Source of the DNA: Pseudomonas baltica
GTDB taxonomy: Bacteria > Pseudomonadota > Gammaproteobacteria > Pseudomonadales > Pseudomonadaceae
Assembly (NCBI RefSeq): GCF_031880315.1
Contig: NZ_CP134771.1
Coordinates: 4,118,501-4,182,500, forward strand
Length of the DNA stretch: 64,000 nt
Direction: 5' to 3'
Part shown: positions 1-64,000 of the stretch, piece after piece
Layout: every line of letters starts with the position of its first letter
Numbering within the stretch: the stretch's first letter is position 1
Notes under the pieces: generated by a model
Told to the model about the DNA's origin: nothing
Seen by the model: only the letters and a program-made list of their open reading frames with translations
Databases searched by the model: none
Translations under genes and position numbers: made by a program

Positions 1-1
1 G

Positions 2-709
2 ACCGTCGCCGACAGCGCACTGTTGCTGGCGATCCTGCAGGGCGATGAATCACTGGCTGAGCAGTACCAGCAAACGCTAGGTTCCGCCAGCCTGGACGGC
101 AAGCGCATCGGATTTCCCGTGGAATACGCCGAGGGCCCGGCGCAGCGCAGCGACCAGCCACTGTTCTTGAAGGCGCTGGCGGCCATGCGCGAGGCCGGTG
201 CGCAACTGGTGCCGATTTCCGCGCAGGTGGCCCCTGATTTCGACGTACTGTACCTGCTGCTGCAAGACTTCAAGACCGCCATCCCCGCCTACCTGCAAAG
301 TCGCGAAGGCCTGGGCCTCAGTACCCTCGAAGAGCTGATCGAGTTCAATCGCACCCAGCCGGGCAACGCCGAGTACAACCAGGCGTGGATGCTGATGGCC
401 AGCAACTGGGAAATGACGCCTGATCAGTACACCGCCATGCTCGAACGCGTAGTCGCTGTTAACCAAGCGGCACTGGATGCCCCCCTTGAGGCGCACACGC
501 TGGATGCGCTGGTATTTCCGACGGCGCAGCCGTCCTGGGCGATGGCCGCCAGCGCGGGCTATCCGAGCCTGAACGTGCCCACCGGGCACGGTGACGACGG
601 CCTGCCGGGCGGTATGACCTTTATCGGCAAGGCCAAGGCCGAAACCGACCTGCTGGCGCTCGCTGCCGCCTATGAGGGGCTCGTCCCCGCCAACTGCCCG
701 ACCCTGTAA
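2..709 (+). CDS. Amidase-signature family amidase, C-terminal part (5' end outside window)
   Basis: The reading frame is open from the first bases (TVADSALLLAILQG...) to the TAA at 707-709, so this is the last 235 residues of a longer gene. The opening TVADSALLLAIL, the later TAQPSWAMAASAGYPSLNVP stretch and the final GGMTFIGKAKAETDLLALAAAYE are typical of the C-terminal half of amidase-signature enzymes, where the TxxDxALLL helix follows the catalytic core. The Ser-Ser-Lys catalytic triad would lie upstream and cannot be checked. The substrate is unknown. A hairpin at 714-739 follows the stop, so the gene probably ends its own transcript before the betaine genes begin. Confidence 0.85.
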   Translation, partial: TVADSALLLAILQGDESLAEQYQQTLGSASLDGKRIGFPVEYAEGPAQRSDQPLFLKALAAMREAGAQLVPISAQVAPDFDVLYLLLQDFKTAIPAYLQSREGLGLSTLEELIEFNRTQPGNAEYNQAWMLMASNWEMTPDQYTAMLERVVAVNQAALDAPLEAHTLDALVFPTAQPSWAMAASAGYPSLNVPTGHGDDGLPGGMTFIGKAKAETDLLALAAAYEGLVPANCPTL

Positions 710-713
710 GCCG

Positions 714-741
714 CAAAGGAGGTCCGCGGGCCTCCTTTGTC
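714..741 (+). terminator. Probable terminator after the amidase gene
   Basis: A perfect 9-bp inverted repeat (caaaggagg / cctcctttg) with an 8-nt loop starts 5 bases after the amidase stop. The T-run is short (ttt within the stem), so efficiency is uncertain. Confidence 0.55.
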
Positions 742-867
742 GCCCTTTGACGCTTTCGGCAATTCCCTTGTCGTTTTTGCATCCGGGCCGTCTGGCGCCT
801 AGGCATATGCTGGCCTCAATAGCGCCGGCAGACGATTCGGCGTACCACGCCTATAGGGGACAGCCTG

Positions 868-1845
868 ATGAGCCCAGCCGAATTGCACGCCGACAGCATC
901 GTTATCGATGGCCTGATCATCGCCAAGTGGAACCGTGAACTGTTCGAAGACATGCGCAAAGGCGGCCTGACCATGGCCAACTGCACCGTGTCGGTGTGGG
1001 AAGGTTTCCAGGCGACGATCAACAGCATCTGCTCCAGCCAGAAGCTGATGCGCGAGAACAGTGACCTGGTCATGCCGGTGCGCACCACCGCCGACATCCG
1101 CAAAGCCAAGGAAACCGGCAAGACCGGCATCATGTTCGGCTTCCAGAACGCCCACGCCTTTGAAGACCAGATCGGCTATGTCGAGATCTTCAAGCAGCTG
1201 GGCGTCGGTATCGTACAGATGTGCTACAACACCCAGAACCTGGTCGGCACCGGCTGCTACGAGCGCGACGGCGGCCTGTCGGGCTTCGGGCGCGAGATCG
1301 TCGCCGAGATGAACCGCGTCGGGGTGATGTGCGACCTGTCCCACGTCGGCTCGAAAACATCCGAAGAAGTCATCCTCGAATCGAAAAAACCGGTGTGCTA
1401 CTCCCACTGCCTGCCGTCGGGCCTCAAGGAGCACCCGCGCAACAAATCCGACGCCGAGCTCAAATTCATCGCCGACCACGGCGGTTTCGTCGGTGTGACC
1501 ATGTTCGCGCCATTCCTGGCCAAGGGCATCGAGTCGACCATCGACGATTACGCCGAAGCCATCGAATACACCATGAACATCGTCGGTGAAGACGCCATCG
1601 GCATCGGTACCGACTTCACCCAGGGCCACGGCCAGGACTTCTTCGAATACCTGACCCACGACAAGGGCTACGCTCGCCGCTTGACCAGCTTCGGCAAGAT
1701 CATCAACCCGCTGGGCATCCGCACCGTGGGCGAGTTCCCCAATTTGACCGAGACCCTGCTCAAGCGCGGCCACAGCGAGCGCACGGTGCGCAAGATCATG
1801 GGCGAGAACTGGGTGAACGTCCTCAAGGATGTGTGGGGAGAATAA
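868..1845 (+). CDS. M19 membrane-dipeptidase family protein, first gene of the dimethylglycine cluster
   Basis: 325 residues with the M19 (renal dipeptidase/PvdM) fold. Recognisable landmarks are the DLSH motif (His159), the SHC...HPRN segment (His180) and GIGTDF (Asp249). The first metal site looks altered: the usual N-terminal DGHxD is DGLII (residues 14-18), and the usual bridging-Glu motif (EGG) is FQNAH with Gln93. Canonical binuclear Zn dipeptidase activity is therefore doubtful. The start is ATG 868 with AGGGGA at 853-858. The gene heads the run leading to dgcA-dgcB-etfAB, as PA5396 does in P. aeruginosa. A role in betaine metabolism is inferred from context only. Confidence 0.85.
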   Translation: MSPAELHADSIVIDGLIIAKWNRELFEDMRKGGLTMANCTVSVWEGFQATINSICSSQKLMRENSDLVMPVRTTADIRKAKETGKTGIMFGFQNAHAFEDQIGYVEIFKQLGVGIVQMCYNTQNLVGTGCYERDGGLSGFGREIVAEMNRVGVMCDLSHVGSKTSEEVILESKKPVCYSHCLPSGLKEHPRNKSDAELKFIADHGGFVGVTMFAPFLAKGIESTIDDYAEAIEYTMNIVGEDAIGIGTDFTQGHGQDFFEYLTHDKGYARRLTSFGKIINPLGIRTVGEFPNLTETLLKRGHSERTVRKIMGENWVNVLKDVWGE

Positions 1846-1929
1846 GTAGTCCCCACCCTTTCAATCTCTCTTTTCCAACCTCCGCCCCAGGGCGGAGGGC
1901 CGACATCCCCTTTCCGGAGTTCAAGCACC

Positions 1930-2460
1930 ATGGCCAAAATCGCCCCGCAACTGCCCATCGAAGTCGACAGCGAAACCGGCGTCTGGACCTCCGATGCCCT
2001 GCCGATGCTCTACGTGCCGCGGCACTTTTTCGTCAACAACCACATGGGTATCGAAGAAGTCCTGGGCGCCGATGCCTACGCCGAGATCCTCTACAAGGCC
2101 GGCTACAAATCTGCCTGGCACTGGTGCGAAAAAGAAGCCGAATGCCATGGCATCGAAGGCGTCGCGGTGTTCGAGCACTACATGAAGCGCCTGTCGCAGC
2201 GTGGCTGGGGCCTGTTCAAGATTCAGGACATCGACCTCGACAAAGGCACCGCCAGCGTCAAGCTCGAGCACTCCTGCTTCGTCTACGTGTACGGCAAGGT
2301 CGGGCGCAAGGTCGACTACATGTTCACCGGCTGGTTCGCCGGTGCCATGGACCAGATCCTCGCCGCCAAGGGCAGCAGTGTGCGTACCGTCGCCGAGCAA
2401 GTGTATGGCGGCTCCGAAGAAGGCCACGAAGATGGCCTGTTCACCGTCAAACCGTTGTAA
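1930..2460 (+). CDS. DUF5943 / 4-vinyl-reductase-like small protein of the dgc operon
   Basis: 176 residues with no signal peptide or membrane segment. The sequence is aromatic and Cys/His-containing (AWHWCEKEAECHG) and ends in a GWFAGAMDQILAAKG segment like those of V4R/DUF5943 proteins. It matches the position of PA5397, directly before dgcA. It lies 84 bp after the dipeptidase-like gene and 15 bp before dgcA, so all three are probably co-transcribed. No biochemical role is established to my knowledge. A small-molecule or cofactor-binding accessory role for dimethylglycine oxidation is a guess from context. Confidence 0.75.
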   Translation: MAKIAPQLPIEVDSETGVWTSDALPMLYVPRHFFVNNHMGIEEVLGADAYAEILYKAGYKSAWHWCEKEAECHGIEGVAVFEHYMKRLSQRGWGLFKIQDIDLDKGTASVKLEHSCFVYVYGKVGRKVDYMFTGWFAGAMDQILAAKGSSVRTVAEQVYGGSEEGHEDGLFTVKPL

Positions 2461-2475
2461 GCCGAGGACCGTGCC

Positions 2476-4536
2476 ATGGCTTTCGAAGCGATGTTCCAGC
2501 CGATCCAGATCGGCAAACTGACGATCCGCAACCGCGTGCTCAGTACTGCGCACGCCGAGGTCTATGCCACCGATGGCGGCATGACCACCGACAGATACGT
2601 CAAGTATTACGAAGAGAAAGCCAAGGGCGGTATCGGCCTGGCCATTTGCGGCGGCTCCTCCAGCGTGGCCATCGACAGCCCTCAGGGCTGGTGGAAATCC
2701 GTCAACCTGGCCACCGACAAGATCATCCCGCACTTCCAGAATCTCGCCGACGCCATGCACAAGCACGGCGCCAAGATCATGATCCAGATCACCCACATGG
2801 GCCGTCGCTCGCGCTGGGACGGCGACCACTGGCCAACCCTGATGTCGCCGTCGGGCATCCGCGAGCCGGTGCACCGCGCCACCTGCAAGACCATCGAGCC
2901 TGAAGAAATCTGGCGCGTGATCGGCAACTACGCCAGCGCTGCGGCGCGGGCCAAGGCCGGGGGCCTGGACGGCGTCGAGCTGTCGGCCGTGCACCAGCAC
3001 ATGATCGACCAGTTCTGGAGCCCGCGGGTCAACAAGCGTATCGACGAATGGGGCGGCAGCTTCGAGAACCGCATGCGCTTCGGCATGGAAGTGCTCAAGG
3101 CCGTGCGCAAAGAGGTCGGCGACGATTTCTGCGTGGGCCTGCGCATCTGCGGCGATGAATTCCACCCCGATGGCCTCAGCCACGAGGACATGAAGGAGAT
3201 CGCCAAGTACTACGCCGACACCGGCATGATCGACTTCCTCGGCGTGGTCGGCTCGGGGTGCGACACCCACAACACCCTGGCCAACGTCATCCCCAACATG
3301 AGCTACCCGCCGGAGCCGTTCCTGCACCTGGCAGCCGGTATCAAGGAAGTGGTCAAGGTCCCGGTGCTGCACGCGCAGAACATCAAGGACCCGAACCAGG
3401 CTACGCGGATTCTGGAAGGCGGCTACGTCGACATGGTCGGCATGACCCGCGCGCACATCGCCGACCCGCACCTGATCGCCAAGATCAAGATGGGCCAGAT
3501 CGACCAGATCAAGCAGTGTGTGGGCGCCAACTACTGCATCGACCGCCAGTATCAGGGGCTGGACGTGCTGTGCATCCAGAACGCCGCCACCTCCCGTGAG
3601 TACATGGGCGTGCCGCACATCATCGAGAAAACCACCGGCATCAAGCGCAAGGTGGTGATCGTCGGTGCCGGGCCGGCCGGGATGGAAGCCGCCCGTGTGT
3701 CGGCCGAACGCGGCCACGACGTGACGTTGTTCGAGAAGAAGGAATTCATCGGCGGGCAGATCACCACGGCGTCCAAGGCGCCGCAACGGGACCAGATCGC
3801 CGGTATCACTCGCTGGTTCCAGCTGGAGCTGGCGCGCTTGAAGGTCGACCTGCGCCTGGGCACCGCTGCCGATATCGCCACCATCATGGACTTGCGTCCG
3901 GACGTGATCGTGCTGGCGGTGGGCGGGCACCCGTTCCTCGAGCAGAACGAACACTGGGGTGCGGCCGAGGGGCTGGTGGTCAGCAGCTGGGACGTGCTCG
4001 ACGGCAAGGTCGCGCCAGGCAAGAACGTGCTGGTGTACGACACCATCTGCGAGTTCACCGGCATGTCGGTGGCGGACTTTCTGGCCGACAAGGGCAGCCA
4101 GGTGGAGATCGTCACCGATGACATCAAGCCCGGCGTGGCCATCGGCGGTACGTCGTTCCCGACCTACTACCGCAGCATGTACCCCAAGGAAGTGATCATG
4201 ACCGGCGACCTGATGCTGGAAAAGGTCTACCGCGAGGGCGACAAGCTGGTGGCGGTGCTGGAGAACGAATACACCGGCGCCAAAGAGGAGCGGGTGGTCG
4301 ACCAGGTGGTGGTCGAGAACGGCGTGCGGCCTGACGAAGTCCTCTACTACGGGCTCAAGGAAGGCTCGCGCAACAAGGGCCAGATCGATATCGACGCCTT
4401 GTTCGCGATCCAGCCGCAGCCTTCGCTGAGCACCACGGGTGACGGCTATTTGCTGTTCCGTATCGGCGACTGCGTGGCCCAGCGCAACACCCACGCGGCG
4501 ATCTACGACGCGCTGCGGTTGTGCAAGGATTTCTAA
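2476..4536 (+). CDS. dgcA: Dimethylglycine demethylase subunit DgcA (old-yellow-enzyme/TMADH family)
   Basis: 686 residues arranged like trimethylamine dehydrogenase and 2,4-dienoyl-CoA reductase. An FMN TIM barrel spans about 1-370, followed by an iron-sulfur Cys segment and a Rossmann FAD/NAD domain starting at VVIVGAGPAGMEAARVSAE. The enzyme removes a methyl group from N,N-dimethylglycine to give sarcosine and formaldehyde and passes electrons on through DgcB/EtfAB. The Cys segment reads CVGANYC...C (Cys348, Ala351, Cys354, Cys366), whereas TMADH has four Cys, so one cluster ligand is replaced by Ala. GAGG/CCGAGGA lies just before ATG 2476. In P. aeruginosa the orthologous genes are induced by GbdR. 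A REP element separates it from dgcB. Confidence 0.93.
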   Translation: MAFEAMFQPIQIGKLTIRNRVLSTAHAEVYATDGGMTTDRYVKYYEEKAKGGIGLAICGGSSSVAIDSPQGWWKSVNLATDKIIPHFQNLADAMHKHGAKIMIQITHMGRRSRWDGDHWPTLMSPSGIREPVHRATCKTIEPEEIWRVIGNYASAAARAKAGGLDGVELSAVHQHMIDQFWSPRVNKRIDEWGGSFENRMRFGMEVLKAVRKEVGDDFCVGLRICGDEFHPDGLSHEDMKEIAKYYADTGMIDFLGVVGSGCDTHNTLANVIPNMSYPPEPFLHLAAGIKEVVKVPVLHAQNIKDPNQATRILEGGYVDMVGMTRAHIADPHLIAKIKMGQIDQIKQCVGANYCIDRQYQGLDVLCIQNAATSREYMGVPHIIEKTTGIKRKVVIVGAGPAGMEAARVSAERGHDVTLFEKKEFIGGQITTASKAPQRDQIAGITRWFQLELARLKVDLRLGTAADIATIMDLRPDVIVLAVGGHPFLEQNEHWGAAEGLVVSSWDVLDGKVAPGKNVLVYDTICEFTGMSVADFLADKGSQVEIVTDDIKPGVAIGGTSFPTYYRSMYPKEVIMTGDLMLEKVYREGDKLVAVLENEYTGAKEERVVDQVVVENGVRPDEVLYYGLKEGSRNKGQIDIDALFAIQPQPSLSTTGDGYLLFRIGDCVAQRNTHAAIYDALRLCKDF

Positions 4537-4561
4537 GGCTGCTCTAACGGCTTGCCCATGA

Positions 4562-4654
4562 CCTGTGGGAGCAAGGCTTGCCCGCGAAGGGCGCGACGCG
4601 CAGCAACGGATGCGCCGCGGCGTCTGCTTCGCGAGCAAGCTCTGCTCCCACAGG
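4562..4654. repeat. REP palindrome between dgcA and dgcB
   Basis: Inverted pair 'cctgtgggagcaaggcttgc' / 'gcaagctctgctcccacagg' of the common Pseudomonas REP type, lying inside the dgc operon. Confidence 0.85.
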
Positions 4655-4715
4655 TAATGCGCAAGGCATCCGCAATTTTCGCCTGCAAGACCCGTGGTCT
4701 TTGGGAGCCCGCATC

Positions 4716-6662
4716 ATGTTGAACACCCTTCTCCCGATCCTGCTGTTCGCGGCGCTGGGGCTTGCTGCTCTGGGCGCGGTGCGCCGGGTGCGCATGTGGC
4801 GCCGGGGCCGTGCCGCGCAGGTCGACCTGCTCGGTGGCCTGCTGGCCATGCCCAAGCGCTACATGGTCGACCTGCACCATGTGGTGGCCCGCGATAAATA
4901 CATCGCCAACACTCACGTGGCCACGGCTGGCGGTGCGGTGCTGGCAGCCGTACTGGCGATCCTGGTGCATGGTTTTGGTCTGCACAACCGCTTCCTCGGC
5001 TACGCGCTGCTGTTGGCCACCGCTCTGATGTTCGTCGGTGCCTGCTTCGTCTATGCGCGCCGTCGCCATCCACCGGCGCGGCTGTCCAAGGGTCCGTGGA
5101 TGCGGCTGCCGAAGAGCCTGCTGATGTTTTCGGCAAGCTTTTTTATCGCCACCTTGCCGGTGGCCGGCATCCTCCCAGCCGACTTTGGTGGCTGGGTCGT
5201 GGCCGTGATCCTTGGTATCGGCGTGTTCTGGGGCGTGTCGGAACTGTTTTTCGGCATGACCTGGGGCGGGCCGATGAAGCACGCCTTCGCCGGTGCCCTG
5301 CACCTGGCCTGGCACCGGCGCGCCGAACGTTTCAACGGTGGCCGCTCGACTGGTCTCAAGCCGCTGGACTTCGCCGACAAGGGTGCGCCGCTGGGCGTCG
5401 AAAAACCCAAGGACTTCACCTGGAACCAACTGCTCGGTTTCGACGCCTGCGTGCAGTGCGGCAAGTGCGAAGCCGCGTGCCCGGCGTTCGCCGCCGGCCA
5501 GCCGTTGAACCCGAAAAAACTGATTCAGGACATGGTCGTCGGCCTGGCGGGCGGTACCGACGCCAAGTTCGCCGGTAGCCCGTATCCAGGCAAGCCTGTT
5601 GGCGAACACAGCGGCAATCCGCACCAGCCGATCGTCAACGGCCTGGTGGACGCCGACACTCTGTGGTCGTGCACCACCTGCCGCGCCTGCGTCGAGGAAT
5701 GCCCGATGATGATCGAGCACGTCGATGCCATCGTCGACATGCGCCGCCATCTCACCCTCGAGAAGGGCGCCACGCCCAACAAGGGCGCCGAAGTGCTCGA
5801 CAACCTGATCGCCACCGATAACCCCGGCGGCTTCAACCCGGGTGGGCGAATGAACTGGGCGGCCGACCTCAACCTCAGCCTGATGGCCGACAAGCCTGAT
5901 GCCCAGGTGCTGTTCTGGGTCGGCGACGGTGCCTTCGACATGCGCAACCAGCGCACCCTGCGCGCCTTCGTCAAAGTGCTCAAGGCCGCCAAGGTCGACT
6001 TCGCCGTGCTTGGGCTCGAAGAGCGTGACAGCGGTGACGTCGCCCGTCGCCTGGGTGACGAAGCGACCTTTCAACTGCTGGCCAAACGCAATATCAAGAC
6101 CCTCGACCAGTACCGTTTCAAGCGCATCGTCACCTGCGATCCGCACAGCTTTCACGTGCTGAAGAACGAATACGGCGCCCTCGGCGGCCACTATGAGGTG
6201 CTGCACCACAGCACCTTCATGGCCGAACTGGTGACCGCCGGCCAACTCAGTCTCGTTCAGCACAAAGGCGGCAGCGTCACCTATCACGACCCGTGCTACC
6301 TGGGCCGCTACAACGGCGAATACCAGGCGCCGCGCGACGTGCTCAAGGCGCTGGGCATCGAGGTCAAGGAGATGCAGCGCTCGGGTTTCCGTTCGCGTTG
6401 CTGCGGCGGCGGCGGCGGTGCGCCGATCACCGATATCCCTGGCAAACAGCGCATCCCTGACATGCGCATGGACGACATTCGCGAGACCCAGGCCGAACTG
6501 GTCGCCGTCGGTTGCCCGCAATGCACGGCCATGCTTGAAGGGGTGGTCGAGCCACGGCCGTTGATCAAGGACATCGCCGAGCTGGTCGCCGATGCCCTGA
6601 TCGAAGAAGCGGCCGCCGCCAAGCCGGTAGTGGTCAAACGTGAACCCGCGGAGGTCAACTGA
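4716..6662 (+). CDS. dgcB: DgcB, membrane iron-sulfur oxidoreductase for dimethylglycine electrons
   Basis: 648 residues. About five hydrophobic segments fill residues 1-190. Two 4Fe-4S motifs follow, CVQCGKCEAAC (Cys245/248/251/255) and CTTCRACVEEC (Cys319/322/325/329), and then a C-terminal heterodisulfide-reductase CCG domain (Cys562-Cys563 in SRCCGGGGG). This layout fits a membrane electron-transfer protein between DgcA, the ETF and the quinone pool. The exact route is inferred. ATG 4716 is preferred over upstream starts because GGGAG lies 8 nt before it and translation begins at once into a membrane helix. The stop overlaps the etfA start (TGATG). Confidence 0.92.
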   Translation: MLNTLLPILLFAALGLAALGAVRRVRMWRRGRAAQVDLLGGLLAMPKRYMVDLHHVVARDKYIANTHVATAGGAVLAAVLAILVHGFGLHNRFLGYALLLATALMFVGACFVYARRRHPPARLSKGPWMRLPKSLLMFSASFFIATLPVAGILPADFGGWVVAVILGIGVFWGVSELFFGMTWGGPMKHAFAGALHLAWHRRAERFNGGRSTGLKPLDFADKGAPLGVEKPKDFTWNQLLGFDACVQCGKCEAACPAFAAGQPLNPKKLIQDMVVGLAGGTDAKFAGSPYPGKPVGEHSGNPHQPIVNGLVDADTLWSCTTCRACVEECPMMIEHVDAIVDMRRHLTLEKGATPNKGAEVLDNLIATDNPGGFNPGGRMNWAADLNLSLMADKPDAQVLFWVGDGAFDMRNQRTLRAFVKVLKAAKVDFAVLGLEERDSGDVARRLGDEATFQLLAKRNIKTLDQYRFKRIVTCDPHSFHVLKNEYGALGGHYEVLHHSTFMAELVTAGQLSLVQHKGGSVTYHDPCYLGRYNGEYQAPRDVLKALGIEVKEMQRSGFRSRCCGGGGGAPITDIPGKQRIPDMRMDDIRETQAELVAVGCPQCTAMLEGVVEPRPLIKDIAELVADALIEEAAAAKPVVVKREPAEVN

Positions 6663-7882
6663 TGAGCGACATCATCCGCCGCGATCCCCGTGCCGAGTGG
6701 ATCGCCCGCAATCGCTTGCACCCGCTGCATGCCGCCCTGCAGCCGGTGCAAGGCAGCTGGATGGGGCCCCAGGGCGTCATCCGTAAAAACCCGCATGTGG
6801 GCGCTTTTATCGGCCCCAACGGCGTCAAGCGTATCGACCGCAGCGGCGCGCAGCAGGGTGGCAGCAGCAAACGTGGCGCCGCCCCGCAAGTGCAGTTGCC
6901 GCTGCATCGGATTGCCGAGCCAGCGTTTTATATCAGTGTGGTGCCCGACATGGTCGGCGGCCGCCTGAGCAGCCATGACCGCGACGTGCTGGGCCTGGCA
7001 CATCGCTTGGCCGGTAGCGATGGCGCGGTGCTGGCGATCGTGTTCGGCGAGCATAAGGAGAGCGCCTTCGATACCGCCGGCGTCGACCGCCTGTTGATAC
7101 TCGACGGCAGCGAATTCGACGGCTATGCGCCTGAGCAACGGGTGCAGGGCCTGCGCGCTGTGGACAGCCAGTTGCGCCCGCGGCACTGGTTGCTGCCCGA
7201 CAGCCGTACCGGCGGTGGTGAATTGGGCAGGCGCTTTGCCGCCAGCCTCGGCGAGCGACCGGCGACACGGGTGTGGCAGATCAAGGATCAACAGTGCATC
7301 GGCCGCGCCGGTGCGGGGCTGCAAGACCTCGCCCGCGATTTGCCACGGTTGATTCTGGCCGCTGCCGAATGCGCCGAGCCTGTGGATGAAACCCGTCATG
7401 AAGCGCTGGCCGTGGAGTTATCCACAAGGGCTGCGCGCAGCTTGCCGCGCATCGAGGACCTGGGTGCGGTGGCAGTCGACCCGGCAGCGATTCCCATGGC
7501 CGAGGCGGAGTTCATCTTCTCGGGCGGTAACGGCGTCAAGGACTGGGATTTGTTTCACCGCACCGCCGCCGCCCTGGGCGCCACTGAAGGTGCCTCGCGG
7601 GTGGCCGTGGACGATGGCTTCATGGGGCGCGATCGGCAAGTGGGTGCCAGTGGCACCTGGGTCACGGCGCGGGTCTATGTGGCGGTCGGCATCAGCGGTG
7701 CGATCCAGCATCTGCAAGGGATAGGCGCGTGCGACAAGGTCATTGCCATCAACCTAGATGCCGGTTGCGACATGATCAAACGCGCGGACTTGTCGGTGAT
7801 CGGCGAGAGCGCCGCGATCCTCCAGGCACTGATCGCCGCCATGGCGGCCTACCGTAACCCAGCCACGCGCGATGCGGCCTGA
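6662..7882 (+). CDS. etfA: Electron transfer flavoprotein alpha subunit dedicated to dimethylglycine oxidation
   Basis: 406 residues, longer than a general housekeeping EtfA (about 310). The N-terminal extension of about 80 residues is basic and polar (SGAQQGGSSKRGAAP). The C-terminal FAD domain carries the family signatures FSGGNGVKDW, ASRVAVDDGFMGRDRQVG and VAVGISGAIQHLQGI. It would accept electrons from DgcA/DgcB together with EtfB. The start ATG overlaps the dgcB stop by one base, so translation is coupled. Placement next to dgcAB rather than with the general etfBA pair argues for a pathway-specific ETF. Confidence 0.92.
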   Translation: MSDIIRRDPRAEWIARNRLHPLHAALQPVQGSWMGPQGVIRKNPHVGAFIGPNGVKRIDRSGAQQGGSSKRGAAPQVQLPLHRIAEPAFYISVVPDMVGGRLSSHDRDVLGLAHRLAGSDGAVLAIVFGEHKESAFDTAGVDRLLILDGSEFDGYAPEQRVQGLRAVDSQLRPRHWLLPDSRTGGGELGRRFAASLGERPATRVWQIKDQQCIGRAGAGLQDLARDLPRLILAAAECAEPVDETRHEALAVELSTRAARSLPRIEDLGAVAVDPAAIPMAEAEFIFSGGNGVKDWDLFHRTAAALGATEGASRVAVDDGFMGRDRQVGASGTWVTARVYVAVGISGAIQHLQGIGACDKVIAINLDAGCDMIKRADLSVIGESAAILQALIAAMAAYRNPATRDAA

Positions 7883-7892
7883 GGAGACTGTT

Positions 7893-8687
7893 GTGAATGC
7901 ACCTTTCAAGCACCCACTGAGCACCAAGGTCATCAGCCTGGTGTCCATCGGCGCCCACCCGACCTCGGGCCGCGCGCGACGCGCCGAGCAGGATGCCCGC
8001 GCCGTGGAGCTGGGCCTGCAGTTGGTCGGCACGCAGTTGCAGGTGCTGCACGCCGGCGACGCCAACGAGCCGGCCTTGCGCGCCTACATGGGCATGGGCC
8101 TGGAGTGCCTGCACGTACTGGAAACCCCGGCCGGTGGCGATGCGCTACCGGCGCTGGCTGACTACCTGCGCGATGCCGGAGCCCAATTGGTGCTCACCGG
8201 CGCCCAGGCGGAAACCGGCGAAGGCTCCGGCATGCTGCCGTTTCTGCTCGCCGAGCAATTGGGCTGGCCGGTGATCGTCGGGCTGGCCGAGGTCGAGTCC
8301 ATCGAGCACGGCGTGGCCTTGGTGCTGCAAGCCTTGCCGCGCGGGCAACGGCGGCGCCTCAAGGTGCGCTTGCCGATGCTCGCCACGGTTGATAACGCCG
8401 CCCCCAAGCCCCGGCAAAGCGCCTACGGCCCGGCCCAGCGCGGGACCTTCGAGGTCGATGAAGTGGAGATCGTCGACGACCAACTGCTCGCCAGCGCCGA
8501 GCTGCAACCGGCCAAGCCGCGGCCCAAGCGCTTGAAGGTGATCAAGGCCAAGAGCGGCGCAGATCGCATGAAAGCCGCCACGGCCAAGGCCAGTGGCGGC
8601 GGCGGGCAAGTGCTCAAGGGGGTGAGCGCCGAGGAGGGTGCGGCGGCGATACTCAAATTGCTGGTGGAGGAGGGGGTGGTGCGCTGA
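7893..8687 (+). CDS. etfB: Electron transfer flavoprotein beta subunit of the dgc operon
   Basis: 264 residues from GTG 7893, chosen because GAGGAG lies at 7881-7886. An ATG-like start at 7872 would overlap etfA and lacks a site. The beta-ETF core is visible in KVISLVSIGAHPTSG, the AETGEGSGMLPFLLAEQLGWP region and RLKVRLPMLATV. The C-terminal third is rich in Ala, Lys and Gly and more variable than usual. It partners EtfA to shuttle electrons from dimethylglycine oxidation. It is the last gene of the run; convergent DNA follows. Confidence 0.9.
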   Translation: MNAPFKHPLSTKVISLVSIGAHPTSGRARRAEQDARAVELGLQLVGTQLQVLHAGDANEPALRAYMGMGLECLHVLETPAGGDALPALADYLRDAGAQLVLTGAQAETGEGSGMLPFLLAEQLGWPVIVGLAEVESIEHGVALVLQALPRGQRRRLKVRLPMLATVDNAAPKPRQSAYGPAQRGTFEVDEVEIVDDQLLASAELQPAKPRPKRLKVIKAKSGADRMKAATAKASGGGGQVLKGVSAEEGAAAILKLLVEEGVVR

Positions 8688-8845
8688 CACGGTCTGGAGT
8701 CCTCTACCCTATTCCAGGATTATCTACGTCACGGGGTGTTGGCTCGTCCAGTACGCCGACGATGACTCCTCCCTTTGAAAAAAGTCGTCAGCTTCGCCGC
8801 CTGATATAGTTTGCCAACCCGCCATTCATCTAGTAGCAAGGCAAA

Positions 8846-10855
8846 TTATATATCCCGCCAGATACTTATCAGCGCCCCGGTCAAGCTGCGCTCCAGAGTC
8901 CGATTGCCATGCCCGCTGAGATGATCCGAATCGTCGTACAGCGGCCTGCCCTCTCTGTCGTACGCCGAACAGGCCGAATACGGGCAGAGCAGTGGTAGCG
9001 GGTCCCAGACATGCAGGCTGGGGTAGTCCCGTTGCAACTGCGCCAGTAGTTGCAACTGCGGCGCGCGCAGTTTCGCAATCTGGGCGCGCTCGACCGTCAG
9101 GCCGGGAGCGCATACCGGGTTCATGTGGTTGAACCCGTCCGAGCAGCGGTTGGGCGGTGCCTTGAACAGCGGCTTGGGCGCATCGATGAGGATTTGCGCC
9201 TGGGTCGCTGCAAGCCGCGTCAGCATGGCCCGCGCGGAGATATCCGCCTGTGTTGTATCCACCTCGGCCAATGCCTGCGCCCAGGCAGCCTGCTCCCCGG
9301 CCTGCCAATCACGCCCGGCCAGTTCGGGCATGCGCAGCGAGGCCAGCCACACGATATCCCCCGGGTTGGCCCGCGCTTCGATGTCCGCCAGCGCCGCTTC
9401 ACGCTCTGCGTCGCAGTCTTCGGGATCGGCACCGATCAGGCTCACCACAGCACAGCCGCCGTGCTCGTATTCCCGGACTTGCACCCCTAGGCGCAGCTCC
9501 ACCAGCTTGAGCAGGGTGCGATAGGCCGCAGTATGGGAGTCGCCCAGCACGAACAGCTGCCGGCCCTCGATCTCGGGGTCGTCCACGGGCTCGACGGTCT
9601 CGCGAGGATAGTGCTTGTAGGCGTGCCACAGGTAGCTGTCGCGGGTCTGGCTGAGCGATATCGCCGCGGTATTGTCGGTGATCCACAGAGCCGCCAGCCA
9701 CGTCATGCCCACTGCCACGAGGCTGGCGCTGATCGTGACCCAAGCGTTGCGCTGCAGCAGCGAACGCCCCGCGCGAATCGGGGTTTCGATCCAGTGATAG
9801 GAGCCTGCCGCCAGCGCCAGTACGATAAAGGGATAGAGCACCTGCGCCTCCAGCAGCTCCAGGCCGGTAGTCCAGCGCAGGAACACCGCCACCGGCCAGT
9901 GCCACAGGTACAGCGAATAGGACAGCCGACCGACGTACACCAGGGGCGGCGATTGCAGCAGTGTATGCAGCGGCGACCGGCAGCTCGCGGGTTGGAGGGT
10001 CACGGCGGCGATCAGCAGCAAGGTGCCACTGACGGTCACCAACGCCCACGGGAAGGGGAACAACTTGCGCTCGGCGTATACGAAGCCCAGCGTCACCAGC
10101 CCCATGCCGGCCATCAATAGCACCTGTGCCAGCCAGCCGCCGCGAACGGTGAGCGTTTTGTTGCCCAGCGCCTGAAACAGCAGCGCTCCGGCGGCCAGCT
10201 CCCAGAACCGACTGGGCAACAGGTAGAACGCCGACAGCGGATCGGTAGCGGTTTGCACGCCACTGACGATCAACGAGGCCAGCGCAAGGGCCGGCAGCAG
10301 CGCCCAGGCAAACTTCAGATGCGTCCTACAACGGCGGTACAAAAAATAAATCGCTGGAAACAGCAGGTAGAACTGTTCTTCCACCCCCAGCGACCAGGTA
10401 TGCAAGAAGGGGTTGAGCTCGGCGCGGGGCGAAAAGTACGGGTTGATGTTCCCCGCCAGGGTGAAATTGCTCAAGCCAATGATGGCCGCCAGTCCGGTCT
10501 GGTCGTTTTGATTGCTCAGCCACACCTGCGGCACGAACAACGCCGCCACTACGAAGCTGACCAGCAGCACCACCAGCAACGCCGGCAGGATGCGCAGCAG
10601 GCGACGGCGGTAGAAATCCAGCAGATACGCGCCAAACCCCAGGTGCGTGCGCTCGGCGAGGGCGCGGGTGATCACGTAGCCGGAGATGACGAAGAACATG
10701 TCGACCCCGGTAAACCCGCCCGGTAGCAGGTCGAGGAAGTCGAGATGGAACACGATCACACTCAGCATCGCGATGGCGCGCAGGCCGTCGATGCCGGGCA
10801 GGTAGTGAGCGGCGCGCGCCGGCGACGATGGGATCTGGAGCGAGGGGGAATACAT
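8846..10855 (-). CDS. Membrane acyltransferase-3 (OafA/YrhL type) with C-terminal SGNH domain
   Basis: 669 residues. The N-terminal half (about 1-400) has roughly ten membrane helices and acyltransferase-3 signatures: YLPGIDGLRAIAMLSVIVFH, GGFTGVDMFFVISGYVI, RRLLRILPAL and LHTWSLGVEEQFYL. The C-terminal part is a periplasmic SGNH-hydrolase-like domain with LFVLGDSHTAAYR and a late DSDHLSGHGN block giving Ser, Asp and His. Such proteins O-acetylate O-antigen, exopolysaccharide or peptidoglycan-linked sugars. The substrate here is unknown and no polysaccharide genes adjoin. It is opposite in strand to the dgc operon and separates etfB from gbcA, which suggests a later insertion. Confidence 0.92.
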   Translation of the reverse strand: MYSPSLQIPSSPARAAHYLPGIDGLRAIAMLSVIVFHLDFLDLLPGGFTGVDMFFVISGYVITRALAERTHLGFGAYLLDFYRRRLLRILPALLVVLLVSFVVAALFVPQVWLSNQNDQTGLAAIIGLSNFTLAGNINPYFSPRAELNPFLHTWSLGVEEQFYLLFPAIYFLYRRCRTHLKFAWALLPALALASLIVSGVQTATDPLSAFYLLPSRFWELAAGALLFQALGNKTLTVRGGWLAQVLLMAGMGLVTLGFVYAERKLFPFPWALVTVSGTLLLIAAVTLQPASCRSPLHTLLQSPPLVYVGRLSYSLYLWHWPVAVFLRWTTGLELLEAQVLYPFIVLALAAGSYHWIETPIRAGRSLLQRNAWVTISASLVAVGMTWLAALWITDNTAAISLSQTRDSYLWHAYKHYPRETVEPVDDPEIEGRQLFVLGDSHTAAYRTLLKLVELRLGVQVREYEHGGCAVVSLIGADPEDCDAEREAALADIEARANPGDIVWLASLRMPELAGRDWQAGEQAAWAQALAEVDTTQADISARAMLTRLAATQAQILIDAPKPLFKAPPNRCSDGFNHMNPVCAPGLTVERAQIAKLRAPQLQLLAQLQRDYPSLHVWDPLPLLCPYSACSAYDREGRPLYDDSDHLSGHGNRTLERSLTGALISIWRDI

Positions 10856-11365
10856 GGGCGGCCCGTCTCTTGTGCTTGGAGGGGCAACGACGTTAAAGCA
10901 AGAGGCGCGAAGGCGGCAGAGCTATTGGATTGCGGGGTATTTCAATTCTGATGGCGCAGAGCGGCCTATGGGAGGGCATGCACTCTGCGCCGCGGCGAGG
11001 CTTAGTCGCGGTTCTGCATCCCTGCGTCACGTCGTCTTGGTCGGACGGTCAAATCCGGCCGCTGAATTGGCAGCGGCTGGCGAACGATACCTAGGCAGCC
11101 GCAGCCCGACCGCCGATAACTCGTCCCCGCCGCGTATGCATTGCAACCTGTCAGAAGTATCAGGTTCGCCTTCTCTGGCGCTGGCCCACAATGGCGCTCA
11201 AAAGAATGAGGCTGGAACTTGAGCGGATGTCAGCTTCTAGCTGGCGCAAGTCTGTTCCAGCGCCACGCCCCCGTACACCTTTACCTGCGGATATGCTCGC
11301 CATTCGGGGAAGCTAGAAAATATCGCGCCTACTGCAACGAGCAGGCGCCCTATCTCGTTTTGAAC
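10856..11365. other. 510-bp stretch without a convincing gene
   Basis: It lies between the acyltransferase start and the gbcA stop. A 122-codon frame on the plus strand has no recognisable domain, low-complexity content and no clear ribosome site, so I do not call it. A weak hairpin near 11317-11348 may end gbcA. The stretch probably holds the acyltransferase promoter. Confidence 0.5.
11317..11348 (-). terminator. Possible terminator of gbcA
   Basis: Read on the minus strand after gbcA, the arms gcgcct and aggcgc (plus an inner gc/gc pair with a 3-nt bulge) are followed by a T-rich gatattttc. The bulged stem makes this tentative. Confidence 0.35.
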
Positions 11366-12661
11366 CTACTCGTGCACCGCCACCCCTTTCAAATACGCCG
11401 CAGGCTCAGCCCCCAGATTCGCCAGCAGCCGCTCGCTGTACCAATCGATAAAATTCACCACCCCAAACTCATAGGTCTTCGAATATGGCCCTGGCTGATA
11501 CGCCGTCGAGTTGATGCCCTGCTGGTTCACTTCCGCCAGGCGGCGGTCCTGGTCGTTGGTCGCATCCCACACCTGGCGCATACGCTCTACGTCGTAGTCC
11601 ACGCCTTCTACAGCATCCTTGTGCACCAGCCACTTGGTGGTGACGATGGTTTCCTGAGCGCTGATCGGCCACACCGTGAAAACGATGATGTGGTCGCCCA
11701 TGCAGTGGTTCCACGAGTGCGGCAGGTGGAGGATGCGCATCGAGCCCAGGTCGGGGTTCTTGATGCGGCCCATGAGTTTTTTGCAGCCGACCTGGCCGTC
11801 GAGGGTCATGGACACGGTGCCCTTGAGCAGTGGCATGCGCACGATCCGGTTGCGCAGGCCGAAGCTGGCGTGGGCGTAAGGGATCTTCTCGGCTTCCCAG
11901 GCGGCGGCGGAAGCGGCTACGTGGTCCTTGAAGGCCTGGTCGGCGCGCGGGTCGGTGACGTCGTCCCATTCGAGCAGGGTTTTCAGCAGCTCTGGGTGCG
12001 AGCCGCCGCAGTGGTAGCACTCGCGGTTGTTCTCGAGCACCAGCTTCCAGTTGGCTTTTTCGACCAGGGTGGTTTGCACCGCCACCTTGGTGTTTTCCAT
12101 GTCGTACGGTTCCATGTAATGGTCGAGCGTACTGAGGAAGTTATCGATGGCTGGCGGGTTTTCGGCCAGGCTGATGAAGATGTAACCCCCGGCAGTCTTC
12201 ACGTTGACCGGCTTGAGGCCGTATTGCTTCATGTCGAAATCGGCGCCCATTTCGGTGCCGGCGAACAGCAGGCGGCCGTCAAGCTCGTAGGTCCACTGGT
12301 GGTAGCCGCACACCAGCTTGGCGACCTTGCCCTTTTCGGCGGTGCACAGGCGCGAGCCGCGGTGGCGGCAGACGTTGTGGAATGCATGGACTTTGCCTTC
12401 GGCACCGCGCACTACGATGATCGGGTTCTTGCCGATCTGCAGGGTGAGGAAATTACCCTTGGTCGGGATTTCGCTGGTCATGCCAGCGATCAGCCATTCC
12501 TTGTGGAAGATCTCCTGCATGTCGATCTCGAACAGCCGCTCGTCGTTATAGAACGGTTGCGGCAGCGAGAAGGTGCGCTCGCGGTTCTGCAGCATTTCGG
12601 CGGTAGCCTTGCGTGCGGGTTCCAGCGGGTCGCCCAGGCTCAGGGTTGCGGTGACGTCCAT
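11366..12661 (-). CDS. gbcA: Glycine betaine demethylase, Rieske oxygenase subunit GbcA
   Basis: 431 residues. A Rieske [2Fe-2S] site is visible as CRH (Cys98, His100) and CGYH (Cys118, His121). The mononuclear iron site follows in NNRECYHCGGSH (His217, His222). With GbcB and NADH it oxidises glycine betaine to dimethylglycine and formaldehyde. The start is ATG 12661 (MDVTATL...) with GAGGATC just upstream. A longer in-frame extension to 12808 reads as non-coding leader. It is transcribed away from gbcB across a shared regulatory gap. In P. aeruginosa the pair is induced by GbdR on betaine; gbdR is not in this window. Confidence 0.95.
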   Translation of the reverse strand: MDVTATLSLGDPLEPARKATAEMLQNRERTFSLPQPFYNDERLFEIDMQEIFHKEWLIAGMTSEIPTKGNFLTLQIGKNPIIVVRGAEGKVHAFHNVCRHRGSRLCTAEKGKVAKLVCGYHQWTYELDGRLLFAGTEMGADFDMKQYGLKPVNVKTAGGYIFISLAENPPAIDNFLSTLDHYMEPYDMENTKVAVQTTLVEKANWKLVLENNRECYHCGGSHPELLKTLLEWDDVTDPRADQAFKDHVAASAAAWEAEKIPYAHASFGLRNRIVRMPLLKGTVSMTLDGQVGCKKLMGRIKNPDLGSMRILHLPHSWNHCMGDHIIVFTVWPISAQETIVTTKWLVHKDAVEGVDYDVERMRQVWDATNDQDRRLAEVNQQGINSTAYQPGPYSKTYEFGVVNFIDWYSERLLANLGAEPAAYLKGVAVHE

Positions 12662-12762
12662 CGATCGATCCTCATGGCCATGCGGTGTGGCCGTCGAAAA
12701 AAAGTGGCTATTACGGTGTGCTGCGCAAGGCTGTTGAATGCTGATTGGCTTGCGGTGGAGTG

Positions 12763-12776
12763 TGCGACTGGTCGCA
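12763..12776. promoter_or_regulatory. Inverted repeat in the gbcA-gbcB divergent promoter region
   Basis: tgcgac-tg-gtcgca, two perfect 6-bp arms with a 2-nt centre, lies midway in the gap between the divergent gbcA and gbcB. It is a candidate operator, possibly for an AraC-type regulator such as GbdR. The assignment to a protein is inference. Confidence 0.4.
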
Positions 12777-12948
12777 TCATGATCCTTATCCATGGGCGAC
12801 ATGGCCAAATCTGTTCCCGACGCCCTAACCCATGCCTGATGGGGCTGGTCGCCATAAGCATGTGAATGTCGCAGATAGAAAAGTCATTCGTGTGCGGCGC
12901 CCCCATTATCGCTTCCATGAAGGCCGACCGTCGGCCGTGGAGATGAGC

Positions 12949-14049
12949 ATGTCCAATCCGTTCCTGAACCCGGTAACTACCCAGACCTGGGCCAATGGTC
13001 GACACATTGTCCGTTGCGTCAAAGTCATCCAGGAAACCTGGGACGTGCGCACCTTCTGCTTCATGGCCGACCAGCCGATCATGTTCTTTTTCAAGCCGGG
13101 GCAGTTCGTCACCCTGGAGCTGGAAATCGAAGGCCAGCCGATCATGCGCTCGTACACCATCTCGAGCGCGCCGTCGGTGCCTTACAGTTTTTCGGTGACC
13201 ATCAAGCGTGTGCCCGGCGGCAAGGTCTCCAACTGGCTGCACGACAATCTGCACGAGGGCCAGGAGCTGGCGGTGCACGGGCCGGTGGGCTTGTTCAACG
13301 CCATCGACTTTCCGAGCCCGAAGGTGCTGTACCTCAGCGGCGGGGTCGGGATCACGCCGGTGATGTCGATGGCGCGCTGGTTCTACGACACCAACGCCAA
13401 CGTCGACATGGTGTTCGTGCACAGCGCCCGCTCACCCAAGGACATCATCTACCACCGCGAGCTGGAGCACATGGCGTCGCGGATCGATAACTTCAGCCTG
13501 CACCTCATTTGCGAGAAGCACGGGCTGGGCGAGCCTTGGGCGGGGTACCGCGGGTATCTGAATCACAAGCTGCTGGAGTTGATCGCGTCGGACTTCATGG
13601 AGCGCGAGATCTACTGCTGCGGACCGACGCCCTACATGAATGCGGTGAAGAACCTGCTGCAGAACTGCGGCTACGACATGACCCGCTATCACGAGGAGTC
13701 GTTCGGGGCGACGCCGCCCGAAGCCCGTGCCGATGCGGTCGAGCAAGCGGAGCAGGCGGCCGATGCACCGGAGGTGGCACAGGGCGAGTTGCACCAGGTG
13801 GAGTTCACGGCCTCGGGCAAGAGCATCCGCGTGGCACCCGGCGAGACCGTGCATGCGGCGGCGGCCAAGCTCGGGATGATGATCCCCAAGGCCTGCGGCA
13901 TGGGTATCTGCGGGACCTGCAAGGTGCTCAAGCTGGGCGGCGAGGTGGTGATGGACCACAACGGCGGGATCACCGAGGAAGACGAAGCCGAAGGCTACAT
14001 CCTGTCGTGCTGCAGCGTGCCGAAGGGGGATGTGCGGATCGAGTATTGA
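12949..14049 (+). CDS. gbcB: Glycine betaine demethylase reductase GbcB
   Basis: 366 residues with an FAD-binding domain (RSYTISS near residue 67), an NAD-binding domain (LYLSGGVGITPVMS near 127) and a C-terminal plant-type [2Fe-2S] ferredoxin domain (Cys316, Cys321, Cys324, Cys354). It transfers electrons from NAD(P)H to the GbcA Rieske centre. ATG 12949 is chosen because GGAG at 12939-12942 is well spaced. ATG 12943 is the alternative. Before the ferredoxin domain lies an acidic Glu/Ala-rich linker (about residues 265-292). It is divergent from gbcA. Confidence 0.93.
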   Translation: MSNPFLNPVTTQTWANGRHIVRCVKVIQETWDVRTFCFMADQPIMFFFKPGQFVTLELEIEGQPIMRSYTISSAPSVPYSFSVTIKRVPGGKVSNWLHDNLHEGQELAVHGPVGLFNAIDFPSPKVLYLSGGVGITPVMSMARWFYDTNANVDMVFVHSARSPKDIIYHRELEHMASRIDNFSLHLICEKHGLGEPWAGYRGYLNHKLLELIASDFMEREIYCCGPTPYMNAVKNLLQNCGYDMTRYHEESFGATPPEARADAVEQAEQAADAPEVAQGELHQVEFTASGKSIRVAPGETVHAAAAKLGMMIPKACGMGICGTCKVLKLGGEVVMDHNGGITEEDEAEGYILSCCSVPKGDVRIEY

Positions 14050-14065
14050 TCCGGGTCCGTGCTGG

Positions 14066-14185
14066 GCCCTTCGCGAGCAAGCTTTGCTCCCACAGGGCCA
14101 GCCGCGCCGACGGTGTGCATTCTCAGAAGCAAAGCAGCCGGCGAGCCTGGCACCTGTGGGAGCAAGGCTTGCCTGCGAAGAGGCC
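14066..14185. repeat. REP palindrome between gbcB and the chemoreceptor
   Basis: Inverted arms 'ttcgcgagcaagctttgctc' and 'gtgggagcaaggcttgcctg' about 55 bp apart lie in the gap between two convergent genes, so the structure may act as a bidirectional terminator. Confidence 0.85.
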
Positions 14186-14229
14186 GGCAAGCACGGCGAT
14201 GATCTTCGAGGCTCACCGTCGACTCTCGA

Positions 14230-15855
14230 TTACACCTTGAACCGCGCCACCATCCCGTTCAAGTCCACTGCCAGGCGCGCCAGCTCATTGCTGGCGGCGG
14301 TGGTCTGATTGGCACCCGCTGCCGATTGCACCGACAAGTCCCGAATGTTCACCAGGTTGCGGTCCACTTCGCGGGCGACCTGCGCCTGCTCTTCGGCGGC
14401 GCTGGCGATCACCAGGTTGCGCTCGTTGATCTGCTGCACCGCACCATTGATGGTATCCAGCGCCAGGCCCGCGCCCTTGGCGATGTTGAGGGTCGATTCG
14501 GCCCGCTCGGTGCTGTTGCGCATCGAGCCCACGGCCTTCTCGGTCCCGCCCTGGATGCTGCCGATCATGCGTTCGATCTCGCTGGTCGACTGCTGGGTGC
14601 GATGGGCCAAGGCCCGCACTTCGTCGGCTACCACCGCAAAACCACGCCCGGCTTCACCGGCACGGGCGGCTTCGATGGCGGCGTTCAGGGCCAGCAGGTT
14701 GGTCTGGTCGGCCAGGCCGCGGATCACGTCGAGCACCTTGCCGATGTCGCGCGATTCTTCCGCCAAGTTGCCGATCAGTTCCGAAGTGCTCTGCACGTCA
14801 GCGCTCATGCGCTCGATGGCACCCACGGTTTCCATGACCAGGTCGCGACCGTCGCCTACCGAATTGGTGGCTTCGCGGGAGGCTTCGGAAGTGCTCACGG
14901 CGTTGCGTGCAACTTCTTCCACGGCGCTGGTCATTTCGTTGACCGCCGTGGCGGCCTGTTCGATTTCGTTGTTCTGCTGCACCAGGCCGCGGGCGCTTTC
15001 GTCGGTCACGCTGTTCAGCTCTTCGGCGGCCGAGGCCAACTGGGTGGCCGAGCCGGAAATCCGCTGCAGGGTGTCACGCAGCTTGCCCTGCATCTTCTGC
15101 ATGGCGGTCAGCAGGCGCGCGGCCTCGTCGTTGCCGGTGATGTGGATCGGCCGAGTCAGGTCGCCTTCGGCGATCTCTTCGGCGGCGTTCACGGCCTGAT
15201 TGATCGGCTGCGTGATGCTGCGGGTCAGCAGCCAGGCGAACAGGAAGGTCATGAACGTGGCGATGGCCAGCATCACCAGCACCAGGGTGAAGGCCGAGGA
15301 ATATTGGTCGCCGGCGGCCTTGTTGGTATCCGCGGTCTGCTGGGTGTTGATCTTCACCAGCTTGTCGAGCACCACGTTGACCTGCTCGGAGTTGGCAAGC
15401 ATGTCGGTGTTGAGCATGTTGCGCAGCTCTTCGACCTGTCCGGCGGCGGACAGCGCCTTCATCTTGCTTTCAAGCTGGCGGTACTGGCCCAGCAGGCGCT
15501 TGTACTCTTCATAGGTGGCTTGCTCTTCAGGGCCGCCGATCAGTTTTTCGTATTTAGCCTGGGCCTTGGCGATCTGCTCGTTGCGCAGGTCGAAAAGCTG
15601 TACGGTCTTTTGCTGGATATCCGGCTCGCGGTTGAGCAGCAAGCGGTAGGACAGCACGCGCAGGCGCAGGGTCAGTTGGGTGAAGTCATCCAGGCTGGTA
15701 ATGCTGGGCAAGCTGTTGGCTTCGATTTCCACACCGGCTGAGCGGATCTTGCTCATCTGGCTGAGGGCGAATACGCCGAGGATGATCATCAGGATGCCGA
15801 TCAGGGCGAAGCCGAGCAGCGAACGGGCTGCGATATTCATGGAACGTAGAGACAT
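14230..15855 (-). CDS. Methyl-accepting chemotaxis protein with four-helix-bundle sensor
   Basis: 541 residues. An N-terminal membrane helix (about 10-35) and a second near 190-215 bound a helical periplasmic domain of about 150 residues, typical of 4HB_MCP receptors. A HAMP domain (about 215-270) and a methyl-accepting signalling domain follow, with the conserved tip [18 protein letters not shown] and [13 protein letters not shown]. There is no C-terminal CheR-tethering pentapeptide (ends ARFKV). The ligand cannot be told from sequence. It lies beside gbcB, so a role in sensing betaine-pathway compounds is possible but untested. Confidence 0.93.
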
Positions 15856-16162
15856 GGGGTAATACCGGGGGGAGAGGCGATCCGTGCGAAGTAAGAGAAA
15901 GCAATGACAGGGCTATCGTCAGGAAGGGGCAACTCTTGAGGCGTGTCAGCTGAACGGCGCCATTATTTTGCAATTACCCATTGGTCTGACGTTGACGCCC
16001 TTGGGGAACCCAAAGGGCACAGTCGAGTCCATGGGGCGGCTTCTTATTTCGGTGTCGCTGAAATTACCTGTCACTAAATTCATCAGTAAAACGGTGGTTT
16101 GCCTGGCCTGAAAAGGCCTTTTTCCTTATCGTGTGCCACCCATTAATTCTAGAGAAATCAAA
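15856..16162. other. 307-bp divergent intergenic region
   Basis: It lies between the chemoreceptor start and the small coiled-coil gene and should hold both promoters. A short ggcc-tgaaaa-ggcc hairpin followed by five T lies at 16105-16123. I see no gene. Confidence 0.5.
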
Positions 16163-16387
16163 ATGTTGGAATCATCTCTCAGTCAACTCGAAACCTTGGT
16201 CGGCGAACTCGTCGAGCAAAACCGCCAACTGCAAGCGAGCAACAGCCAATTGGCCACTGAACTGCGTTCCAGCCAGGACGAAAACGAGACGCTGCAGCTC
16301 AATCTGCTCGAACAGGAAGAGAAGCACGGCAGCACTGCGGCGCGTATCCAGGCGCTGGTCGAGCGGGCGAGCGCGGTCAACGCATGA
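16163..16387 (+). CDS. Small coiled-coil protein (TIGR02449-like), partner of a ZapA-like gene
   Basis: 74 residues from ATG 16163 (MLESSLSQL...). Almost the whole chain is a predicted coiled coil of Leu/Gln/Glu heptads (LVGELVEQNRQLQASNSQL...). It resembles in size and style the small coiled-coil proteins encoded directly before zapA in Pseudomonas (TIGR02449 family). The upstream ATG at 16133 lacks a ribosome site. Its stop overlaps the next start (ATGA), so the two genes are translationally coupled. A cell-division role is inferred from the gene pair. Confidence 0.7.
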   Translation: MLESSLSQLETLVGELVEQNRQLQASNSQLATELRSSQDENETLQLNLLEQEEKHGSTAARIQALVERASAVNA

Positions 16388-16686
16388 GTGGCGCGGCAGA
16401 GACGGTCAAGGTCATTTCAATCCTCGGCAACGACTACTCGATCAAGGCGCCCGCCGTTGAGGCCCAGGCGATCGTCGATGCCGCCGAACTGCTCAAGGCC
16501 ACCCTGGCCGACACCAAGCGTAAATACCCAACGCTGGTGGGCGATAAATTGCTGGTGCTGACGGCGATGAACCTGTGCTCCAGGCAACTGGAGCTGCAAC
16601 GGGATCACGCCGCGGCGTTGTTGCGCTATCAGGCGCAGGTGGAGGCCACCGTCGAGGCGGTGGCGCGCACGCTGGAACGGGACTGA
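16384..16686 (+). CDS. Divergent ZapA-like cell division protein
   Basis: 100 residues. The ZapA pattern is recognisable: VKVISILGNDYSIKAP (beta hairpin), then a helix with EAQAIVDAAELLKATLADTKRKYP, GDKLLVLTAMNLCSRQLELQRD and a C-terminal helix. ZapA bundles FtsZ protofilaments. The sequence differs clearly from the usual Pseudomonas ZapA (which typically reads VQILDKEY..., IGADRIAVMAALNITH), and no 6S RNA-like sequence follows as at the canonical zapA locus. I take it as a second, paralogous copy. It overlaps the coiled-coil gene by 4 bp. Confidence 0.72.
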   Translation: MSGAAETVKVISILGNDYSIKAPAVEAQAIVDAAELLKATLADTKRKYPTLVGDKLLVLTAMNLCSRQLELQRDHAAALLRYQAQVEATVEAVARTLERD

Positions 16687-16860
16687 TGCGCCGGGCATTC
16701 GCGCTTGCCCTGCTTGATACAAGCCTGTACGGCTGATCCGGCTCCTGCCGGGTCTCCCCTGCGCCCTCACGCGGCGTTCGATCTGATCACTCCTGCTCGC
16801 CGCTCTTGAGGCAGGCGCCTGGATGATGCATACGGTGCGACTCCCGCTGCGCGTGTTCAA

Positions 16861-17598
16861 CTAATCAACATGCATCTCCCGCTGTTCGCTACCCTCCGTC
16901 ACATTGAACCGATACACCCGCCCCGGCACTTTATCGAACGCGAATGTCTTGCCGGGCATCACATGATGCAGGCGGGTGGCCTCGCAGTTGCGTTCATCGC
17001 TGGCCGAACAATCACGAAAATGATCGAGCATCAGGGTGCTGTTGCCCGCGTTGTGGACGCTGTAGCGCGTTGCGGTTTGCTCGATGCGCGTGTCGAACTG
17101 GGTGTTGGTGGGGCGCACGAAAAAGATCGCACCGTAGCTGGCCATGACGTTGACGCCGGCGCTCATGCTGGCCTTGTAGGCTTCGCGCTCTTCGGCCGAT
17201 ACCGCGAACTGATCTTCCTTCTCCGGGATCACCGGCACATACCTCACTCGAAAATAGCGCTCGCGATCGCGCTCGCCCATGTACAGCAGGCGGGTCGCCT
17301 GCATGCCGTTGACCGGGATGATCAACCGCGCCGGGCTGGCGACCAGGCCTTTGCGTTGTTGGGCGGGGCCATCGATGGTGAGGGGCACCTCTGTGCGGGA
17401 GCCATCGGCGGCGTAGTGGATCTCGGCGATGTTGACCCTGACGAACGCCGTGCTGTCACCGCTGTTGTAGATACGCTTGAGGTAGGTGGATTGCGCGCCA
17501 TCGAGATAATCGAAAATGTTCCCGATGTTGATATTGGGTGCAGCTTGGGTGGTGACCGCCAAGGCGCTCAGGAGCGCGGCGAAAGCGAACTTGTACAT
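16861..17598 (-). CDS. Fimbrial periplasmic chaperone, CS1/alpha type (second copy)
   Basis: 245 residues with a signal peptide (MYKFAFAALLSALAVTTQAA) and the layout of CS1-type pilus chaperones: NIGNIFDYLDGAQSTYLKRI (G1-strand-like start), RLIIPVNGMQATRLLYMGER and RYFRVRYVPVIPEKEDQF. It should bind and donor-strand complement pilin subunits in the periplasm before delivery to the usher. It is the last gene of the fimbrial operon and a clear paralogue of the neighbouring chaperone (same start MYKF, same YLDGAQS and RVRY-PV-PEK-DQFAV blocks). Two chaperones may serve different subunits. Confidence 0.88.
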   Translation of the reverse strand: MYKFAFAALLSALAVTTQAAPNINIGNIFDYLDGAQSTYLKRIYNSGDSTAFVRVNIAEIHYAADGSRTEVPLTIDGPAQQRKGLVASPARLIIPVNGMQATRLLYMGERDRERYFRVRYVPVIPEKEDQFAVSAEEREAYKASMSAGVNVMASYGAIFFVRPTNTQFDTRIEQTATRYSVHNAGNSTLMLDHFRDCSASDERNCEATRLHHVMPGKTFAFDKVPGRVYRFNVTEGSEQREMHVD

Positions 17599-17628
17599 GA
17601 TCGAATGCTCTGGATGGGTGCAGGGGGG

Positions 17629-18357
17629 TCAAACCTGGGTGGGGTGGCTGGCATCGCCTTCGATGCGCTTGAAGTGCAGGACGCGCCCGGGGGTTCTCTC
17701 GAAACGGGTGGTCTTGCCCGGCATCACATGTTGCAGGCGGCTGGGGTCGCAGACCGGCTCGTCGCCCGCCGAGCACTCCTTCAAGTCCTCCAGCACGACG
17801 GTGCTGTTGCCCGCATTGGTCAGGCTGTAGTGCGTGTCGGTTTGCTCGATGCGTGTGTCGAAGCGGGTATGCGTGGGCCGCACGATGAAGATCGCGCCGT
17901 AGCCTGTGAGGACGTTGATGCCAGTCTCCACAGCCGCTTTGTAGGCCTGTCGCTCATCCTCGGGCACCGCGAACTGGTCGTCCTTTTCGGGCACCACCGG
18001 GATGTAGCGCACGCGGTAGTAACGTTCCCGATCACGCTCGCCCTGAAACAACAGCCGTGTGGCTTGCATGCCCTTGGGCGGGATGATCAACCGCGAGGGG
18101 GTGGCGATCAGGCCCCGGCGCTGGCCATCAGGCGCGCTGTGCAGGGGTGTTTCCTGGGGGCCGTCTGCGCCGTAGGTGATTTCATACAGGTCGACCCGTA
18201 CGAAGGCGGTGCTGTCGCCACTGTTGCTGATGCGCTTGCGGTAGCTGGACTGGGCGCCGTCCAGGTAGTCATAGACCGTGCCGATATAAATGTCGGGCGC
18301 GGCGGTGGCCGACAGGCTGAGGGCTCCCAGCAGGGCGGCGAGGATGAATTTATACAT
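17629..18357 (-). CDS. Fimbrial periplasmic chaperone, CS1/alpha type (first copy)
   Basis: 242 residues with the signal peptide MYKFILAALLGALSLSATAA. The mature part begins PDIYIGTVYDYLDGAQSSY. The conserved RLIIPPKGMQATRLLFQGER and YRVRYIPVVPEKDDQFAV match CblB/CfaA-type chaperones rather than the classical PapD family. It lies 30 bp after the adhesin gene and 30 bp before the second chaperone on the same strand, so it belongs to one operon. Pairing with the second copy suggests a tandem duplication followed by divergence. Confidence 0.88.
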   Translation of the reverse strand: MYKFILAALLGALSLSATAAPDIYIGTVYDYLDGAQSSYRKRISNSGDSTAFVRVDLYEITYGADGPQETPLHSAPDGQRRGLIATPSRLIIPPKGMQATRLLFQGERDRERYYRVRYIPVVPEKDDQFAVPEDERQAYKAAVETGINVLTGYGAIFIVRPTHTRFDTRIEQTDTHYSLTNAGNSTVVLEDLKECSAGDEPVCDPSRLQHVMPGKTTRFERTPGRVLHFKRIEGDASHPTQV

Positions 18358-18387
18358 GGCACGGATCCATTGTTTGACTGGCGAGCA

Positions 18388-19629
18388 TCAGGGTATGAGG
18401 AACGAATCCCACACTACCGTGACGTTGCCGGAGTAGGTGGTGTCGGGGTACGTCAGCATGTCGTTGACATCGCTGCGGGCGACTTCGAAGTGCAGATTGC
18501 CGGTCTGGTCAGCCACGTAACGGCTCGCCAGGGCAGTGACGTCATCGATGGTGGAGAGCAGCTTCCTGCTGACCGGGCCTCCGGTCAGTTCGTGCATGCC
18601 GGCGGGGAGGGTGATGCGCGTTTCCACGGGGACCCGGTGGCCGGCCGGATTGGCGATGGCGCAGTTGCCGCCCATCAGGTACTGGCACTCGATACGCATT
18701 TTCACCGGCCCGGAGCTGGTGAACTGGAACGGTTGGTCGCGAATGATCCGTTCGGGGCGTCGGCCACCGTTAAGCCAGGGGATCCAGCCGCCCTCGGGTT
18801 CGAGGGCCAGGCGGTCGGCGCCGGGCGGGAATACGGCGCGCAGGTGGTGGGAAACGGTGAGGGTTATTTTGATATTGAGGTTGGGGTCGTATGGGAGCAA
18901 GTTGTCGCCGAAATCGAAGTCAGCCCCTGGGCCGAGGGTGTACAAATAATCGGCTTCCCAGATACCCGCTGCCATGTTCAGCGGCGTCGGAGTGCGTATT
19001 TCATACATCAGCTCCAAAGCGTAGATGTGGAGTTGGTCCAAACCGAACGCAGTCTGTTTCGCACATTCAGCGACTACGGGCATTTGCCAGAAGAATCGGA
19101 TGGTAGTGTCTCCGTCGACGCGGTGCAGTCGGCTGGTGCAGGGCGAGGGCGGGACTTCCAGCCCCCCACCGTTCCATAAAGCGCTGTGAGCAGCCGTCAC
19201 GTCAGGAATACCGGTCGCGAAGGTCGCGTTAGGCGCGATCCTGAGTTCTCCGCCAAAACTGGTGAATCGCAGCTGCACAGTGCTCGTTTGGCCTGTGGTC
19301 GCATGCTGCACTGTGATATCACGCCAATCGGCCGGGAGTTTGATGAAGAAACTTTGTCGGGGATCAGGATTATTAGCGATGATTGGTGTTTGATTCGCGA
19401 AGCGTCCAGGGAAGGTGATACTGACATTCCCGTCACAAATGGCGGGCATGGTCCCGCACAGGTAGCCCGGCGCCGAGGTGTTGGTAAACACATTGTTGGT
19501 GGGATCGGCCAGCGAAGGCACGAACTCTGCGGTAATCCTTGCGTTAAATGCCATAGCCGACTCAGCTGCCATCAACACGCAGCCCAGCCCCAAGGCTTGC
19601 ACCCAACCTTTGAAAAATTCAGTAGTCAC
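18388..19629 (-). CDS. CS1/alpha-type fimbrial tip adhesin (CblD/CfaE-like)
   Basis: 413 residues from GTG 19629, supported by AGGAA 8-9 nt upstream. A signal peptide occupies about residues 1-28 (ending AESAMA). The long N-terminal half contains several Cys (YLCGTMPAICDG, PSPCTSRLHR), and the C-terminal pilin-like half ends SGNVTVVWDSFLIP, echoing the pilin C-terminus. Such proteins cap CS1-type pili, start assembly and bind receptors. It lies 18 bp after the usher. The receptor specificity cannot be read from sequence. Confidence 0.82.
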   Translation of the reverse strand: MTTEFFKGWVQALGLGCVLMAAESAMAFNARITAEFVPSLADPTNNVFTNTSAPGYLCGTMPAICDGNVSITFPGRFANQTPIIANNPDPRQSFFIKLPADWRDITVQHATTGQTSTVQLRFTSFGGELRIAPNATFATGIPDVTAAHSALWNGGGLEVPPSPCTSRLHRVDGDTTIRFFWQMPVVAECAKQTAFGLDQLHIYALELMYEIRTPTPLNMAAGIWEADYLYTLGPGADFDFGDNLLPYDPNLNIKITLTVSHHLRAVFPPGADRLALEPEGGWIPWLNGGRRPERIIRDQPFQFTSSGPVKMRIECQYLMGGNCAIANPAGHRVPVETRITLPAGMHELTGGPVSRKLLSTIDDVTALASRYVADQTGNLHFEVARSDVNDMLTYPDTTYSGNVTVVWDSFLIP

Positions 19630-19647
19630 TTCAAATATTCCTGTGTT

Positions 19648-22170
19648 TTAACCCGCGGTCTCGACCGCCGGGGTTGCGACGGCCACTTCGGCCGTCACGC
19701 AACGCAAATCACCCACCATCAGCACGTCGTTCTCACGGTTCAGCTGGGTCGGGTCCAAGGTAAAGGCGCACACGCGCTGGTCGTTCTTGCGTACTTCAAG
19801 CGTGGGCGTGCCTTCGCTCATCTCCAGGGAGAAGAAGCCGTCCACCTCGGTGACGCTGCGGCTGGCGTGGTTGACGATGTGCTGGCCTTTCATGGGGCGG
19901 CCGTTGGCATCGAGCAGGCGGCCGAGCACGGTCATGGTCTTCATCACCCGCACTTTGCTGTAAGCCACGCCGCCTTTGTTGAGGTGATAGCGGGCGCGGG
20001 GCGGCTGGATGTTGGCGGCGGGGGCATGGTTGCCCTGGAAGTCGAACTGCACGGTGCTGTCGCGGTAGGCCGACACCGGTACGAAATTGCGCCCCGGCTT
20101 GAGGATCGTGCCGGTGCCGCTGAGGTCGTCGGCGCGCAGGGTGATGGTGTCCAGGTCGGATTCGACGTCGATGATCATTCCGGCCTGCTGCTGCGTGCTG
20201 CTGCCGGTGAGGACGACCTTGCCGCCACCCACCACCAGGTTGCTGGTGAGGTTAAGTGCGCCGGTGAGCGCGTTGTTGTAGGACGAGCGCTGCAAGAACA
20301 CATCGCCTTCGGCCAGTGGTGTGTGGAAACGCCCGGAGCCGCTGAGGCCGATGCCGTAGGTGTCGGTGGTGGCCGTGGCCGAGACGCTGGTCAGCGGGCC
20401 GCTTTGCAGTTGCTGCTGGTAGCCGATGCTGGCGTTGCGATCGCTGTTGCCTTCGCGGTCGGTGCGGGTGCCGAGGCTGGCATTGAGGCTTTTGCCCTGG
20501 CCGCCGACAGCCAGGGTGACACGCAGGTCGACGCCGCGGTTGCGCTCGTTGCCACTGCTGATGCTGGCTGGGCGATCAAAGACCGAGAGTTGCCAGGTGG
20601 CGGCGTTGCCGAACAGGCGGCCGTGGCGCAGCCAGCTGAGGTCGATGGCCGAGCCTTGGATCTGGCCTTGCGTGTAGGAGTAACGGGCGTTGAGGCTGTG
20701 GGTCGAGCTGAGGCGATGGTTGAGCGCCAGCGATGAATTGCTGACCGGGCCGTTGTAGAGATAACGCTGGCGCACCTGGGTGCCATCGATGAGGGTCTCG
20801 TAAGTATTGCGGTTGTCGAGCCAGCTGCGGTTGTGACTGGCGATCAGGTTGCCGCTGCCGTAGTTGTGCAGGGCCTGCACGTCCATGCCGGTGCCGTGGT
20901 CCTGAGTCTTATAGAGGTTGGCGTACAGGTTGGAAGCGCTGCCTACGCCTAGGTCGAGGGAGGTGCCCAGCTGATTGCGTGCCTTGACCTGACGGGCCGA
21001 CAGCCCGACCACGGCGCGTGGATGGAGCAGGTAGTTGACGGCCGCGCCTGCGGTGGTGCCAGCATCGGGTTGTGGGTCCCAGCTGCTGAGCAGTTGCGTT
21101 TCGCGGCCCAGAAAGATGTTGAAGCGCCAGCGCTGGTCGGGGTTGCGCCAGTTGTTGGGCTTGTACACCAACTCGTCGGTGCGGGATGTCTCTTGGCCGT
21201 CTTCGAGCAAACGCACTTCGACGTCGTAGATGCCGCCGGGCAATGGCCGGGTGTCGAGGGTCTGCAGCCCGGGTTGCACTTGCTGGGTGTTGATCAGCAC
21301 GCCGTCGCGGTAGATCTCGACCACGGCTTCGCGGTTGGCGGTGACGTACAGCGGATACACCGCGGCCTTGGTGCCTTCGACGGCGAGGCTGTCGGAACTG
21401 CCCAGCATGACGCCCATGACTGTGTCGGGGCTGGCGCCAAAGGTGCGCGGCTGGCGGCTCAGGCCTTCGGCGGTGGGCATGAAATAACCCAAGCGCACGA
21501 AGCTGCCTTCGCGTTCGGTCTGGGTGTGGAGTTCATGCAGGGCGTATTGGGTCTGGCCGTATTGGCCGCCGGTCCTGTTGGCCTGCATGTTGGCGGTCTG
21601 CGTCCAGTTGCCGAGGCTGGCGATGGCTTGCAGGCCATAGCGGCCACCCATGTCCTGATCCTGGCCGCCGGAGAGGTTCAGCTGGTTGCGCAGCATCACG
21701 CCGGTGCTGCCCTGTTCGGGCAGGTGGTAGAACTGCGACTCGGCGGTGGCGCGTTCGACGTTGCGGGTCACCAGGGCCAGTTCGGAGTTTTGCAGGCTGT
21801 AGTGCACCGCGAGCAGGCCGTTGTCGCAAGCGGTTTGACAGGCACCCAGGGCGACGCCTTGTTGCAGCCAGGCGCGCCAGAGATCGCGCTCGGCGGGGCC
21901 GATGTCGCTGTCGCGGGTGTCGGTGAAGTCGAGCAGGGTCACGCGGTCATCGCGGGACAGCACCACCATGGCTTCACCGAGTTCCTTGTTGTCCAGCACG
22001 ACGCGCACGGCCAGCGGTACGTCGAAAAAGTGTTCTTGAAATTCTTGTGGCAAGCCTTTCGCCTGTGCCAGCAGACTCGGTTGCGCAGCGGGCGGTTCTG
22101 ATGCGGCGACGGGCATGCCCACGCAGGCGATCAGGGCTATCGCGCTGGCGAGCGGCGTCATACGGAACAT
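19648..22170 (-). CDS. CS1/alpha-type fimbrial outer-membrane usher (TcfC/CblC/CooC family)
   Basis: 840 residues from ATG 22170, preceded by AAGGA. The signal peptide is MFRMTPLASAIALIACVGMPVAA. The TcfC-type features are the N-terminal plug-like region, the central GVMLGSSDSLAVEGTKAAVYPLYV block, a long beta-barrel rich in alternating Tyr/Asn/Arg, and a C-terminal domain with two Cys (VCAFTL, DLRCVTAE). It forms the outer-membrane pore through which subunits are secreted and polymerised. It is the second gene of the fimbrial operon, about 110 bp after the pilin, a gap that may allow unequal expression of pilin and usher. Confidence 0.9.
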   Translation of the reverse strand: MFRMTPLASAIALIACVGMPVAASEPPAAQPSLLAQAKGLPQEFQEHFFDVPLAVRVVLDNKELGEAMVVLSRDDRVTLLDFTDTRDSDIGPAERDLWRAWLQQGVALGACQTACDNGLLAVHYSLQNSELALVTRNVERATAESQFYHLPEQGSTGVMLRNQLNLSGGQDQDMGGRYGLQAIASLGNWTQTANMQANRTGGQYGQTQYALHELHTQTEREGSFVRLGYFMPTAEGLSRQPRTFGASPDTVMGVMLGSSDSLAVEGTKAAVYPLYVTANREAVVEIYRDGVLINTQQVQPGLQTLDTRPLPGGIYDVEVRLLEDGQETSRTDELVYKPNNWRNPDQRWRFNIFLGRETQLLSSWDPQPDAGTTAGAAVNYLLHPRAVVGLSARQVKARNQLGTSLDLGVGSASNLYANLYKTQDHGTGMDVQALHNYGSGNLIASHNRSWLDNRNTYETLIDGTQVRQRYLYNGPVSNSSLALNHRLSSTHSLNARYSYTQGQIQGSAIDLSWLRHGRLFGNAATWQLSVFDRPASISSGNERNRGVDLRVTLAVGGQGKSLNASLGTRTDREGNSDRNASIGYQQQLQSGPLTSVSATATTDTYGIGLSGSGRFHTPLAEGDVFLQRSSYNNALTGALNLTSNLVVGGGKVVLTGSSTQQQAGMIIDVESDLDTITLRADDLSGTGTILKPGRNFVPVSAYRDSTVQFDFQGNHAPAANIQPPRARYHLNKGGVAYSKVRVMKTMTVLGRLLDANGRPMKGQHIVNHASRSVTEVDGFFSLEMSEGTPTLEVRKNDQRVCAFTLDPTQLNRENDVLMVGDLRCVTAEVAVATPAVETAG

Positions 22171-22281
22171 GGCAAATCCTTGGCGGGTGTGGTCTAGCGC
22201 GTTGCCCCGCGACGACGACACGGTTGCGGGGGCAACGAGGGGTTCAGCTCAGAGCGGGTGCGTCATTGAGGAATGACGCGA

Positions 22282-22776
22282 TCAAGGAACCAGGACAGCG
22301 TCGAAGGCCAGGTTGACGTTGCCCACGTAGGTGCCTTCCTTGTAGCCACCGGTGGTGGGCTTGACCGGATCGATGTCCAGGTAAACCGTCGGCGACAGGG
22401 CAGCCTCGGCTTTGGTCAGCACGGCTACAGGGGTGGTGGTGAGGGCGACACCATTGAACTTGACGCTCAGGTCGATGGTTTCGGTGGCGCTGCTCAGGGC
22501 GGGCAGATCCAGTACCGAGGCTTCGATGCTGCCAGCGGTGTGCTTGGCGTAGAAGGCGGCGCGCAGGGATTCGAGGGATTCGGCGCCGGGGTTCCACTTC
22601 AGGTTGTTGACCTTGGAGGTCAGGTCCGGATCGACTGGCTGTACCATGAACGAGGACGACGGCACGCTGGCTTCGAGCTGGATGGTGTGGCGGATCTGTG
22701 CGGCCTGACTGCTGACGGAGGCGGCGAGTGCCGCGATGGCGAGGGGAGCAAGGACAGCATTTTTGATCAAAGACAT
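22282..22776 (-). CDS. CS1/alpha-type major fimbrial subunit (CblA/CfaB-like)
   Basis: 164 residues from ATG 22776 with GGGA 9 nt upstream; a longer start at 22815 adds a non-signal leader. The signal peptide is MSLIKNAVLAPLAIAALAASVSSQA. The mature chain has no Cys and ends YVGNVNLAFDAVLVP, typical of CS1-type pilins, which are joined by donor-strand exchange through the N-terminal strand (HTIQLEASVP). It is the first gene of the pilin, usher, adhesin, chaperone, chaperone operon. The promoter lies in the AT-richer gap 22777-23069. Confidence 0.88.
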   Translation of the reverse strand: MSLIKNAVLAPLAIAALAASVSSQAAQIRHTIQLEASVPSSSFMVQPVDPDLTSKVNNLKWNPGAESLESLRAAFYAKHTAGSIEASVLDLPALSSATETIDLSVKFNGVALTTTPVAVLTKAEAALSPTVYLDIDPVKPTTGGYKEGTYVGNVNLAFDAVLVP

Positions 22777-23011
22777 GGAATTTCCCTTTGGTGTGGACAA
22801 ACTTGAACGGTCCAAAACCCTTACGGCACGTGGCCTGTAGCGGTTTCGACGGTGCGGACTTTAAGGGGAATTCCGAGGGGGAAATATAGGACAAGTCTTA
22901 AAATGAAGCGCGCTAATGTTTTTTGTCGCGGTAACTTTTTTAAAAGGTAAATACCCCTCGTTTTGAAGGGCAGACTGGCGGTTGATGGATTGTCCTGACT
23001 ATTACCAGTAT

Positions 23012-23021
23012 TTGTATACAA
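23012..23021. promoter_or_regulatory. TTGTATACAA palindrome upstream of chemoreceptor
   Basis: A perfect 10-bp palindrome 49 bp before the chemoreceptor start, overlapping a plausible -10 region (tatacaat). Its core resembles sites used by FCD-type GntR regulators and nearly matches the palindrome at 52830-52839. The regulator is unknown. Confidence 0.35.
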
Positions 23022-23069
23022 TCGGCACGGCAGTTGCAGGCTCCCAGATACACACTTTGGGGGTTCTCC

Positions 23070-25004
23070 ATGCAGTTCTGGCGACGCAGTATCCAATGGC
23101 AGCTGATCTTGAGCATGGGCACCGCCCTGCTGGTCAGTATTTTGATCGTGGTCGGCATCTATGCCGTGGTGGTCAACCGCCTGGCTCAGACCTATCTGCT
23201 CGAGACGGCCATGCCGGCCAGCATCGAGGCGATGCGCAACGACATTGAGCGGATTCTGGTGCGCCCGCTCACCGCCGCCGAGGACATCGCCAGCAACACC
23301 ATGGTGCGCCAGTGGTTGGCCGAGGGCGAAAACGGTGCTCAGGTGCCGCAGTTTGCGGGCTATCTGGATGGCGTGCGGGCGCAGCACAAGGCATTCACTG
23401 CGCTGATCGGGTCGGCGGCGACCAGTCGTTATTACACCGAAAAAGGCCTGGACCGGACCCTCAGCCGTACCGACTCGAAGGACGCCTGGTTCTACGGTTT
23501 TCTCGACAGCGGCAAGCCGCGCACCCTCAATATCGATAACGACACGGCCACCGGCGCCTTGACGCTGTTCATCGACCTGCGCGTGGAACAGGCCGGCAAG
23601 TTGCTGGGTATCGCGGGGCTGGGTTTGAGCATGGACGAGCTGTCGGGCTTGATCAAAAACTACAGCTTTGGCGAGCGCGGCAAGGTGTATCTGGTGCGCG
23701 GTGATGGCTTGATCCAGATTCATCCGCAAACCGATCTGAGCGGCAAGCGTCAGTTGGCGGAGCAGATTGGCGCGCAGGCGGCGCAGTCGGTGCTGGGCAA
23801 GTCGGTGCTGAGCACCGCAAAGTTTCAGCGCGGTGGCGAGGACTATCTGGCCTTGAGTCTGCCTTTGCGGGATCTGAACTGGACACTGGTGGCCGAGGTG
23901 CCCGAGGCGCAGATCTACGCCCAGGCGCGGCAGGCCATGTGGTTGACCAGTCTGATCGGCCTGGGTGTGGCGCTGGTGTGCTTGCTGTTGGTGGTGTGGC
24001 TTGCGCGTAGTCTGGTCAAGCCGATTCGCCAGGTGACCACAGCGTTGGTGGCGATCGGCAGTGGCGGGGGGGATTTGACCCATCGGCTGGATGACAGCCG
24101 CGCGGATGAGTTGGGGGATCTGGCGCGGGGTTTCAATCGGTTTTTGGGCAGTCAGCGGGACATGATCGCGGATGTGTTGAGCACCAGCGAGCGCTTGCGC
24201 TCGACCGTGGGGCAGGTGGCCCGGGTGGTGGATAACACCGCAGATCGCGCCGGGCGCCAGCAGGAGATGACCGATATGGTTGCCACGGCGGTGCATGAGA
24301 TGGGGCTGACGGTGCAGGAGATCGCGCAGAACGCCGGCAATGCGGCCAGCGCCTCGCAGTCAGCGCGCGATGAGGCGTTGCAGGCGCGGGAGGTGGTGCG
24401 CGGGTCGATCGTGCATATCGAGGGCATGAGCGACGAGATCGGGGTGGCGTCGGCGGCGGTGGGTGAGCTGGCGACCCAGGTGGCGTCGATCGATCAGGTG
24501 CTGGCGGTGATCCGCGGGATTTCGGAGCAGACCAATTTGCTGGCCTTGAACGCGGCGATCGAGGCGGCGCGGGCGGGGGAGATGGGCCGTGGCTTTGCGG
24601 TGGTGGCGGATGAGGTGCGGACCTTGGCCAAGCGTACGCAGCTGTCGACCGACGAGATTCAGCAGATGATCGCGCGCTTGAAGCAGGGCGCGCAGAACGC
24701 CGTGTCGTCAATGCAGACCGGGCAGGCGGCAACCGGCACCGGTGTGCAATCGAGTCAGCGCACCGGCGCGTCGTTGGCGGCGATTACCGAGCAGGTCGAG
24801 CGGATCAGCGATATGAACCATCAGGTGGCGACGGCGACCGAAGAGCAATCAGCGGTGACCGAAGAGATCAACCGCAATGTGCAAGGGATTTCCGACCTGG
24901 CCCGGGCGACGGCGGGCGAGGTAAGGGATTGCCGCGAGGAGTGTCGAGCGTTGACCGGGTTGGCGGATGATCTGGCGCGGCAGATGGGGGGATTCAGGCT
25001 TTAA
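23070..25004 (+). CDS. Methyl-accepting chemotaxis protein with double Cache sensor
   Basis: 644 residues from ATG 23070 ([10 protein letters not shown]...), with GGGGG upstream. A membrane helix spans about 10-35. A periplasmic domain of about 260 residues contains dCache-like elements: [21 protein letters not shown] and a late [24 protein letters not shown]. The second membrane helix is near 285-310, followed by HAMP and the signalling domain with [18 protein letters not shown] and [16 protein letters not shown]. dCache receptors in Pseudomonas often bind amino acids, amines or organic acids. The ligand here is not determinable by eye. It is divergent from the fimbrial operon. Confidence 0.92.
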
Positions 25005-25033
25005 CGCGGACCCGGATTTTTGTAGATCTACTC

Positions 25034-25120
25034 TGTAGCGAGGGGGCTTGCCCCGGATTGGACGTATCAGGCACTACTCGGTGTCTGGGCCGTTTTCGGG
25101 GGCAAGCGCCCTCGCTACAG
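25034..25120. repeat. REP-like inverted repeat ('tagcgaggggcttgcccc' class)
   Basis: Arms tgtagcgagggggcttgccc and gggcaagcgccctcgctaca lie 30 bp after the chemoreceptor stop and just before the convergent ltaE end. Confidence 0.85.
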
Positions 25121-25141
25121 GCGTCGTGCGCGGTGAGCCTG

Positions 25142-26185
25142 TCACCCGCCTTGCATCACCGCTCGGATATCCGCCGCCAGGGCGTGAACGCGCGCTTCTT
25201 GCGTATCCCACGAGCACATGAACCGCGCGCCACCTTCGCCAATGAAGGTGTAGAACCTCCAGCCCTTACCGCGCAACGCTTCCAGTGCCGCTTCCGACAT
25301 TTGCAGAAACACCCCATTGGCCTGCACCGGGAACAACAACTCCACGCCGGGGATGTCGGCTGTCAGCTGCTTGAGCAGTTGGGCGCTGGCGTTGGCGTGG
25401 CGAGCATGTTTGAGCCAGGCGTCGTTTTCCAGCAGGCCGACCCAGGGGGCCGAGAGGAAGCGCATCTTCGAGGCTAGTTGGCCGGCCTGTTTGCAGCGGT
25501 AATCGAAGTCGGTGGCCAGTTCGTGTTTGAAGAACAGGATGGCTTCGCCTACCGCCATGCCGTTTTTGGTGCCGCCGAAGCACAGCACGTCGACGCCGGA
25601 TTGCCAGGTCAGTTCGGCCGGTGTGCAGCCGAGGAAGGCGCAGGCGTTGGCGAAACGGGCGCCGTCCATGTGCAGGTTGAGGCCCAGTTCCTTGCAGGTG
25701 GCGCTGATCGCCTTGATCTCGTCGGGGGTGTAGACGCTGCCGCACTCGGTGGCTTGGGTGAGAGTGACCACGCGCGGTTTGGGGTAGTGGATGTCCTGAC
25801 GCTTGAGGGCCACTTCGCGGATGGCAGCGGGGGTGAGTTTGCCGTCTTCGGTGCGGGCGGTGAGAAGTTTGGAACCGTTGGAGAAGAATTCCGGGGCGCC
25901 GCATTCGTCGGTGTCGACATGGGCGGTTTCGGAGCAGATGACGCTGTGGTAGCTCTGGCACAGTGACGACAGGGCCAGGGAGTTGGCCGCTGTGCCGTTG
26001 AAGGCGAAGAAGACTTCACAGTCGGTTTCGAACAATTGGCGGAATTGATCGGCGGCCTTGGCGGTCCATTGATCGTCGCCATAGGCGCGCTCGTGACCGT
26101 GGTTGGCGGCTTCCATCGCTGCCCAGGCCTCCGGGCAGATGCCTGAATAGTTGTCGCTGGCAAACTGCTGGCTTTGCTCGTTCAT
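25142..26185 (-). CDS. ltaE: Low-specificity L-threonine aldolase
   Basis: 347 residues, PLP fold-type I. The Schiff-base lysine is Lys207 in LCFGGTKNGM; LHMDGARFANA gives the PLP-binding Asp/Arg region. It cleaves L-threonine or allo-threonine to glycine and acetaldehyde (and the reverse), linking it to the glycine made by the betaine route. The start is ATG 26185 (MNEQSQQFAS...), since the upstream extension is REP sequence. The position between gbcB and glyA equals that of PA5413. A small gap with a REP element separates it from the divergent TraX-like gene. Confidence 0.93.
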   Translation of the reverse strand: MNEQSQQFASDNYSGICPEAWAAMEAANHGHERAYGDDQWTAKAADQFRQLFETDCEVFFAFNGTAANSLALSSLCQSYHSVICSETAHVDTDECGAPEFFSNGSKLLTARTEDGKLTPAAIREVALKRQDIHYPKPRVVTLTQATECGSVYTPDEIKAISATCKELGLNLHMDGARFANACAFLGCTPAELTWQSGVDVLCFGGTKNGMAVGEAILFFKHELATDFDYRCKQAGQLASKMRFLSAPWVGLLENDAWLKHARHANASAQLLKQLTADIPGVELLFPVQANGVFLQMSEAALEALRGKGWRFYTFIGEGGARFMCSWDTQEARVHALAADIRAVMQGG

Positions 26186-26270
26186 GGCCGGTTCCTTGTG
26201 ATCGATGATGGGGCACTTTAGCGGGAAATGCGGCGTGTGCGTATCGGTAAATGGTGGTGAAGCCGAGAGC

Positions 26271-26370
26271 CTCTTCGCGGCCGAACGCGCACCCTTGCTC
26301 CCACAAGTGTACGGCTCAGGTGCTGCTTGCACTGTGGGAGCAAGGGTGCGCGTTCGGCGGCGAAGAGGCC
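26271..26370. repeat. Large REP-type palindrome between ltaE and the TraX-like gene
   Basis: Arms 'cgaacgcgcacccttgctcc' and 'gggagcaagggtgcgcgttc' form a near-perfect hairpin. It is unusual in lying between divergent gene starts rather than at gene ends. The arm sequence (cgcaccc) differs from the other REPs in the window. Confidence 0.8.
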
Positions 26371-26404
26371 GGTACAGCCACACAAACGCCATAGGGAAAC
26401 CCAC

Positions 26405-27130
26405 ATGCAGGCAAATCGCGACACGGCACTGGATGCCCTCAAGTGGCTGGCCATGCTGAGCATGGTGCTCGACCACCTGCGCTACATCGGCGATTCATTG
26501 GACCCGCTGTATATCCCCGGTCGCCTGGCGTTCCCGTGGTTTTGCCTGGCGATTGCCGCGCATCAGGCGCGGCGTGATCGAACCGCACCGTTGCCGTGGC
26601 GGTACCTGGGCTGGATGCTGGCGTTCACGCTGTTGTCGGAATGGCCGTATCGGCTGTTCGTCGTACCGGCTGAAACACTCAGTGTCATGCCCACCCTGAC
26701 GCTCGGCCTGCTGGTCGCCAATGCGCTCAGGCAACGCACGCCCTTGGCCCTCGCGCTAGGCACGCTGGCATTGGGCGTGGCGGCGCGCTGGAGCGACGAT
26801 TTGATGTTCGGTCTGCCCGGCGTGCTGCTGCCGGCGGTGATGTGGCTGGTCTATAAGCGCCCGCTGGCGTGGCAGATCCTGCCGGGGCTGGTGTGCCTGT
26901 TGGCGAACGTGTGGCTCGAACTGCTCGATCAGTCGATGCAGGGCTATTGGGTGGCCATGGCGGGCATCGCCGCCTGCCTGCTGGCGCCGGCGCTGGGCAT
27001 GTCGCTTTTGCGTCAGCGCCTGGCTGTGGCTATCCCGCCTTTGGGCCGTTGGGGCTACGGTTTCTACCCGCTGCACTTCCTCTGCTTGTGGGCGCTGAAG
27101 GCCCTGATTCTGGGGCCTGCAGCGTCTTGA
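26405..27130 (+). CDS. TraX-family membrane protein
   Basis: 241 residues and about seven or eight hydrophobic segments. It starts with DALKWLAMLSMVLDHLRYIG, the TraX/acyltransferase-like signature (the F-pilin acetylase TraX has the same DxLKxxAxxxMxxDH pattern), and ends GFYPLHFLCLWAL with the His of the second motif. A membrane acetyltransferase is likely, target unknown. ATG 26405 follows the REP element directly. PA5414 occupies the same place in P. aeruginosa. It is upstream of glyA by 174 bp, so glyA probably has its own promoter. Confidence 0.82.
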   Translation: MQANRDTALDALKWLAMLSMVLDHLRYIGDSLDPLYIPGRLAFPWFCLAIAAHQARRDRTAPLPWRYLGWMLAFTLLSEWPYRLFVVPAETLSVMPTLTLGLLVANALRQRTPLALALGTLALGVAARWSDDLMFGLPGVLLPAVMWLVYKRPLAWQILPGLVCLLANVWLELLDQSMQGYWVAMAGIAACLLAPALGMSLLRQRLAVAIPPLGRWGYGFYPLHFLCLWALKALILGPAAS

Positions 27131-27304
27131 CAGGGCTCAATCCATAGCGCCACCGACAGCCATGTCGTAAACGCACCTTTGCGTGGCGTGCGTAGGCATC
27201 TGAGCCGCACGCGCCAGCCCTACCATCGCATCCATAGGGCGGCCTTCCCGTGGGGGCCGCTGACCTGATGCCACAGGCGCGACGCCGCCGCCGGGAGAAC
27301 CCTG

Positions 27305-28558
27305 ATGTTCAGCAAACAAGACCAGATCCAAGGTTACGACGACGCCCTGCTGGCGGCCATGAACGCCGAAGAGCAGCGTCAGGAAGATCACATCGAACTG
27401 ATCGCCTCGGAGAACTACACCAGCAAGCGCGTGATGCAGGCTCAAGGCAGCGGCCTGACCAACAAGTACGCCGAAGGCTATCCGGGCAAGCGTTACTACG
27501 GGGGTTGCGAGCATGTCGACAAGGTCGAATTGCTGGCCATCGAGCGCGCCAAGCAGCTGTTCGGTGCCGATTACGCCAACGTCCAGCCGCACTCGGGTTC
27601 GCAAGCCAACGCCGCGGTGTACCTCGCCCTGCTGCAGGCCGGTGACACCGTGCTGGGCATGAGCCTGGCCCACGGCGGTCACCTGACCCACGGCGCCAAG
27701 GTGAGCTTCTCGGGCAAGCTCTACAACGCCGTGCAGTACGGCATCGATACCGACACCGGGCTGATCGACTACGACGAAGTCGAGCGCCTGGCCGTGGAGC
27801 ACCAGCCGAAGATGATCATCGCCGGCTTCTCGGCGTATTCGAAAACTCTGGATTTCCCGCGTTTCCGCGAGATCGCCGACAAGGTCGGTGCCTATCTGTT
27901 CGTCGACATGGCCCACGTGGCCGGTCTGGTCGCCGCCGGTCTGTACCCCAATCCGTTGCCCTACGCTGACGTGGTCACCACTACCACGCACAAGACCCTG
28001 CGCGGCCCCCGTGGCGGCTTGATCCTGGCCAAGGCCAACGAAGAGATCGAGAAAAAGCTCAACTCTGCGGTGTTCCCTGGTGGTCAGGGCGGCCCGCTGA
28101 TGCATGTGATCGCGGCCAAGGCGGTGTGCTTCAAGGAAGCCCTGGAGCCGAGCTTCAAGGCCTATCAGCAGCAAGTGATCGACAACGCCCAGGCGATGGC
28201 TGGCGTGTTTATCGAGCGTGGCTACGATGTAGTGTCCGGCGGCACCGATAACCACCTGTTCCTGGTCAGCCTGATCCGCCAGGGCCTGACCGGCAAAGAG
28301 GCCGACGCCGCCCTGGGCCGCGCGCACATTACCGTCAACAAGAACGCCGTACCTAACGATCCACAGTCGCCATTCGTGACCTCGGGCCTGCGCATCGGTA
28401 CGCCGGCCGTCACCAGCCGTGGCTTCAAGGTCAGCCAATGCGTGGCGCTGGCCGGCTGGATCTGCGACATCCTCGACAACCTGGGCGATGCCGACGTCGA
28501 GGCCGATGTGGCCAGGAACGTCACCGCCCTGTGCGCCGACTTCCCGGTTTACCGCTGA
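27305..28558 (+). CDS. glyA: Serine hydroxymethyltransferase of the sarcosine operon
   Basis: 417 residues. The PLP lysine is Lys230 in [14 protein letters not shown], and the N-terminal [20 protein letters not shown] is diagnostic. It interconverts glycine plus methylene-THF with serine plus THF, so it uses both products of SoxBDAG. ATG 27305 has GGGAGA upstream. It leads the operon glyA-soxBDAG-purU-fdhA; the same operon in P. aeruginosa (glyA1) is induced by sarcosine through SouR, which is not encoded here. The leader 27131-27304 contains a gcggcc...ggccgc hairpin at about 27239-27260. Confidence 0.96.
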
Positions 28559-28581
28559 GAGCCTGTCTGGAGTAAATGACT

Positions 28582-29832
28582 ATGCAACGCTATTCGGGCT
28601 TCGGCCTCTTCAAGCACTCGCTCAGCCATCATGAAAACTGGCAGCGCATGTGGCGCACGCCGACCCCGAAAAAGGTCTACGACGTGGTCATCGTCGGCGG
28701 CGGCGGGCACGGCCTGGCCACGGCCTACTATCTGGCCAAGGAGCACGGCATCACCAACGTGGCCGTGGTCGAGAAGGGCTGGTTGGGCGGCGGCAACACC
28801 GCGCGCAACACCACCATCGTGCGCTCCAACTACCTGTGGGACGAGTCGGCGTTCCTGTACGAACACGCGATGAAACTGTGGGAAGGTCTGTCTCAGGACA
28901 TCAACTACAACGTGATGTTCTCGCAGCGCGGTGTCTACAACCTGTGCCACACCCTGCAGGACATGCGTGACTCCGAGCGTCGGGTGAGCGCCAACCGCCT
29001 CAATGGCGTCGATGGCGAACTGCTCAACGGCAAGCAGGTGGCTGAAGAGATTCCGTACCTGGACTGCAGCAAGAACACCCGTTACCCGATCATCGGCGCC
29101 ACCGTGCAGCGTCGCGGTGGCGTGGCCCGTCACGATGCCGTGGCCTGGGGCTTCGCCCGTGCGGCCGACGCCTTGGGCGTGGACCTGATCCAGCAGACCG
29201 AGGTGATCGGTTTTCGCAAGGAAAACGGCGTCTGTATCGGCGTCGAGACCAACAAGGGCTTTATCGGCGCCAAGCGCGTCGGTGTCGTGACAGCCGGTAA
29301 CTCCGGGCACATGGCCAAGCTGGCGGGCTTCCGTCTGCCGGTTGAATCCCACCCGCTGCAAGCGCTGGTGTCGGAACCGATCAAACCCATCATCGACAGC
29401 GTGATCATGTCCAACGCCGTGCACGGTTACATCAGCCAGTCCGACAAGGGCGACCTGGTGATCGGTGCCGGCATCGACGGCTGGGTCGGCTACGGCCAGC
29501 GCGGTTCGTACCCGGTGATCGAGCACACCATCCAGGCCATCGTCGAGATGTTCCCGGTGCTCTCGCGGGTGCGCATGAACCGTCAGTGGGGCGGCATCGT
29601 CGACACCACGCCGGACGCCTGCCCGATCATCTCCAAGACGCCGGTGCCGAACATGTTCTTCAACTGCGGTTGGGGCACCGGCGGTTTCAAGGCCACGCCG
29701 GGTTCGGGCAACGTGTTTGCCGCAAGCCTGGCCAAGGGTGAAATGCACCCGCTGGCCAAACCCTTTTCCATCGAGCGCTTCCACAACGGCGCACTGATCG
29801 ACGAACACGGCGCTGCCGCGGTCGCCCACTAA
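28582..29832 (+). CDS. soxB: Sarcosine oxidase beta subunit
   Basis: 416 residues. The N-terminal FAD site reads [20 protein letters not shown], then [13 protein letters not shown], the region of the covalent-FMN His in this family. The C-terminal [16 protein letters not shown] block is conserved. With SoxA, SoxD and SoxG it oxidises sarcosine to glycine, transferring the methyl group to THF or releasing formaldehyde and making H2O2. ATG 28582 is preferred because CTGGAG is 9-10 nt upstream; ATG 28576 is too close. Confidence 0.96.
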
Positions 29833-29846
29833 CAGGAGAATCATCC

Positions 29847-30143
29847 ATGTTGCACATCTTCTGTCCTCATTGCGGCGAACTGCGCTCCGAAGAAGAATTC
29901 CACGGCTCGGGCCAGGCGCACATTCCGCGTCCGCTGGACCCCGGTGCTTGCACCGATGCCGAGTGGGGCGAGTACATGTTCTTCCGTGACAACCCGCGTG
30001 GCCTTCACCACGAGCTGTGGATTCACGCCGCCGGTTGCCGTCAGTACTTCAACGCCACCCGCGACACCGTGACCTACGAGATTCTCGAAACCTATCCGAT
30101 CGGCACCAGGCCGCAAGTGACTGGCGCAGGAGAGAAAGCATGA
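29847..30143 (+). CDS. soxD: Sarcosine oxidase delta subunit
   Basis: 98 residues with Zn ligands Cys6, Cys9 (FCPHCGELR), His60 and Cys64 (WIHAAGC), as in heterotetrameric sarcosine oxidases. It is a structural Zn subunit at the alpha/beta interface. The 3' end overlaps soxA by 4 bp (ATGA), giving translational coupling. Confidence 0.95.
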   Translation: MLHIFCPHCGELRSEEEFHGSGQAHIPRPLDPGACTDAEWGEYMFFRDNPRGLHHELWIHAAGCRQYFNATRDTVTYEILETYPIGTRPQVTGAGEKA

Positions 30144-33100
30144 GCCAGGTCAATCGCCTGTCCAACGGCGGTCGTATCGATCGCAGCAAGGTCCTGACGT
30201 TCACCTTCAACGGCCAGAGCTACAAGGGCTATGAAGGCGACACCCTGGCTGCCGCGTTGCTGGCCAACGGCGTCGACATCATCGGCCGCAGCTTCAAGTA
30301 CTCGCGGCCACGCGGCATCGTCGCCGCCGGCGCCGAAGAGCCCAATGCGGTGCTGCAGATCGGCGCCACCGAAGCCACCCAGATCCCCAACGTGCGGGCC
30401 ACTCAGCAGGCGCTGTACCAGGGCCTGGTAGCTACCAGCACCAACGGCTGGCCGAACGTCAACACCGACGTGATGGGCATCCTCGGCAAGGTCGGCGGCA
30501 AGCTGATGCCGCCAGGCTTCTACTACAAGACGTTCATGTACCCGCAGTCGTTCTGGATGACGTACGAGAAGTACATCCGCAAAGCCGCGGGCCTGGGCCG
30601 TTCGCCGACTGAAGTCGATCCGGACACCTACGACAACTACAACCAGCACTGCGACGTGCTGGTGGTGGGCTCCGGCCCCGCCGGTCTGGCCGCCGCACTG
30701 GCCGCTGCGCGCAGCGGTGCACGGGTGATTCTGGCCGATGAGCAGGAAGAGTTCGGCGGCAGCCTGCTGGACACCCGCGAGAGCCTGGACGGCCAGCCGG
30801 CGACCGAGTGGGTCGCCAGCGTGATCGCCGAACTGCGCAGCCTGCCCGACGTGGTGCTGCTGCCCCGTGCGACCGTCAACGGCTATCACGACCACAATTT
30901 CCTGACCATCCACGAGCGCCTGACCGATCACCTCGGTGACCGCGCGCCGATCGGCCAGGTGCGTCAGCGCCTGCACCGTGTGCGCGCCAAGCGCGTGGTG
31001 TTGGCCACCGGCGCCCACGAGCGTCCGCTGGTGTATGGCAACAACGATGTGCCGGGCAACATGCTCGCGGGTGCGGTGTCCACCTACCTCCACCGTTACA
31101 GCGTGGCGCCGGGCAAGAAACTGGTGCTCGGCACCAACAACGATTTCGCCTACCGCGTGGTGCTGGACTGGCTCGACGCCGGCCTGCAAGTGGTGGCCGT
31201 GGCCGATGCACGCAGCAACCCGCGTGGCGCACTGGTGGAAGAAGCCCGCGCCAAGGGCGTGCGTATTCTCACCTCCAGCGCCGTGATCGAAGCCCGTGGC
31301 AGCAAGCACGTGACCGGCGCGCGCATCGCCGCCATCGACGTCGCGCGCTTGCAGGTCACCAGCCCCGGCGAGTGGCTCGATTGCGACCTGATCACCAGCT
31401 CCGGCGGCTACAGCCCGGTGGTGCATCTGGCTTCGCACTTGGGCGGCAAGCCGGTGTGGCGTGAAGATATCCTTGGTTTCGTGCCGGGTGATGCACCGCA
31501 AAAACGTGTGTGCGTGGGTGGTATCAACGGTGTGTTCGCCTTGGGCGACGCGCTGGCCGATGGCTTTGAAGGGGGCGCCCGCGCTGCCGCCGAAGCGGGC
31601 TTCAAGATCGTCGAAGGCACTGTGCCGCAGACCCTTTCGCGCCCTGAAGAAGCCACCGTGGCGCTGTATCAAGTGCCCCACGACAAGCCGACCGCTCGGG
31701 CACCCAAGCAGTTCGTCGACTTGCAGAACGACGTCACCGCCGCCGCCATCGAACTGGCGACTCGCGAGGGCTTCGAGTCGGTCGAGCACGTCAAGCGCTA
31801 CACCGCGCTGGGCTTCGGTACCGATCAGGGCAAGCTGGGCAACATCAACGGCCTGGCCATCGCCGCCCGCAGCCGCGGCATCTCGATCACCGAGATGGGC
31901 ACCACCATGTTCCGCCCCAACTACACCCCGGTGACCTTCGGCGCCATCGTCGGCCGTCATGCCGGTCACCTGTTCGAACCGGTGCGCTTCACCGCGCTGC
32001 ACGCCTGGCATGTGGCCAATGGTGCCGAGTTCGAAGACGTCGGCCAGTGGAAACGCCCGTGGTACTTCCCCAAGCGCGGCGAAGACCTGCATGCGGCGGT
32101 CGCCCGCGAGTGCAAGGCCGTGCGTGACAGCGTCGGCCTGCTGGACGCTTCGACCCTGGGCAAGATCGACATTCAGGGCCCGGACGCGCGGGAATTCCTC
32201 AACCGCATCTATACCAACGCCTGGACCAAACTGGACGTGGGCAAGGCCCGTTACGGCCTGATGTGCAAAGAAGACGGCATGGTGTTCGACGACGGCGTGA
32301 CCGCCTGCCTGGCCGACAACCACTTTCTGATGACCACCACCACCGGCGGCGCTGCACGCGTGCTGCAGTGGCTGGAAATCTATCAGCAGACCGAATGGCC
32401 AGACCTGAAGGTGTACTTCACCTCGGTCACCGACCACTGGGCGACCCTGACCCTGTCGGGCCCCAACAGCCGCAAGCTGCTGAGTGAAGTGACCGACATC
32501 GACCTGGACAAGGACGCCTTCCCGTTCATGACCTGGAAGGAAGGCCTGGTGGGCGGTGTACCGGCGCGGGTGTTCCGGATTTCGTTTACCGGCGAGTTGT
32601 CTTACGAGGTCAACATCCAGGCCGACTACGCCATGGGTGTGCTGGAAAAGATCGTCGCGGCGGGCAAGCAGTACAACCTCACCCCGTACGGCACCGAGAC
32701 CATGCACGTGCTGCGTGCCGAGAAGGGCTTCATCATCGTCGGCCAGGACACCGACGGCTCGATGACCCCGGACGACTTGAACATGGGCTGGTGTGTAGGC
32801 CGTACCAAGCCGTTCTCGTGGATCGGCTGGCGCGGCATGAATCGCGAAGACTGCGTGCGCGAGCAGCGTAAACAGCTGGTCGGCCTCAAGCCGGTGGACG
32901 GCAACAAGGTGCTGCCTGAGGGCGCGCAGCTGGTGTTCGACACCCAACAGTCGATCCCGAGGAGCATGTGCGGCCACGTGACGTCGAGCTACATGAGCTC
33001 GAGCCTGGGGCATTCATTTGCCTTGGCGGTGGTGAAGGGCGGCTTGAAGCGCATGGGCGAGAAGGTGTTCGCACCGCTGGCCGATGGCACGGTGATCGAG

Positions 33101-33157
33101 GCGGAGATCTGCTCCTCGGTGTTCATCGATCCGAAGGGGGAGCGGCAGAATATCTGA
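30140..33157 (+). CDS. soxA: Sarcosine oxidase alpha subunit
   Basis: 1005 residues, full length for the family. The N-terminal part contains a ferredoxin-like region (FTFNGQSYKGYEGDTLAAAL). A Rossmann FAD/NAD domain starts near residue 172 (VVGSGPAGLAAALAAARSG). The C-terminal third (about 620-1000) is a GcvT-type THF-binding domain with SFTGELSYEVNIQADYAMGV and TPYGTETMHVLRAEKG. It couples sarcosine oxidation to 5,10-methylene-THF formation. ATG 30140 overlaps the soxD stop. It is followed by a REP element before soxG. Confidence 0.96.
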   Translation: MSQVNRLSNGGRIDRSKVLTFTFNGQSYKGYEGDTLAAALLANGVDIIGRSFKYSRPRGIVAAGAEEPNAVLQIGATEATQIPNVRATQQALYQGLVATSTNGWPNVNTDVMGILGKVGGKLMPPGFYYKTFMYPQSFWMTYEKYIRKAAGLGRSPTEVDPDTYDNYNQHCDVLVVGSGPAGLAAALAAARSGARVILADEQEEFGGSLLDTRESLDGQPATEWVASVIAELRSLPDVVLLPRATVNGYHDHNFLTIHERLTDHLGDRAPIGQVRQRLHRVRAKRVVLATGAHERPLVYGNNDVPGNMLAGAVSTYLHRYSVAPGKKLVLGTNNDFAYRVVLDWLDAGLQVVAVADARSNPRGALVEEARAKGVRILTSSAVIEARGSKHVTGARIAAIDVARLQVTSPGEWLDCDLITSSGGYSPVVHLASHLGGKPVWREDILGFVPGDAPQKRVCVGGINGVFALGDALADGFEGGARAAAEAGFKIVEGTVPQTLSRPEEATVALYQVPHDKPTARAPKQFVDLQNDVTAAAIELATREGFESVEHVKRYTALGFGTDQGKLGNINGLAIAARSRGISITEMGTTMFRPNYTPVTFGAIVGRHAGHLFEPVRFTALHAWHVANGAEFEDVGQWKRPWYFPKRGEDLHAAVARECKAVRDSVGLLDASTLGKIDIQGPDAREFLNRIYTNAWTKLDVGKARYGLMCKEDGMVFDDGVTACLADNHFLMTTTTGGAARVLQWLEIYQQTEWPDLKVYFTSVTDHWATLTLSGPNSRKLLSEVTDIDLDKDAFPFMTWKEGLVGGVPARVFRISFTGELSYEVNIQADYAMGVLEKIVAAGKQYNLTPYGTETMHVLRAEKGFIIVGQDTDGSMTPDDLNMGWCVGRTKPFSWIGWRGMNREDCVREQRKQLVGLKPVDGNKVLPEGAQLVFDTQQSIPRSMCGHVTSSYMSSSLGHSFALAVVKGGLKRMGEKVFAPLADGTVIEAEICSSVFIDPKGERQNI

Positions 33158-33162
33158 CCGAT

Positions 33163-33230
33163 TGTAGGAGCAAGGTTTGCCCGCGAAGGGCCCTCGAGAA
33201 TGCCTTCGCGGGCAAGCCTTGCTCCCACAG
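33163..33230. repeat. REP palindrome between soxA and soxG
   Basis: Arms tgtaggagcaaggtttgccc and gggcaagccttgctcccaca lie inside an operon whose gene products form one complex. The structure could stabilise the upstream mRNA or reduce soxG expression. Confidence 0.85.
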
Positions 33231-33280
33231 TGAGTACACCCGAGATCTCCGACGTACAGCATTCAACGACAGGTGTCCTT

Positions 33281-33913
33281 ATGACCACAGTCAACGTTTA
33301 CCAACAACGCCCCGCCGAGGGCGTGAAAGTCGAGACACCGCTGCACCATGCCGACCTTGCCAGCCTGGTCGGCAAGGGCCGCAGCAACGCCGGCGTGACG
33401 CTGCGCGAGAAAAAACTGCTGGGCCACCTGACCCTGCGCGGCGACGGCCACGATCCCGCCTTTGCCGGCGGTGTGCACAAGGCCCTGGGCCTGGAGCTGC
33501 CGTCGGCGCTCAAGGTGGTTTACAACGGCGAAACTTCGCTGCAGTGGCTGGGCCCGGATGAGTGGCTGCTGATCGTGCCGAGCGGTGAAGAACTGGCAGC
33601 CGAGCAAAAGCTGCGTGAAGCCCTGGCCGGCCTGCATATCGCAGTGGTCAACGTCAGTGGCGGCCAGACGCTGCTCGAACTGACCGGCGCCAATGTGCGC
33701 GAGGTGTTGATGAAGTCCACCAGCTACGACGTGCACCCCAACAACTTCCCGGTGGGCAAGGCGATTGGCACGGTGTTCGCCAAATCGCAGCTGGTGATTC
33801 GTCGCGCTGATGAAACGACTTGGGAACTGCTGATCCGCCGCAGCTTCGCCGATTACTGGTGGTTGTGGTTGCAGGATGCTTCGGCCGAGTTCGGGCTGGA
33901 AATCAAGGCCTGA
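33281..33913 (+). CDS. soxG: Sarcosine oxidase gamma subunit
   Basis: 210 residues from ATG 33281. Family features are GVTLREKKLLGHLTLRGDG near the start, LQWLGPDEWLLI in the middle, and SYDVHPNNFPVGKAIGTVFA with the C-terminal RRSFADYWWLWL. It is the smallest catalytically silent subunit besides SoxD and is needed for complex assembly. It is separated from soxA by 123 bp including a REP element, whereas soxB-soxD-soxA are tightly spaced. Confidence 0.94.
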   Translation: MTTVNVYQQRPAEGVKVETPLHHADLASLVGKGRSNAGVTLREKKLLGHLTLRGDGHDPAFAGGVHKALGLELPSALKVVYNGETSLQWLGPDEWLLIVPSGEELAAEQKLREALAGLHIAVVNVSGGQTLLELTGANVREVLMKSTSYDVHPNNFPVGKAIGTVFAKSQLVIRRADETTWELLIRRSFADYWWLWLQDASAEFGLEIKA

Positions 33914-33920
33914 CCTGGCG

Positions 33921-34040
33921 GCCCCTTCGCGGGCAAGCCCTGCTCCCACACTGGATCGCCGTACACCTGTGGGAGCAAGCCCTGCTCCTACAATGGATTG
34001 TCGTACACCTGTGGGAGCAAGGCTTGCCCGCGAAGGGGCC
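33921..34040. repeat. Three-armed REP cluster after soxG
   Basis: Three REP units (33924-33951, about 33966-33992, 34010-34036) in alternating orientation, each with gggagcaag or its complement. Confidence 0.85.
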
Positions 34041-34059
34041 CGTAAGACCTCCACATAAC

Positions 34060-34130
34060 TGTAGCGAGGGAGCTTGCCACCGATCGGCGGTGTATCAGGC
34101 AAATTTTCCGGGGGCAAGCCCCCTCGCTAC
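34060..34130. repeat. Second-class REP hairpin before purU
   Basis: tgtagcgagggagcttgcca pairs with ggggcaagccccctcgctac. It directly follows the three-armed cluster, leaving purU 238 bp from soxG and probably insulated from it. Confidence 0.85.
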
Positions 34131-34151
34131 CATAAAGAGCAAGGACACCCC

Positions 34152-35009
34152 ATGAGCCGCGCCCCCGATACCTGGATCCTCACCGCCGACTGCCCCAGCC
34201 TGCTGGGTACGGTGGACGCCGTCACTCGCTACCTGTTCGAGCAGGGCTGCTACGTCACCGAGCACCATTCGTTCGATGATCGCCTTAGCGCGCGTTTCTT
34301 CATCCGCGTCGAGTTCCGCCAGCCTGACGGCTTCGACGAGCAAGCCTTCCGCGCCGGCCTCAGCGAGCGTGGCCAGCAATTCGGCATGGTCTTCGAGCTG
34401 ACCCCGCCGCAGTTCCGGCCCAAGGTGGTGATCATGGTCTCCAAGGCCGACCACTGCCTCAACGACCTGCTCTATCGCCAGCGCATCAACCAGCTGTCCA
34501 TGGACGTGGTCGCGGTGGTCTCCAACCATCCCGACCTCGAACCGCTGGCCGCCTGGCACGGTATCCCTTACCACCATTTCCCCCTCGACCCCCACGACAA
34601 GCCCGCGCAAGAGCGCAAAGTGCTTGAGGTGATCGAGCAGACCGGCGCCGAGCTGGTGATTCTCGCCCGTTACATGCAAGTGCTGTCGCCCGAGCTGTGC
34701 CGCCGTCTGGATGGCTGGGCGATCAACATCCATCACTCGTTGCTGCCCGGTTTCAAAGGCGCCAAGCCCTATCACCAGGCCTACAACAAAGGCGTGAAGC
34801 TGGTCGGTGCGACCGCGCATTACATCAACAACGACCTCGACGAAGGCCCGATCATCGCCCAGGGCGTGGAAGTTGTGGACCACAGCGCCTACCCTGAAGA
34901 CCTGATCGCCAAGGGCCGCGACATCGAATGCCAGACCCTGGCGCGCGCGGTGGGGTTTCATATCGAGCGGCGGGTGTTCCTGAATGCCAATCGTACGGTG
35001 GTGTTGTAG
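34152..35009 (+). CDS. purU: Formyltetrahydrofolate deformylase
   Basis: 285 residues. An N-terminal ACT domain (about 8-85, TADCPSLLGTVDAVTRYLFE) is followed by a formyltransferase-fold hydrolase with the catalytic Asn192, His194 (INIHHSLLPG) and Asp230 (LDEGPIIAQ). It hydrolyses 10-formyl-THF to formate and THF, recycling the folate loaded with C1 units by sarcosine oxidase. ATG 34152 lies just after a REP cluster. It is the purU2-type copy associated with the sarcosine operon. Confidence 0.95.
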   Translation: MSRAPDTWILTADCPSLLGTVDAVTRYLFEQGCYVTEHHSFDDRLSARFFIRVEFRQPDGFDEQAFRAGLSERGQQFGMVFELTPPQFRPKVVIMVSKADHCLNDLLYRQRINQLSMDVVAVVSNHPDLEPLAAWHGIPYHHFPLDPHDKPAQERKVLEVIEQTGAELVILARYMQVLSPELCRRLDGWAINIHHSLLPGFKGAKPYHQAYNKGVKLVGATAHYINNDLDEGPIIAQGVEVVDHSAYPEDLIAKGRDIECQTLARAVGFHIERRVFLNANRTVVL

Positions 35010-35032
35010 CAGTTTTATATGTCGTTCATGCC

Positions 35033-35111
35033 GGCCCCTTCGCGGGCAAGCCTTGCTCCCACAGATGTACGGCGCTCCATTGTGGGAGCAAGGCTTGCCT
35101 GCGAAGAGGCC
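35033..35111. repeat. REP palindrome between purU and fdhA
   Basis: Arms ttcgcgggcaagccttgctc and tgggagcaaggcttgcctgc. This is the fourth REP-containing gap in the sox/C1 operon. Confidence 0.85.
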
Positions 35112-35237
35112 CTCATATTCAACACAGCAGCACGGGATTGACCACTGCCCAGTAACACCCCAATCCCGCACTGTCATTGAGCAGTAGCTCCAAGCAAGCC
35201 AGTAACACTCTTTTCCAAAAATAATAGAGGTGAACGC

Positions 35238-36437
35238 ATGTCTGATAATCGTGGTGTGGTGTATCTCGGCAACGGCAAGGTCGAGGTGCAATCTATCCCC
35301 TTCCCGAAAATGCAGGACCCGCGCGGCAAGCGCATCGAACACGGGGTCATCCTGCGTGTGGTGTCCACCAACATCTGCGGCTCCGACCAGCACATGGTCC
35401 GCGGCCGCACCACCGCTCAGGTCGGCCTGGTGCTCGGCCACGAGATCACCGGCGAAGTGCTGGAAGTCGGTCGCGATGTCGAGCACATCAAGGTCGGCGA
35501 CCTGGTCTCGGTGCCCTTCAACGTTGCCTGCGGCCGCTGCCGCAGCTGCAAGGAACAACACACCGGCGTGTGCTTGACCGTCAACCCGGCCCGCCCGGGC
35601 GGTGCCTATGGCTATGTCGACATGGGCGACTGGGTCGGCGGCCAGGCCGAGTTTGTGCTGGTACCGTACGCCGACTTCAACTTGCTCAAGCTGCCGGATC
35701 GCGACAAGGCCATGGAGAAGATCCGCGACCTGACCTGCCTCTCCGACATCCTCCCCACCGGCTACCACGGCGCAGTCACGGCCGGTGTCGGCCCGGGCAG
35801 CACGGTCTACATCGCCGGCGCGGGTCCGGTCGGCCTGGCGGCGGCCGCTTCAGCACGTTTGCTCGGTGCGGCGGTGGTGATCGTCGGTGACGTTAATCCG
35901 GCACGCCTGGCCCACGCCAAGTCCCAGGGCTTCGAGATCGCCGACCTGTCCACCGACACACCACTGCACGAACAGATCGCCGCGCTATTGGGCGAGCCGG
36001 AAGTGGACTGCGCCGTCGATGCGGTCGGCTTCGAAGCCCGCGGCCACGGCCATGTCGGCGCCCAGGCCGAAGCCCCGGCCACCGTCCTGAACTCGTTGAT
36101 GGGCGTGGTACGGGTGGCGGGCAAGATCGGCATTCCTGGGCTCTATGTCACGGAAGATCCGGGCGCGGTTGATGCCGCGGCGAAGCTGGGCAGCCTGAGC
36201 ATTCGCTTCGGCCTCGGCTGGGCGAAATCCCATAGCTTCCATACCGGACAAACTCCGACCATGAAGTACAACCGCCAGTTGATGCAGGCGATCATGTGGG
36301 GGCGTATCAATATCGCCGAGGTGGTGGGGGTGCAGGTGATCAGCCTGGATCAGGCGCCGCAAGGGTATGGCGAGTTCGATGCGGGGGTGCCGAAGAAGTT
36401 TGTGATTGATCCGCATAAGCTTTTTAGCGCTGCGTAA
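35238..36437 (+). CDS. fdhA: Glutathione-independent formaldehyde dehydrogenase
   Basis: 399 residues, zinc-dependent medium-chain dehydrogenase. The catalytic Zn ligands are Cys47 (TNICGSD) and His68 (GHEITGE). The structural Zn lobe has Cys98, Cys101, Cys104 and Cys112. The NAD site GAGPVGLAAAASARLLGA is near residue 195. It oxidises formaldehyde from betaine, dimethylglycine and sarcosine demethylation to formate without glutathione. AATAGAGGTGAAC before ATG 35238 gives a strong ribosome site. It is the last catabolic gene, followed only by a single REP half-site near 36440-36462. Confidence 0.96.
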   Translation: MSDNRGVVYLGNGKVEVQSIPFPKMQDPRGKRIEHGVILRVVSTNICGSDQHMVRGRTTAQVGLVLGHEITGEVLEVGRDVEHIKVGDLVSVPFNVACGRCRSCKEQHTGVCLTVNPARPGGAYGYVDMGDWVGGQAEFVLVPYADFNLLKLPDRDKAMEKIRDLTCLSDILPTGYHGAVTAGVGPGSTVYIAGAGPVGLAAAASARLLGAAVVIVGDVNPARLAHAKSQGFEIADLSTDTPLHEQIAALLGEPEVDCAVDAVGFEARGHGHVGAQAEAPATVLNSLMGVVRVAGKIGIPGLYVTEDPGAVDAAAKLGSLSIRFGLGWAKSHSFHTGQTPTMKYNRQLMQAIMWGRINIAEVVGVQVISLDQAPQGYGEFDAGVPKKFVIDPHKLFSAA

Positions 36438-36526
36438 AACTGTAGTGATGGGGCTTGCTCCCGATGACGCACGTCGGCTTGGAATATATCAGGCCGACGC
36501 CCGCGATAATGTTGTTTACGATCGAG

Positions 36527-37270
36527 TCACTGACGCACGCTGTTTATTCTCTTGCGGAAATCCTCCATGGCGAGGTTCTGTGTAATGAATAGTGCACCCT
36601 TGTGCTTCCCTTCCGTGCCGCTGGTTATCAAGCGTGATTGCATTGTTTCGCCGTCGAAAAAGAACATCTCCCTCTGATAGTTCTCAACGTTTGGCACCTT
36701 GCCTGCAGAGGCTGGATTGTTGATAGTGTTGACGGGGGTGCTGTTTTTGAATCTGACATTTTTTGATGTGCTGGGTGCAGATATTGTTTTTGATACTCCT
36801 TTAGGGGCACTATTCAACGCTGAGGTGCTCTTGGATTTTTTTAATAGGCTGGATGACGCCGCGACGTCGCCGGACACGTTTTTCAAGCTTGAAGATTTTT
36901 TAAGGCTTGATTTTCGGGAGAATATATTTCTGAAAAACTTCAAGATTCTGCCGTGACCGCTCGGGTCTGCAGCGTTGATCGGATCCCCCTCGCAATAAAT
37001 ATAAGCATTGATCCCGCCAGCCTCAAACGGGCTCAAGCTGTCCGGGGTATGAAAACGCTGTAATTCAGGACTGTAATTTCGATAGCCGTTACCCAGGAGA
37101 TACCCACCCATAACGGGATCGAACACCTCGCCATTGAATCCAGACGCGGCAGCCATGAGGTTCTGACAATAGCCGAACGGGCCGTACGTCATGGAGTGTC
37201 GTCCAGTGTGTAGGACTGAGTTGCTCTGGTCGGTGGCGAAGAGCGAGAAGAGTGCAGCTTGGGTTCGCAT
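36527..37270 (-). CDS. Orphan RHS-repeat-associated core protein (distal copy)
   Basis: 247 residues. Residues about 10-105 are the RHS-associated core normally found near the end of giant RHS/Tc-toxin proteins: MTYGPFGY, GYLLGNGYRNYSPELQRFHT, PDSLSPFEAGGINAYIYCEG and DPINAADPSGH. The rest is a Ser/Lys-rich unrelated tail (SRKSSLKKSSSLKN...) ending in a short FFDGETMQSRLITSG domain. There are no RHS repeats, no signal peptide and no PAAR or VgrG nearby. Translation starts at 37270 after GAGG. Base use is AT-richer than the flanks. Stand-alone proteins of this kind are frequent in fluorescent pseudomonads; their function is not known to me. Confidence 0.8.
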   Translation of the reverse strand: MRTQAALFSLFATDQSNSVLHTGRHSMTYGPFGYCQNLMAAASGFNGEVFDPVMGGYLLGNGYRNYSPELQRFHTPDSLSPFEAGGINAYIYCEGDPINAADPSGHGRILKFFRNIFSRKSSLKKSSSLKNVSGDVAASSSLLKKSKSTSALNSAPKGVSKTISAPSTSKNVRFKNSTPVNTINNPASAGKVPNVENYQREMFFFDGETMQSRLITSGTEGKHKGALFITQNLAMEDFRKRINSVRQ

Positions 37271-37346
37271 GTCAAAACCTCAAATTTTTCCAGGCTCCAG
37301 TACTGTCTGGCGATCTCGCCCAGAGACCAGGCTGGGCGACCCTGCG

Positions 37347-38198
37347 CTATCGATAAGGTACATTGCTGTTGGTTTTCCGTATGGCAGATATCCCGCTTCC
37401 GGTCGAAGTGGGCGCCCCCTGCGGTACGTTGAGCCCCACCCTTACGGTTGAAGTTGATACGCGAGTGGGGCCGTTAAACCCTGGCGGGAAATTTGTATTG
37501 ATTCTGGACTGGGTAAGGATGGGCGCGCGAGGCGATTCTGGGCGCCATAGGAATGGGCTGCCGTCAGGGTTTTGCCCGGACATTTCAATTATGCCTTTTA
37601 CTTTTTTCGGAGCCTTTACGGGGGCTGCTTTGATTTTTTTTACAACCATGGCAGCTTCAGAAGATGAAGTGGACAAAATTGAAGAAGACCGCGGGGTCAT
37701 TGGGGATTCTACGTTTTGACTCACTGTGCGGAAGACGTCTTCGGAAGAACGCTGGAGCGTTGGGCTATTTATTTTATTTACGGATTTCGTGGTGATGTTT
37801 CCAGATTTTCTTCCCGTTTTTTTTGCGCTTTTGCCAAATAGACTAAGGAATTTACTCAGTAGTGAATGGCCACTGGGGTCTGTTTGATTCACCGGGTCAC
37901 CAAGGCAGTAAGCATAAGCATTCAACCCACCTTCATCGAACGGGCTCAGGTTATCGGGGCTGTGGAAGCGTTGCTGTGCGGTATTGAATGCGCGGTAGCC
38001 TTGACCGAGCAAATAGATCGGTAGCAGGCCTTCACGCATTTGGCCGTTAAATGATGAGCGCGAGCCTGGTTCGTCTGAGGATGAGTGACCGAAGGGAGTG
38101 TAATTGAAGGGGGTCATGCCTTGCCCCATCAGGCGCATGAGAACTGAGGCACCTTGGTCGGTGGCGAGGAGTACTTGGGACTGCTGATCTGTGGGCAT
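37347..38198 (-). CDS. Orphan RHS-repeat-associated core protein (proximal copy)
   Basis: 283 residues from ATG 38198 (MPTDQQSQVLLATDQGAS), supported by GGAG 8-9 nt upstream. The core (about 10-115) parallels the neighbouring gene: NYTPFGH, IYLLGQGYRAFNTAQQRFHS, PDNLSPFDEGGLNAYAYCLG and DPVNQTDPSGHS. The C-terminal 165 residues are Ser/Pro/Lys-rich and unrelated to the neighbour's tail. Same strand, 76 bp before the second copy, so probably one operon. Conserved core with swapped tail resembles the polymorphic-toxin pattern, but no immunity-type gene is obvious. Confidence 0.8.
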   Translation of the reverse strand: MPTDQQSQVLLATDQGASVLMRLMGQGMTPFNYTPFGHSSSDEPGSRSSFNGQMREGLLPIYLLGQGYRAFNTAQQRFHSPDNLSPFDEGGLNAYAYCLGDPVNQTDPSGHSLLSKFLSLFGKSAKKTGRKSGNITTKSVNKINSPTLQRSSEDVFRTVSQNVESPMTPRSSSILSTSSSEAAMVVKKIKAAPVKAPKKVKGIIEMSGQNPDGSPFLWRPESPRAPILTQSRINTNFPPGFNGPTRVSTSTVRVGLNVPQGAPTSTGSGISAIRKTNSNVPYR

Positions 38199-38584
38199 GT
38201 CGACATCTCCGGAATCGTGAGCTTCGAGTTTCAACCGGGTTTCACGCTAGCGGTACTAGCAGATCTGATAGGTAGGGGCGGTTGGCAAAGCTCCGCCCCC
38301 CCGCTGATTATTACCATCCCCACAATAGTCTTTCGCATTCTTGCAAACGACAATTTGTCGCAGCTACGGCCTTTTTTTGCTATCGTTGCAAAACTAACTA
38401 ACTGGTTAATACCTTGGCTGGCGTCCACCTGGCCCAGCGTTTGCGGCCTCACATCGCACGCCTGCGGCGCTGATGGTCGTCAGAACGTCCCAACGACCTC
38501 CCCCGCACAGGGATGATGGCCGTTGGCTGCACTACCCTTAAACAGTTCCCCTCCCACGTTCATGCGTCAGTAGGATCATGCAAC
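38199..38584. other. 386-bp divergent gap between the RHS pair and gcd
   Basis: It should contain both promoters. A 13-nt palindrome cgacaatttgtcg lies at 38348-38360 and a T-run (ctttttttg) at about 38370-38379. I see no gene. Confidence 0.5.
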
Positions 38585-41008
38585 ATGACTAAGTCTCACA
38601 CCACGGCAACCGCCGCCCGTTGGCCCCTGTGGCTCGCTGCGTTCGGCATGCTGGTATTTGGCCTCCCGTTCGCGGGTCTCGGTGGTTACCTCGCCTCTTT
38701 GGGCGGTAGCTGGTACTTCCTGCTGGCCGGCCTCGGCATGATCGTTTCGGCCGTGCTGTACGCCCGCAAACGCCTGCTGGGCGCCTGGCTGTTCGCGGCC
38801 GTCATGGTGCTGTCGGTGATCTGGGCGCTGGTCGATGCCGGCCTGGTGTTCTGGCCGCAGATCTCGCGCCTGTTCGCCCTGGGTGTACTCAGCCTGGTCG
38901 TCGCGCTGACCTACCCGACTCTGCGCAAGGCCAATGGTCTGGCGGGCGGTCGCGGCGGTTATGCACTGGCCGGCCTGCTGGCGATCGCGGTGGTCGCGGG
39001 TGGTTATGGCATGTTCATTCCCCACGCCTCGGTGGCGCCAAACGGCGAGTTGCCGGGCCTGACCAAGGTCGACCCTGCCCACGCACAGAAGAATTGGGAG
39101 CACTACGGTAACGATGAAGGTGGCAGCCGCTTCGCCGCGCTCGACCAGATCAACCGCAGCAACGTCGCCAAGCTGGTGCCGGCCTGGACCTTCCACACCG
39201 GTGACGTGGCAATCAGCAACGGCAATGGTGCAGAAGACCAGATGACCCCGCTGCAAGTGGGCGACAAGGTGTTCATCTGTACCCCGCACAACAACATCAT
39301 CGCGCTGGATGCCGATACCGGCAAACAGCTGTGGCAGCACAAGACCGACGCGAAATCGGCCGTGTGGCAGCGTTGCCGTGGTCTGGCCTACTTCGATGCC
39401 AGCGCCGCGATTGCCGCCCCGACGGATGGCAGCACGCCGGATGCACCGGTGGCCGTGCCCGCTGGCGCCAACTGCACCCGTCGCCTGCTGACCAACACCA
39501 TCGACGCACGCCTGATCGCCGTTGACGCCGACACCGGCGAGCTGTGCCAGGGCTTCGGCAACAAGGGCGAAATCGACCTGAAAGCCGGCCTGGGCAACGT
39601 GCCTGACTCCTACTACCAGCTGTCCTCGGCGCCGTTGATGGCCGGTACCACCGTTGTGGTTGGCGGCCGGGTAGCCGACAACGTGCAGACCGACATGCCT
39701 GGCGGCGTGATCCGTGGTTTCGACGTGGTCACTGGCGCCATGCGCTGGGCGTTCGACCCGGGCAACCCTGCGGACAAGCAAGCCCCTGCTGATGGCAAGA
39801 CCTACGTGCGCAGCACCCCGAACAGCTGGGCGCCGATGTCCTACGATCCGCTGATGAATACCGTGTTCCTGCCGATGGGCAGCTCCTCGACCGACATCTA
39901 TGGTGTCGAGCGGACCGACCTGAACCACAAATACGGCGCCTCGGTCGTCGCACTGAACGCCACCACCGGCGACCAGAAGTGGGTCTATCAGACCGTTCAC
40001 AACGACCTATGGGATTTCGACCTGCCGATGCAGCCGACCCTTACCGATTTCGCCAAGGCTGACGGCACCAAGGTTCCGGCCGTGGTGATCGGCACCAAGG
40101 CCGGTCAGATCTACGTGCTGGATCGCAAGACCGGTCAGCCATTGACCAAGGTTGAAGAAGTCCCGGTCAAGAAATCCGACATCCCCGGCGAACCGTACTC
40201 GCCGACCCAGCCGAAATCGGTGGGCATGCCGCAGATCGGCGCGCAGACCCTGACCGAATCGGACATGTGGGGCGCCACGCCGTTCGACCAGATGCTGTGC
40301 CGTATCTCGTTCAAGCAAATGCGCTACGACGGTCTGTACACCGCGCCGGGTACCGACGTTTCGCTGAGCTTCCCGGGTTCGCTGGGTGGCATGAACTGGG
40401 GCAGCCTGTCGGTTGACCCGGTGCACGGCTTCATCTTCGTCAACGACATGCGTCTGGGCCTGTGGAGCCAGATGGTGCCGCAGCAGAAAGACGCCAAGGC
40501 CTCCTCGGGTGGCGAAGCGATCAACACCGGCATGGGCGCTGTACCGCTCAAGGGCACGCCATACGCCGTCAACAAGAACCGCTTCCTGTCGGTAGCCGGC
40601 ATCCCTTGCCAGGCGCCACCGTTCGGTACGCTGAGCGCGATCGACATGAAGACCCAGAAAATCGCCTGGCAAGTACCCGTCGGTACCGTGCAGGACACTG
40701 GCCCGATGGGCATCAAGATGGGCCTGCAACTGCCGATCGGCATGCCGACCCTGGGTGGCACGCTGTCGACCCAAGGTGGCCTGGTGTTCATCGCCGGTAC
40801 TCAGGACTACTACCTGCGCGCCTTCAACACCGCCAACGGTGAAGAGGCCTGGAAGGCCCGTCTGCCCGTGGGCAGCCAGGGCGGCCCGATGACTTTCGTT
40901 TCGCCCAAGACCGGCAAGCAATACGTGGTCATCACTGCCGGCGGTGCGCGTCAGTCACCTGATCGTGGCGACTATGTGATCGCTTACGCGTTGCCTGACA
41001 GCAAGTAA
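38585..41008 (+). CDS. gcd: Membrane-bound PQQ-dependent glucose dehydrogenase
   Basis: 807 residues. About five membrane helices fill residues 10-145, and the rest is a periplasmic eight-bladed quinoprotein propeller with tryptophan-docking motifs (LDADTGKQLWQHKTD, VVALNATTGDQKWVYQTV, NDLWDFDLPMQP, ANGEEAWKARLPVGSQGGP). It oxidises glucose to gluconolactone in the periplasm and feeds electrons to ubiquinone. This gives gluconate production and the mineral-phosphate-solubilising trait of many pseudomonads. PQQ synthesis genes are not in the window. ATG 38585 has AGGA upstream. A strong terminator follows. Confidence 0.95.
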   Translation: MTKSHTTATAARWPLWLAAFGMLVFGLPFAGLGGYLASLGGSWYFLLAGLGMIVSAVLYARKRLLGAWLFAAVMVLSVIWALVDAGLVFWPQISRLFALGVLSLVVALTYPTLRKANGLAGGRGGYALAGLLAIAVVAGGYGMFIPHASVAPNGELPGLTKVDPAHAQKNWEHYGNDEGGSRFAALDQINRSNVAKLVPAWTFHTGDVAISNGNGAEDQMTPLQVGDKVFICTPHNNIIALDADTGKQLWQHKTDAKSAVWQRCRGLAYFDASAAIAAPTDGSTPDAPVAVPAGANCTRRLLTNTIDARLIAVDADTGELCQGFGNKGEIDLKAGLGNVPDSYYQLSSAPLMAGTTVVVGGRVADNVQTDMPGGVIRGFDVVTGAMRWAFDPGNPADKQAPADGKTYVRSTPNSWAPMSYDPLMNTVFLPMGSSSTDIYGVERTDLNHKYGASVVALNATTGDQKWVYQTVHNDLWDFDLPMQPTLTDFAKADGTKVPAVVIGTKAGQIYVLDRKTGQPLTKVEEVPVKKSDIPGEPYSPTQPKSVGMPQIGAQTLTESDMWGATPFDQMLCRISFKQMRYDGLYTAPGTDVSLSFPGSLGGMNWGSLSVDPVHGFIFVNDMRLGLWSQMVPQQKDAKASSGGEAINTGMGAVPLKGTPYAVNKNRFLSVAGIPCQAPPFGTLSAIDMKTQKIAWQVPVGTVQDTGPMGIKMGLQLPIGMPTLGGTLSTQGGLVFIAGTQDYYLRAFNTANGEEAWKARLPVGSQGGPMTFVSPKTGKQYVVITAGGARQSPDRGDYVIAYALPDSK

Positions 41009-41026
41009 GTAGGTCGCGGTACTCGA

Positions 41027-41065
41027 AACCCGCTGTCGCCTGAAAGGGTGGCAGCGGGTTTTTTG
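41027..41065 (+). terminator. Rho-independent terminator of gcd
   Basis: aacccgctg pairs with cagcgggtt, extended inward by weaker pairs to a 14-bp stem with a 6-nt loop, followed by six T (41059-41064). Confidence 0.85.
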
Positions 41066-41096
41066 TTTCAGGCGATCAATCAGCGTGATCTTGCGG

Positions 41097-41160
41097 GCCT
41101 CTTCGCGGGCAAGCCCTGCTCCCACAGGTTTGGGAGCAAGGCTTGCCCGCGAAGGGGCCG
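41097..41160. repeat. Compact REP palindrome after gcd
   Basis: gcctcttcgcgggcaagccc and ggcttgcccgcgaaggggcc flank a short centre. The two arms are closer together than in the other REPs. Confidence 0.85.
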
Positions 41161-41257
41161 TCAGCCCTTCACATAATTTTCGACACAATTGCAACATAAT
41201 CAGCCTTTCACCCTCCAACAGGGCGAATTCGACTTTTGCTGCAAGAGGCTGCCTTTC

Positions 41258-41827
41258 ATGAATACCCCACGTTCCCTGTCCCTCGCCGTGCTGATGGCCC
41301 TGGCGTCCAGTTCGGCTTTCGCTTTCAACCTGAACGACGCCGTCAACGCTGCTTCGACCCTTCAGGGCAACAACAAAAGCGACGGCGCAGCAGTGGCGGC
41401 GGCCCCGCAGGCGGCGGGGTTGCTGAACACCCTGGGCACCCAGCTCAACGTCACCCCGCAGCAAGCGGTAGGCGGTACCGGCGCCATGCTCGCGCTTGCC
41501 AAGAACAAACTCGGCAGCGGCGATTATTCGCAGTTGACCAAGCAGGTGCCGGGCCTCGATTCGCTGTCAGGCGCCAATGCCTTGGGTGGCCTGAACGGCC
41601 TGGGTGGGCTGCTGGGCTCGGGCGGCAGCAGCAGTGCCGCCGGCCTAGGCAGTGCGCTTGATAACGTGAAGTCTACGGCCGACATGAACAGCGCCTTCAC
41701 CAAACTGGGCATGGACAGTGGTATGGTCGGCCAATTTGCGCCGGTGATTCTGCAGTATTTGGGGCAGCAAGGCGTGGGCGGGACGGTGCTCAAGAGCCTC
41801 GGCAGCATCTGGGGGACCGGTAACTGA
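41258..41827 (+). CDS. DUF2780 exported protein
   Basis: 189 residues from ATG 41258, with AGAGG upstream. The signal peptide is MNTPRSLSLAVLMALASSSAFA. The family body is clear: LLNTLGTQLNVTPQQAVGGT, AMLALAKNKLGSGDYSQL, then a Gly/Ser-rich linker and a C-terminal KLGMDSGMVGQFAPVILQYL. DUF2780 proteins (VcgC/VcgE-like) are periplasmic or secreted and uncharacterised. It appears monocistronic. Confidence 0.85.
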   Translation: MNTPRSLSLAVLMALASSSAFAFNLNDAVNAASTLQGNNKSDGAAVAAAPQAAGLLNTLGTQLNVTPQQAVGGTGAMLALAKNKLGSGDYSQLTKQVPGLDSLSGANALGGLNGLGGLLGSGGSSSAAGLGSALDNVKSTADMNSAFTKLGMDSGMVGQFAPVILQYLGQQGVGGTVLKSLGSIWGTGN

Positions 41828-41844
41828 CATGCTGCTCGTTTGAT

Positions 41845-41891
41845 AACTAGCGGTTCTGTATCGATGCCACAAGCTGACAGAACTGCTAGTT
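41845..41891. repeat. Isolated 15-bp inverted repeat
   Basis: aactagcggttctgt (41845-41859) and acagaactgctagtt (41877-41891) pair over 15 bp with one G:T wobble and a 17-nt loop, 18 bp after the DUF2780 stop. There is no T-run, and the sequence is not of the REP class. The rest of the gap to 42123 shows nothing else. Confidence 0.75.
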
Positions 41892-42123
41892 GGATTCTCG
41901 CCGTAAGTATTGCGTGGTGACGGATGTCCTCTTCACTGGCAGCAATCCAATTGGCCCTCCATCAGTCCCGATGATTGATCACAAACAGGGCTCAAAGCGT
42001 GCGCATCATCGTCGTCCGCCGGACACAAGGTGGATTATCGTCCTGTGACCTATATCAGAAGAGCTTGAGCGTGCCACTTTTACTGAATTCAGTGCTGCTG
42101 GATCAGGTAATACGCGCCGTATC

Positions 42124-43011
42124 TCAAAGCCTTTGTGCGTGTATTGACTTGATCCGCTCGTCCTTGGCTTCCCACAACCCATTCACCCAGCCCTGCACCT
42201 TCTCGCGAAACACCGGGTCGCTTTCATAGCACCCTTCGACCAGCCCCCGCTCGATCGGCAGTGCGCGGATATCCACGATCACCTTGCTCACCGAGCCGCA
42301 CAGCAAATCCCAGAACCCCGGAATCCGCCCATTCGGATACACCACGGTCACGTCCAGCACGGTGTCCAGTTGCTCCCCCAGCGCCGCCAGCACGAAGGCC
42401 ACGCCGCCGGCCTTGGGCTTTAGCAGATAACGATAGGGCGATCGCTGCTCGTCGTGTTTGGCCTGAGTGAAGCGCGTGCCTTCGAGGTAATTGACGATGG
42501 TCACCGGCTGACGCTTGAACAGCGCGCAGGCGGCCTTGGTGATTTTCAGGTCTTCACCCTTGAGCTGCGGGTGCTTGTCGAGGAAGGCTTTGCTGTAGCG
42601 CTTCATGAAGGGGTAGTCCAGCGCCCACCAGGCCAGGCCCAACAGCGGCACCCAGATCAGCTCTTTTTTCAGGAAGAACTTGAAGAACGGCGTGCGCCGG
42701 TTGAAGGCCTGGATCAGCGCCGGGATGTCGACCCACGACTGGTGATTGCTGACCACCAGATAGGAGCGGTCGATGCGCAAATGTTCGGCGCCACGGATGT
42801 CCCATCGGGTAGGGGTGCACAGGGCGAAGATCAGTTTGTCGACCTCGGCCCAGGTTTCGGCGAACCACATCACCGCCCGCGACGCGTGGTCGCGCCAGCG
42901 ACCCCTCAACGCCAGTTTGATCACGGCGAAAATCAGCAGAGGGACGATCCAGAACAGCGTATTGAGGAGTAACAGCAGGCTGGCAGTCAGGCCAGTAAGC
43001 ACGCGACGCAT
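42124..43011 (-). CDS. YihG/PlsC-family membrane lysophospholipid acyltransferase
   Basis: 295 residues. The acyltransferase HX4D motif is His90-Asp95 in SNHQSWVD, and the glycerol-phosphate-binding EGTRF follows in VNYLEGTRFTQAK. Membrane segments lie near residues 8-35. KFFLKKELIWVPLLGLAWWALDYPF is characteristic of the YihG subgroup, which acylates lysophospholipids. ATG 43011 (MRRVLTG...) is chosen by family length. ATG 43029 is possible, and neither has a strong ribosome site. It is monocistronic and divergent from the protease-like gene. Confidence 0.88.
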   Translation of the reverse strand: MRRVLTGLTASLLLLLNTLFWIVPLLIFAVIKLALRGRWRDHASRAVMWFAETWAEVDKLIFALCTPTRWDIRGAEHLRIDRSYLVVSNHQSWVDIPALIQAFNRRTPFFKFFLKKELIWVPLLGLAWWALDYPFMKRYSKAFLDKHPQLKGEDLKITKAACALFKRQPVTIVNYLEGTRFTQAKHDEQRSPYRYLLKPKAGGVAFVLAALGEQLDTVLDVTVVYPNGRIPGFWDLLCGSVSKVIVDIRALPIERGLVEGCYESDPVFREKVQGWVNGLWEAKDERIKSIHAQRL

Positions 43012-43235
43012 GGCGAAACTCGGGGTCATTGTTTTGGCCGGCAATGATAAGCAGGTCAGGGGCTTACGCCAATTCACCCGGTCGGCTTTAGCTAACTAAA
43101 TTTTTACTTTTTATTAAAACGGCCACAGGCCATGCTTGCTGGAACCGCGAACCTCTTGGTGATGAGTGGTCTTATGCTGTTACTGCGTTTTGCCAGGCAA
43201 GGACGGCCGCGCGCGCCCATCGAGGAAATCCTTAC

Positions 43236-43748
43236 GTGAAATCGGTTTGTGTCCTGCTGTCGCTCCTGGTATTGCCGATCCTGGCCCTGGCTGGCGAAGA
43301 CCCCGTACTGTATGGCCGTTACGAATACATCAAGTTGCCGGAGATCGGCGAGACGCTCAAAGCCAAGATGGACACCGGCGCGCTGACCTCATCGTTGTCG
43401 GCCAGGAACATCCAGCGCTTCGAGCGAGACGGCGAGCAGTGGGTGAGTTTTCAGCTGGGCAGCGACAAGGACGACGCCAAGGTGTACGAGCACCGGCTGG
43501 CGCGCGTCGCCAAGGTCAAGAGCCGTATCGAAGAAGATGACGTCCGAGAGGCGGCCGAGGCGGCCGAGCGTCCGGTGATCGAGCTGAGCATGTGCATTGG
43601 CGAAGACAAGCAGACGGTCGAGGTCAGCCTGACCGATCGCAGCAACTTCACCTACCCGCTGCTGATCGGGGTCAAGGGGATGCGCGACTTCAACGCGGCG
43701 ATCAACCCGATGCGGCGCTTTACGGCAGGACAGCCGGACTGCTCCTGA
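43236..43748 (+). CDS. Retropepsin-like 'ATP-dependent zinc protease' family exported protein
   Basis: 170 residues from GTG 43236 with GAGGAA 8 nt upstream. The signal peptide is about residues 1-19. The aspartic-protease-like DTG triad is Asp46-Thr47-Gly48 in KAKMDTGALTSSL, followed by YEHRLARVAKVKSR and a final YPLLIGVKGMRDFNAAINP typical of the RimB/DUF785 family. Despite the common name there is no Zn or ATP motif. It is a retroviral-protease fold and probably periplasmic or membrane-anchored. Substrate unknown. Confidence 0.85.
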   Translation: MKSVCVLLSLLVLPILALAGEDPVLYGRYEYIKLPEIGETLKAKMDTGALTSSLSARNIQRFERDGEQWVSFQLGSDKDDAKVYEHRLARVAKVKSRIEEDDVREAAEAAERPVIELSMCIGEDKQTVEVSLTDRSNFTYPLLIGVKGMRDFNAAINPMRRFTAGQPDCS

Positions 43749-43778
43749 CCCGGTGCATAGCCGCTCGTGAGCGGTCGC

Positions 43779-43982
43779 CTAGTGCTTGTGCGGTGGCATC
43801 GGGCCGCGTCGCGCCAACAGCCCGCGCAGCGCCAGCCACGCCGGTAGCCCCAGCCCCACCCAGCTCAGCGTGTCCCAAGCGCCATCGCCCAGCAGCGCCG
43901 CGAACAACCCGGCGGCGCTCAGCAGCCCTATCGACACCGGCACCTTGAACACCGGCCACAGCCTGGGCTTGCGCTTGCTCAT
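43779..43982 (-). CDS. 67-residue membrane protein at the end of the iron-uptake operon
   Basis: MSKRKPRLWPVFKVPVSIGL... has two hydrophobic segments (about 14-30 and 37-52) and a His-rich end (PMPPHKH). The start ATG overlaps the PepSY gene's stop (ATGA), so the two are co-translated. Small DUF-type membrane proteins of this shape often follow PepSY proteins in siderophore loci. The function is unknown. Confidence 0.75.
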   Translation of the reverse strand: MSKRKPRLWPVFKVPVSIGLLSAAGLFAALLGDGAWDTLSWVGLGLPAWLALRGLLARRGPMPPHKH

Positions 43983-45097
43983 GGCGCCACCTCGAGCTGC
44001 GCCGCCGCCCGGCGTCGTACCCACCACAGATACACGCCACTGCCCAGGATAATGATCGTCAAGCCATCCAGCAGTGCCCACAGCACCTGCATCGGCAGCC
44101 CGCCGTAGTCACCGAAATGTAATGGCTGTGACAGCCCCATGGCATCCATGTACCAAGGCCGCTCGGCGACCGCAGTGACCTGCAAGGTACGTGCGTCGAT
44201 CAGCACCGGGGTCAGCAGGTGCGAGGTCAGGTGCGTGGCGCCTTTGAGGAAAACCGCATAGTGATGCGCGCTGGAAAACCGCGTGCCGGGGAAGGCGATG
44301 AAATCGGCGGTCATGCCCGGCGCGGCCTGTTCGGCTATCTCCAGCAAGCGTGTGGCCGGCGCACGCTGCACCAGCGGCGGCGCATCGCGGTAGGGCGCGA
44401 CCATGGCGCTGAGGCTGTCGTTGCGCCAGGCGGCGATCAGCAGGTCGGCGCAGGCGCTCACCACCCCGGTGACGCCCACCACCAGCGCCCAGGTCAGCGT
44501 GACGATGCCCAGCAGATTGTGCAGGTCGAGCCAGCGCACCCGGCGCGACTTGTGCTGGCGCACGGTGGCGAAGTCCAGGCGGCGCATGAAGGGCGCATAG
44601 AGCACCACCCCGGAGACGATCGCCAGCACGAACAGCACGCCCATGAACGCCAGCAACAGCTTGCCCGGCAGCCCCGCGTACATGTCCACGTGCAGGCGCA
44701 GCATGACCATCATGAAGCCGCCGTTGGCTGACGGCATCGCCAGCGCCTGGCCGGTGCGCGCGTCGAGCATGAAGGTGTGGGACGAGTTGGGCTCGGTGTC
44801 GGCCGTGGCGGCGGTGATCGCCATCACGCCTTCAGGGGCGTCGTCATCCCAGCCGAAATACTGCACCACCTCGCCCGGGCGATGGCGCTCGGCGGCCTCG
44901 ACCAGTTGCTGCAGGTCCAGGTTCGGGGTGCCGGCGGGCAGCGTGGCGAAAGTCGGCTCGTTGCCCAGCAGATGGTCGATCTGATGGTGGAAGATCAACG
45001 GCAGGCCGGTGAGCGCCAGCAACAGGAGGAAGAGCGTACAGATCAGGCTGGACCAGGTGTGGATGAAGGACCAGCGACGAATTGTTTTACTGTTCAT
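43979..45097 (-). CDS. PepSY-associated membrane protein (siderophore-reductase type)
   Basis: 372 residues and four membrane segments (about 12-34, 140-165, 190-215, 335-357). Conserved features are WSFIHTWSSLICTLFLLLLALTG, LRLHVDMYAGLPGKLLL with a membrane His, and WLDLHNLLGIVTLTWALV. Proteins of this type (e.g. FoxB, PiuB) sit beside TonB receptors and are thought to reduce or process ferric siderophores at the inner membrane. It lies 63 bp after the receptor, beyond a terminator hairpin, so it may be expressed at a lower level. Confidence 0.88.
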   Translation of the reverse strand: MNSKTIRRWSFIHTWSSLICTLFLLLLALTGLPLIFHHQIDHLLGNEPTFATLPAGTPNLDLQQLVEAAERHRPGEVVQYFGWDDDAPEGVMAITAATADTEPNSSHTFMLDARTGQALAMPSANGGFMMVMLRLHVDMYAGLPGKLLLAFMGVLFVLAIVSGVVLYAPFMRRLDFATVRQHKSRRVRWLDLHNLLGIVTLTWALVVGVTGVVSACADLLIAAWRNDSLSAMVAPYRDAPPLVQRAPATRLLEIAEQAAPGMTADFIAFPGTRFSSAHHYAVFLKGATHLTSHLLTPVLIDARTLQVTAVAERPWYMDAMGLSQPLHFGDYGGLPMQVLWALLDGLTIIILGSGVYLWWVRRRAAAQLEVAP

Positions 45098-45118
45098 TTC
45101 ACAGGTGTCCAGAACGAC

Positions 45119-45141
45119 AAAAGCCGCCCCTGAGGGCGGCT
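45119..45141 (-). terminator. Hairpin terminator between the TonB receptor and PepSY genes
   Basis: On the minus strand gccgccc-tcag-gggcggc is followed by five T. A perfect 7-bp GC stem inside the operon suggests partial termination after the receptor gene. Confidence 0.8.
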
Positions 45142-45160
45142 GGTGTGAGGCATCAGGCGC

Positions 45161-47596
45161 TTACCATTTGTAGGTGGCGCTGGCGACGACGCTGCGCTGG
45201 TCGCCGTAGTAGCAGTAGTAACCGTCGCAGGTGGAGATGTAGTCCTTGTTGAAGACGTTCTTCGCGGTTACACCAAGGGAGGCGCCTTTGAGCTTGCCGG
45301 ACAGCGCGCCTAGGTCGTAGTGCGCCGAGGCATCGAATACGGTGTAGGCGTCGGCCTTGCCCAGCCAGGTGTTGGCCTGGTCGCCATAGGTGTTGCCAGT
45401 GTAGCGGGCGCCCGCGCCGATGCCGAAGCCGTTGAGTACGCCGTTGTGCCAGGTGTAGTCGGTCCACAGGGAGGCTTGTTGGTTCGGCATCAGTTGCAGA
45501 CGGTTGCCTTTGTTGTCGCCTTTTTGGATGTCGGACTTGGCCAGGGTGTAGGCGGCGATCAGCTTGATGTTGTCGGTCAGGTCGGAGATGGCTTGCAGTT
45601 CGAGGCCTTTGACTTTGACTTCGCCTTCCTGGCTGGTGATCGGGGTGCCGCTGGCGCTGTCGGTGACCGCTACGTTTTTCTGCGTCAGGTTATACACGGC
45701 AGCGCTCAGCAGGGTCTTGGAGCCCGGCGGCTGGTACTTGATGCCCAATTCCCACTGCTTGCCCTGGGTCGGCTTGAACGAGCTGGTGGTGGTCATGTCC
45801 GCGCCCATGGTCGGCTGGAACGACTCGGCGTAGGACAGGTAAGGCACCACGCCCGAATCGAACACGTAGCTGACGGCCGAGTTCAGGCTGAAGTTGCTGT
45901 CTCGCGCGGTGTTGGTGGCATCGCTCTTGTTGAAGAACTTGGTGCCGGTGTGCACCCAGTCTTCGCGACCGCCCAGGGTGAAGCGCCATTTGTCCAAGGC
46001 CATCTGGTCTTGCAGGTAGACGCCGGTCTGGGTGGTTTTCTGATCGTAGTCGTAGAACGCAGTGGAGCGCGCAGGGCGAACGGTTGGCGTGGTGGTCACC
46101 GGGTCGTTGACGTTGATCGACGAGGCGGTGCCGAAGATCGACAGGTAATTGGTGTTGATGCGCTGCAGGTCGGCTCCCATCAGCAAGGTATGACTGATAT
46201 CGCCCGTGTTGAAGTCTGCCTGGAAGTTGTTGTCCAGGGCGAACTGGCTGATGTCTTCGTCGACGTTGGTGCTGCCGCGGCCGAGATTACCGTTGGCGTC
46301 CACGGTGTAATTGGGGAGACCCGAAATGTAGGAGTTGACGGTGACGGTCTGGAACGCGAGATCGGACTTGGTGTAGCGCAGGTTCTGGTGGAACTGCCAC
46401 ACGTCGTTGAAGCGATGCTCGAACGCATAGCCCAGCGCGTAGTAGGTGCGGTCGTAGTAGTCGTAGTCAGGATCGCCCAGGTTCTTGTGGTGGGAGATGT
46501 CGCCGAACGGGGTCTTGATCTTGGTGCCCTGAATCGGCAGGAACTGGCTGGTGGTGCCGGTATCGTCGCGGGTGAACTGGCTGAGGAAGGTCAGTTTGGT
46601 GTCCGGGTCGATGTTCCAGGTCAGGCTGGGGGCGATGTTGTAGCGCTTGTTGTCGACGTGGTCGATCTGGGTGCCACTGTCACGGATCACGCCGCTGATG
46701 CCGTAGAGGAAGCGGCCTTCGTCGTCGATCTTGCCGGTGCTGGCGAAATTGATCTGGCGCCAGTTGTCGCTGCCGTACTGCAGGGATATTTCGTGGCTGG
46801 TGACGTCGCTCGGGCGCCGGCTGACCATGTCGATCAGGCCGCCGGGAGGCGTCTGGCCGTACAGCGAAGAGGCCGGGCCGCGCAGCAGGGAGAGGCGGTC
46901 CAGGTCCCAGGTTTCCATTTTCGGGTTGGCGTAGGTGCCCTTGGGCAGCGGCAGGCCATCGAGGAACTGGGTCGGCTCGAAGCCGCGTACGCGCATCCAG
47001 TCGTAGCGGGTGTCGCTGCCGTAGCTCGCCGAGACGATGCCGGGCATGTATTTGACGGCGTCTTCGAGGGTCTGCACGCCGCGGTCGTCCATCTGCTGGC
47101 GGGTGGCCACGGAGATGGAGCGTGGGGTTTCCACCAGTGCGGTGTCGGTCTTGGTCCCGGCCGCGGTACGGGTTGCGACGTAGCCCTCGACGGGCCCCCA
47201 GGCGCTTTCCTCGTTTGCGGCCGCATTGATGTCAGTCGACGGCAACGCCACCGCCCCCACCGGCGCCGCCACCAGGGTGTAGGTACCGGCGCTGCTCTGC
47301 TGCAGCTGCACGCCCGTGCCGTTCAATGCTGCCTGCAAGGCGCCCACCCCGCTGAATGGCCCGTTGACCGGCGCCGAAGTGCGGCCGTTGGCCAGGCTCG
47401 GGTCCAGCGCCAGGGTAATACCGGCCTGGCTCGCGATTTGATTCAAGGTGCTGGCCAAGGGGCCGGCCGGCAGGGTGTAGCTGCGCACCGCGCCCTGCTC
47501 GGCAGCGTAGGCAACGGTGCCGGCCAACGGCAACGCCATGGCGATGGCAACGGCCAGCAAGCGAGGGCGTAACAGCGCGTTCATAGGGCGGGACAT
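45161..47596 (-). CDS. TonB-dependent siderophore receptor with STN signalling domain
   Basis: 811 residues from ATG 47596 with AGGAG 8 nt upstream. A signal peptide ends near AYAAEQ (about 32). The secretin/TonB N-terminal (STN) domain is about 38-112 (LPAGPLASTLNQIASQAGIT). The plug has TPRSISVATRQQMDDRGVQT and RVRGFEPTQFLDGLPL, and a 22-strand barrel ends in a terminal Trp (ATYKW). It imports a ferric siderophore and signals through FecR to the FecI-type sigma factor encoded upstream. Siderophore identity cannot be told, and no biosynthesis genes adjoin. Confidence 0.93.
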   Translation of the reverse strand: MSRPMNALLRPRLLAVAIAMALPLAGTVAYAAEQGAVRSYTLPAGPLASTLNQIASQAGITLALDPSLANGRTSAPVNGPFSGVGALQAALNGTGVQLQQSSAGTYTLVAAPVGAVALPSTDINAAANEESAWGPVEGYVATRTAAGTKTDTALVETPRSISVATRQQMDDRGVQTLEDAVKYMPGIVSASYGSDTRYDWMRVRGFEPTQFLDGLPLPKGTYANPKMETWDLDRLSLLRGPASSLYGQTPPGGLIDMVSRRPSDVTSHEISLQYGSDNWRQINFASTGKIDDEGRFLYGISGVIRDSGTQIDHVDNKRYNIAPSLTWNIDPDTKLTFLSQFTRDDTGTTSQFLPIQGTKIKTPFGDISHHKNLGDPDYDYYDRTYYALGYAFEHRFNDVWQFHQNLRYTKSDLAFQTVTVNSYISGLPNYTVDANGNLGRGSTNVDEDISQFALDNNFQADFNTGDISHTLLMGADLQRINTNYLSIFGTASSINVNDPVTTTPTVRPARSTAFYDYDQKTTQTGVYLQDQMALDKWRFTLGGREDWVHTGTKFFNKSDATNTARDSNFSLNSAVSYVFDSGVVPYLSYAESFQPTMGADMTTTSSFKPTQGKQWELGIKYQPPGSKTLLSAAVYNLTQKNVAVTDSASGTPITSQEGEVKVKGLELQAISDLTDNIKLIAAYTLAKSDIQKGDNKGNRLQLMPNQQASLWTDYTWHNGVLNGFGIGAGARYTGNTYGDQANTWLGKADAYTVFDASAHYDLGALSGKLKGASLGVTAKNVFNKDYISTCDGYYCYYGDQRSVVASATYKW

Positions 47597-47738
47597 GCAG
47601 CAGCTCCTGGAAGGAAATAGGCGATTGCATGTGTGCCGGACGAGATCGAGAAAGTGATAGGGCGGAGGGAAATAATTTTTTTGGCAGGGTTTTTACGGTG
47701 TTCTTGTGGCCAGTTGCATCACTACACGTATTTGCAGC

Positions 47739-48707
47739 TTATTGTTTGGCCACTACCGTCACCCACCACGGCGTGCGCTGTTCGATCTGTACCGGCAAGG
47801 TAGTCGGGAGGGCCTTGAGAGCCAGGTTGGTGTCCTTGAGCGGGAAGCTGCCGGTGATGCGCAGGTCGGCGGCGTCGGGGCCGACGCCCAGGTGGCCGCG
47901 GCGATAGCGGCCCAGTTCATCGATCAGGTCGGCCAGGCGCACGTTGTCGACCACCAGCATGCCGCGGGTCCAGGCGTCGGCGCCGGGGCGCAGGGCCAGG
48001 GTGGCGTCGAGGCCGTCGCGGTGCAGCAGCACTTGTTCGCCTTCGTTGATGATGCGTTCGCCGCCAGCGGCTTGCGCCTGCGCTGCGACCGCAGAGTGCA
48101 AGACGCTCAGGCGGGTGCCATGGTCCTCGCGGCGCACCACGAAGCGCGTGCCCAGGGCGCGCATCTGGCCATCGTCGGTGGTGACGATGAACGGGCGCTG
48201 ATCGTGATATTTGTGCCCGGTCTCGACGAGGATTTCGCCCTCGCGCAGCACGATCAGGCGTTGCTCGGCGCTGAAGCGCACGTCGATGGCGCTATGAGTG
48301 TTGAGGTTGATCACCGTGCCGTCGTCCAGTTGCACCACCTTTTGCTCGCCGGTGGCGGTGCGCTGGTCGGCCAGCCAGTAGCCCAGCGGCGCGGTGCGGT
48401 CATTGGCGATCAACGCGACGGCGATCAGCGCGACCACGCCAGCCAAGCCCCCACCCAAGGTACGCACGCGCCGGCGGCTGCCCTCGCGCGATTGCAGCAG
48501 GGCCTTGCGCACCGGGCCGGTGGCGTTGCTGAAGCGTTGGTCGAGCATGCCCAGTTGCTGCCAGGCGCGGGCGTGCTCTTCATGGGCGGCGAGCCAGCGT
48601 ATCAGGGCTTCGCGTTCAGGCGCGCTGAGGGGGCCGTCCAGGCGCAGCTGCCAGTTGATGGCGGCATCCAGCACGTGCGCCGAGACCGGAGCGCTGGCGG
48701 CATTCAC
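47739..48707 (-). CDS. FecR-type anti-sigma factor
   Basis: 322 residues from GTG 48707, chosen because it overlaps the sigma gene stop by 4 bp (GTGA). An ATG at 48737 would overlap by 34 bp and has no ribosome site. The N-terminal cytoplasmic region (INWQLRLDGPLSAPEREALIRWL, EEHARAW) binds the sigma factor. One membrane helix (VVALIAVALIAN, about 86-97) follows, then the periplasmic FecR domain (QLDDGTVINLNTHSAIDVRF, LREGEILVETG, ALGTRFVVRR) and a C-terminal DUF4974-like part. It relays receptor occupancy to the sigma factor. Confidence 0.92.
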   Translation of the reverse strand: MNAASAPVSAHVLDAAINWQLRLDGPLSAPEREALIRWLAAHEEHARAWQQLGMLDQRFSNATGPVRKALLQSREGSRRRVRTLGGGLAGVVALIAVALIANDRTAPLGYWLADQRTATGEQKVVQLDDGTVINLNTHSAIDVRFSAEQRLIVLREGEILVETGHKYHDQRPFIVTTDDGQMRALGTRFVVRREDHGTRLSVLHSAVAAQAQAAGGERIINEGEQVLLHRDGLDATLALRPGADAWTRGMLVVDNVRLADLIDELGRYRRGHLGVGPDAADLRITGSFPLKDTNLALKALPTTLPVQIEQRTPWWVTVVAKQ

Positions 48708-49222
48708 GTCGGCTGGCCGTAGAGTGCCACGTAGCATTGGCGCATGCCTTGGGCGAGGTACTGGCGCACTCGCGGCACCGAGACCCCAAGTTGCTCGGCG
48801 ATTTCGCCGTGGCTCAGGCCGTCGAGGCGATTGAGCAAGAAGGCGCTGCGGGCTTTGCTGGAGAGTTTACCGAGCAGTGCGTCGATGGCCTTGAGGTCTT
48901 CGAGGATCAACTGGCGGTCTTCGGGGGAGGGCTGTTCGGCCTCGGGCAGGCGCATCAGTTCGGCCAGGTAGGTCTGTTCCAGGGCGGCGCGACGGAAATG
49001 GTCGAACAGCAGGCCCTTGGCGATGGCCAGCAAAAACGCCCGGGGTTCGCGCGGGGTGTCCAGGCGCTCGCGGCCCAGCAGGCGCACGAAGGTATCCTGG
49101 CTGAGGTCCTCGGCACGCTGCGGGCAGGCGATGCTGCGCTTCAACCAGGCAAGCAGCCAGCTGCGGTGGTCGCGGTAAAGCGTACCGATCAACTCGCGCT
49201 GAGGGCTCTGGGCAATGGACAA
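48704..49222 (-). CDS. FecI-type ECF sigma factor
   Basis: 172 residues from TTG 49222 (reads LSIAQSPQRELIGTLYRDHR), with GGGGA 5 nt upstream. This gives the usual FecI length, while a start at 49330 would run through the Fur-box-like site. Region 2 is ELIGTLYRDHRSWLLAWL...AEDLSQDTFVRLL. Region 4 is LLGKLSSKARSAFLLNRLDGLSHGEIAEQLGVSVPRV. It should direct RNA polymerase to the receptor promoter when released by FecR. Iron control by Fur is suggested by the site just upstream. Confidence 0.9.
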   Translation of the reverse strand: MSIAQSPQRELIGTLYRDHRSWLLAWLKRSIACPQRAEDLSQDTFVRLLGRERLDTPREPRAFLLAIAKGLLFDHFRRAALEQTYLAELMRLPEAEQPSPEDRQLILEDLKAIDALLGKLSSKARSAFLLNRLDGLSHGEIAEQLGVSVPRVRQYLAQGMRQCYVALYGQPT

Positions 49223-49249
49223 GGCGGTCCCCGGAAACAAAATGTTATA

Positions 49250-49268
49250 ACTAACGAGAATTGTTCGC
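49250..49268 (-). promoter_or_regulatory. Fur-box-like site before the ECF sigma gene
   Basis: The 19-mer beginning actaacgagaattgtt matches 12 of 19 positions of a Fur consensus (gataatgagaatcattatc), including the gagaat centre, and ends 28 bp before the TTG start. Function is inferred from position and match. Confidence 0.5.
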
Positions 49269-49342
49269 GATTGTGGCAGGGGGTTCCGGAAGGTGCAATA
49301 GGGCTCTGTCGGAAGATTCTGGGCATGCAAGGATAGAGTCGA

Positions 49343-50062
49343 TCACACCGACGGCGCCTGCTGATGCCGGCGCCACTGGTTCAGGCGATCTTCCAGCAGC
49401 ACGGGGCTGTCGATGCTCTGGCGCCGTGCGTGGCTGAACAGAATCATGCACAGCTCGGCAGTCACCAACGCATCGGCACTGGCGTGATGGCGCTCCTCGA
49501 CGTGCAGGGCGAAGTGCTCGACCCAGTTGTCGAGGCCCGCCAGGCGCCCGACCTGATCGGGAAACAGCATGGGCGCGATGTCTGCGACGTCGAGCCAGCG
49601 ATGGGCGGATTTGTAACCGAGGTTTTCCTTGAGAGCCTTGCCCAGCATGTGTTGGTCGAACCAGGCGTGGAAGGCCAGCAACGGGCTGTCGCCGACGAAC
49701 TCGAGAAACTCCAGCAGCGCTTCTTTCGGCTCACTGCCGGCGGCCAGCGCGCTGGGGCTCAGGCCATGGATCAACACGCTGGGGGCGGTCTTGTTGCTGC
49801 TGTATTGCAAGGTCCGCTCGAAGCCGGCACCCAGGTCGATGGCGCCATCCTCGATCACCACCGCGCCGATGGACAATAGACAATCGCGGCTCAGGTTCAG
49901 GCCGGTGGTTTCGGTATCGACCACCACCCAACGCTGGCGGCGCAGGCTTTGGTCACTCGGTGCGGCCGGAGCGGGCAAGGCCAGCAGGCGGGCTTGCTGT
50001 TCGGCGCTCAAGAGGGGAGCCGCACGACGAAGCCAACTGGGCAGGCGGGCCAGCAGACTCAC
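49343..50062 (-). CDS. DEDDh 3'-5' exonuclease (DnaQ/PolC epsilon family)
   Basis: 239 residues. Exo I is VVVDTETTGLN (Asp49, Glu51), Exo II lies around SPLLAFHAWFDQHML, and Exo III is HHASADALVTAEL with the catalytic His and Asp. It lacks a polymerase or helicase domain. It overlaps by 4 bp with the upstream cNMP/CBS/DUF294 gene, an arrangement repeatedly seen in gammaproteobacteria. The paired function is unknown; RNA or DNA trimming is implied by the fold only. Confidence 0.9.
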   Translation of the reverse strand: MSLLARLPSWLRRAAPLLSAEQQARLLALPAPAAPSDQSLRRQRWVVVDTETTGLNLSRDCLLSIGAVVIEDGAIDLGAGFERTLQYSSNKTAPSVLIHGLSPSALAAGSEPKEALLEFLEFVGDSPLLAFHAWFDQHMLGKALKENLGYKSAHRWLDVADIAPMLFPDQVGRLAGLDNWVEHFALHVEERHHASADALVTAELCMILFSHARRQSIDSPVLLEDRLNQWRRHQQAPSV

Positions 50063-51999
50063 AGCTGATACCTCAGGGCCAGGCTGCTTTGCAGGCGCTT
50101 GGCCTGGCGCAGCGATTCGCGCAGGATGCGCCGGTCGAGGTCGTTGAGGCTGTCCGGGTCCATGCGGTTGGAGTACGGACGGTTCTCGCGGGCCTGACGC
50201 TGGTGCTGCTGCATACGGCTTTGCTGGATAAACTGATAGGCCTCTTCAAAGGCGGCGCCATCCAGTGCATCGATGACTTCCTTGAGCACCAGTTGGCGCA
50301 GGCGCTCCATGGTGTTGCTGGCGTCGATGCCGTGGGCCAGCGCCAACAGGCGCGCACCCTCGACGAAGGGCGTCAGGCCATCGGCCTTGAGATCCAGGGT
50401 GGCGACCCGATCGGCACCGCGGCGCACCAGCACGAACTCGCGGAAACGCCCCACCGGCGGGCGCAGGCGCAGGGCGGTCTCGGCCAGCATGCGCTGGAAC
50501 AGCTTGTTCTCCGCCACCTGATCGAGCATGCCTTGGCGCAGGCGCGCGCAACCGGTGTCGTCGCCCCACACCGAACGCAGGTCGAAATAGATGCTTGAAC
50601 TCAGCAAGTGCTCCGGGGTGGCCTCGCGGATGAAGCCGGCAAAGCGCCGCGCCCATTCGACCCGCGACAGACACAACTCGGGGTTGCCAGCCATGATGTT
50701 GCCGCGGCACAGGGCGAAGCCGCACTGCGCCAGGCGCTGGTTGATCTGCTGCGCCACCGGCAGCAGCAAAGTGCGAAAGGCCGCCGCCTCGGCATCGTCG
50801 CGGGCCTCGAAGAGGATGCCGTTGTCCTGATCGCTGTACAGGGTCTGCTCGCGCCGCGCTTCGCTGCCGAAACACAGCCAGGTGAACGGCACGCCGGGAT
50901 CGCCCATCTCTTCGAGCGTGAGTTCGATGACCCGGCAGGTGGTGTGGTCGTTGAGCTGGGTGATGATGCGGGTAATCTGGGTCGACGAGGCGCCGAACGC
51001 CAGCATGCGCTCGACCAGCTGGCTGATCTCGCTGCGAATCGCCACCAGCGCCTCGATCCGGGTGGCGTTGCGGATGGTGCGCGACAGGTGCACCAGGTCG
51101 ACGCGTTGCAGGGAGAACAGATCGCGCTCGGAAATCACACCGCACAGCACCCGATCACGAACCAGGCAGATGTGCGCGATATGCCGCTCGGTCATGGCCA
51201 TGGCCGCGTCGAAGGCGCTGGCTTCCGGGCTCAGGTAGAACGGCTCGGGGATCATGTAGTCGGCGATCGGCTGGGTGAAGTCGCCCGTGCCGTCGGCCAC
51301 CACCTGGCGCAGGTCGCGCAGGGTAAAGATGCCCCGCGGGAAGCGCAGCTCGTCGATCACCGCGATGCTGCCGACCTGGTGCTCGTTCATCAGCGCCACC
51401 GCATCGCGCAGGGGCAGCTGCGGGCCGCAGGTGACCGGGTGCCGCATGGCCAGATCGCCCAGGCGGGTGTTCAGCGAATACTGGGTGCCGAGGGTCTCCA
51501 CGGCCTGGCGCTGGACCTGCTGGTTGACCTGATCGAGCAGGCTGCTGACCCCGCGCAGGGCGAAGTCGCGAAAGGTGCTCGACAGCGCGAACAGTTTGAC
51601 GAACGCAGCCTTGTTGAGCTGCAGGCAGAAGGTATCTTCGGCGGCCAGGTGCTCGGTGCGGGTCGCGCGTTCGCCGAGCAGGGCGGCCAGCGGGAAGCAT
51701 TCGCCGGTGGTGATTTCGAAGGTGGTCTCGGTGCCGCGCCTGGCCGAGTGCGGGCGTTCGCCGACCACGCGGCCCTGCTTGACGATATAGAAGTAGTCGA
51801 CCGGGCCATCGGCAGGCTTGATGATGCTCTCTTCGGCGGCATAAAAGCACAGTCGGCACTGCTCCACCAGATAGGCCAGGTGCGCGTGTTCCATCTGGTT
51901 GAAAGGCGAGAATCGCTGGAGGAATTGCAGCGTGCCATGGATGTTCTGCTGCACCGCGGTCTTGCCGGCCTTGCTGAAGGCCTCTTCGTCTTTGGTCAT
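50059..51999 (-). CDS. cNMP-binding / CBS / DUF294 nucleotidyltransferase-like protein
   Basis: 646 residues. The order is a cyclic-nucleotide-binding domain (about 30-150), two CBS repeats (about 180-300, RHPVTCGPQLPLRDA and IPEPFYLSPEASAFDA) and a DUF294 nucleotidyltransferase-like domain with GSEARREQTLYSDQDNG (378-394), the GlnD-type GSxxRxExxxxSDxDxG signature. A helical DUF294_C domain closes it. It is probably a soluble signalling enzyme or uridylyl/adenylyl-transferase of unknown target, gated by a nucleotide. It is first in a two-gene operon with the exonuclease. Confidence 0.9.
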   Translation of the reverse strand: MTKDEEAFSKAGKTAVQQNIHGTLQFLQRFSPFNQMEHAHLAYLVEQCRLCFYAAEESIIKPADGPVDYFYIVKQGRVVGERPHSARRGTETTFEITTGECFPLAALLGERATRTEHLAAEDTFCLQLNKAAFVKLFALSSTFRDFALRGVSSLLDQVNQQVQRQAVETLGTQYSLNTRLGDLAMRHPVTCGPQLPLRDAVALMNEHQVGSIAVIDELRFPRGIFTLRDLRQVVADGTGDFTQPIADYMIPEPFYLSPEASAFDAAMAMTERHIAHICLVRDRVLCGVISERDLFSLQRVDLVHLSRTIRNATRIEALVAIRSEISQLVERMLAFGASSTQITRIITQLNDHTTCRVIELTLEEMGDPGVPFTWLCFGSEARREQTLYSDQDNGILFEARDDAEAAAFRTLLLPVAQQINQRLAQCGFALCRGNIMAGNPELCLSRVEWARRFAGFIREATPEHLLSSSIYFDLRSVWGDDTGCARLRQGMLDQVAENKLFQRMLAETALRLRPPVGRFREFVLVRRGADRVATLDLKADGLTPFVEGARLLALAHGIDASNTMERLRQLVLKEVIDALDGAAFEEAYQFIQQSRMQQHQRQARENRPYSNRMDPDSLNDLDRRILRESLRQAKRLQSSLALRYQL

Positions 52000-52217
52000 G
52001 ACTGCGGTCGCCTGTGGTGCTTGAGCAGTGGTCGCCAGCGGGTGGCGTTTTTTATAGTTGTACGATGACAGTCTAAAAAAAAAGCTTCTAGAACGCTACG
52101 ATCCTACGCATCATGCAACACCAGCGCATCGATCCGACAGAGGGTGATGGCGGATTGAGATTGCGCGGGTCTGAAACCAATGCAGTTACCTTTGGCTTTC
52201 TGTTTGCCGAGAGACGT

Positions 52218-52661
52218 ATGACCGACCACGATCCTGAGCTGCTGAGCGATGCCGAGCGCGAGGCCCTGAGTGAAGCGATGCTCGCCCCGAGCCTGCCGCC
52301 GCTGCGTGCACTGGTGGTGGATGACGATGCCGATTCGCGGGACTTGATGGCGCAGATTCTCGAGCTCCACGATATCGCCTGCGTGACCGCCGGCTGCGCC
52401 GAAGAGGCGTTGCGACTGATCACCGACCGCTCCATCGGCCTGCTCATCACCGATCTGCGCATGGGGCCCATGAATGGCCTGGAGCTGATCCGCAAGGTGC
52501 GCGAATCGGAGCGGGCGGCATTGCCGATCATCATCATTTCCGGCGACGCCGGGGTGAAGGACGCGATCGCAGCCATGCATTTGAGCGTGGTGGATTTTTT
52601 GCTGAAGCCGATCGACGCGTTGAAGCTGGTGAAGCTGGCGCGGCGGGAGTTGGGGTTGTAG
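52218..52661 (+). CDS. Stand-alone receiver-domain response regulator
   Basis: 147 residues from ATG 52218. Residues 28-145 are a receiver domain with acidic Asp35-37, phospho-acceptor Asp79 (LLITDLRMGP), Ser108 and Lys130 (FLLKPID). A 27-residue acidic leader precedes it and there is no output domain. It may act as a phosphate sink or by protein contact. No kinase gene adjoins. It is divergent from the cNMP/CBS/DUF294 gene. Confidence 0.88.
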   Translation: MTDHDPELLSDAEREALSEAMLAPSLPPLRALVVDDDADSRDLMAQILELHDIACVTAGCAEEALRLITDRSIGLLITDLRMGPMNGLELIRKVRESERAALPIIIISGDAGVKDAIAAMHLSVVDFLLKPIDALKLVKLARRELGL

Positions 52662-52691
52662 GCAGTCTGCAATGGGTATGTTTATTTCACT

Positions 52692-52780
52692 GGCCTCTTC
52701 GCGGGCAAGCCTTGCTCCCACCGGGTAAACAGGTCCTACGGCGTACCCCCGTGGGAGCAAGGCTTGCCCGCGAAGAGGCC
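52692..52780. repeat. REP palindrome after the receiver gene
   Basis: Arms cctcttcgcgggcaagcctt and aggcttgcccgcgaagaggc with a central spacer of about 30 bp. Confidence 0.85.
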
Positions 52781-52829
52781 GTCAGCCATCACCAAGATCC
52801 ATTTGACGTAACCCCCATGGCTTTGTAGT

Positions 52830-52839
52830 CTGTATACAG
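52830..52839. promoter_or_regulatory. CTGTATACAG palindrome before the GntR gene
   Basis: A perfect 10-bp palindrome 30 bp before the GntR start, in the expected promoter area. FCD-type GntR proteins often bind such TGTATACA cores, so autoregulation and control of the PhyH/SDR genes are likely but inferred. Confidence 0.5.
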
Positions 52840-52869
52840 AACACTGTATCTAAACAGGCGCACTGGCCC

Positions 52870-53568
52870 ATGCACAAGATCCCTTCCCAAACGCAACTGG
52901 TCGAGCAGGTCTACGAGTCGATCCTCGATGCCATCTGCCAAGGCACCCTGCAGCCCAACGAGCGGGTCACTCAGGAAGGTCTGGCCGAGCAACTGGGCGT
53001 GTCGCGCCAGCCAATCCTGCAGGCTTTCCAACTGCTCAAGCGCCAGGGCTTTATCGAAGAATCCGGGCGCAAAGGCGTGATCATCACCCCGCTGGACCCG
53101 CAGAAGCTGGTGCAGCTATATCAGGTGCGGGCCGCCCTCGACGCGCTGGCGGCCCGGGGCGCGGCGCGGCGGGTGTACGATCTCGGCCCCGAAACTTGCG
53201 AGGCCGAGGGGCACGCCTTGATCGCCGCCGGGCGCCAAGCCGCCGCAGGGCAAGACCTCAACGCCCTGCTGCGCCTGGACATGGCCTTCCACCAGTGGCT
53301 CTACCAGCTCTCGGGCAATCCGATGATCGCCGAAACCACTGCGCTGCACTGGCAGCATATCCGCCGCACCATGAGCTCGGTGCTCAAGCACGAGGTGCGC
53401 TCCTTCGACAGCGTCTGGGACGAGCACCAGGCCATCTTGCAAGCCGTACTCATTGGCGACGAGGACCGTGCCGGGTTCCTCGCCCAGCAGCATGCCGAAA
53501 GCGCAGCCGAACACCTGGCGCGGATTCTGGAGGGCTCGGCACACGCGTCCAAACGCAAGCAGGCCTGA
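52870..53568 (+). CDS. GntR-family (FCD/FadR subfamily) transcriptional regulator
   Basis: 232 residues. The winged-helix domain (about 10-75) contains QLVEQVYESILDAICQG and GLAEQLGVSRQPILQAFQLL. The FCD ligand domain carries metal-type ligands in LRLDMAFHQWL, WDEHQAIL and AQQHAESAAEH. It leads the run with the PhyH oxygenase (31 bp downstream) and SDR, so it probably controls them in response to their substrate. A TGTATACA palindrome lies upstream. Confidence 0.92.
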   Translation: MHKIPSQTQLVEQVYESILDAICQGTLQPNERVTQEGLAEQLGVSRQPILQAFQLLKRQGFIEESGRKGVIITPLDPQKLVQLYQVRAALDALAARGAARRVYDLGPETCEAEGHALIAAGRQAAAGQDLNALLRLDMAFHQWLYQLSGNPMIAETTALHWQHIRRTMSSVLKHEVRSFDSVWDEHQAILQAVLIGDEDRAGFLAQQHAESAAEHLARILEGSAHASKRKQA

Positions 53569-53598
53569 TGGCCTGCGCAACACTCCCTGGAGACACTC

Positions 53599-54387
53599 AT
53601 GAAGCTGACACAAGAACAAATCGAAGCTTATGAAACCGACGGCTACATCCTCCTCGAAGGGCTGTTCAGCCCGGACGAGGCGGCGTTGATGAAGTCCCGT
53701 CTGCCACGCTTGTACAAACTCGATCGCGATGAGGTGATCAAGGAAAAAAGCGGCGCCGTGCGCACCGTGTTCGCCGCCCACACCTTTGACGAGGTGTTCG
53801 CCCGCGTGGCCCGCCATCCCCGGCTCATCGATCCGGCGCGGCAATTGCTTGGCAGCGACGTGTACATGCACCAGTTCAAGGTCAATGCCAAGGCCGCGTT
53901 CAACGGCGACGTGTGGCAATGGCACCAGGATTTCGGCACCTGGCACGAGGACGACGGCATGCCCGAGGCGCGGGCCATGAACGTCGCGGTGTTCCTCGAC
54001 GAGGTCAACGAATTCAACGGCCCGCTGATGTTCATTCCGCGCTCCCACAAACGCGGGCGCATCGAGGCCAGCCACGACCGCAGCACCACCAGTTATCCGC
54101 TGTGGACGCTGGATAACGCCAAGGTCGCCGAGCTGGTGGCCGAAGGCGGCATCGTCGCGCCCAAGGGTCGGGCGGGTACCGTGCTGATTTTCCAGAGCAC
54201 GCTGGTGCATGCCTCGTCGCCAAATCTGTCGCCTTGGGATCGCAACACCCTGTACGTGACCACCAACTCGGTGGACAACGCCATCACTCGCTTCAAGCGC
54301 CCGGACTTTATCGCCCATCGCGACTTCACGCCGATCGAAACGCTAGACGATCACTGCCTCGCCGGTTTCGACCAGGCGGTGGCCTGA
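53599..54387 (+). CDS. Phytanoyl-CoA dioxygenase (PhyH) family, ectoine-hydroxylase-like
   Basis: 262 residues. The Fe(II)/2-oxoglutarate site is His109-x-Asp111 (WQWHQDFGTWH), His204 (TLVHASSPN) and a likely 2OG-binding Arg215. MHQFKVNAKAAFNGDVWQWH and the late RPDFIAHRDFTPIE resemble EctD-type ectoine hydroxylases, but no ectoine synthesis genes are present, so the substrate is open. The neighbouring SDR could oxidise the hydroxylated product. The stop shares one base with the SDR start (TGATG). Confidence 0.88.
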   Translation: MKLTQEQIEAYETDGYILLEGLFSPDEAALMKSRLPRLYKLDRDEVIKEKSGAVRTVFAAHTFDEVFARVARHPRLIDPARQLLGSDVYMHQFKVNAKAAFNGDVWQWHQDFGTWHEDDGMPEARAMNVAVFLDEVNEFNGPLMFIPRSHKRGRIEASHDRSTTSYPLWTLDNAKVAELVAEGGIVAPKGRAGTVLIFQSTLVHASSPNLSPWDRNTLYVTTNSVDNAITRFKRPDFIAHRDFTPIETLDDHCLAGFDQAVA

Positions 54388-55184
54388 TGAGCCCGCGCAT
54401 GCACGGCAAGACCGTGATCGTCACCGGCGCCGGGGCCATTGCCGACGGCATGAGCAATGGTCGCGCTGCCGCGTTGCTGTATGCCCGTGAAGGCGCGCGG
54501 GTGCTGGCGGTGGACCGTAACCTGGCCAGTGCCGAGCAGACCTGCGCGATGATCCGCGAGGAAGGCGGGCAGTGCGAAGCCCATGCCACCGATGTCGCGC
54601 AAAGCGCCGAGGTGCAGCGCATGGTAGCTGCGGCCATGGACTATTTCGGCCGCATCGATGTGCTGCACAACAACGTCGGCATCGCCGAAACCGGTGGCCC
54701 GGTAGAGGCCAGCGAGGAGAGCTGGAATCGCCTGGTCGCGGTCAATCAGACCAGTTTGTTCCTGACCTGCAAGTTCACCTTGCCGGTCATGGAGCAGCAG
54801 CGCAGCGGCGCGATCGTCACTATCGCCTCGGTGGCGGCGCAGCGTTGGCTGGGCTTTCCTTATGTGGCCTATACCGCGACCAAGGCGGCGGTGATTGCCC
54901 TGACCCAGAATGTCGCCGCGCAATATGCGGCGGCGGGAATTCGCGCCAATTGCGTGTCGCCCGGGTTGATGGACACGCCGATGGTGCGCGCGTCGCTGAC
55001 CGCAAGTTACGGCGGCAATATCGACAGCATGCTCGATACCCGCCATTCGCAATGCCCGATGGGCTTTATGGGCGATGCCTGGGATGTGGCCAATGCGGCG
55101 CTGTTTTTAGCGTCGGATCAAGCGCGGTATATCACTGGGATCAATCTGGTGGTGGATGGGGGGCTGATGCTCAAGTGTGCCTGA
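54387..55184 (+). CDS. Short-chain dehydrogenase/reductase coupled to the PhyH oxygenase
   Basis: 265 residues. The Rossmann loop is VTGAGAIADGMSNGRAAALL, longer and different from the usual TGxxxGIG. The catalytic Ser lies in TIASVAAQRW and Tyr-x3-Lys in YVAYTATKAA; the C-terminus ends DGGLMLKCA. Reaction and substrate are unknown. Its last 40 bp form the left end of a 233-bp tandem duplication, so a remnant of this C-terminus is repeated at 55378-55417. Confidence 0.9.
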   Translation: MSPRMHGKTVIVTGAGAIADGMSNGRAAALLYAREGARVLAVDRNLASAEQTCAMIREEGGQCEAHATDVAQSAEVQRMVAAAMDYFGRIDVLHNNVGIAETGGPVEASEESWNRLVAVNQTSLFLTCKFTLPVMEQQRSGAIVTIASVAAQRWLGFPYVAYTATKAAVIALTQNVAAQYAAAGIRANCVSPGLMDTPMVRASLTASYGGNIDSMLDTRHSQCPMGFMGDAWDVANAALFLASDQARYITGINLVVDGGLMLKCA

Positions 55185-55206
55185 TGGATCTTCATTGATA
55201 GTGAGG

Positions 55207-55277
55207 GCGCTTTCGCGGGCAAGCCTTGCTCCCACAGGTGTACGACTCTGTGGGAGCAAGGCTTGCCCGCGAAGGCG
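55207..55277. repeat. REP palindrome, duplicated copy 1
   Basis: Arms gctttcgcgggcaagccttg and caaggcttgcccgcgaaggc in the first copy of the tandem duplication. Confidence 0.85.
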
Positions 55278-55322
55278 TCAGTCCAACCAACATCAAATTC
55301 ACAGCAGTAAGGAACCCATTGG

Positions 55323-55400
55323 ATGCTGGCCATCTTCAACGTCGCTTTCCCCGTATTCGGCCTGATTTTCGTCGGCTTCTGGTGGTGGATGGGGGGCTGA
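55323..55400 (+). pseudogene. Truncated copy of the AEC transporter start
   Basis: ATG 55323 begins MLAIFNVAFPVFGLIFVGF, identical to the AEC start, then crosses the duplication junction into WWWMGG and stops at 55398-55400. It has the same upstream sequence as the intact gene (taaggaac...), so it could be translated to a 25-residue hydrophobic peptide. It is a by-product of the duplication. Confidence 0.8.
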
Positions 55401-55439
55401 TGCTCAAGTGTGCCTGATGGATCTTCATTGATAGTGAGG

Positions 55440-55510
55440 GCGCTTTCGCGGGCAAGCCTTGCTCCCACAGGTGTACGACTCTGTGGGAGCAAGGCTTGCC
55501 CGCGAAGACG
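55440..55510. repeat. REP palindrome, duplicated copy 2
   Basis: The same palindrome 233 bp downstream, differing from copy 1 at 55508 only. Confidence 0.85.
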
Positions 55511-55555
55511 TCAGTTCAAACAACATCAAATTCTCAGCAGTAAGGAACCCCTTGG

Positions 55556-56494
55556 ATGCTGGCCATCTTCAACGTCGCCTTCCCCGTATTCGGCCTGATT
55601 TTCGTCGGCTTCTTCTGTCGCAAGCGCAATATCCTGGGGCCCAACGCCTCCAGTGAACTGAACCGTTTCGTGATCTTTCTGGGCCTGCCGTCGCTGCTGT
55701 TCGAGTCGATGTCGCGCCTGGCGTCGGTGCAGTCACTCAATCTGGGCTATATCGCTGCATTCGGCCTCGGCATGGCCGGGGTATTTGGGCTCACCTTGTG
55801 GATAAGGCTGCGCAGCCGGGCGCACTTCATCGATGCGACCATCGACGCCTTGGGTGCGGCCTATCCCAACTCCGGGTTCCTGGGCATTCCGTTATGCCTG
55901 CTGACGTTCGGCGATCAGAGCATGCCGCCGGCGGTGATCGGCACCTTGATGACCGCCTGCCTGCTGTTCGCCGTAGCGATCATCATGATCGAGAGCTATC
56001 GCCAGGCCGAAAAACACCTGGGCCGCACGCTGCTCAAGGTGGGAGGCTCATTGCTGCGCAACCCGGTGATGCTGGCGCCGCTCTTCGGTGCGCTGGTGGC
56101 CGCCAGCGGCTGGCAGATGCCCAGTGGCTTGCGGCAGTTGTTCCAGTTTCTGGGGGCGGCGGCGGGGCCCTGCGCGCTGGTGTCGATCGGTCTGTTCCTG
56201 GCCGCGTCCAAGCCGCAGCCGGGGGACGCCAGAACAGTATTTTTGCTGGTGCTGTGCAAATTGATTCTGCAACCGTTGCTGACCGCCTGGCTGGCCTTCA
56301 AGGTGTTCGACATGCCGCCGATGTGGGCGTGGGCGGCGCTGCTGCTCAGTGCCCTGCCGATCGGCAATGGGCCGTTCATGCTGGCCGAACTGTTCGAGCG
56401 CGAGGCCAACACCATGTCGCGCTCGATATTGATTTCGACGCTGCTGTCGCTGGTGACGGTGTCGATTATTCTGGCGATGATTCCTGCGGTGTAG
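55556..56494 (+). CDS. AEC-family (auxin efflux carrier type) transporter
   Basis: 312 residues and about ten membrane helices. Family landmarks are VFGLIFVGFFCRKRNIL, NRFVIFLGLPSLLFESM and AAYPNSGFLGIPLCL (the NxGFxGIP motif), with the C-terminal half starting near LRNPVMLAPLFGALV. It probably exports or imports small carboxylates. AAGGAA lies 9 nt before ATG 55556. Its context with GntR/PhyH/SDR suggests transport of their substrate or product. Because of the duplication its leader is preceded by an extra copy of its own start. Confidence 0.9.
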   Translation: MLAIFNVAFPVFGLIFVGFFCRKRNILGPNASSELNRFVIFLGLPSLLFESMSRLASVQSLNLGYIAAFGLGMAGVFGLTLWIRLRSRAHFIDATIDALGAAYPNSGFLGIPLCLLTFGDQSMPPAVIGTLMTACLLFAVAIIMIESYRQAEKHLGRTLLKVGGSLLRNPVMLAPLFGALVAASGWQMPSGLRQLFQFLGAAAGPCALVSIGLFLAASKPQPGDARTVFLLVLCKLILQPLLTAWLAFKVFDMPPMWAWAALLLSALPIGNGPFMLAELFEREANTMSRSILISTLLSLVTVSIILAMIPAV

Positions 56495-56572
56495 ATGCCT
56501 GCGGTGTGCAGGAGTGCCGGATCGAGAGTCGAACGCCTGTGGGGCAAGTCCATGTTTTCGGGCAAACCGTGC

Positions 56573-56664
56573 CGGCCCCTTCGCCAGCAAGCTGTGCTCC
56601 CACAGGTCTAAGGCTCAGGCCCGGTTTGCGCTGTGGGAGCAAGGCTTGCCCGCGAAGGGCCGGC
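56573..56664. repeat. REP palindrome between convergent AEC and sigma-54 activator genes
   Basis: Arms ccccttcgccagcaagctgt and agcaaggcttgcccgcgaag enclose about 36 bp of spacer, positioned as a shared terminator. Confidence 0.8.
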
Positions 56665-56668
56665 TTGT

Positions 56669-57796
56669 TCAACACAGCAATCCCTCGCCTTCCGCCAACT
56701 GCGACCTCAACGGCGCAATCTCCAGCCGGCGCAAGATCCGGTACAGCGACGGTCGGCAGATCCCCAACTCCCGCGCGGCGGCGGTCATGTTCCAGCGGCA
56801 CAGCTTGAGCACCTGCAGCACGTTGTGGCGTTCCTCGGCGCTTTTGTCCACCCGCATGTCCACCGGCACCCGCCGACGTAACGGCGTGACGTTGGCGAAC
56901 CCTGTAGCGAGGGGCCGCGTGTTCGGCGCCGAATAAGGCGCAGTGCCTGTGCGGATCTCGTGAGCATGCTGCAGCGCTGCCGCCCCAGCGAACTCCTCCG
57001 GCAGATCATGCCGCTGAATCCGCGACCCTTCCATCACCGCGCAGGCATACCGAATCACCGCACGCATCTGGCGCAGATTACCGGGCCACGGATGGTTCAT
57101 CAGCACGCCCCACACGTCATCGGCGATCGCCTGGCGCGGATCGCGCTCAGGCATCTCGGCCGCCACCATGCTGCAAATCAGGTCGGCGCGGTCAGTGCGC
57201 TCGCGCAGAGCCGGCAGATGCACGACGCCGGTGGCGATGCGATAGAACAGATCTTCCCGAAATTCCCCGGCCTTGATCCGCGCGGAAAGGTCCTGGTGCG
57301 TAGCGCAGATCAGCGCGAAGTCCACTGGAATCGACTGTTCGGCGCCCAGCGGGGTGATCTCGCGTTCAGCGATCACCCGCAGCAGACGGGTCTGCTGCTC
57401 GTACGGCATGTCGCCGATCTCGTCGAGGAACAGCGTGCCACCGTCGGCCTGCAGGACCTTGCCCTTCTTGCCGCCCGGCAAGGCGCCGGAAAACGCGCCG
57501 CGGGCATAGCCGAACAGCTCGCTCTCGATCAGGGTTTCAGGGATGGAGGCACAATTGAGCGACACCAGATTGGCGCGGCGGGTCTGTTGATTGTGCAGGT
57601 GCAGGGCGCGGGCGAGGACTTCCTTGCCGGTGCCGGTTTCGCCCTGGATCAATACAGCGATACCACGCTCCATCAGGCGCAGCGCGCGGCGAAAGGCCTG
57701 GCGCACTTGCGGATCGCGGTCGTTGGCAATATCACAATCGGCTAAAACGATGGACGGGGGTACGGCACGCGTAGGTAGAGCGTGGTTTGCGGACAT
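56669..57796 (-). CDS. Sigma-54-dependent activator lacking a sensory domain
   Basis: 375 residues. The AAA+ domain starts almost at once: Walker A GETGTGKE (52-59), GAFSGA (100-105) in place of the usual GAFTGA sigma-54-contact loop, Walker B TLFLDEIGD (121-129), and FREDLFYRIATGVVHLPALR further on. A Fis-type HTH ends it (WNMTAAARELGICRPSLYRIL). There is no receiver, GAF or PAS domain, so control must come from its own expression or a partner. It is the only sigma-54 activator gene in the window and the natural candidate for the -24/-12 promoters at 62980 and 63243. Divergent from the LysR gene. Confidence 0.92.
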   Translation of the reverse strand: MSANHALPTRAVPPSIVLADCDIANDRDPQVRQAFRRALRLMERGIAVLIQGETGTGKEVLARALHLHNQQTRRANLVSLNCASIPETLIESELFGYARGAFSGALPGGKKGKVLQADGGTLFLDEIGDMPYEQQTRLLRVIAEREITPLGAEQSIPVDFALICATHQDLSARIKAGEFREDLFYRIATGVVHLPALRERTDRADLICSMVAAEMPERDPRQAIADDVWGVLMNHPWPGNLRQMRAVIRYACAVMEGSRIQRHDLPEEFAGAAALQHAHEIRTGTAPYSAPNTRPLATGFANVTPLRRRVPVDMRVDKSAEERHNVLQVLKLCRWNMTAAARELGICRPSLYRILRRLEIAPLRSQLAEGEGLLC

Positions 57797-57954
57797 CAGC
57801 GGTCACCTTGTTGTTTTTATATAGCTCGTGACTATCGCGAGTCGACGCGCTTGTGGCGCAACGGGCTCGGTGGCTTACGCTTCCTACAATAGGTAGGCAC
57901 ACCGATCTTTTCCAATACATAATCGGGCAGCCATTGATACCTTCCGGAGCAATG

Positions 57955-58866
57955 ATGATCGAGCTACGCCACCTCGAATACTTCCGCACCCTGGCCGAGA
58001 CCCTGCATTTCGGCCGTGCGGCGCAGCGTCTGCATATCTCCCAGCCGCCGTTGTCACGGCAGATCGCGCTGCTGGAGGAAGAGCTGGGGGTCAAGTTGTT
58101 CGATCGCTCCAGCCGCCGCGTCGAGCTGACTGACGCCGGCCAGCGCTTCTATCTGGACACCGGCACGGTATTCGCGGCGTTCGAGCAGGCCAAGCGCAAC
58201 GCCCTGGCGGCGGCACGGGGCGAGGCCGGTGAATTGTCGGTGGGCTTCATGATGTCCACGGCCTATAGCGTCACCCCGGCCATCACTCGGCGCTATGCGG
58301 CGTTATATCCGCAGGTCACCCTCAAGCTGACTGAAACGCTGCCCATGGACCTGGCGACGGACATCAGCAGCGGCCAGAAGGACGTCGCCATCATGTATCG
58401 CCCCCAGGATTGCACCGGGCTGGAGACTGCCAGTGTGTACAGCGAGGAGATGATGCTGGTACTGCCGCCGGGGCACGCCCTGCTTGATTACGAGGTGGTG
58501 GAGCCGATGCAATTGGCCGGCGAGCCGTTCATCATCGTGCCCCGGCACATCGCGCCGGCGCTGCACGACATGATCGTCAATTACTGCCTGCAACATGGCG
58601 TCACGCCGACGGTCGCCATGGAGATCAACATGCAGCAGACCATCGTCAATCTGGTGGGCGAGGGCATGGGCATCGCCATCGTGCCGCGCTCGATGCGCAA
58701 CATGCGCCTGGCGACCACGACGTTCCGGCCGCTGAAGAACGCGCCGATGATCGAGGTGGTTGCGGTGTGGAAGCACGACAACCATAACCCGTGCATCAGC
58801 TCGTTTATCGACAGCGCGCGGCTGGCGGGGCAGGAGGCGGAGGTCAATCGCGCGGCAGAAGGCTGA
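57955..58866 (+). CDS. LysR-family transcriptional regulator
   Basis: 303 residues from ATG 57955, with CCGGAG 5-6 nt upstream (ATG 57952 is too close). The HTH is RHLEYFRTLAETLHFGRAAQ...ISQPPLSRQIALLEEELG, followed by the substrate-binding domain (about 90-295), with GMGIAIVPRSMRNM near the end. It is divergent from the sigma-54 activator over a 158-bp gap, so it may regulate that gene. Effector unknown. Confidence 0.92.
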   Translation: MIELRHLEYFRTLAETLHFGRAAQRLHISQPPLSRQIALLEEELGVKLFDRSSRRVELTDAGQRFYLDTGTVFAAFEQAKRNALAAARGEAGELSVGFMMSTAYSVTPAITRRYAALYPQVTLKLTETLPMDLATDISSGQKDVAIMYRPQDCTGLETASVYSEEMMLVLPPGHALLDYEVVEPMQLAGEPFIIVPRHIAPALHDMIVNYCLQHGVTPTVAMEINMQQTIVNLVGEGMGIAIVPRSMRNMRLATTTFRPLKNAPMIEVVAVWKHDNHNPCISSFIDSARLAGQEAEVNRAAEG

Positions 58867-58937
58867 TCGCGGCCGCGGGACTGGCCCAGTGGCGAGGGGT
58901 TTTGTGCATTGGTAAGTGGTTTTGCGGGGGGGCGGAT

Positions 58938-59020
58938 GGCCCCTTCGCGGGCAAGTCTTGCTCCACAGCAGCTTTAGAGTCCTACGCTTGTGGGAGCAAG
59001 GCTTGCCCGCGAAGAGGCCC
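58938..59020. repeat. REP palindrome between convergent LysR and SDR genes
   Basis: Arms ccccttcgcgggcaagtctt and aggcttgcccgcgaagaggc; the left arm has one base missing (gctccacag). Confidence 0.8.
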
Positions 59021-59031
59021 TCACCGCCCCA

Positions 59032-59820
59032 TCAAATCTCCAGAATGCCGGACGCCATGAACCCCCCATCCACCGGGATCACATGCCCGCTGATATAGGA
59101 CGCATCATCCGACGCCAAAAACGCCACCGCCCCGGCCATCTCCGCCGGCGTGCCGTAGCGCTTCAAGGGCACCGCTCGGGCGTAGGAGGCGCGCGTCTCG
59201 GGCGAGTGCAAGGCCTGGGTCAGCGGCGTATCCACCGGGCCTGGAGCGATGCCGTTGACGGTGATGCCGTATTCCGCGAGTTCGATCGCCATCTGTTTGG
59301 TCAGGCCGATCACCGCTGCCTTCGACGTGCCATACGCGGTGCGCCCGGCGCTGGCGCGCATGCCGCTGATGGAGGCGACGTTGACGATCCGACCCCAGCC
59401 GTTGCTGCGCATCAGGCGCGCCGCGTGTTGCCCGCACAGCAGGGTGCCGGTCAGGTTGATGTCGAGCACGCGCTGCCAGTTGTCCAGCGGGTAGTCGATA
59501 AAGGGCAGGGTCTTGGCGATGCCGGCGTTGTTGACCAGCACGTCGCAGCGGCCGTGGCTGCGCTCCAGGTCGGCGAAGACGCTGGCGATGGACTCGGGGT
59601 TGCCGACGTCGATGGCCATGGCCAGCGCTTCGATGCCGTTGGCGCGCAGGCCGGCGACCATTTCCTCGGCGGCGGCCAGATTGATATCGGCCACCACCAC
59701 GGTGTGACCGTCCTCGCCGAGACGCTGGGCGATGGCAGCACCGATGCCCATGGCGGCGCCGGTCACCAGTGCGACACGGCCTACGGCGGATTGACGATAC
59801 TGCTGGGCTGCTTGAGTCAT
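59032..59820 (-). CDS. Short-chain dehydrogenase/reductase upstream of the TRAP genes
   Basis: 262 residues, classical SDR: TGAAMGIGAA cofactor loop, NNAGIAKT, Ser in VASISGMRAS, YGTSKAA catalytic Tyr/Lys, and DGGFMASG at the end. Asp45 in VVADIN suggests NAD(H) preference. Same strand as the TRAP operon but 168 bp downstream of it across a REP element, so a shared transcript is uncertain. Substrate unknown; it may act on the TRAP-imported acid or alcohol. Confidence 0.92.
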   Translation of the reverse strand: MTQAAQQYRQSAVGRVALVTGAAMGIGAAIAQRLGEDGHTVVVADINLAAAEEMVAGLRANGIEALAMAIDVGNPESIASVFADLERSHGRCDVLVNNAGIAKTLPFIDYPLDNWQRVLDINLTGTLLCGQHAARLMRSNGWGRIVNVASISGMRASAGRTAYGTSKAAVIGLTKQMAIELAEYGITVNGIAPGPVDTPLTQALHSPETRASYARAVPLKRYGTPAEMAGAVAFLASDDASYISGHVIPVDGGFMASGILEI

Positions 59821-59904
59821 GAGGTTGCTCTCTTTTGTATTTATTCAGGGCGTAGCGATGCCGTGGGGCTCGCGCCGCGCTGCGGGAATCTGTGTCGAAG
59901 TCGT

Positions 59905-59972
59905 CGGGGGCAAGCCCCCTCGCTACAGGGTCAGCGGTGAATCATGTAGCGAGGTGGCTCGCCTGCGAAAAA
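59905..59972. repeat. REP-like inverted repeat before the TRAP permease end
   Basis: cgggggcaagccccctcgct followed by a partial inverted copy (tgtagcgaggtggctcgcct), the second-class REP type, degenerate. Confidence 0.65.
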
Positions 59973-59988
59973 GGCCAGCCAGCGCGGG

Positions 59989-61869
59989 CTACAAAAAGCC
60001 GATGGAAATCCACGGGAAGCATGCCACGATGACCAGCGCGACGATCAACGCCGCCAGGTAACTCCAGACCTTGCGGATGACGTTGTCCGAGCTCACCTTG
60101 CTGATCGCGCAGGCCGCATAGAAACCCACCCCCAGGGGCGGCGCGAACAGGCCGATGCCCATGGCCAGGATTACCACCATGGCGTAGTGCACCGGGTGGA
60201 TGCCGAGCATCTCCGCGAGCGGGAACATCAAGGGCCCGAACAACACGATGGCGGGGATGCCCTCCAGCACGCTGCCGAGGATCAGGAAGGTGACGATGGT
60301 CACCAGCATGAAGGTGAACTTGCCGCCTGGCAGGTCCGCGATAATGTCCACCAGGTTGGCCGAAAAGCCCGACTGGGTCAGCGCCCAGGCCATGGCCGAG
60401 GCCATGCCGATGATCAAGAGGATCGACCCCGACAACGCCGCCGCTTCAAGCATCATCGGGTACACGCGCTTGAATTCGATGTGGCGCATGAACAGGTGCA
60501 TCACCAGGCCGACCATCACCACATAGGCGACGCCGATGGTCGATACTTCGGTGGCCGTGGCCGCGCCTTCGAGCACGGCGATACGGATCAGCAACGGCAA
60601 GGCCAGGGCCGGCAAGGCGATGCAGAAGGTCTTGAGCACCGTGCCCATGGGCGCGCGTTGGACGTCCGGTTTGGCCTCGTTGCGCGAGCGCCACCAGCAC
60701 ACCAGGGCGATGACCACGGTGCCGACCACGGCCGGCATCAGCCCGCCGATGAACAGGGCGGTGATCGACACGCTGCACACCGCACCAATGGTGATCAGCA
60801 CCAGGCTCGGGGGGATGGTCTCGGTCATTGCGCCAGTGGCCGCCAACAGCGCCGCCAATTCTTCAGGCTTGGAGCCGCGTTTTTTCATTTCCGGAAACAG
60901 CGCCGGGGCGACGGCTGCCATGTCGGCGACCTTGGAACCGGAAATCCCCGACACCAGAAACATCGCCCCCAGCAGTACGTACTGCAAGCCGCCGCGCACG
61001 TGGCCGAGCAACGAGGCCATGAAGTCGATCAGGGTCTTGGCCATGCCCGACAGCTGCAACACCACCCCCAGCATCACGAACAGCGGCACGGCCAGCAGCA
61101 CCATGTGCGACATGCCTTCGTCCATGCGGCTGACCACGATCGACATCGGCGCGTGGGTGACCAGCGCCAGGTACGCCATGGTCGCGGTGCCGAAGGCGAA
61201 GGCGATCGGGATGCCGCCGAACACACAGGCGCCCAGCAGCACCATGAAGAACACTACCAGGTTGAAGTTGCCGATCTGCCCGAGCAACGGCTGGGCCAAC
61301 CACAAACCGCCCGCGACGGCGGCAATCAGCAGCAGGCCAGCGCCGAACTGGCGCACTGTGGTACAGCGCGCCATACGCGCCACTGCCGCCAGTAGCATCA
61401 GTACCGCACCCACTGGCAACGCCGCCGCCCGCAGGCCGTCGGGAATACCCAGGGCCGGTGTGGTGATGACCATCTGTTCAGTGGCGTGATGCATGGCCGG
61501 GGTGATGATCATCGCCACGAAAATGCACACGATCATCGCCGACAGCGTCTCGCTGAAGGCCCGCCAGTTGGCCGGCAGCTTGTTGACGATGGCCGACATG
61601 CGCATGTGCTCACCGCGGTCCAGCGCCAGCACCGCGCCGAACATCGCCAGCCAGATGAACAGCGATGAGGCGAGTTCATCCGACCACATCAACGGGCTGT
61701 GCAGCAGGTAGCGCGAGATCACCCCCGCCAGCAGCACACCGGTTTCGACCACCATCAGCACCACGGCCAACAGGCCGACGATGCGCATTGCCCAGCGGTT
61801 AAGGCAGATCAGCACCCGGGCCGGCAGGCGCGATGAAGCAACGGAGGCCGAAGCGACGTGGGTGTTCAT
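59989..61869 (-). CDS. Fused TRAP transporter DctQM membrane protein
   Basis: 626 residues. The N-terminal ~180 residues hold four helices of a DctQ small permease (WSDELASSLFIWLAMFGAVLAL). The rest is a DctM large permease with about twelve helices (LFVMLGVVLQLSGMAKTLID, GISGSKVADMAAVAPALFPE, TGAMTETIPPSLVLITIGAV). It imports a small organic acid with the Na+ or H+ gradient together with DctP. The start overlaps the dctP stop by 4 bp (ATGA). The fused form is common but less usual than separate DctQ and DctM. Confidence 0.93.
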   Translation of the reverse strand: MNTHVASASVASSRLPARVLICLNRWAMRIVGLLAVVLMVVETGVLLAGVISRYLLHSPLMWSDELASSLFIWLAMFGAVLALDRGEHMRMSAIVNKLPANWRAFSETLSAMIVCIFVAMIITPAMHHATEQMVITTPALGIPDGLRAAALPVGAVLMLLAAVARMARCTTVRQFGAGLLLIAAVAGGLWLAQPLLGQIGNFNLVVFFMVLLGACVFGGIPIAFAFGTATMAYLALVTHAPMSIVVSRMDEGMSHMVLLAVPLFVMLGVVLQLSGMAKTLIDFMASLLGHVRGGLQYVLLGAMFLVSGISGSKVADMAAVAPALFPEMKKRGSKPEELAALLAATGAMTETIPPSLVLITIGAVCSVSITALFIGGLMPAVVGTVVIALVCWWRSRNEAKPDVQRAPMGTVLKTFCIALPALALPLLIRIAVLEGAATATEVSTIGVAYVVMVGLVMHLFMRHIEFKRVYPMMLEAAALSGSILLIIGMASAMAWALTQSGFSANLVDIIADLPGGKFTFMLVTIVTFLILGSVLEGIPAIVLFGPLMFPLAEMLGIHPVHYAMVVILAMGIGLFAPPLGVGFYAACAISKVSSDNVIRKVWSYLAALIVALVIVACFPWISIGFL

Positions 61870-62906
61870 GCCAGCTTCCCGGCGTACTTCTCGAGAATCG
61901 CCCAGGCGTCGTCACCGAAGGTCTTTTTCCAGTCGGCGTAGTAGCTGGTCGAGGCCAGCTTGGCGCGGAACGGCTCAGGTGGCGCTTCGACGATTTCCAG
62001 GCCCTTGCCCTTGAGGGTGTCGCGGATGCTGCCTTGCAACTTGGCCAGGTCTTCGCGCTGGGCGAGGATGCCGGCATTGATGTGCTTGGTGACGATCACC
62101 TGTTGCTCGGCCGAAAGCTTGGAGAAGTTGGTCTTGTTGCCGAGCATCCAGAAGCCGTCCCACACGTGGTTGGTCAGCGAGCAGTATTTTTGCACTTCGT
62201 AGAGCTTGGCCGAGTCCACCAGGGTCAAGGGGTTTTCCTGGCCTTCGACGACCCGCGTCTGCAGGGCCGAATACACCTCGGCGAAGTTGATGGCGGTCGG
62301 CGCGGCGTCGAACGCCTTGAAGATCGAGGTAAGGATCGGACTCGGCGGCACGCGCAGCTTCATGTCCTTCAGCGCGTCGGGGGTGGCCACCGGCCGGGTA
62401 CTGGTGGTGGTCACGCGGTAGCCGTTGTCCCACATTTTTTCGAAGGCGAACAGCTTGCCATCGTCGGCCTTGGCGATCTGTGCGCGCACGTGGGCGCCCA
62501 GATCACCGTCCATGGCTTGCCAAACGGTGTCGTAGTCCTTGAAGGCAAAGCCAATGGCGCTGATCTGCACGGCGGGCACCAAGGTGCCGAGGATGACGGG
62601 CGACAGCGAGAACAGATCGACTGCGCCGGAACGTACTTGCGCGAGGGTGTCGGTATCGCTGCCCAGTTGGCTGCTGGGGAACACCTGGAGAATCACCTGG
62701 CCGTCGGTTTCTTCCTTGATGGCCTTGGCCATCTTGCGCGCCTGCACGTTCATGGGGTGGGTCAGGGGCAGGTTGTTGGCGTACTTGAGGGTGATGACAT
62801 CGGCGCCAAGGCTGCTCGAGCTGTACAGCCCGAGGCTTCCTGCCGCTGCGGCCGCCGAGGCGAGAGAGGCGGTCTTGAGGAAGCTGCGGCGCGAGAAATC
62901 TGCCAT
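61866..62906 (-). CDS. TRAP transporter substrate-binding protein (DctP family)
   Basis: 346 residues from ATG 62906, with GGAGAG upstream. A twin-arginine signal (SRRSFLKTASLASAAAAAG) is unusual but known among DctP proteins. The mature protein shows the DctP pattern: LKYANNLPLTHPMNVQARKM, FPSSQLGSDTDTLAQVRSGA and the ligand-anchoring Arg region around MKLRVPPSPILTSIFKAFDA. It captures the substrate in the periplasm for DctQM. The gene is first in the operon and is preceded on its strand by a -24/-12 sigma-54 promoter at 62980-62996. Confidence 0.93.
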   Translation of the reverse strand: MADFSRRSFLKTASLASAAAAAGSLGLYSSSSLGADVITLKYANNLPLTHPMNVQARKMAKAIKEETDGQVILQVFPSSQLGSDTDTLAQVRSGAVDLFSLSPVILGTLVPAVQISAIGFAFKDYDTVWQAMDGDLGAHVRAQIAKADDGKLFAFEKMWDNGYRVTTTSTRPVATPDALKDMKLRVPPSPILTSIFKAFDAAPTAINFAEVYSALQTRVVEGQENPLTLVDSAKLYEVQKYCSLTNHVWDGFWMLGNKTNFSKLSAEQQVIVTKHINAGILAQREDLAKLQGSIRDTLKGKGLEIVEAPPEPFRAKLASTSYYADWKKTFGDDAWAILEKYAGKLA

Positions 62907-62979
62907 GTGGGACTCTCCATTGTTTTTGTTGTTGTAGTTGTCGACTGATCGCGGCTGCACGATCCAGGTAATGGGTTAT

Positions 62980-62996
62980 AGCAAATCAGGTGCCAG
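62980..62996 (-). promoter_or_regulatory. Sigma-54 promoter of the TRAP operon
   Basis: Minus strand ctggcacctgatttgct has GG and GC exactly 12 nt apart and matches TGGCAC-N5-TTGCT in full. It lies about 75 bp before the dctP start. Confidence 0.8.
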
Positions 62997-63124
62997 CGTC
63001 GGCATGGCCAGTGGCCTGTTATCGACGATCTGCTCTTTCGGTGACTAACTGGCTGTTAATCAATGGGTTTTCAAATTTGTTGCTGCTTGTGTCTGTGAAC
63101 CAGGCGACGAGCACAAGGCGACAG

Positions 63125-63197
63125 GTGTCTCCCGGAGTGTCACCGCCCAGGCGTCCAGGGAGACACTTTCAGGTGTCACCGCCATCGCCGGTGACAC
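63125..63197. promoter_or_regulatory. Cluster of GTGTC/GACAC repeats, probable activator-binding sites
   Basis: GTGTCTCCC at 63125, GTGTCACCG at 63137 and again at 63173, with inverted partners GGGAGACAC at 63158 and CGGTGACAC at 63189. The pair 63173/63189 makes a 9-bp inverted repeat with 7-nt spacer. The cluster sits between the two divergent sigma-54 promoters, 50-190 bp from them, as expected for shared upstream activator sites. Confidence 0.7.
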
Positions 63198-63242
63198 TGC
63201 TGTAACCCCCGTGCCATCGGCCCCGAGGCCCGCCCGAGCGGC

Positions 63243-63259
63243 TTGGCACCGGTCTTGCT
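63243..63259 (+). promoter_or_regulatory. Sigma-54 promoter of the thiolase gene
   Basis: ttggcaccggtcttgct matches the -24/-12 consensus with GG and GC 12 nt apart, 37 bp before the thiolase start. Confidence 0.85.
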
Positions 63260-63296
63260 ATCGCCCTTGCAACAACTCTAACAAGGGGCCCACCTC

Positions 63297-64000
63297 ATGC
63301 ATTCGCCTGTTATCACCGGCTGGTATCACTCGCCGTTCGGCAAGTTCGATCAACTCGACCCCGAGCAGATGATGGCCGATGCCGCCATCGCCGCGCTGCA
63401 ACATGCCGGCCTCGATGCCGAGCAGATCGACTCGGTGCACGTCGGTCATTTCAACGCCGGATTCCTCTATCAGGATTTCCCCTCGACGCTGCTTGCCAAT
63501 CATATTCCGGCGTTGCGCTTCACCCCGGCGGTGCGGGTCGAGAACGCCTGCTCCACCGGCTCGGCGGCGATCCACTCGGCGCTGCAATCGGTGCTCAGCG
63601 GCCAGGCCAGACACGCTTTGGTGGTGGGCTTCGAGAAGATGAACACGCTGCCCACCGCCGAGGTCGGCAAGATTTTGCTCAAGTGCTGCTACACCCGCGA
63701 GGAGGCCGATATCGAAGGCGGTTTCGCCGGGGTGTTCGGAGTGATCGCGCAGGATTATTTCGACCGCTATGGCGACCAGTCCGATGCCTTGGCGATGATT
63801 GCGGCGAAGAACCACGCCAATGGCGCCTTGAACCCGTTCGCCCATATGCGCCGTGATTTCGGCTATGACTTCTGCCGCACGCCCTCGGAGAAAAACCCCT
63901 TCGTGGCCGGGCCGCTCAAGCGCACCGATTGTTCGTTGATCACCGATGGCGCCGCAGCGCTGGTGATCAGCCGCGAAGACCTGGCGGGTGATCGGCCCCA
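63297..64000 (+). CDS. SCP-x type thiolase / acetyl-CoA acetyltransferase, 5' part (continues past window)
   Basis: About 234 residues are visible from ATG 63297; the frame is open to the last base. The nucleophile Cys is in VRVENACSTGSAAIHSALQS, the position of the thiolase/SCP-x catalytic Cys, and HVGHFNAGF and LVVGFEKMNTLP support the family. Such proteins act in beta-oxidation-like cleavage or C-acylation and often need a DUF35/OB-fold partner, which may lie beyond the window. It is driven by the sigma-54 promoter at 63243. The weak ribosome site is aagggg. Confidence 0.88.
   Translation, partial: MHSPVITGWYHSPFGKFDQLDPEQMMADAAIAALQHAGLDAEQIDSVHVGHFNAGFLYQDFPSTLLANHIPALRFTPAVRVENACSTGSAAIHSALQSVLSGQARHALVVGFEKMNTLPTAEVGKILLKCCYTREEADIEGGFAGVFGVIAQDYFDRYGDQSDALAMIAAKNHANGALNPFAHMRRDFGYDFCRTPSEKNPFVAGPLKRTDCSLITDGAAALVISREDLAGDRP

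Follow-up and report, generated by a model that had tools for sequence, protein, structure and literature searches.

The window analysed here comprises 64,000 nucleotides of Pseudomonas baltica, positions 4118501-4182500 of a 6.63-Mb single-contig genome. Within it, a gap at 62907-63296 separates dctP, on the minus strand, from a thiolase gene on the plus strand. The genes for a sigma-54 activator and a LysR-type regulator stand to the left of the TRAP operon. Downstream of the thiolase gene, outside the window, lie an acyl-CoA synthetase gene and then a small gene whose product scores 15.8 bits against PF03479 (21.6 and 22.9 bits in two orthologues, cut-off 25); this gene is PCC-like only and falls short of membership of that family. 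The features of the locus are as follows.

56669-57796, minus strand: gene for the sigma-54 activator (enhancer-binding protein), with a GAFSGA motif and without a recognisable sensor domain
57820-57835: block TATAGCTCGTGACTAT upstream of the activator gene, conserved across 17 aligned Pseudomonas loci (a single match in the window)
57908-57923: conserved block TTTTCCAATACATAAT upstream of lysR (same alignment of 17 Pseudomonas loci; one match in the window)
57955-58866, plus strand: gene for the LysR-type regulator, divergent from the activator gene; the nearest NCBIfam model is AlsR, with a score below the cut-off of that model
59032-59820, minus strand: short-chain dehydrogenase (SDR) gene, the last of the TRAP operon dctP-dctQM-SDR
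59989-61869, minus strand: dctQM, fused TRAP permease DctQM, in the TRAP operon
61866-62906, minus strand: dctP, TRAP solute-binding protein DctP (Pfam DctP; best solved relative 4oan)
62980-62995, minus strand: -24/-12 element of the TRAP operon, TGGCACCTGATTTGCT, an exact TGGCACN5TTGCW
63058-63070, plus strand: weak IHF-like site, AATCAATGGGTTT, between the dyad and the TRAP promoter (8 of 9 consensus positions; equalled by 24 of 200 shuffles)
63089-63197: six clustered GTGTC/GACAC words, of which one falls within the dyad and five are half-site words
63117-63132: full dyad of the putative shared enhancer, GGCGACAGGTGTCTCC, the top-scoring site of the window under a matrix built from loci L061-L123 alone
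63244-63259, plus strand: -24/-12 element of the thiolase-acyl-CoA synthetase(-PCC-like) operon, TGGCACCGGTCTTGCT, an exact TGGCACN5TTGCW
63297-64000, plus strand: thiolase gene, continuing beyond the end of the window (L002:797-1966)

Adjoining the cluster, at 52870-56494, are genes for a GntR regulator, a PhyH-type dioxygenase, an SDR and an auxin-efflux-type carrier. Because relatives of some of them sit beside the thiolase cluster in other genomes (e.g. L046, L049, L110 and L122), they may belong to the same pathway.

Promoter elements and dyad of the dctP-thiolase gap

The first-pass annotation had reported a full -24/-12 match on each strand of the gap, and both are indeed present as exact matches. 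They point outward and have the spacing GG-N10-GC in a TGGCAC-N5-TTGCW context. The exact pattern TGGCACN5TTGCW occurs twice in the window, both times in the gap, against an expectation of 0.08, and none of 100 shuffles contained two. Over the 6.63 Mb of the genome there are 11 exact matches, two of them here, against 7 for the backwards control; an exact match alone is therefore weak evidence, and the case for the promoters is carried by their arrangement and their conservation. The genome contains one match to the sigma-54 DNA-binding domain family PF04552 (237 bits). A further near-consensus -24/-12 match, TGGCACCTTGCCTGCA, was seen on the plus strand at 36692 of the window. As for the IHF-like site, the best scores in eight other gaps were reached by 11-85 of 100 shuffles, except in L057 (0 of 100).

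The dyad is 16 bp long and of the TGCGACA-NN-TGTCGCA type. It scores 18.9 in the matrix; the next site in the window scores 11.9 and all others in the gap less than 5, so that the window holds only one full dyad with a good score. Its centre lies 119 bp from the -24 element on the thiolase side and 130 bp on the dctP side, which places one enhancer cluster between two outward promoters, as in a hyc/hyp-type pair. GTGTC/GACAC words begin at 63089, 63125, 63137, 63162, 63173 and 63193, a number reached by 1 of 2000 dinucleotide shuffles (shuffle mean 1.2); only the word at 63125 falls within the dyad. Among the matches listed, the gap contains two exact 9-bp inverted-repeat pairs and one exact 10-bp pair. 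Thus, where five such elements with a 9-bp inverted repeat had been described, the inverted repeats are real and the words number six. The idea of a shared site between the promoters is supported, and the conserved unit to which the words point is better described as the 16-bp dyad.

In an exploratory analysis of related sequences, the distances from dyad to dctP peaked at a period of 11 bp (R 0.43; 51 distinct distances, 25 periods tried), and on the thiolase side R was highest for periods of 10 bp (0.30) and 16 bp (0.31). In the gaps of L088, L104 and other Pandoraea, dyads or near-dyads occur in threes at intervals of 30-34 bp, roughly three turns of the helix.

Conservation of the promoters and dyad and their linkage to the activator

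Conservation of the -24/-12 elements in relatives had been named beforehand as a test on which the prediction could fail; it did not fail here. From a thiolase search we took the best 80 of 351 loci and set aside L064, which is cut at the promoter, leaving 79. The Pseudomonas set consists of 17 loci (L044-L060), among them a metagenome bin (L045) that groups with L044; the closest named relative by thiolase is Pseudomonas sp. MWU16-30317 (L044, thiolase identity 100%). A thiolase at least 85% identical is found in 15 of 398 genomes of the genus, the present genome counted. Each of the 17 Pseudomonas loci has a site with a score of 0.95 or more upstream of both genes; two less similar thiolase relatives of the genus, L029 (63%) and L030 (57%), showed no such promoter.

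Defining the activator as present in cis when the locus DNA encodes a protein at least 45% identical to it, we obtained 52 loci with the activator and 27 without. Where the activator is present, a thiolase site of at least 0.95 was found in 45 of 52 loci and a dctP site of at least 0.90 in 49 of 52, and in random 500-base stretches of the same loci these thresholds were reached in 13 and 55 of 3944 cases, respectively. Four of the thiolase exceptions (L084, L091, L109 and L111) have a 0.88 site, TGGCCTGGCTYTTGCA, 51-63 bases before the gene; the others, L080, L099 and L115, are also the loci whose dctP site scores below 0.90. Locus L080 has an exact dyad, yet degenerate promoters (0.74 and 0.81), and in L062 both promoters are present, but the best dyad of the gap reaches no more than 10 of 14 positions. 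In L099 and L115 the activator is present, no sigma-54 site was seen at the thiolase gene or dctP, and the PCC-like gene alone keeps one. In these two loci dctP follows immediately after the activator gene in the same orientation, and its operon may be transcribed from the promoter of the activator gene.

The 27 loci without the activator in the DNA covered fall into 17 that lack the thiolase site and 10 that have it. The latter all belong to Herbaspirillum or Pandoraea, and their contig or flank ends early. Seven of these ten genomes hold a 51-58% identical activator, which in G403, G405 and G406 lies just beyond the flank, as judged by contig number and position; in G400, G402 and G404 the promoters are present and no activator match was found at E 1e-70. 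Two of the 17 siteless loci are in genomes with the activator beside another copy of the cluster, which provides contrasts within a genome: Herbaspirillum 3R11 has the promoter-bearing L067 and the siteless L076, and Chitinasiproducens has L080 with a dyad and L118 without. The other 15 siteless genomes gave no activator match (seven genomes) or only 44-54% matches in frames of 686-755 aa (eight genomes). Upstream of the thiolase gene, the best dyad of the 17 siteless loci reaches 8-10 of 14 positions. Fisher's test on the raw thiolase counts gives p 1.5e-5, for loci that are related and counts that are accordingly not independent. In a thiolase tree of 37 chosen rows, activator-less copies are scattered inside Herbaspirillum (L076), Burkholderiaceae (L118, L085 and L110) and Alcaligenaceae (L074 and L105), which suggests that the promoters probably came or went along with the activator on more than one occasion. 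An automated count of one change in that group takes labelled rows only and leaves out unlabelled ones, so that repeated change is invisible to it.

The dyad follows a similar distribution. Upstream of the thiolase gene it is perfect (14 of 14) in 30 of the 35 non-Pseudomonas loci with the activator; the remaining five score 13 (L116), 12 (L119), 10 (L062) and 9 (L099 and L115), and a score of 13 was reached in 3 of 1226 random 800-base windows. With the matrix trained on L061-L123, every one of the 17 Pseudomonas thiolase promoters proved to have a dyad, which no more than 1 of 200 shuffles equalled in any case; 6 of the 7 dctP promoters in separated operons had one as well. We searched 24 genomes, each from a locus with the activator: 20 contain the exact dyad, and 13 have it as a single copy, which stands at the dctP-thiolase gap in 12 and upstream of the PCC-like gene in the genome of L099. 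Across 399 sampled Burkholderiales genomes, an exact dyad was found in 9, compared with 4 for the reversed control. Two of the nine have it at this gap and two near activators of 38-41% identity; five have no activator among the query matches, and in two of these the dyad sits in a stretch ended by a contig end. From the comparison with the reversed control and from the sites without an activator, it follows that a bare dyad is not diagnostic outside the cluster. One Burkholderiales genome has two exact dyads 34 bp apart (L158:9885 and 9919) with no activator among the query matches nearby.

Separated operons, paralogous cassettes and the two regulators

In seven Pseudomonas loci (L046, L047, L049, L050, L053, L054 and L060) the two operons lie apart. 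These form one clade inside the genus (support 97/93), where the deeper order is unresolved. All seven keep a -24/-12 element at the thiolase gene and at dctP, as well as a RGCGACAGGTGTCTCC-like site at the thiolase promoter, and six of the seven have an additional GGAGACACCTGT-type site of their own at dctP; the region of the seventh (L046) ends early. Because the dctP-side site has the orientation of the shared window dyad read towards dctP, we take the enhancer to have been duplicated at the time the operons separated.

A comparable arrangement is found where the PCC-like gene is detached. All eight activator-bearing loci examined have dyads or half-sites at this gene, together with a TGGCAY -24/-12 element in six and a weaker element, CGGCATCGTTYTTGCA, in L099 and L115; in L110, which is without the activator, neither a -24/-12 element nor a dyad was seen there. 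Pandoraea also has a second activator-LysR pair, 48-52% identical to that of the window, with its own dyad and a TGGCATCCRAATTGCT element in 4 of 4 regions (L144, L145, L146 and L166, chosen by dyad or activator match). The next gene in L144 matches an ACPS-type phosphopantetheinyl transferase (29.9 bits, cut-off 25), and a -24/-12 element before this possible transferase gene could represent a different use of the same switch. In the same region (L144:670-4293 and 10003-10941), the LysR-activator paralogue stands near a large protein that appears from its sequence to combine AMP-ligase, carrier and reductase parts.

The activator itself has the domain make-up of a bacterial enhancer-binding protein, with an AAA+ sigma-54 interaction domain (PF00158, 200 bits), a lid and a Fis-type HTH (PF02954, 31 bits); both scores exceed the cut-offs. 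All 52 orthologues read GAFSGA in place of the GAFTGA loop. No sensor Pfam domain was found in the activator, nor in the precomputed Pfam annotation of the 120 homologues listed (0.55-1.75 of the query length), and the frame before the aligned part in the 52 orthologues extends 2-166 codons from the preceding stop. According to the part of a D. vulgaris study available to us, GAFSGA is counted among the loop variants that would keep function, two Desulfovibrio activators read GAFSGA, and 4 of 37 Desulfovibrio activators are without N-terminal domains, with partner proteins or cascades suggested for them (PMC4641369). The main text of PMC5744179, as far as it was accessible, yielded no passage on GAFSGA.

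Gene orders place a LysR gene next to the activator gene and pointing away from it in 51 of 52 loci. The intergenic stretch between the two had no sigma-54 element in the loci inspected; the conserved block at 57820-57835 is possibly a LysR box (ATAG-N7-CTAT). The one exception is Glaciimonas L119: a search at E 1e-20 gave no LysR match there, and the gene divergent from the activator gene encodes an IclR regulator (HTH_IclR and IclR_C, both over cut-off). With its IclR regulator, L119 still has both promoters (scores 1.00 and 0.90) and a dyad matching at 12 of 14 positions, a single case that suggests an exchangeable sensor and a dyad belonging to the activator.

Proposed mechanism and comparison with known systems

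Taken together, these data make it very likely that the sigma-54 promoters are served by the activator encoded at 56669-57796 via the shared enhancer. The gap would then be a bidirectional sigma-54 control region, in which the activator is predicted to bind the dyad mid-gap and to remodel sigma-54 RNA polymerase at the two outward -24/-12 promoters. Because the promoters stand back to back around one shared control site, the genes for import and breakdown are probably switched on together, so that the TRAP uptake of one acid, its oxidation by the SDR, its activation by the acyl-CoA synthetase and its cleavage by the thiolase would be induced jointly. Coordinated sigma-54 control of uptake and thiolase operons, a shared enhancer and this activator as their regulator had all been predicted by the first-pass annotation, and conservation (17 of 17 Pseudomonas loci and most activator-bearing Burkholderiales loci), co-inheritance with the activator, and parted operons with their own elements and enhancer copies argue for each of them. 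As the activator is without a recognisable sensor domain, its activity would most likely be set by its amount. The divergent LysR regulator would sense the substrate or an intermediate and set the activator level, a role as sensor towards which we lean with some reserve.

Several other readings were weighed. That the elements are chance matches and that sigma-70 promoters drive both operons gains something from the backwards control, by which exact matches alone are weak evidence, but the window has only two such matches, both in one gap, outward-facing and conserved across Pseudomonas and Burkholderiales, and we regard this reading as extremely improbable. It is also very unlikely that the sigma-54 promoters are real and another enhancer-binding protein of the genome acts on them. 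The genome does have 22 strong matches to PF00158, this activator counted, and a similar dyad may serve activators related to it (L160 and L161); however, among the genes compared it is this activator that is linked in cis to promoters and dyad in both Pseudomonas and Burkholderiales, and its Pandoraea paralogues carry dyad and promoter along. The near-constant co-occurrence of LysR and activator would also fit a dyad that is the LysR operator, with LysR acting directly at the gap. We give this reading very little weight, since the dyad lacks T-N11-A spacing on inspection and is retained in Glaciimonas L119, where IclR replaces LysR.

A different question is how the activator, if it serves these promoters, is itself controlled. 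The sensorless activators PspF and HrpRS are controlled in trans, according to the available part of PMC7057263, and a protein partner or cofactor could similarly act on the present activator after its synthesis, as PspA does on PspF, in place of an amount set by LysR. The constant neighbour of the activator is a LysR (51 of 52) or IclR (L119) protein, however, and both are DNA-binding regulator families; we therefore consider post-synthetic control unlikely, and retain control through the amount of activator as our working model. In its most general form, to which we give an even chance, this model describes a portable relay cassette: a ligand-sensing regulator of the one-component kind, whose family is exchangeable (LysR, or IclR in Glaciimonas), would command a GAFSGA activator that is itself sensorless and has a 16-bp operator of its own, one enhancer would serve two outward sigma-54 promoters, and parted operons would each take a copy of the enhancer.

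The substrate may be a beta-hydroxy or beta-keto acid, a guess from enzyme classes, because uptake, SDR oxidation, CoA ligation and thiolysis fit such a compound. The best solved relative of DctP, 4oan, we take to be a Rhodopseudomonas protein modelled with 2-acetolactate. This compound is among the TRAP ligands given in the accessible part of PMC5812351, where 4oan is not named. The cluster points to a hydroxy- or keto-acid pathway.

If the model is correct, environmental Pseudomonas and Burkholderiales possess a dedicated activator-operator pair whose sites are rare enough in several genomes for the regulon to be named in silico. The locus would also offer a natural experiment on enhancers, in which one set of elements can be followed through a divergent, a separated and a lost state. 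A relay would keep sensing apart from sigma-54 activation, so that inducers could be rewired while the promoters stay as they are; with sensor and activator encoded by separate genes, the swapping of inducers becomes open to test.

Many homologues of this activator are named acetoin/glycerol regulators by their sources, and the dyad also occurs near relatives of 38-41% identity. AcoR carries a sensor at its N-terminus, whereas no N-terminal sensor region is recognisable in the present activator. HbcR-type 3-hydroxybutyrate catabolism places the dehydrogenation and use of a hydroxy acid under sigma-54 control; it differs in its genes and in the architecture of its activator. FhlA, a large activator, includes a sensing region of its own, and hyc and hyp share one enhancer. 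The hycA/hypA region of E. coli and Salmonella resembles the gap in having two outward sigma-54 promoters, about 115 bp apart and assigned to one activator, FhlA (PMC3844500, in the portion available). It differs in its genes and has no TRAP transporter.

PspF and HrpR/HrpS resemble the present activator in having no cis-regulatory domain, and they are inhibited by PspA and HrpV, whereas here the neighbour is a LysR or IclR protein and the motif is GAFSGA (accessible part of PMC7057263). The P. aeruginosa dctPQM genes, under DctD and RpoN, are a further sigma-54-controlled TRAP transporter; DctD belongs to a two-component system, and a divergent thiolase operon is not mentioned in the part of the article at hand (PMC7962211). 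For EtpR of Aromatoleum, the accessible portion of the source gave no comparable promoter data.

The first-pass annotation had claimed that no described system has this combination. At hycA/hypA, one activator is already known to serve divergent sigma-54 promoters, so the novelty is smaller than claimed; the regulon itself appears to be new, as no description of the cluster was recognised among the matches listed in the openly licensed literature (CC0, CC BY and CC BY-SA). Thus, divergent sigma-54 promoters (hycA/hypA), sigma-54 control of a TRAP transporter (dctPQM) and sensorless activators (PspF and HrpRS) are each already known singly. What is new, as far as the openly licensed literature shows, is a regulon that joins the dyad to a GAFSGA activator that lacks a recognisable sensor and has an exchangeable one as its neighbour, and to an enhancer that was apparently copied when the operons parted.
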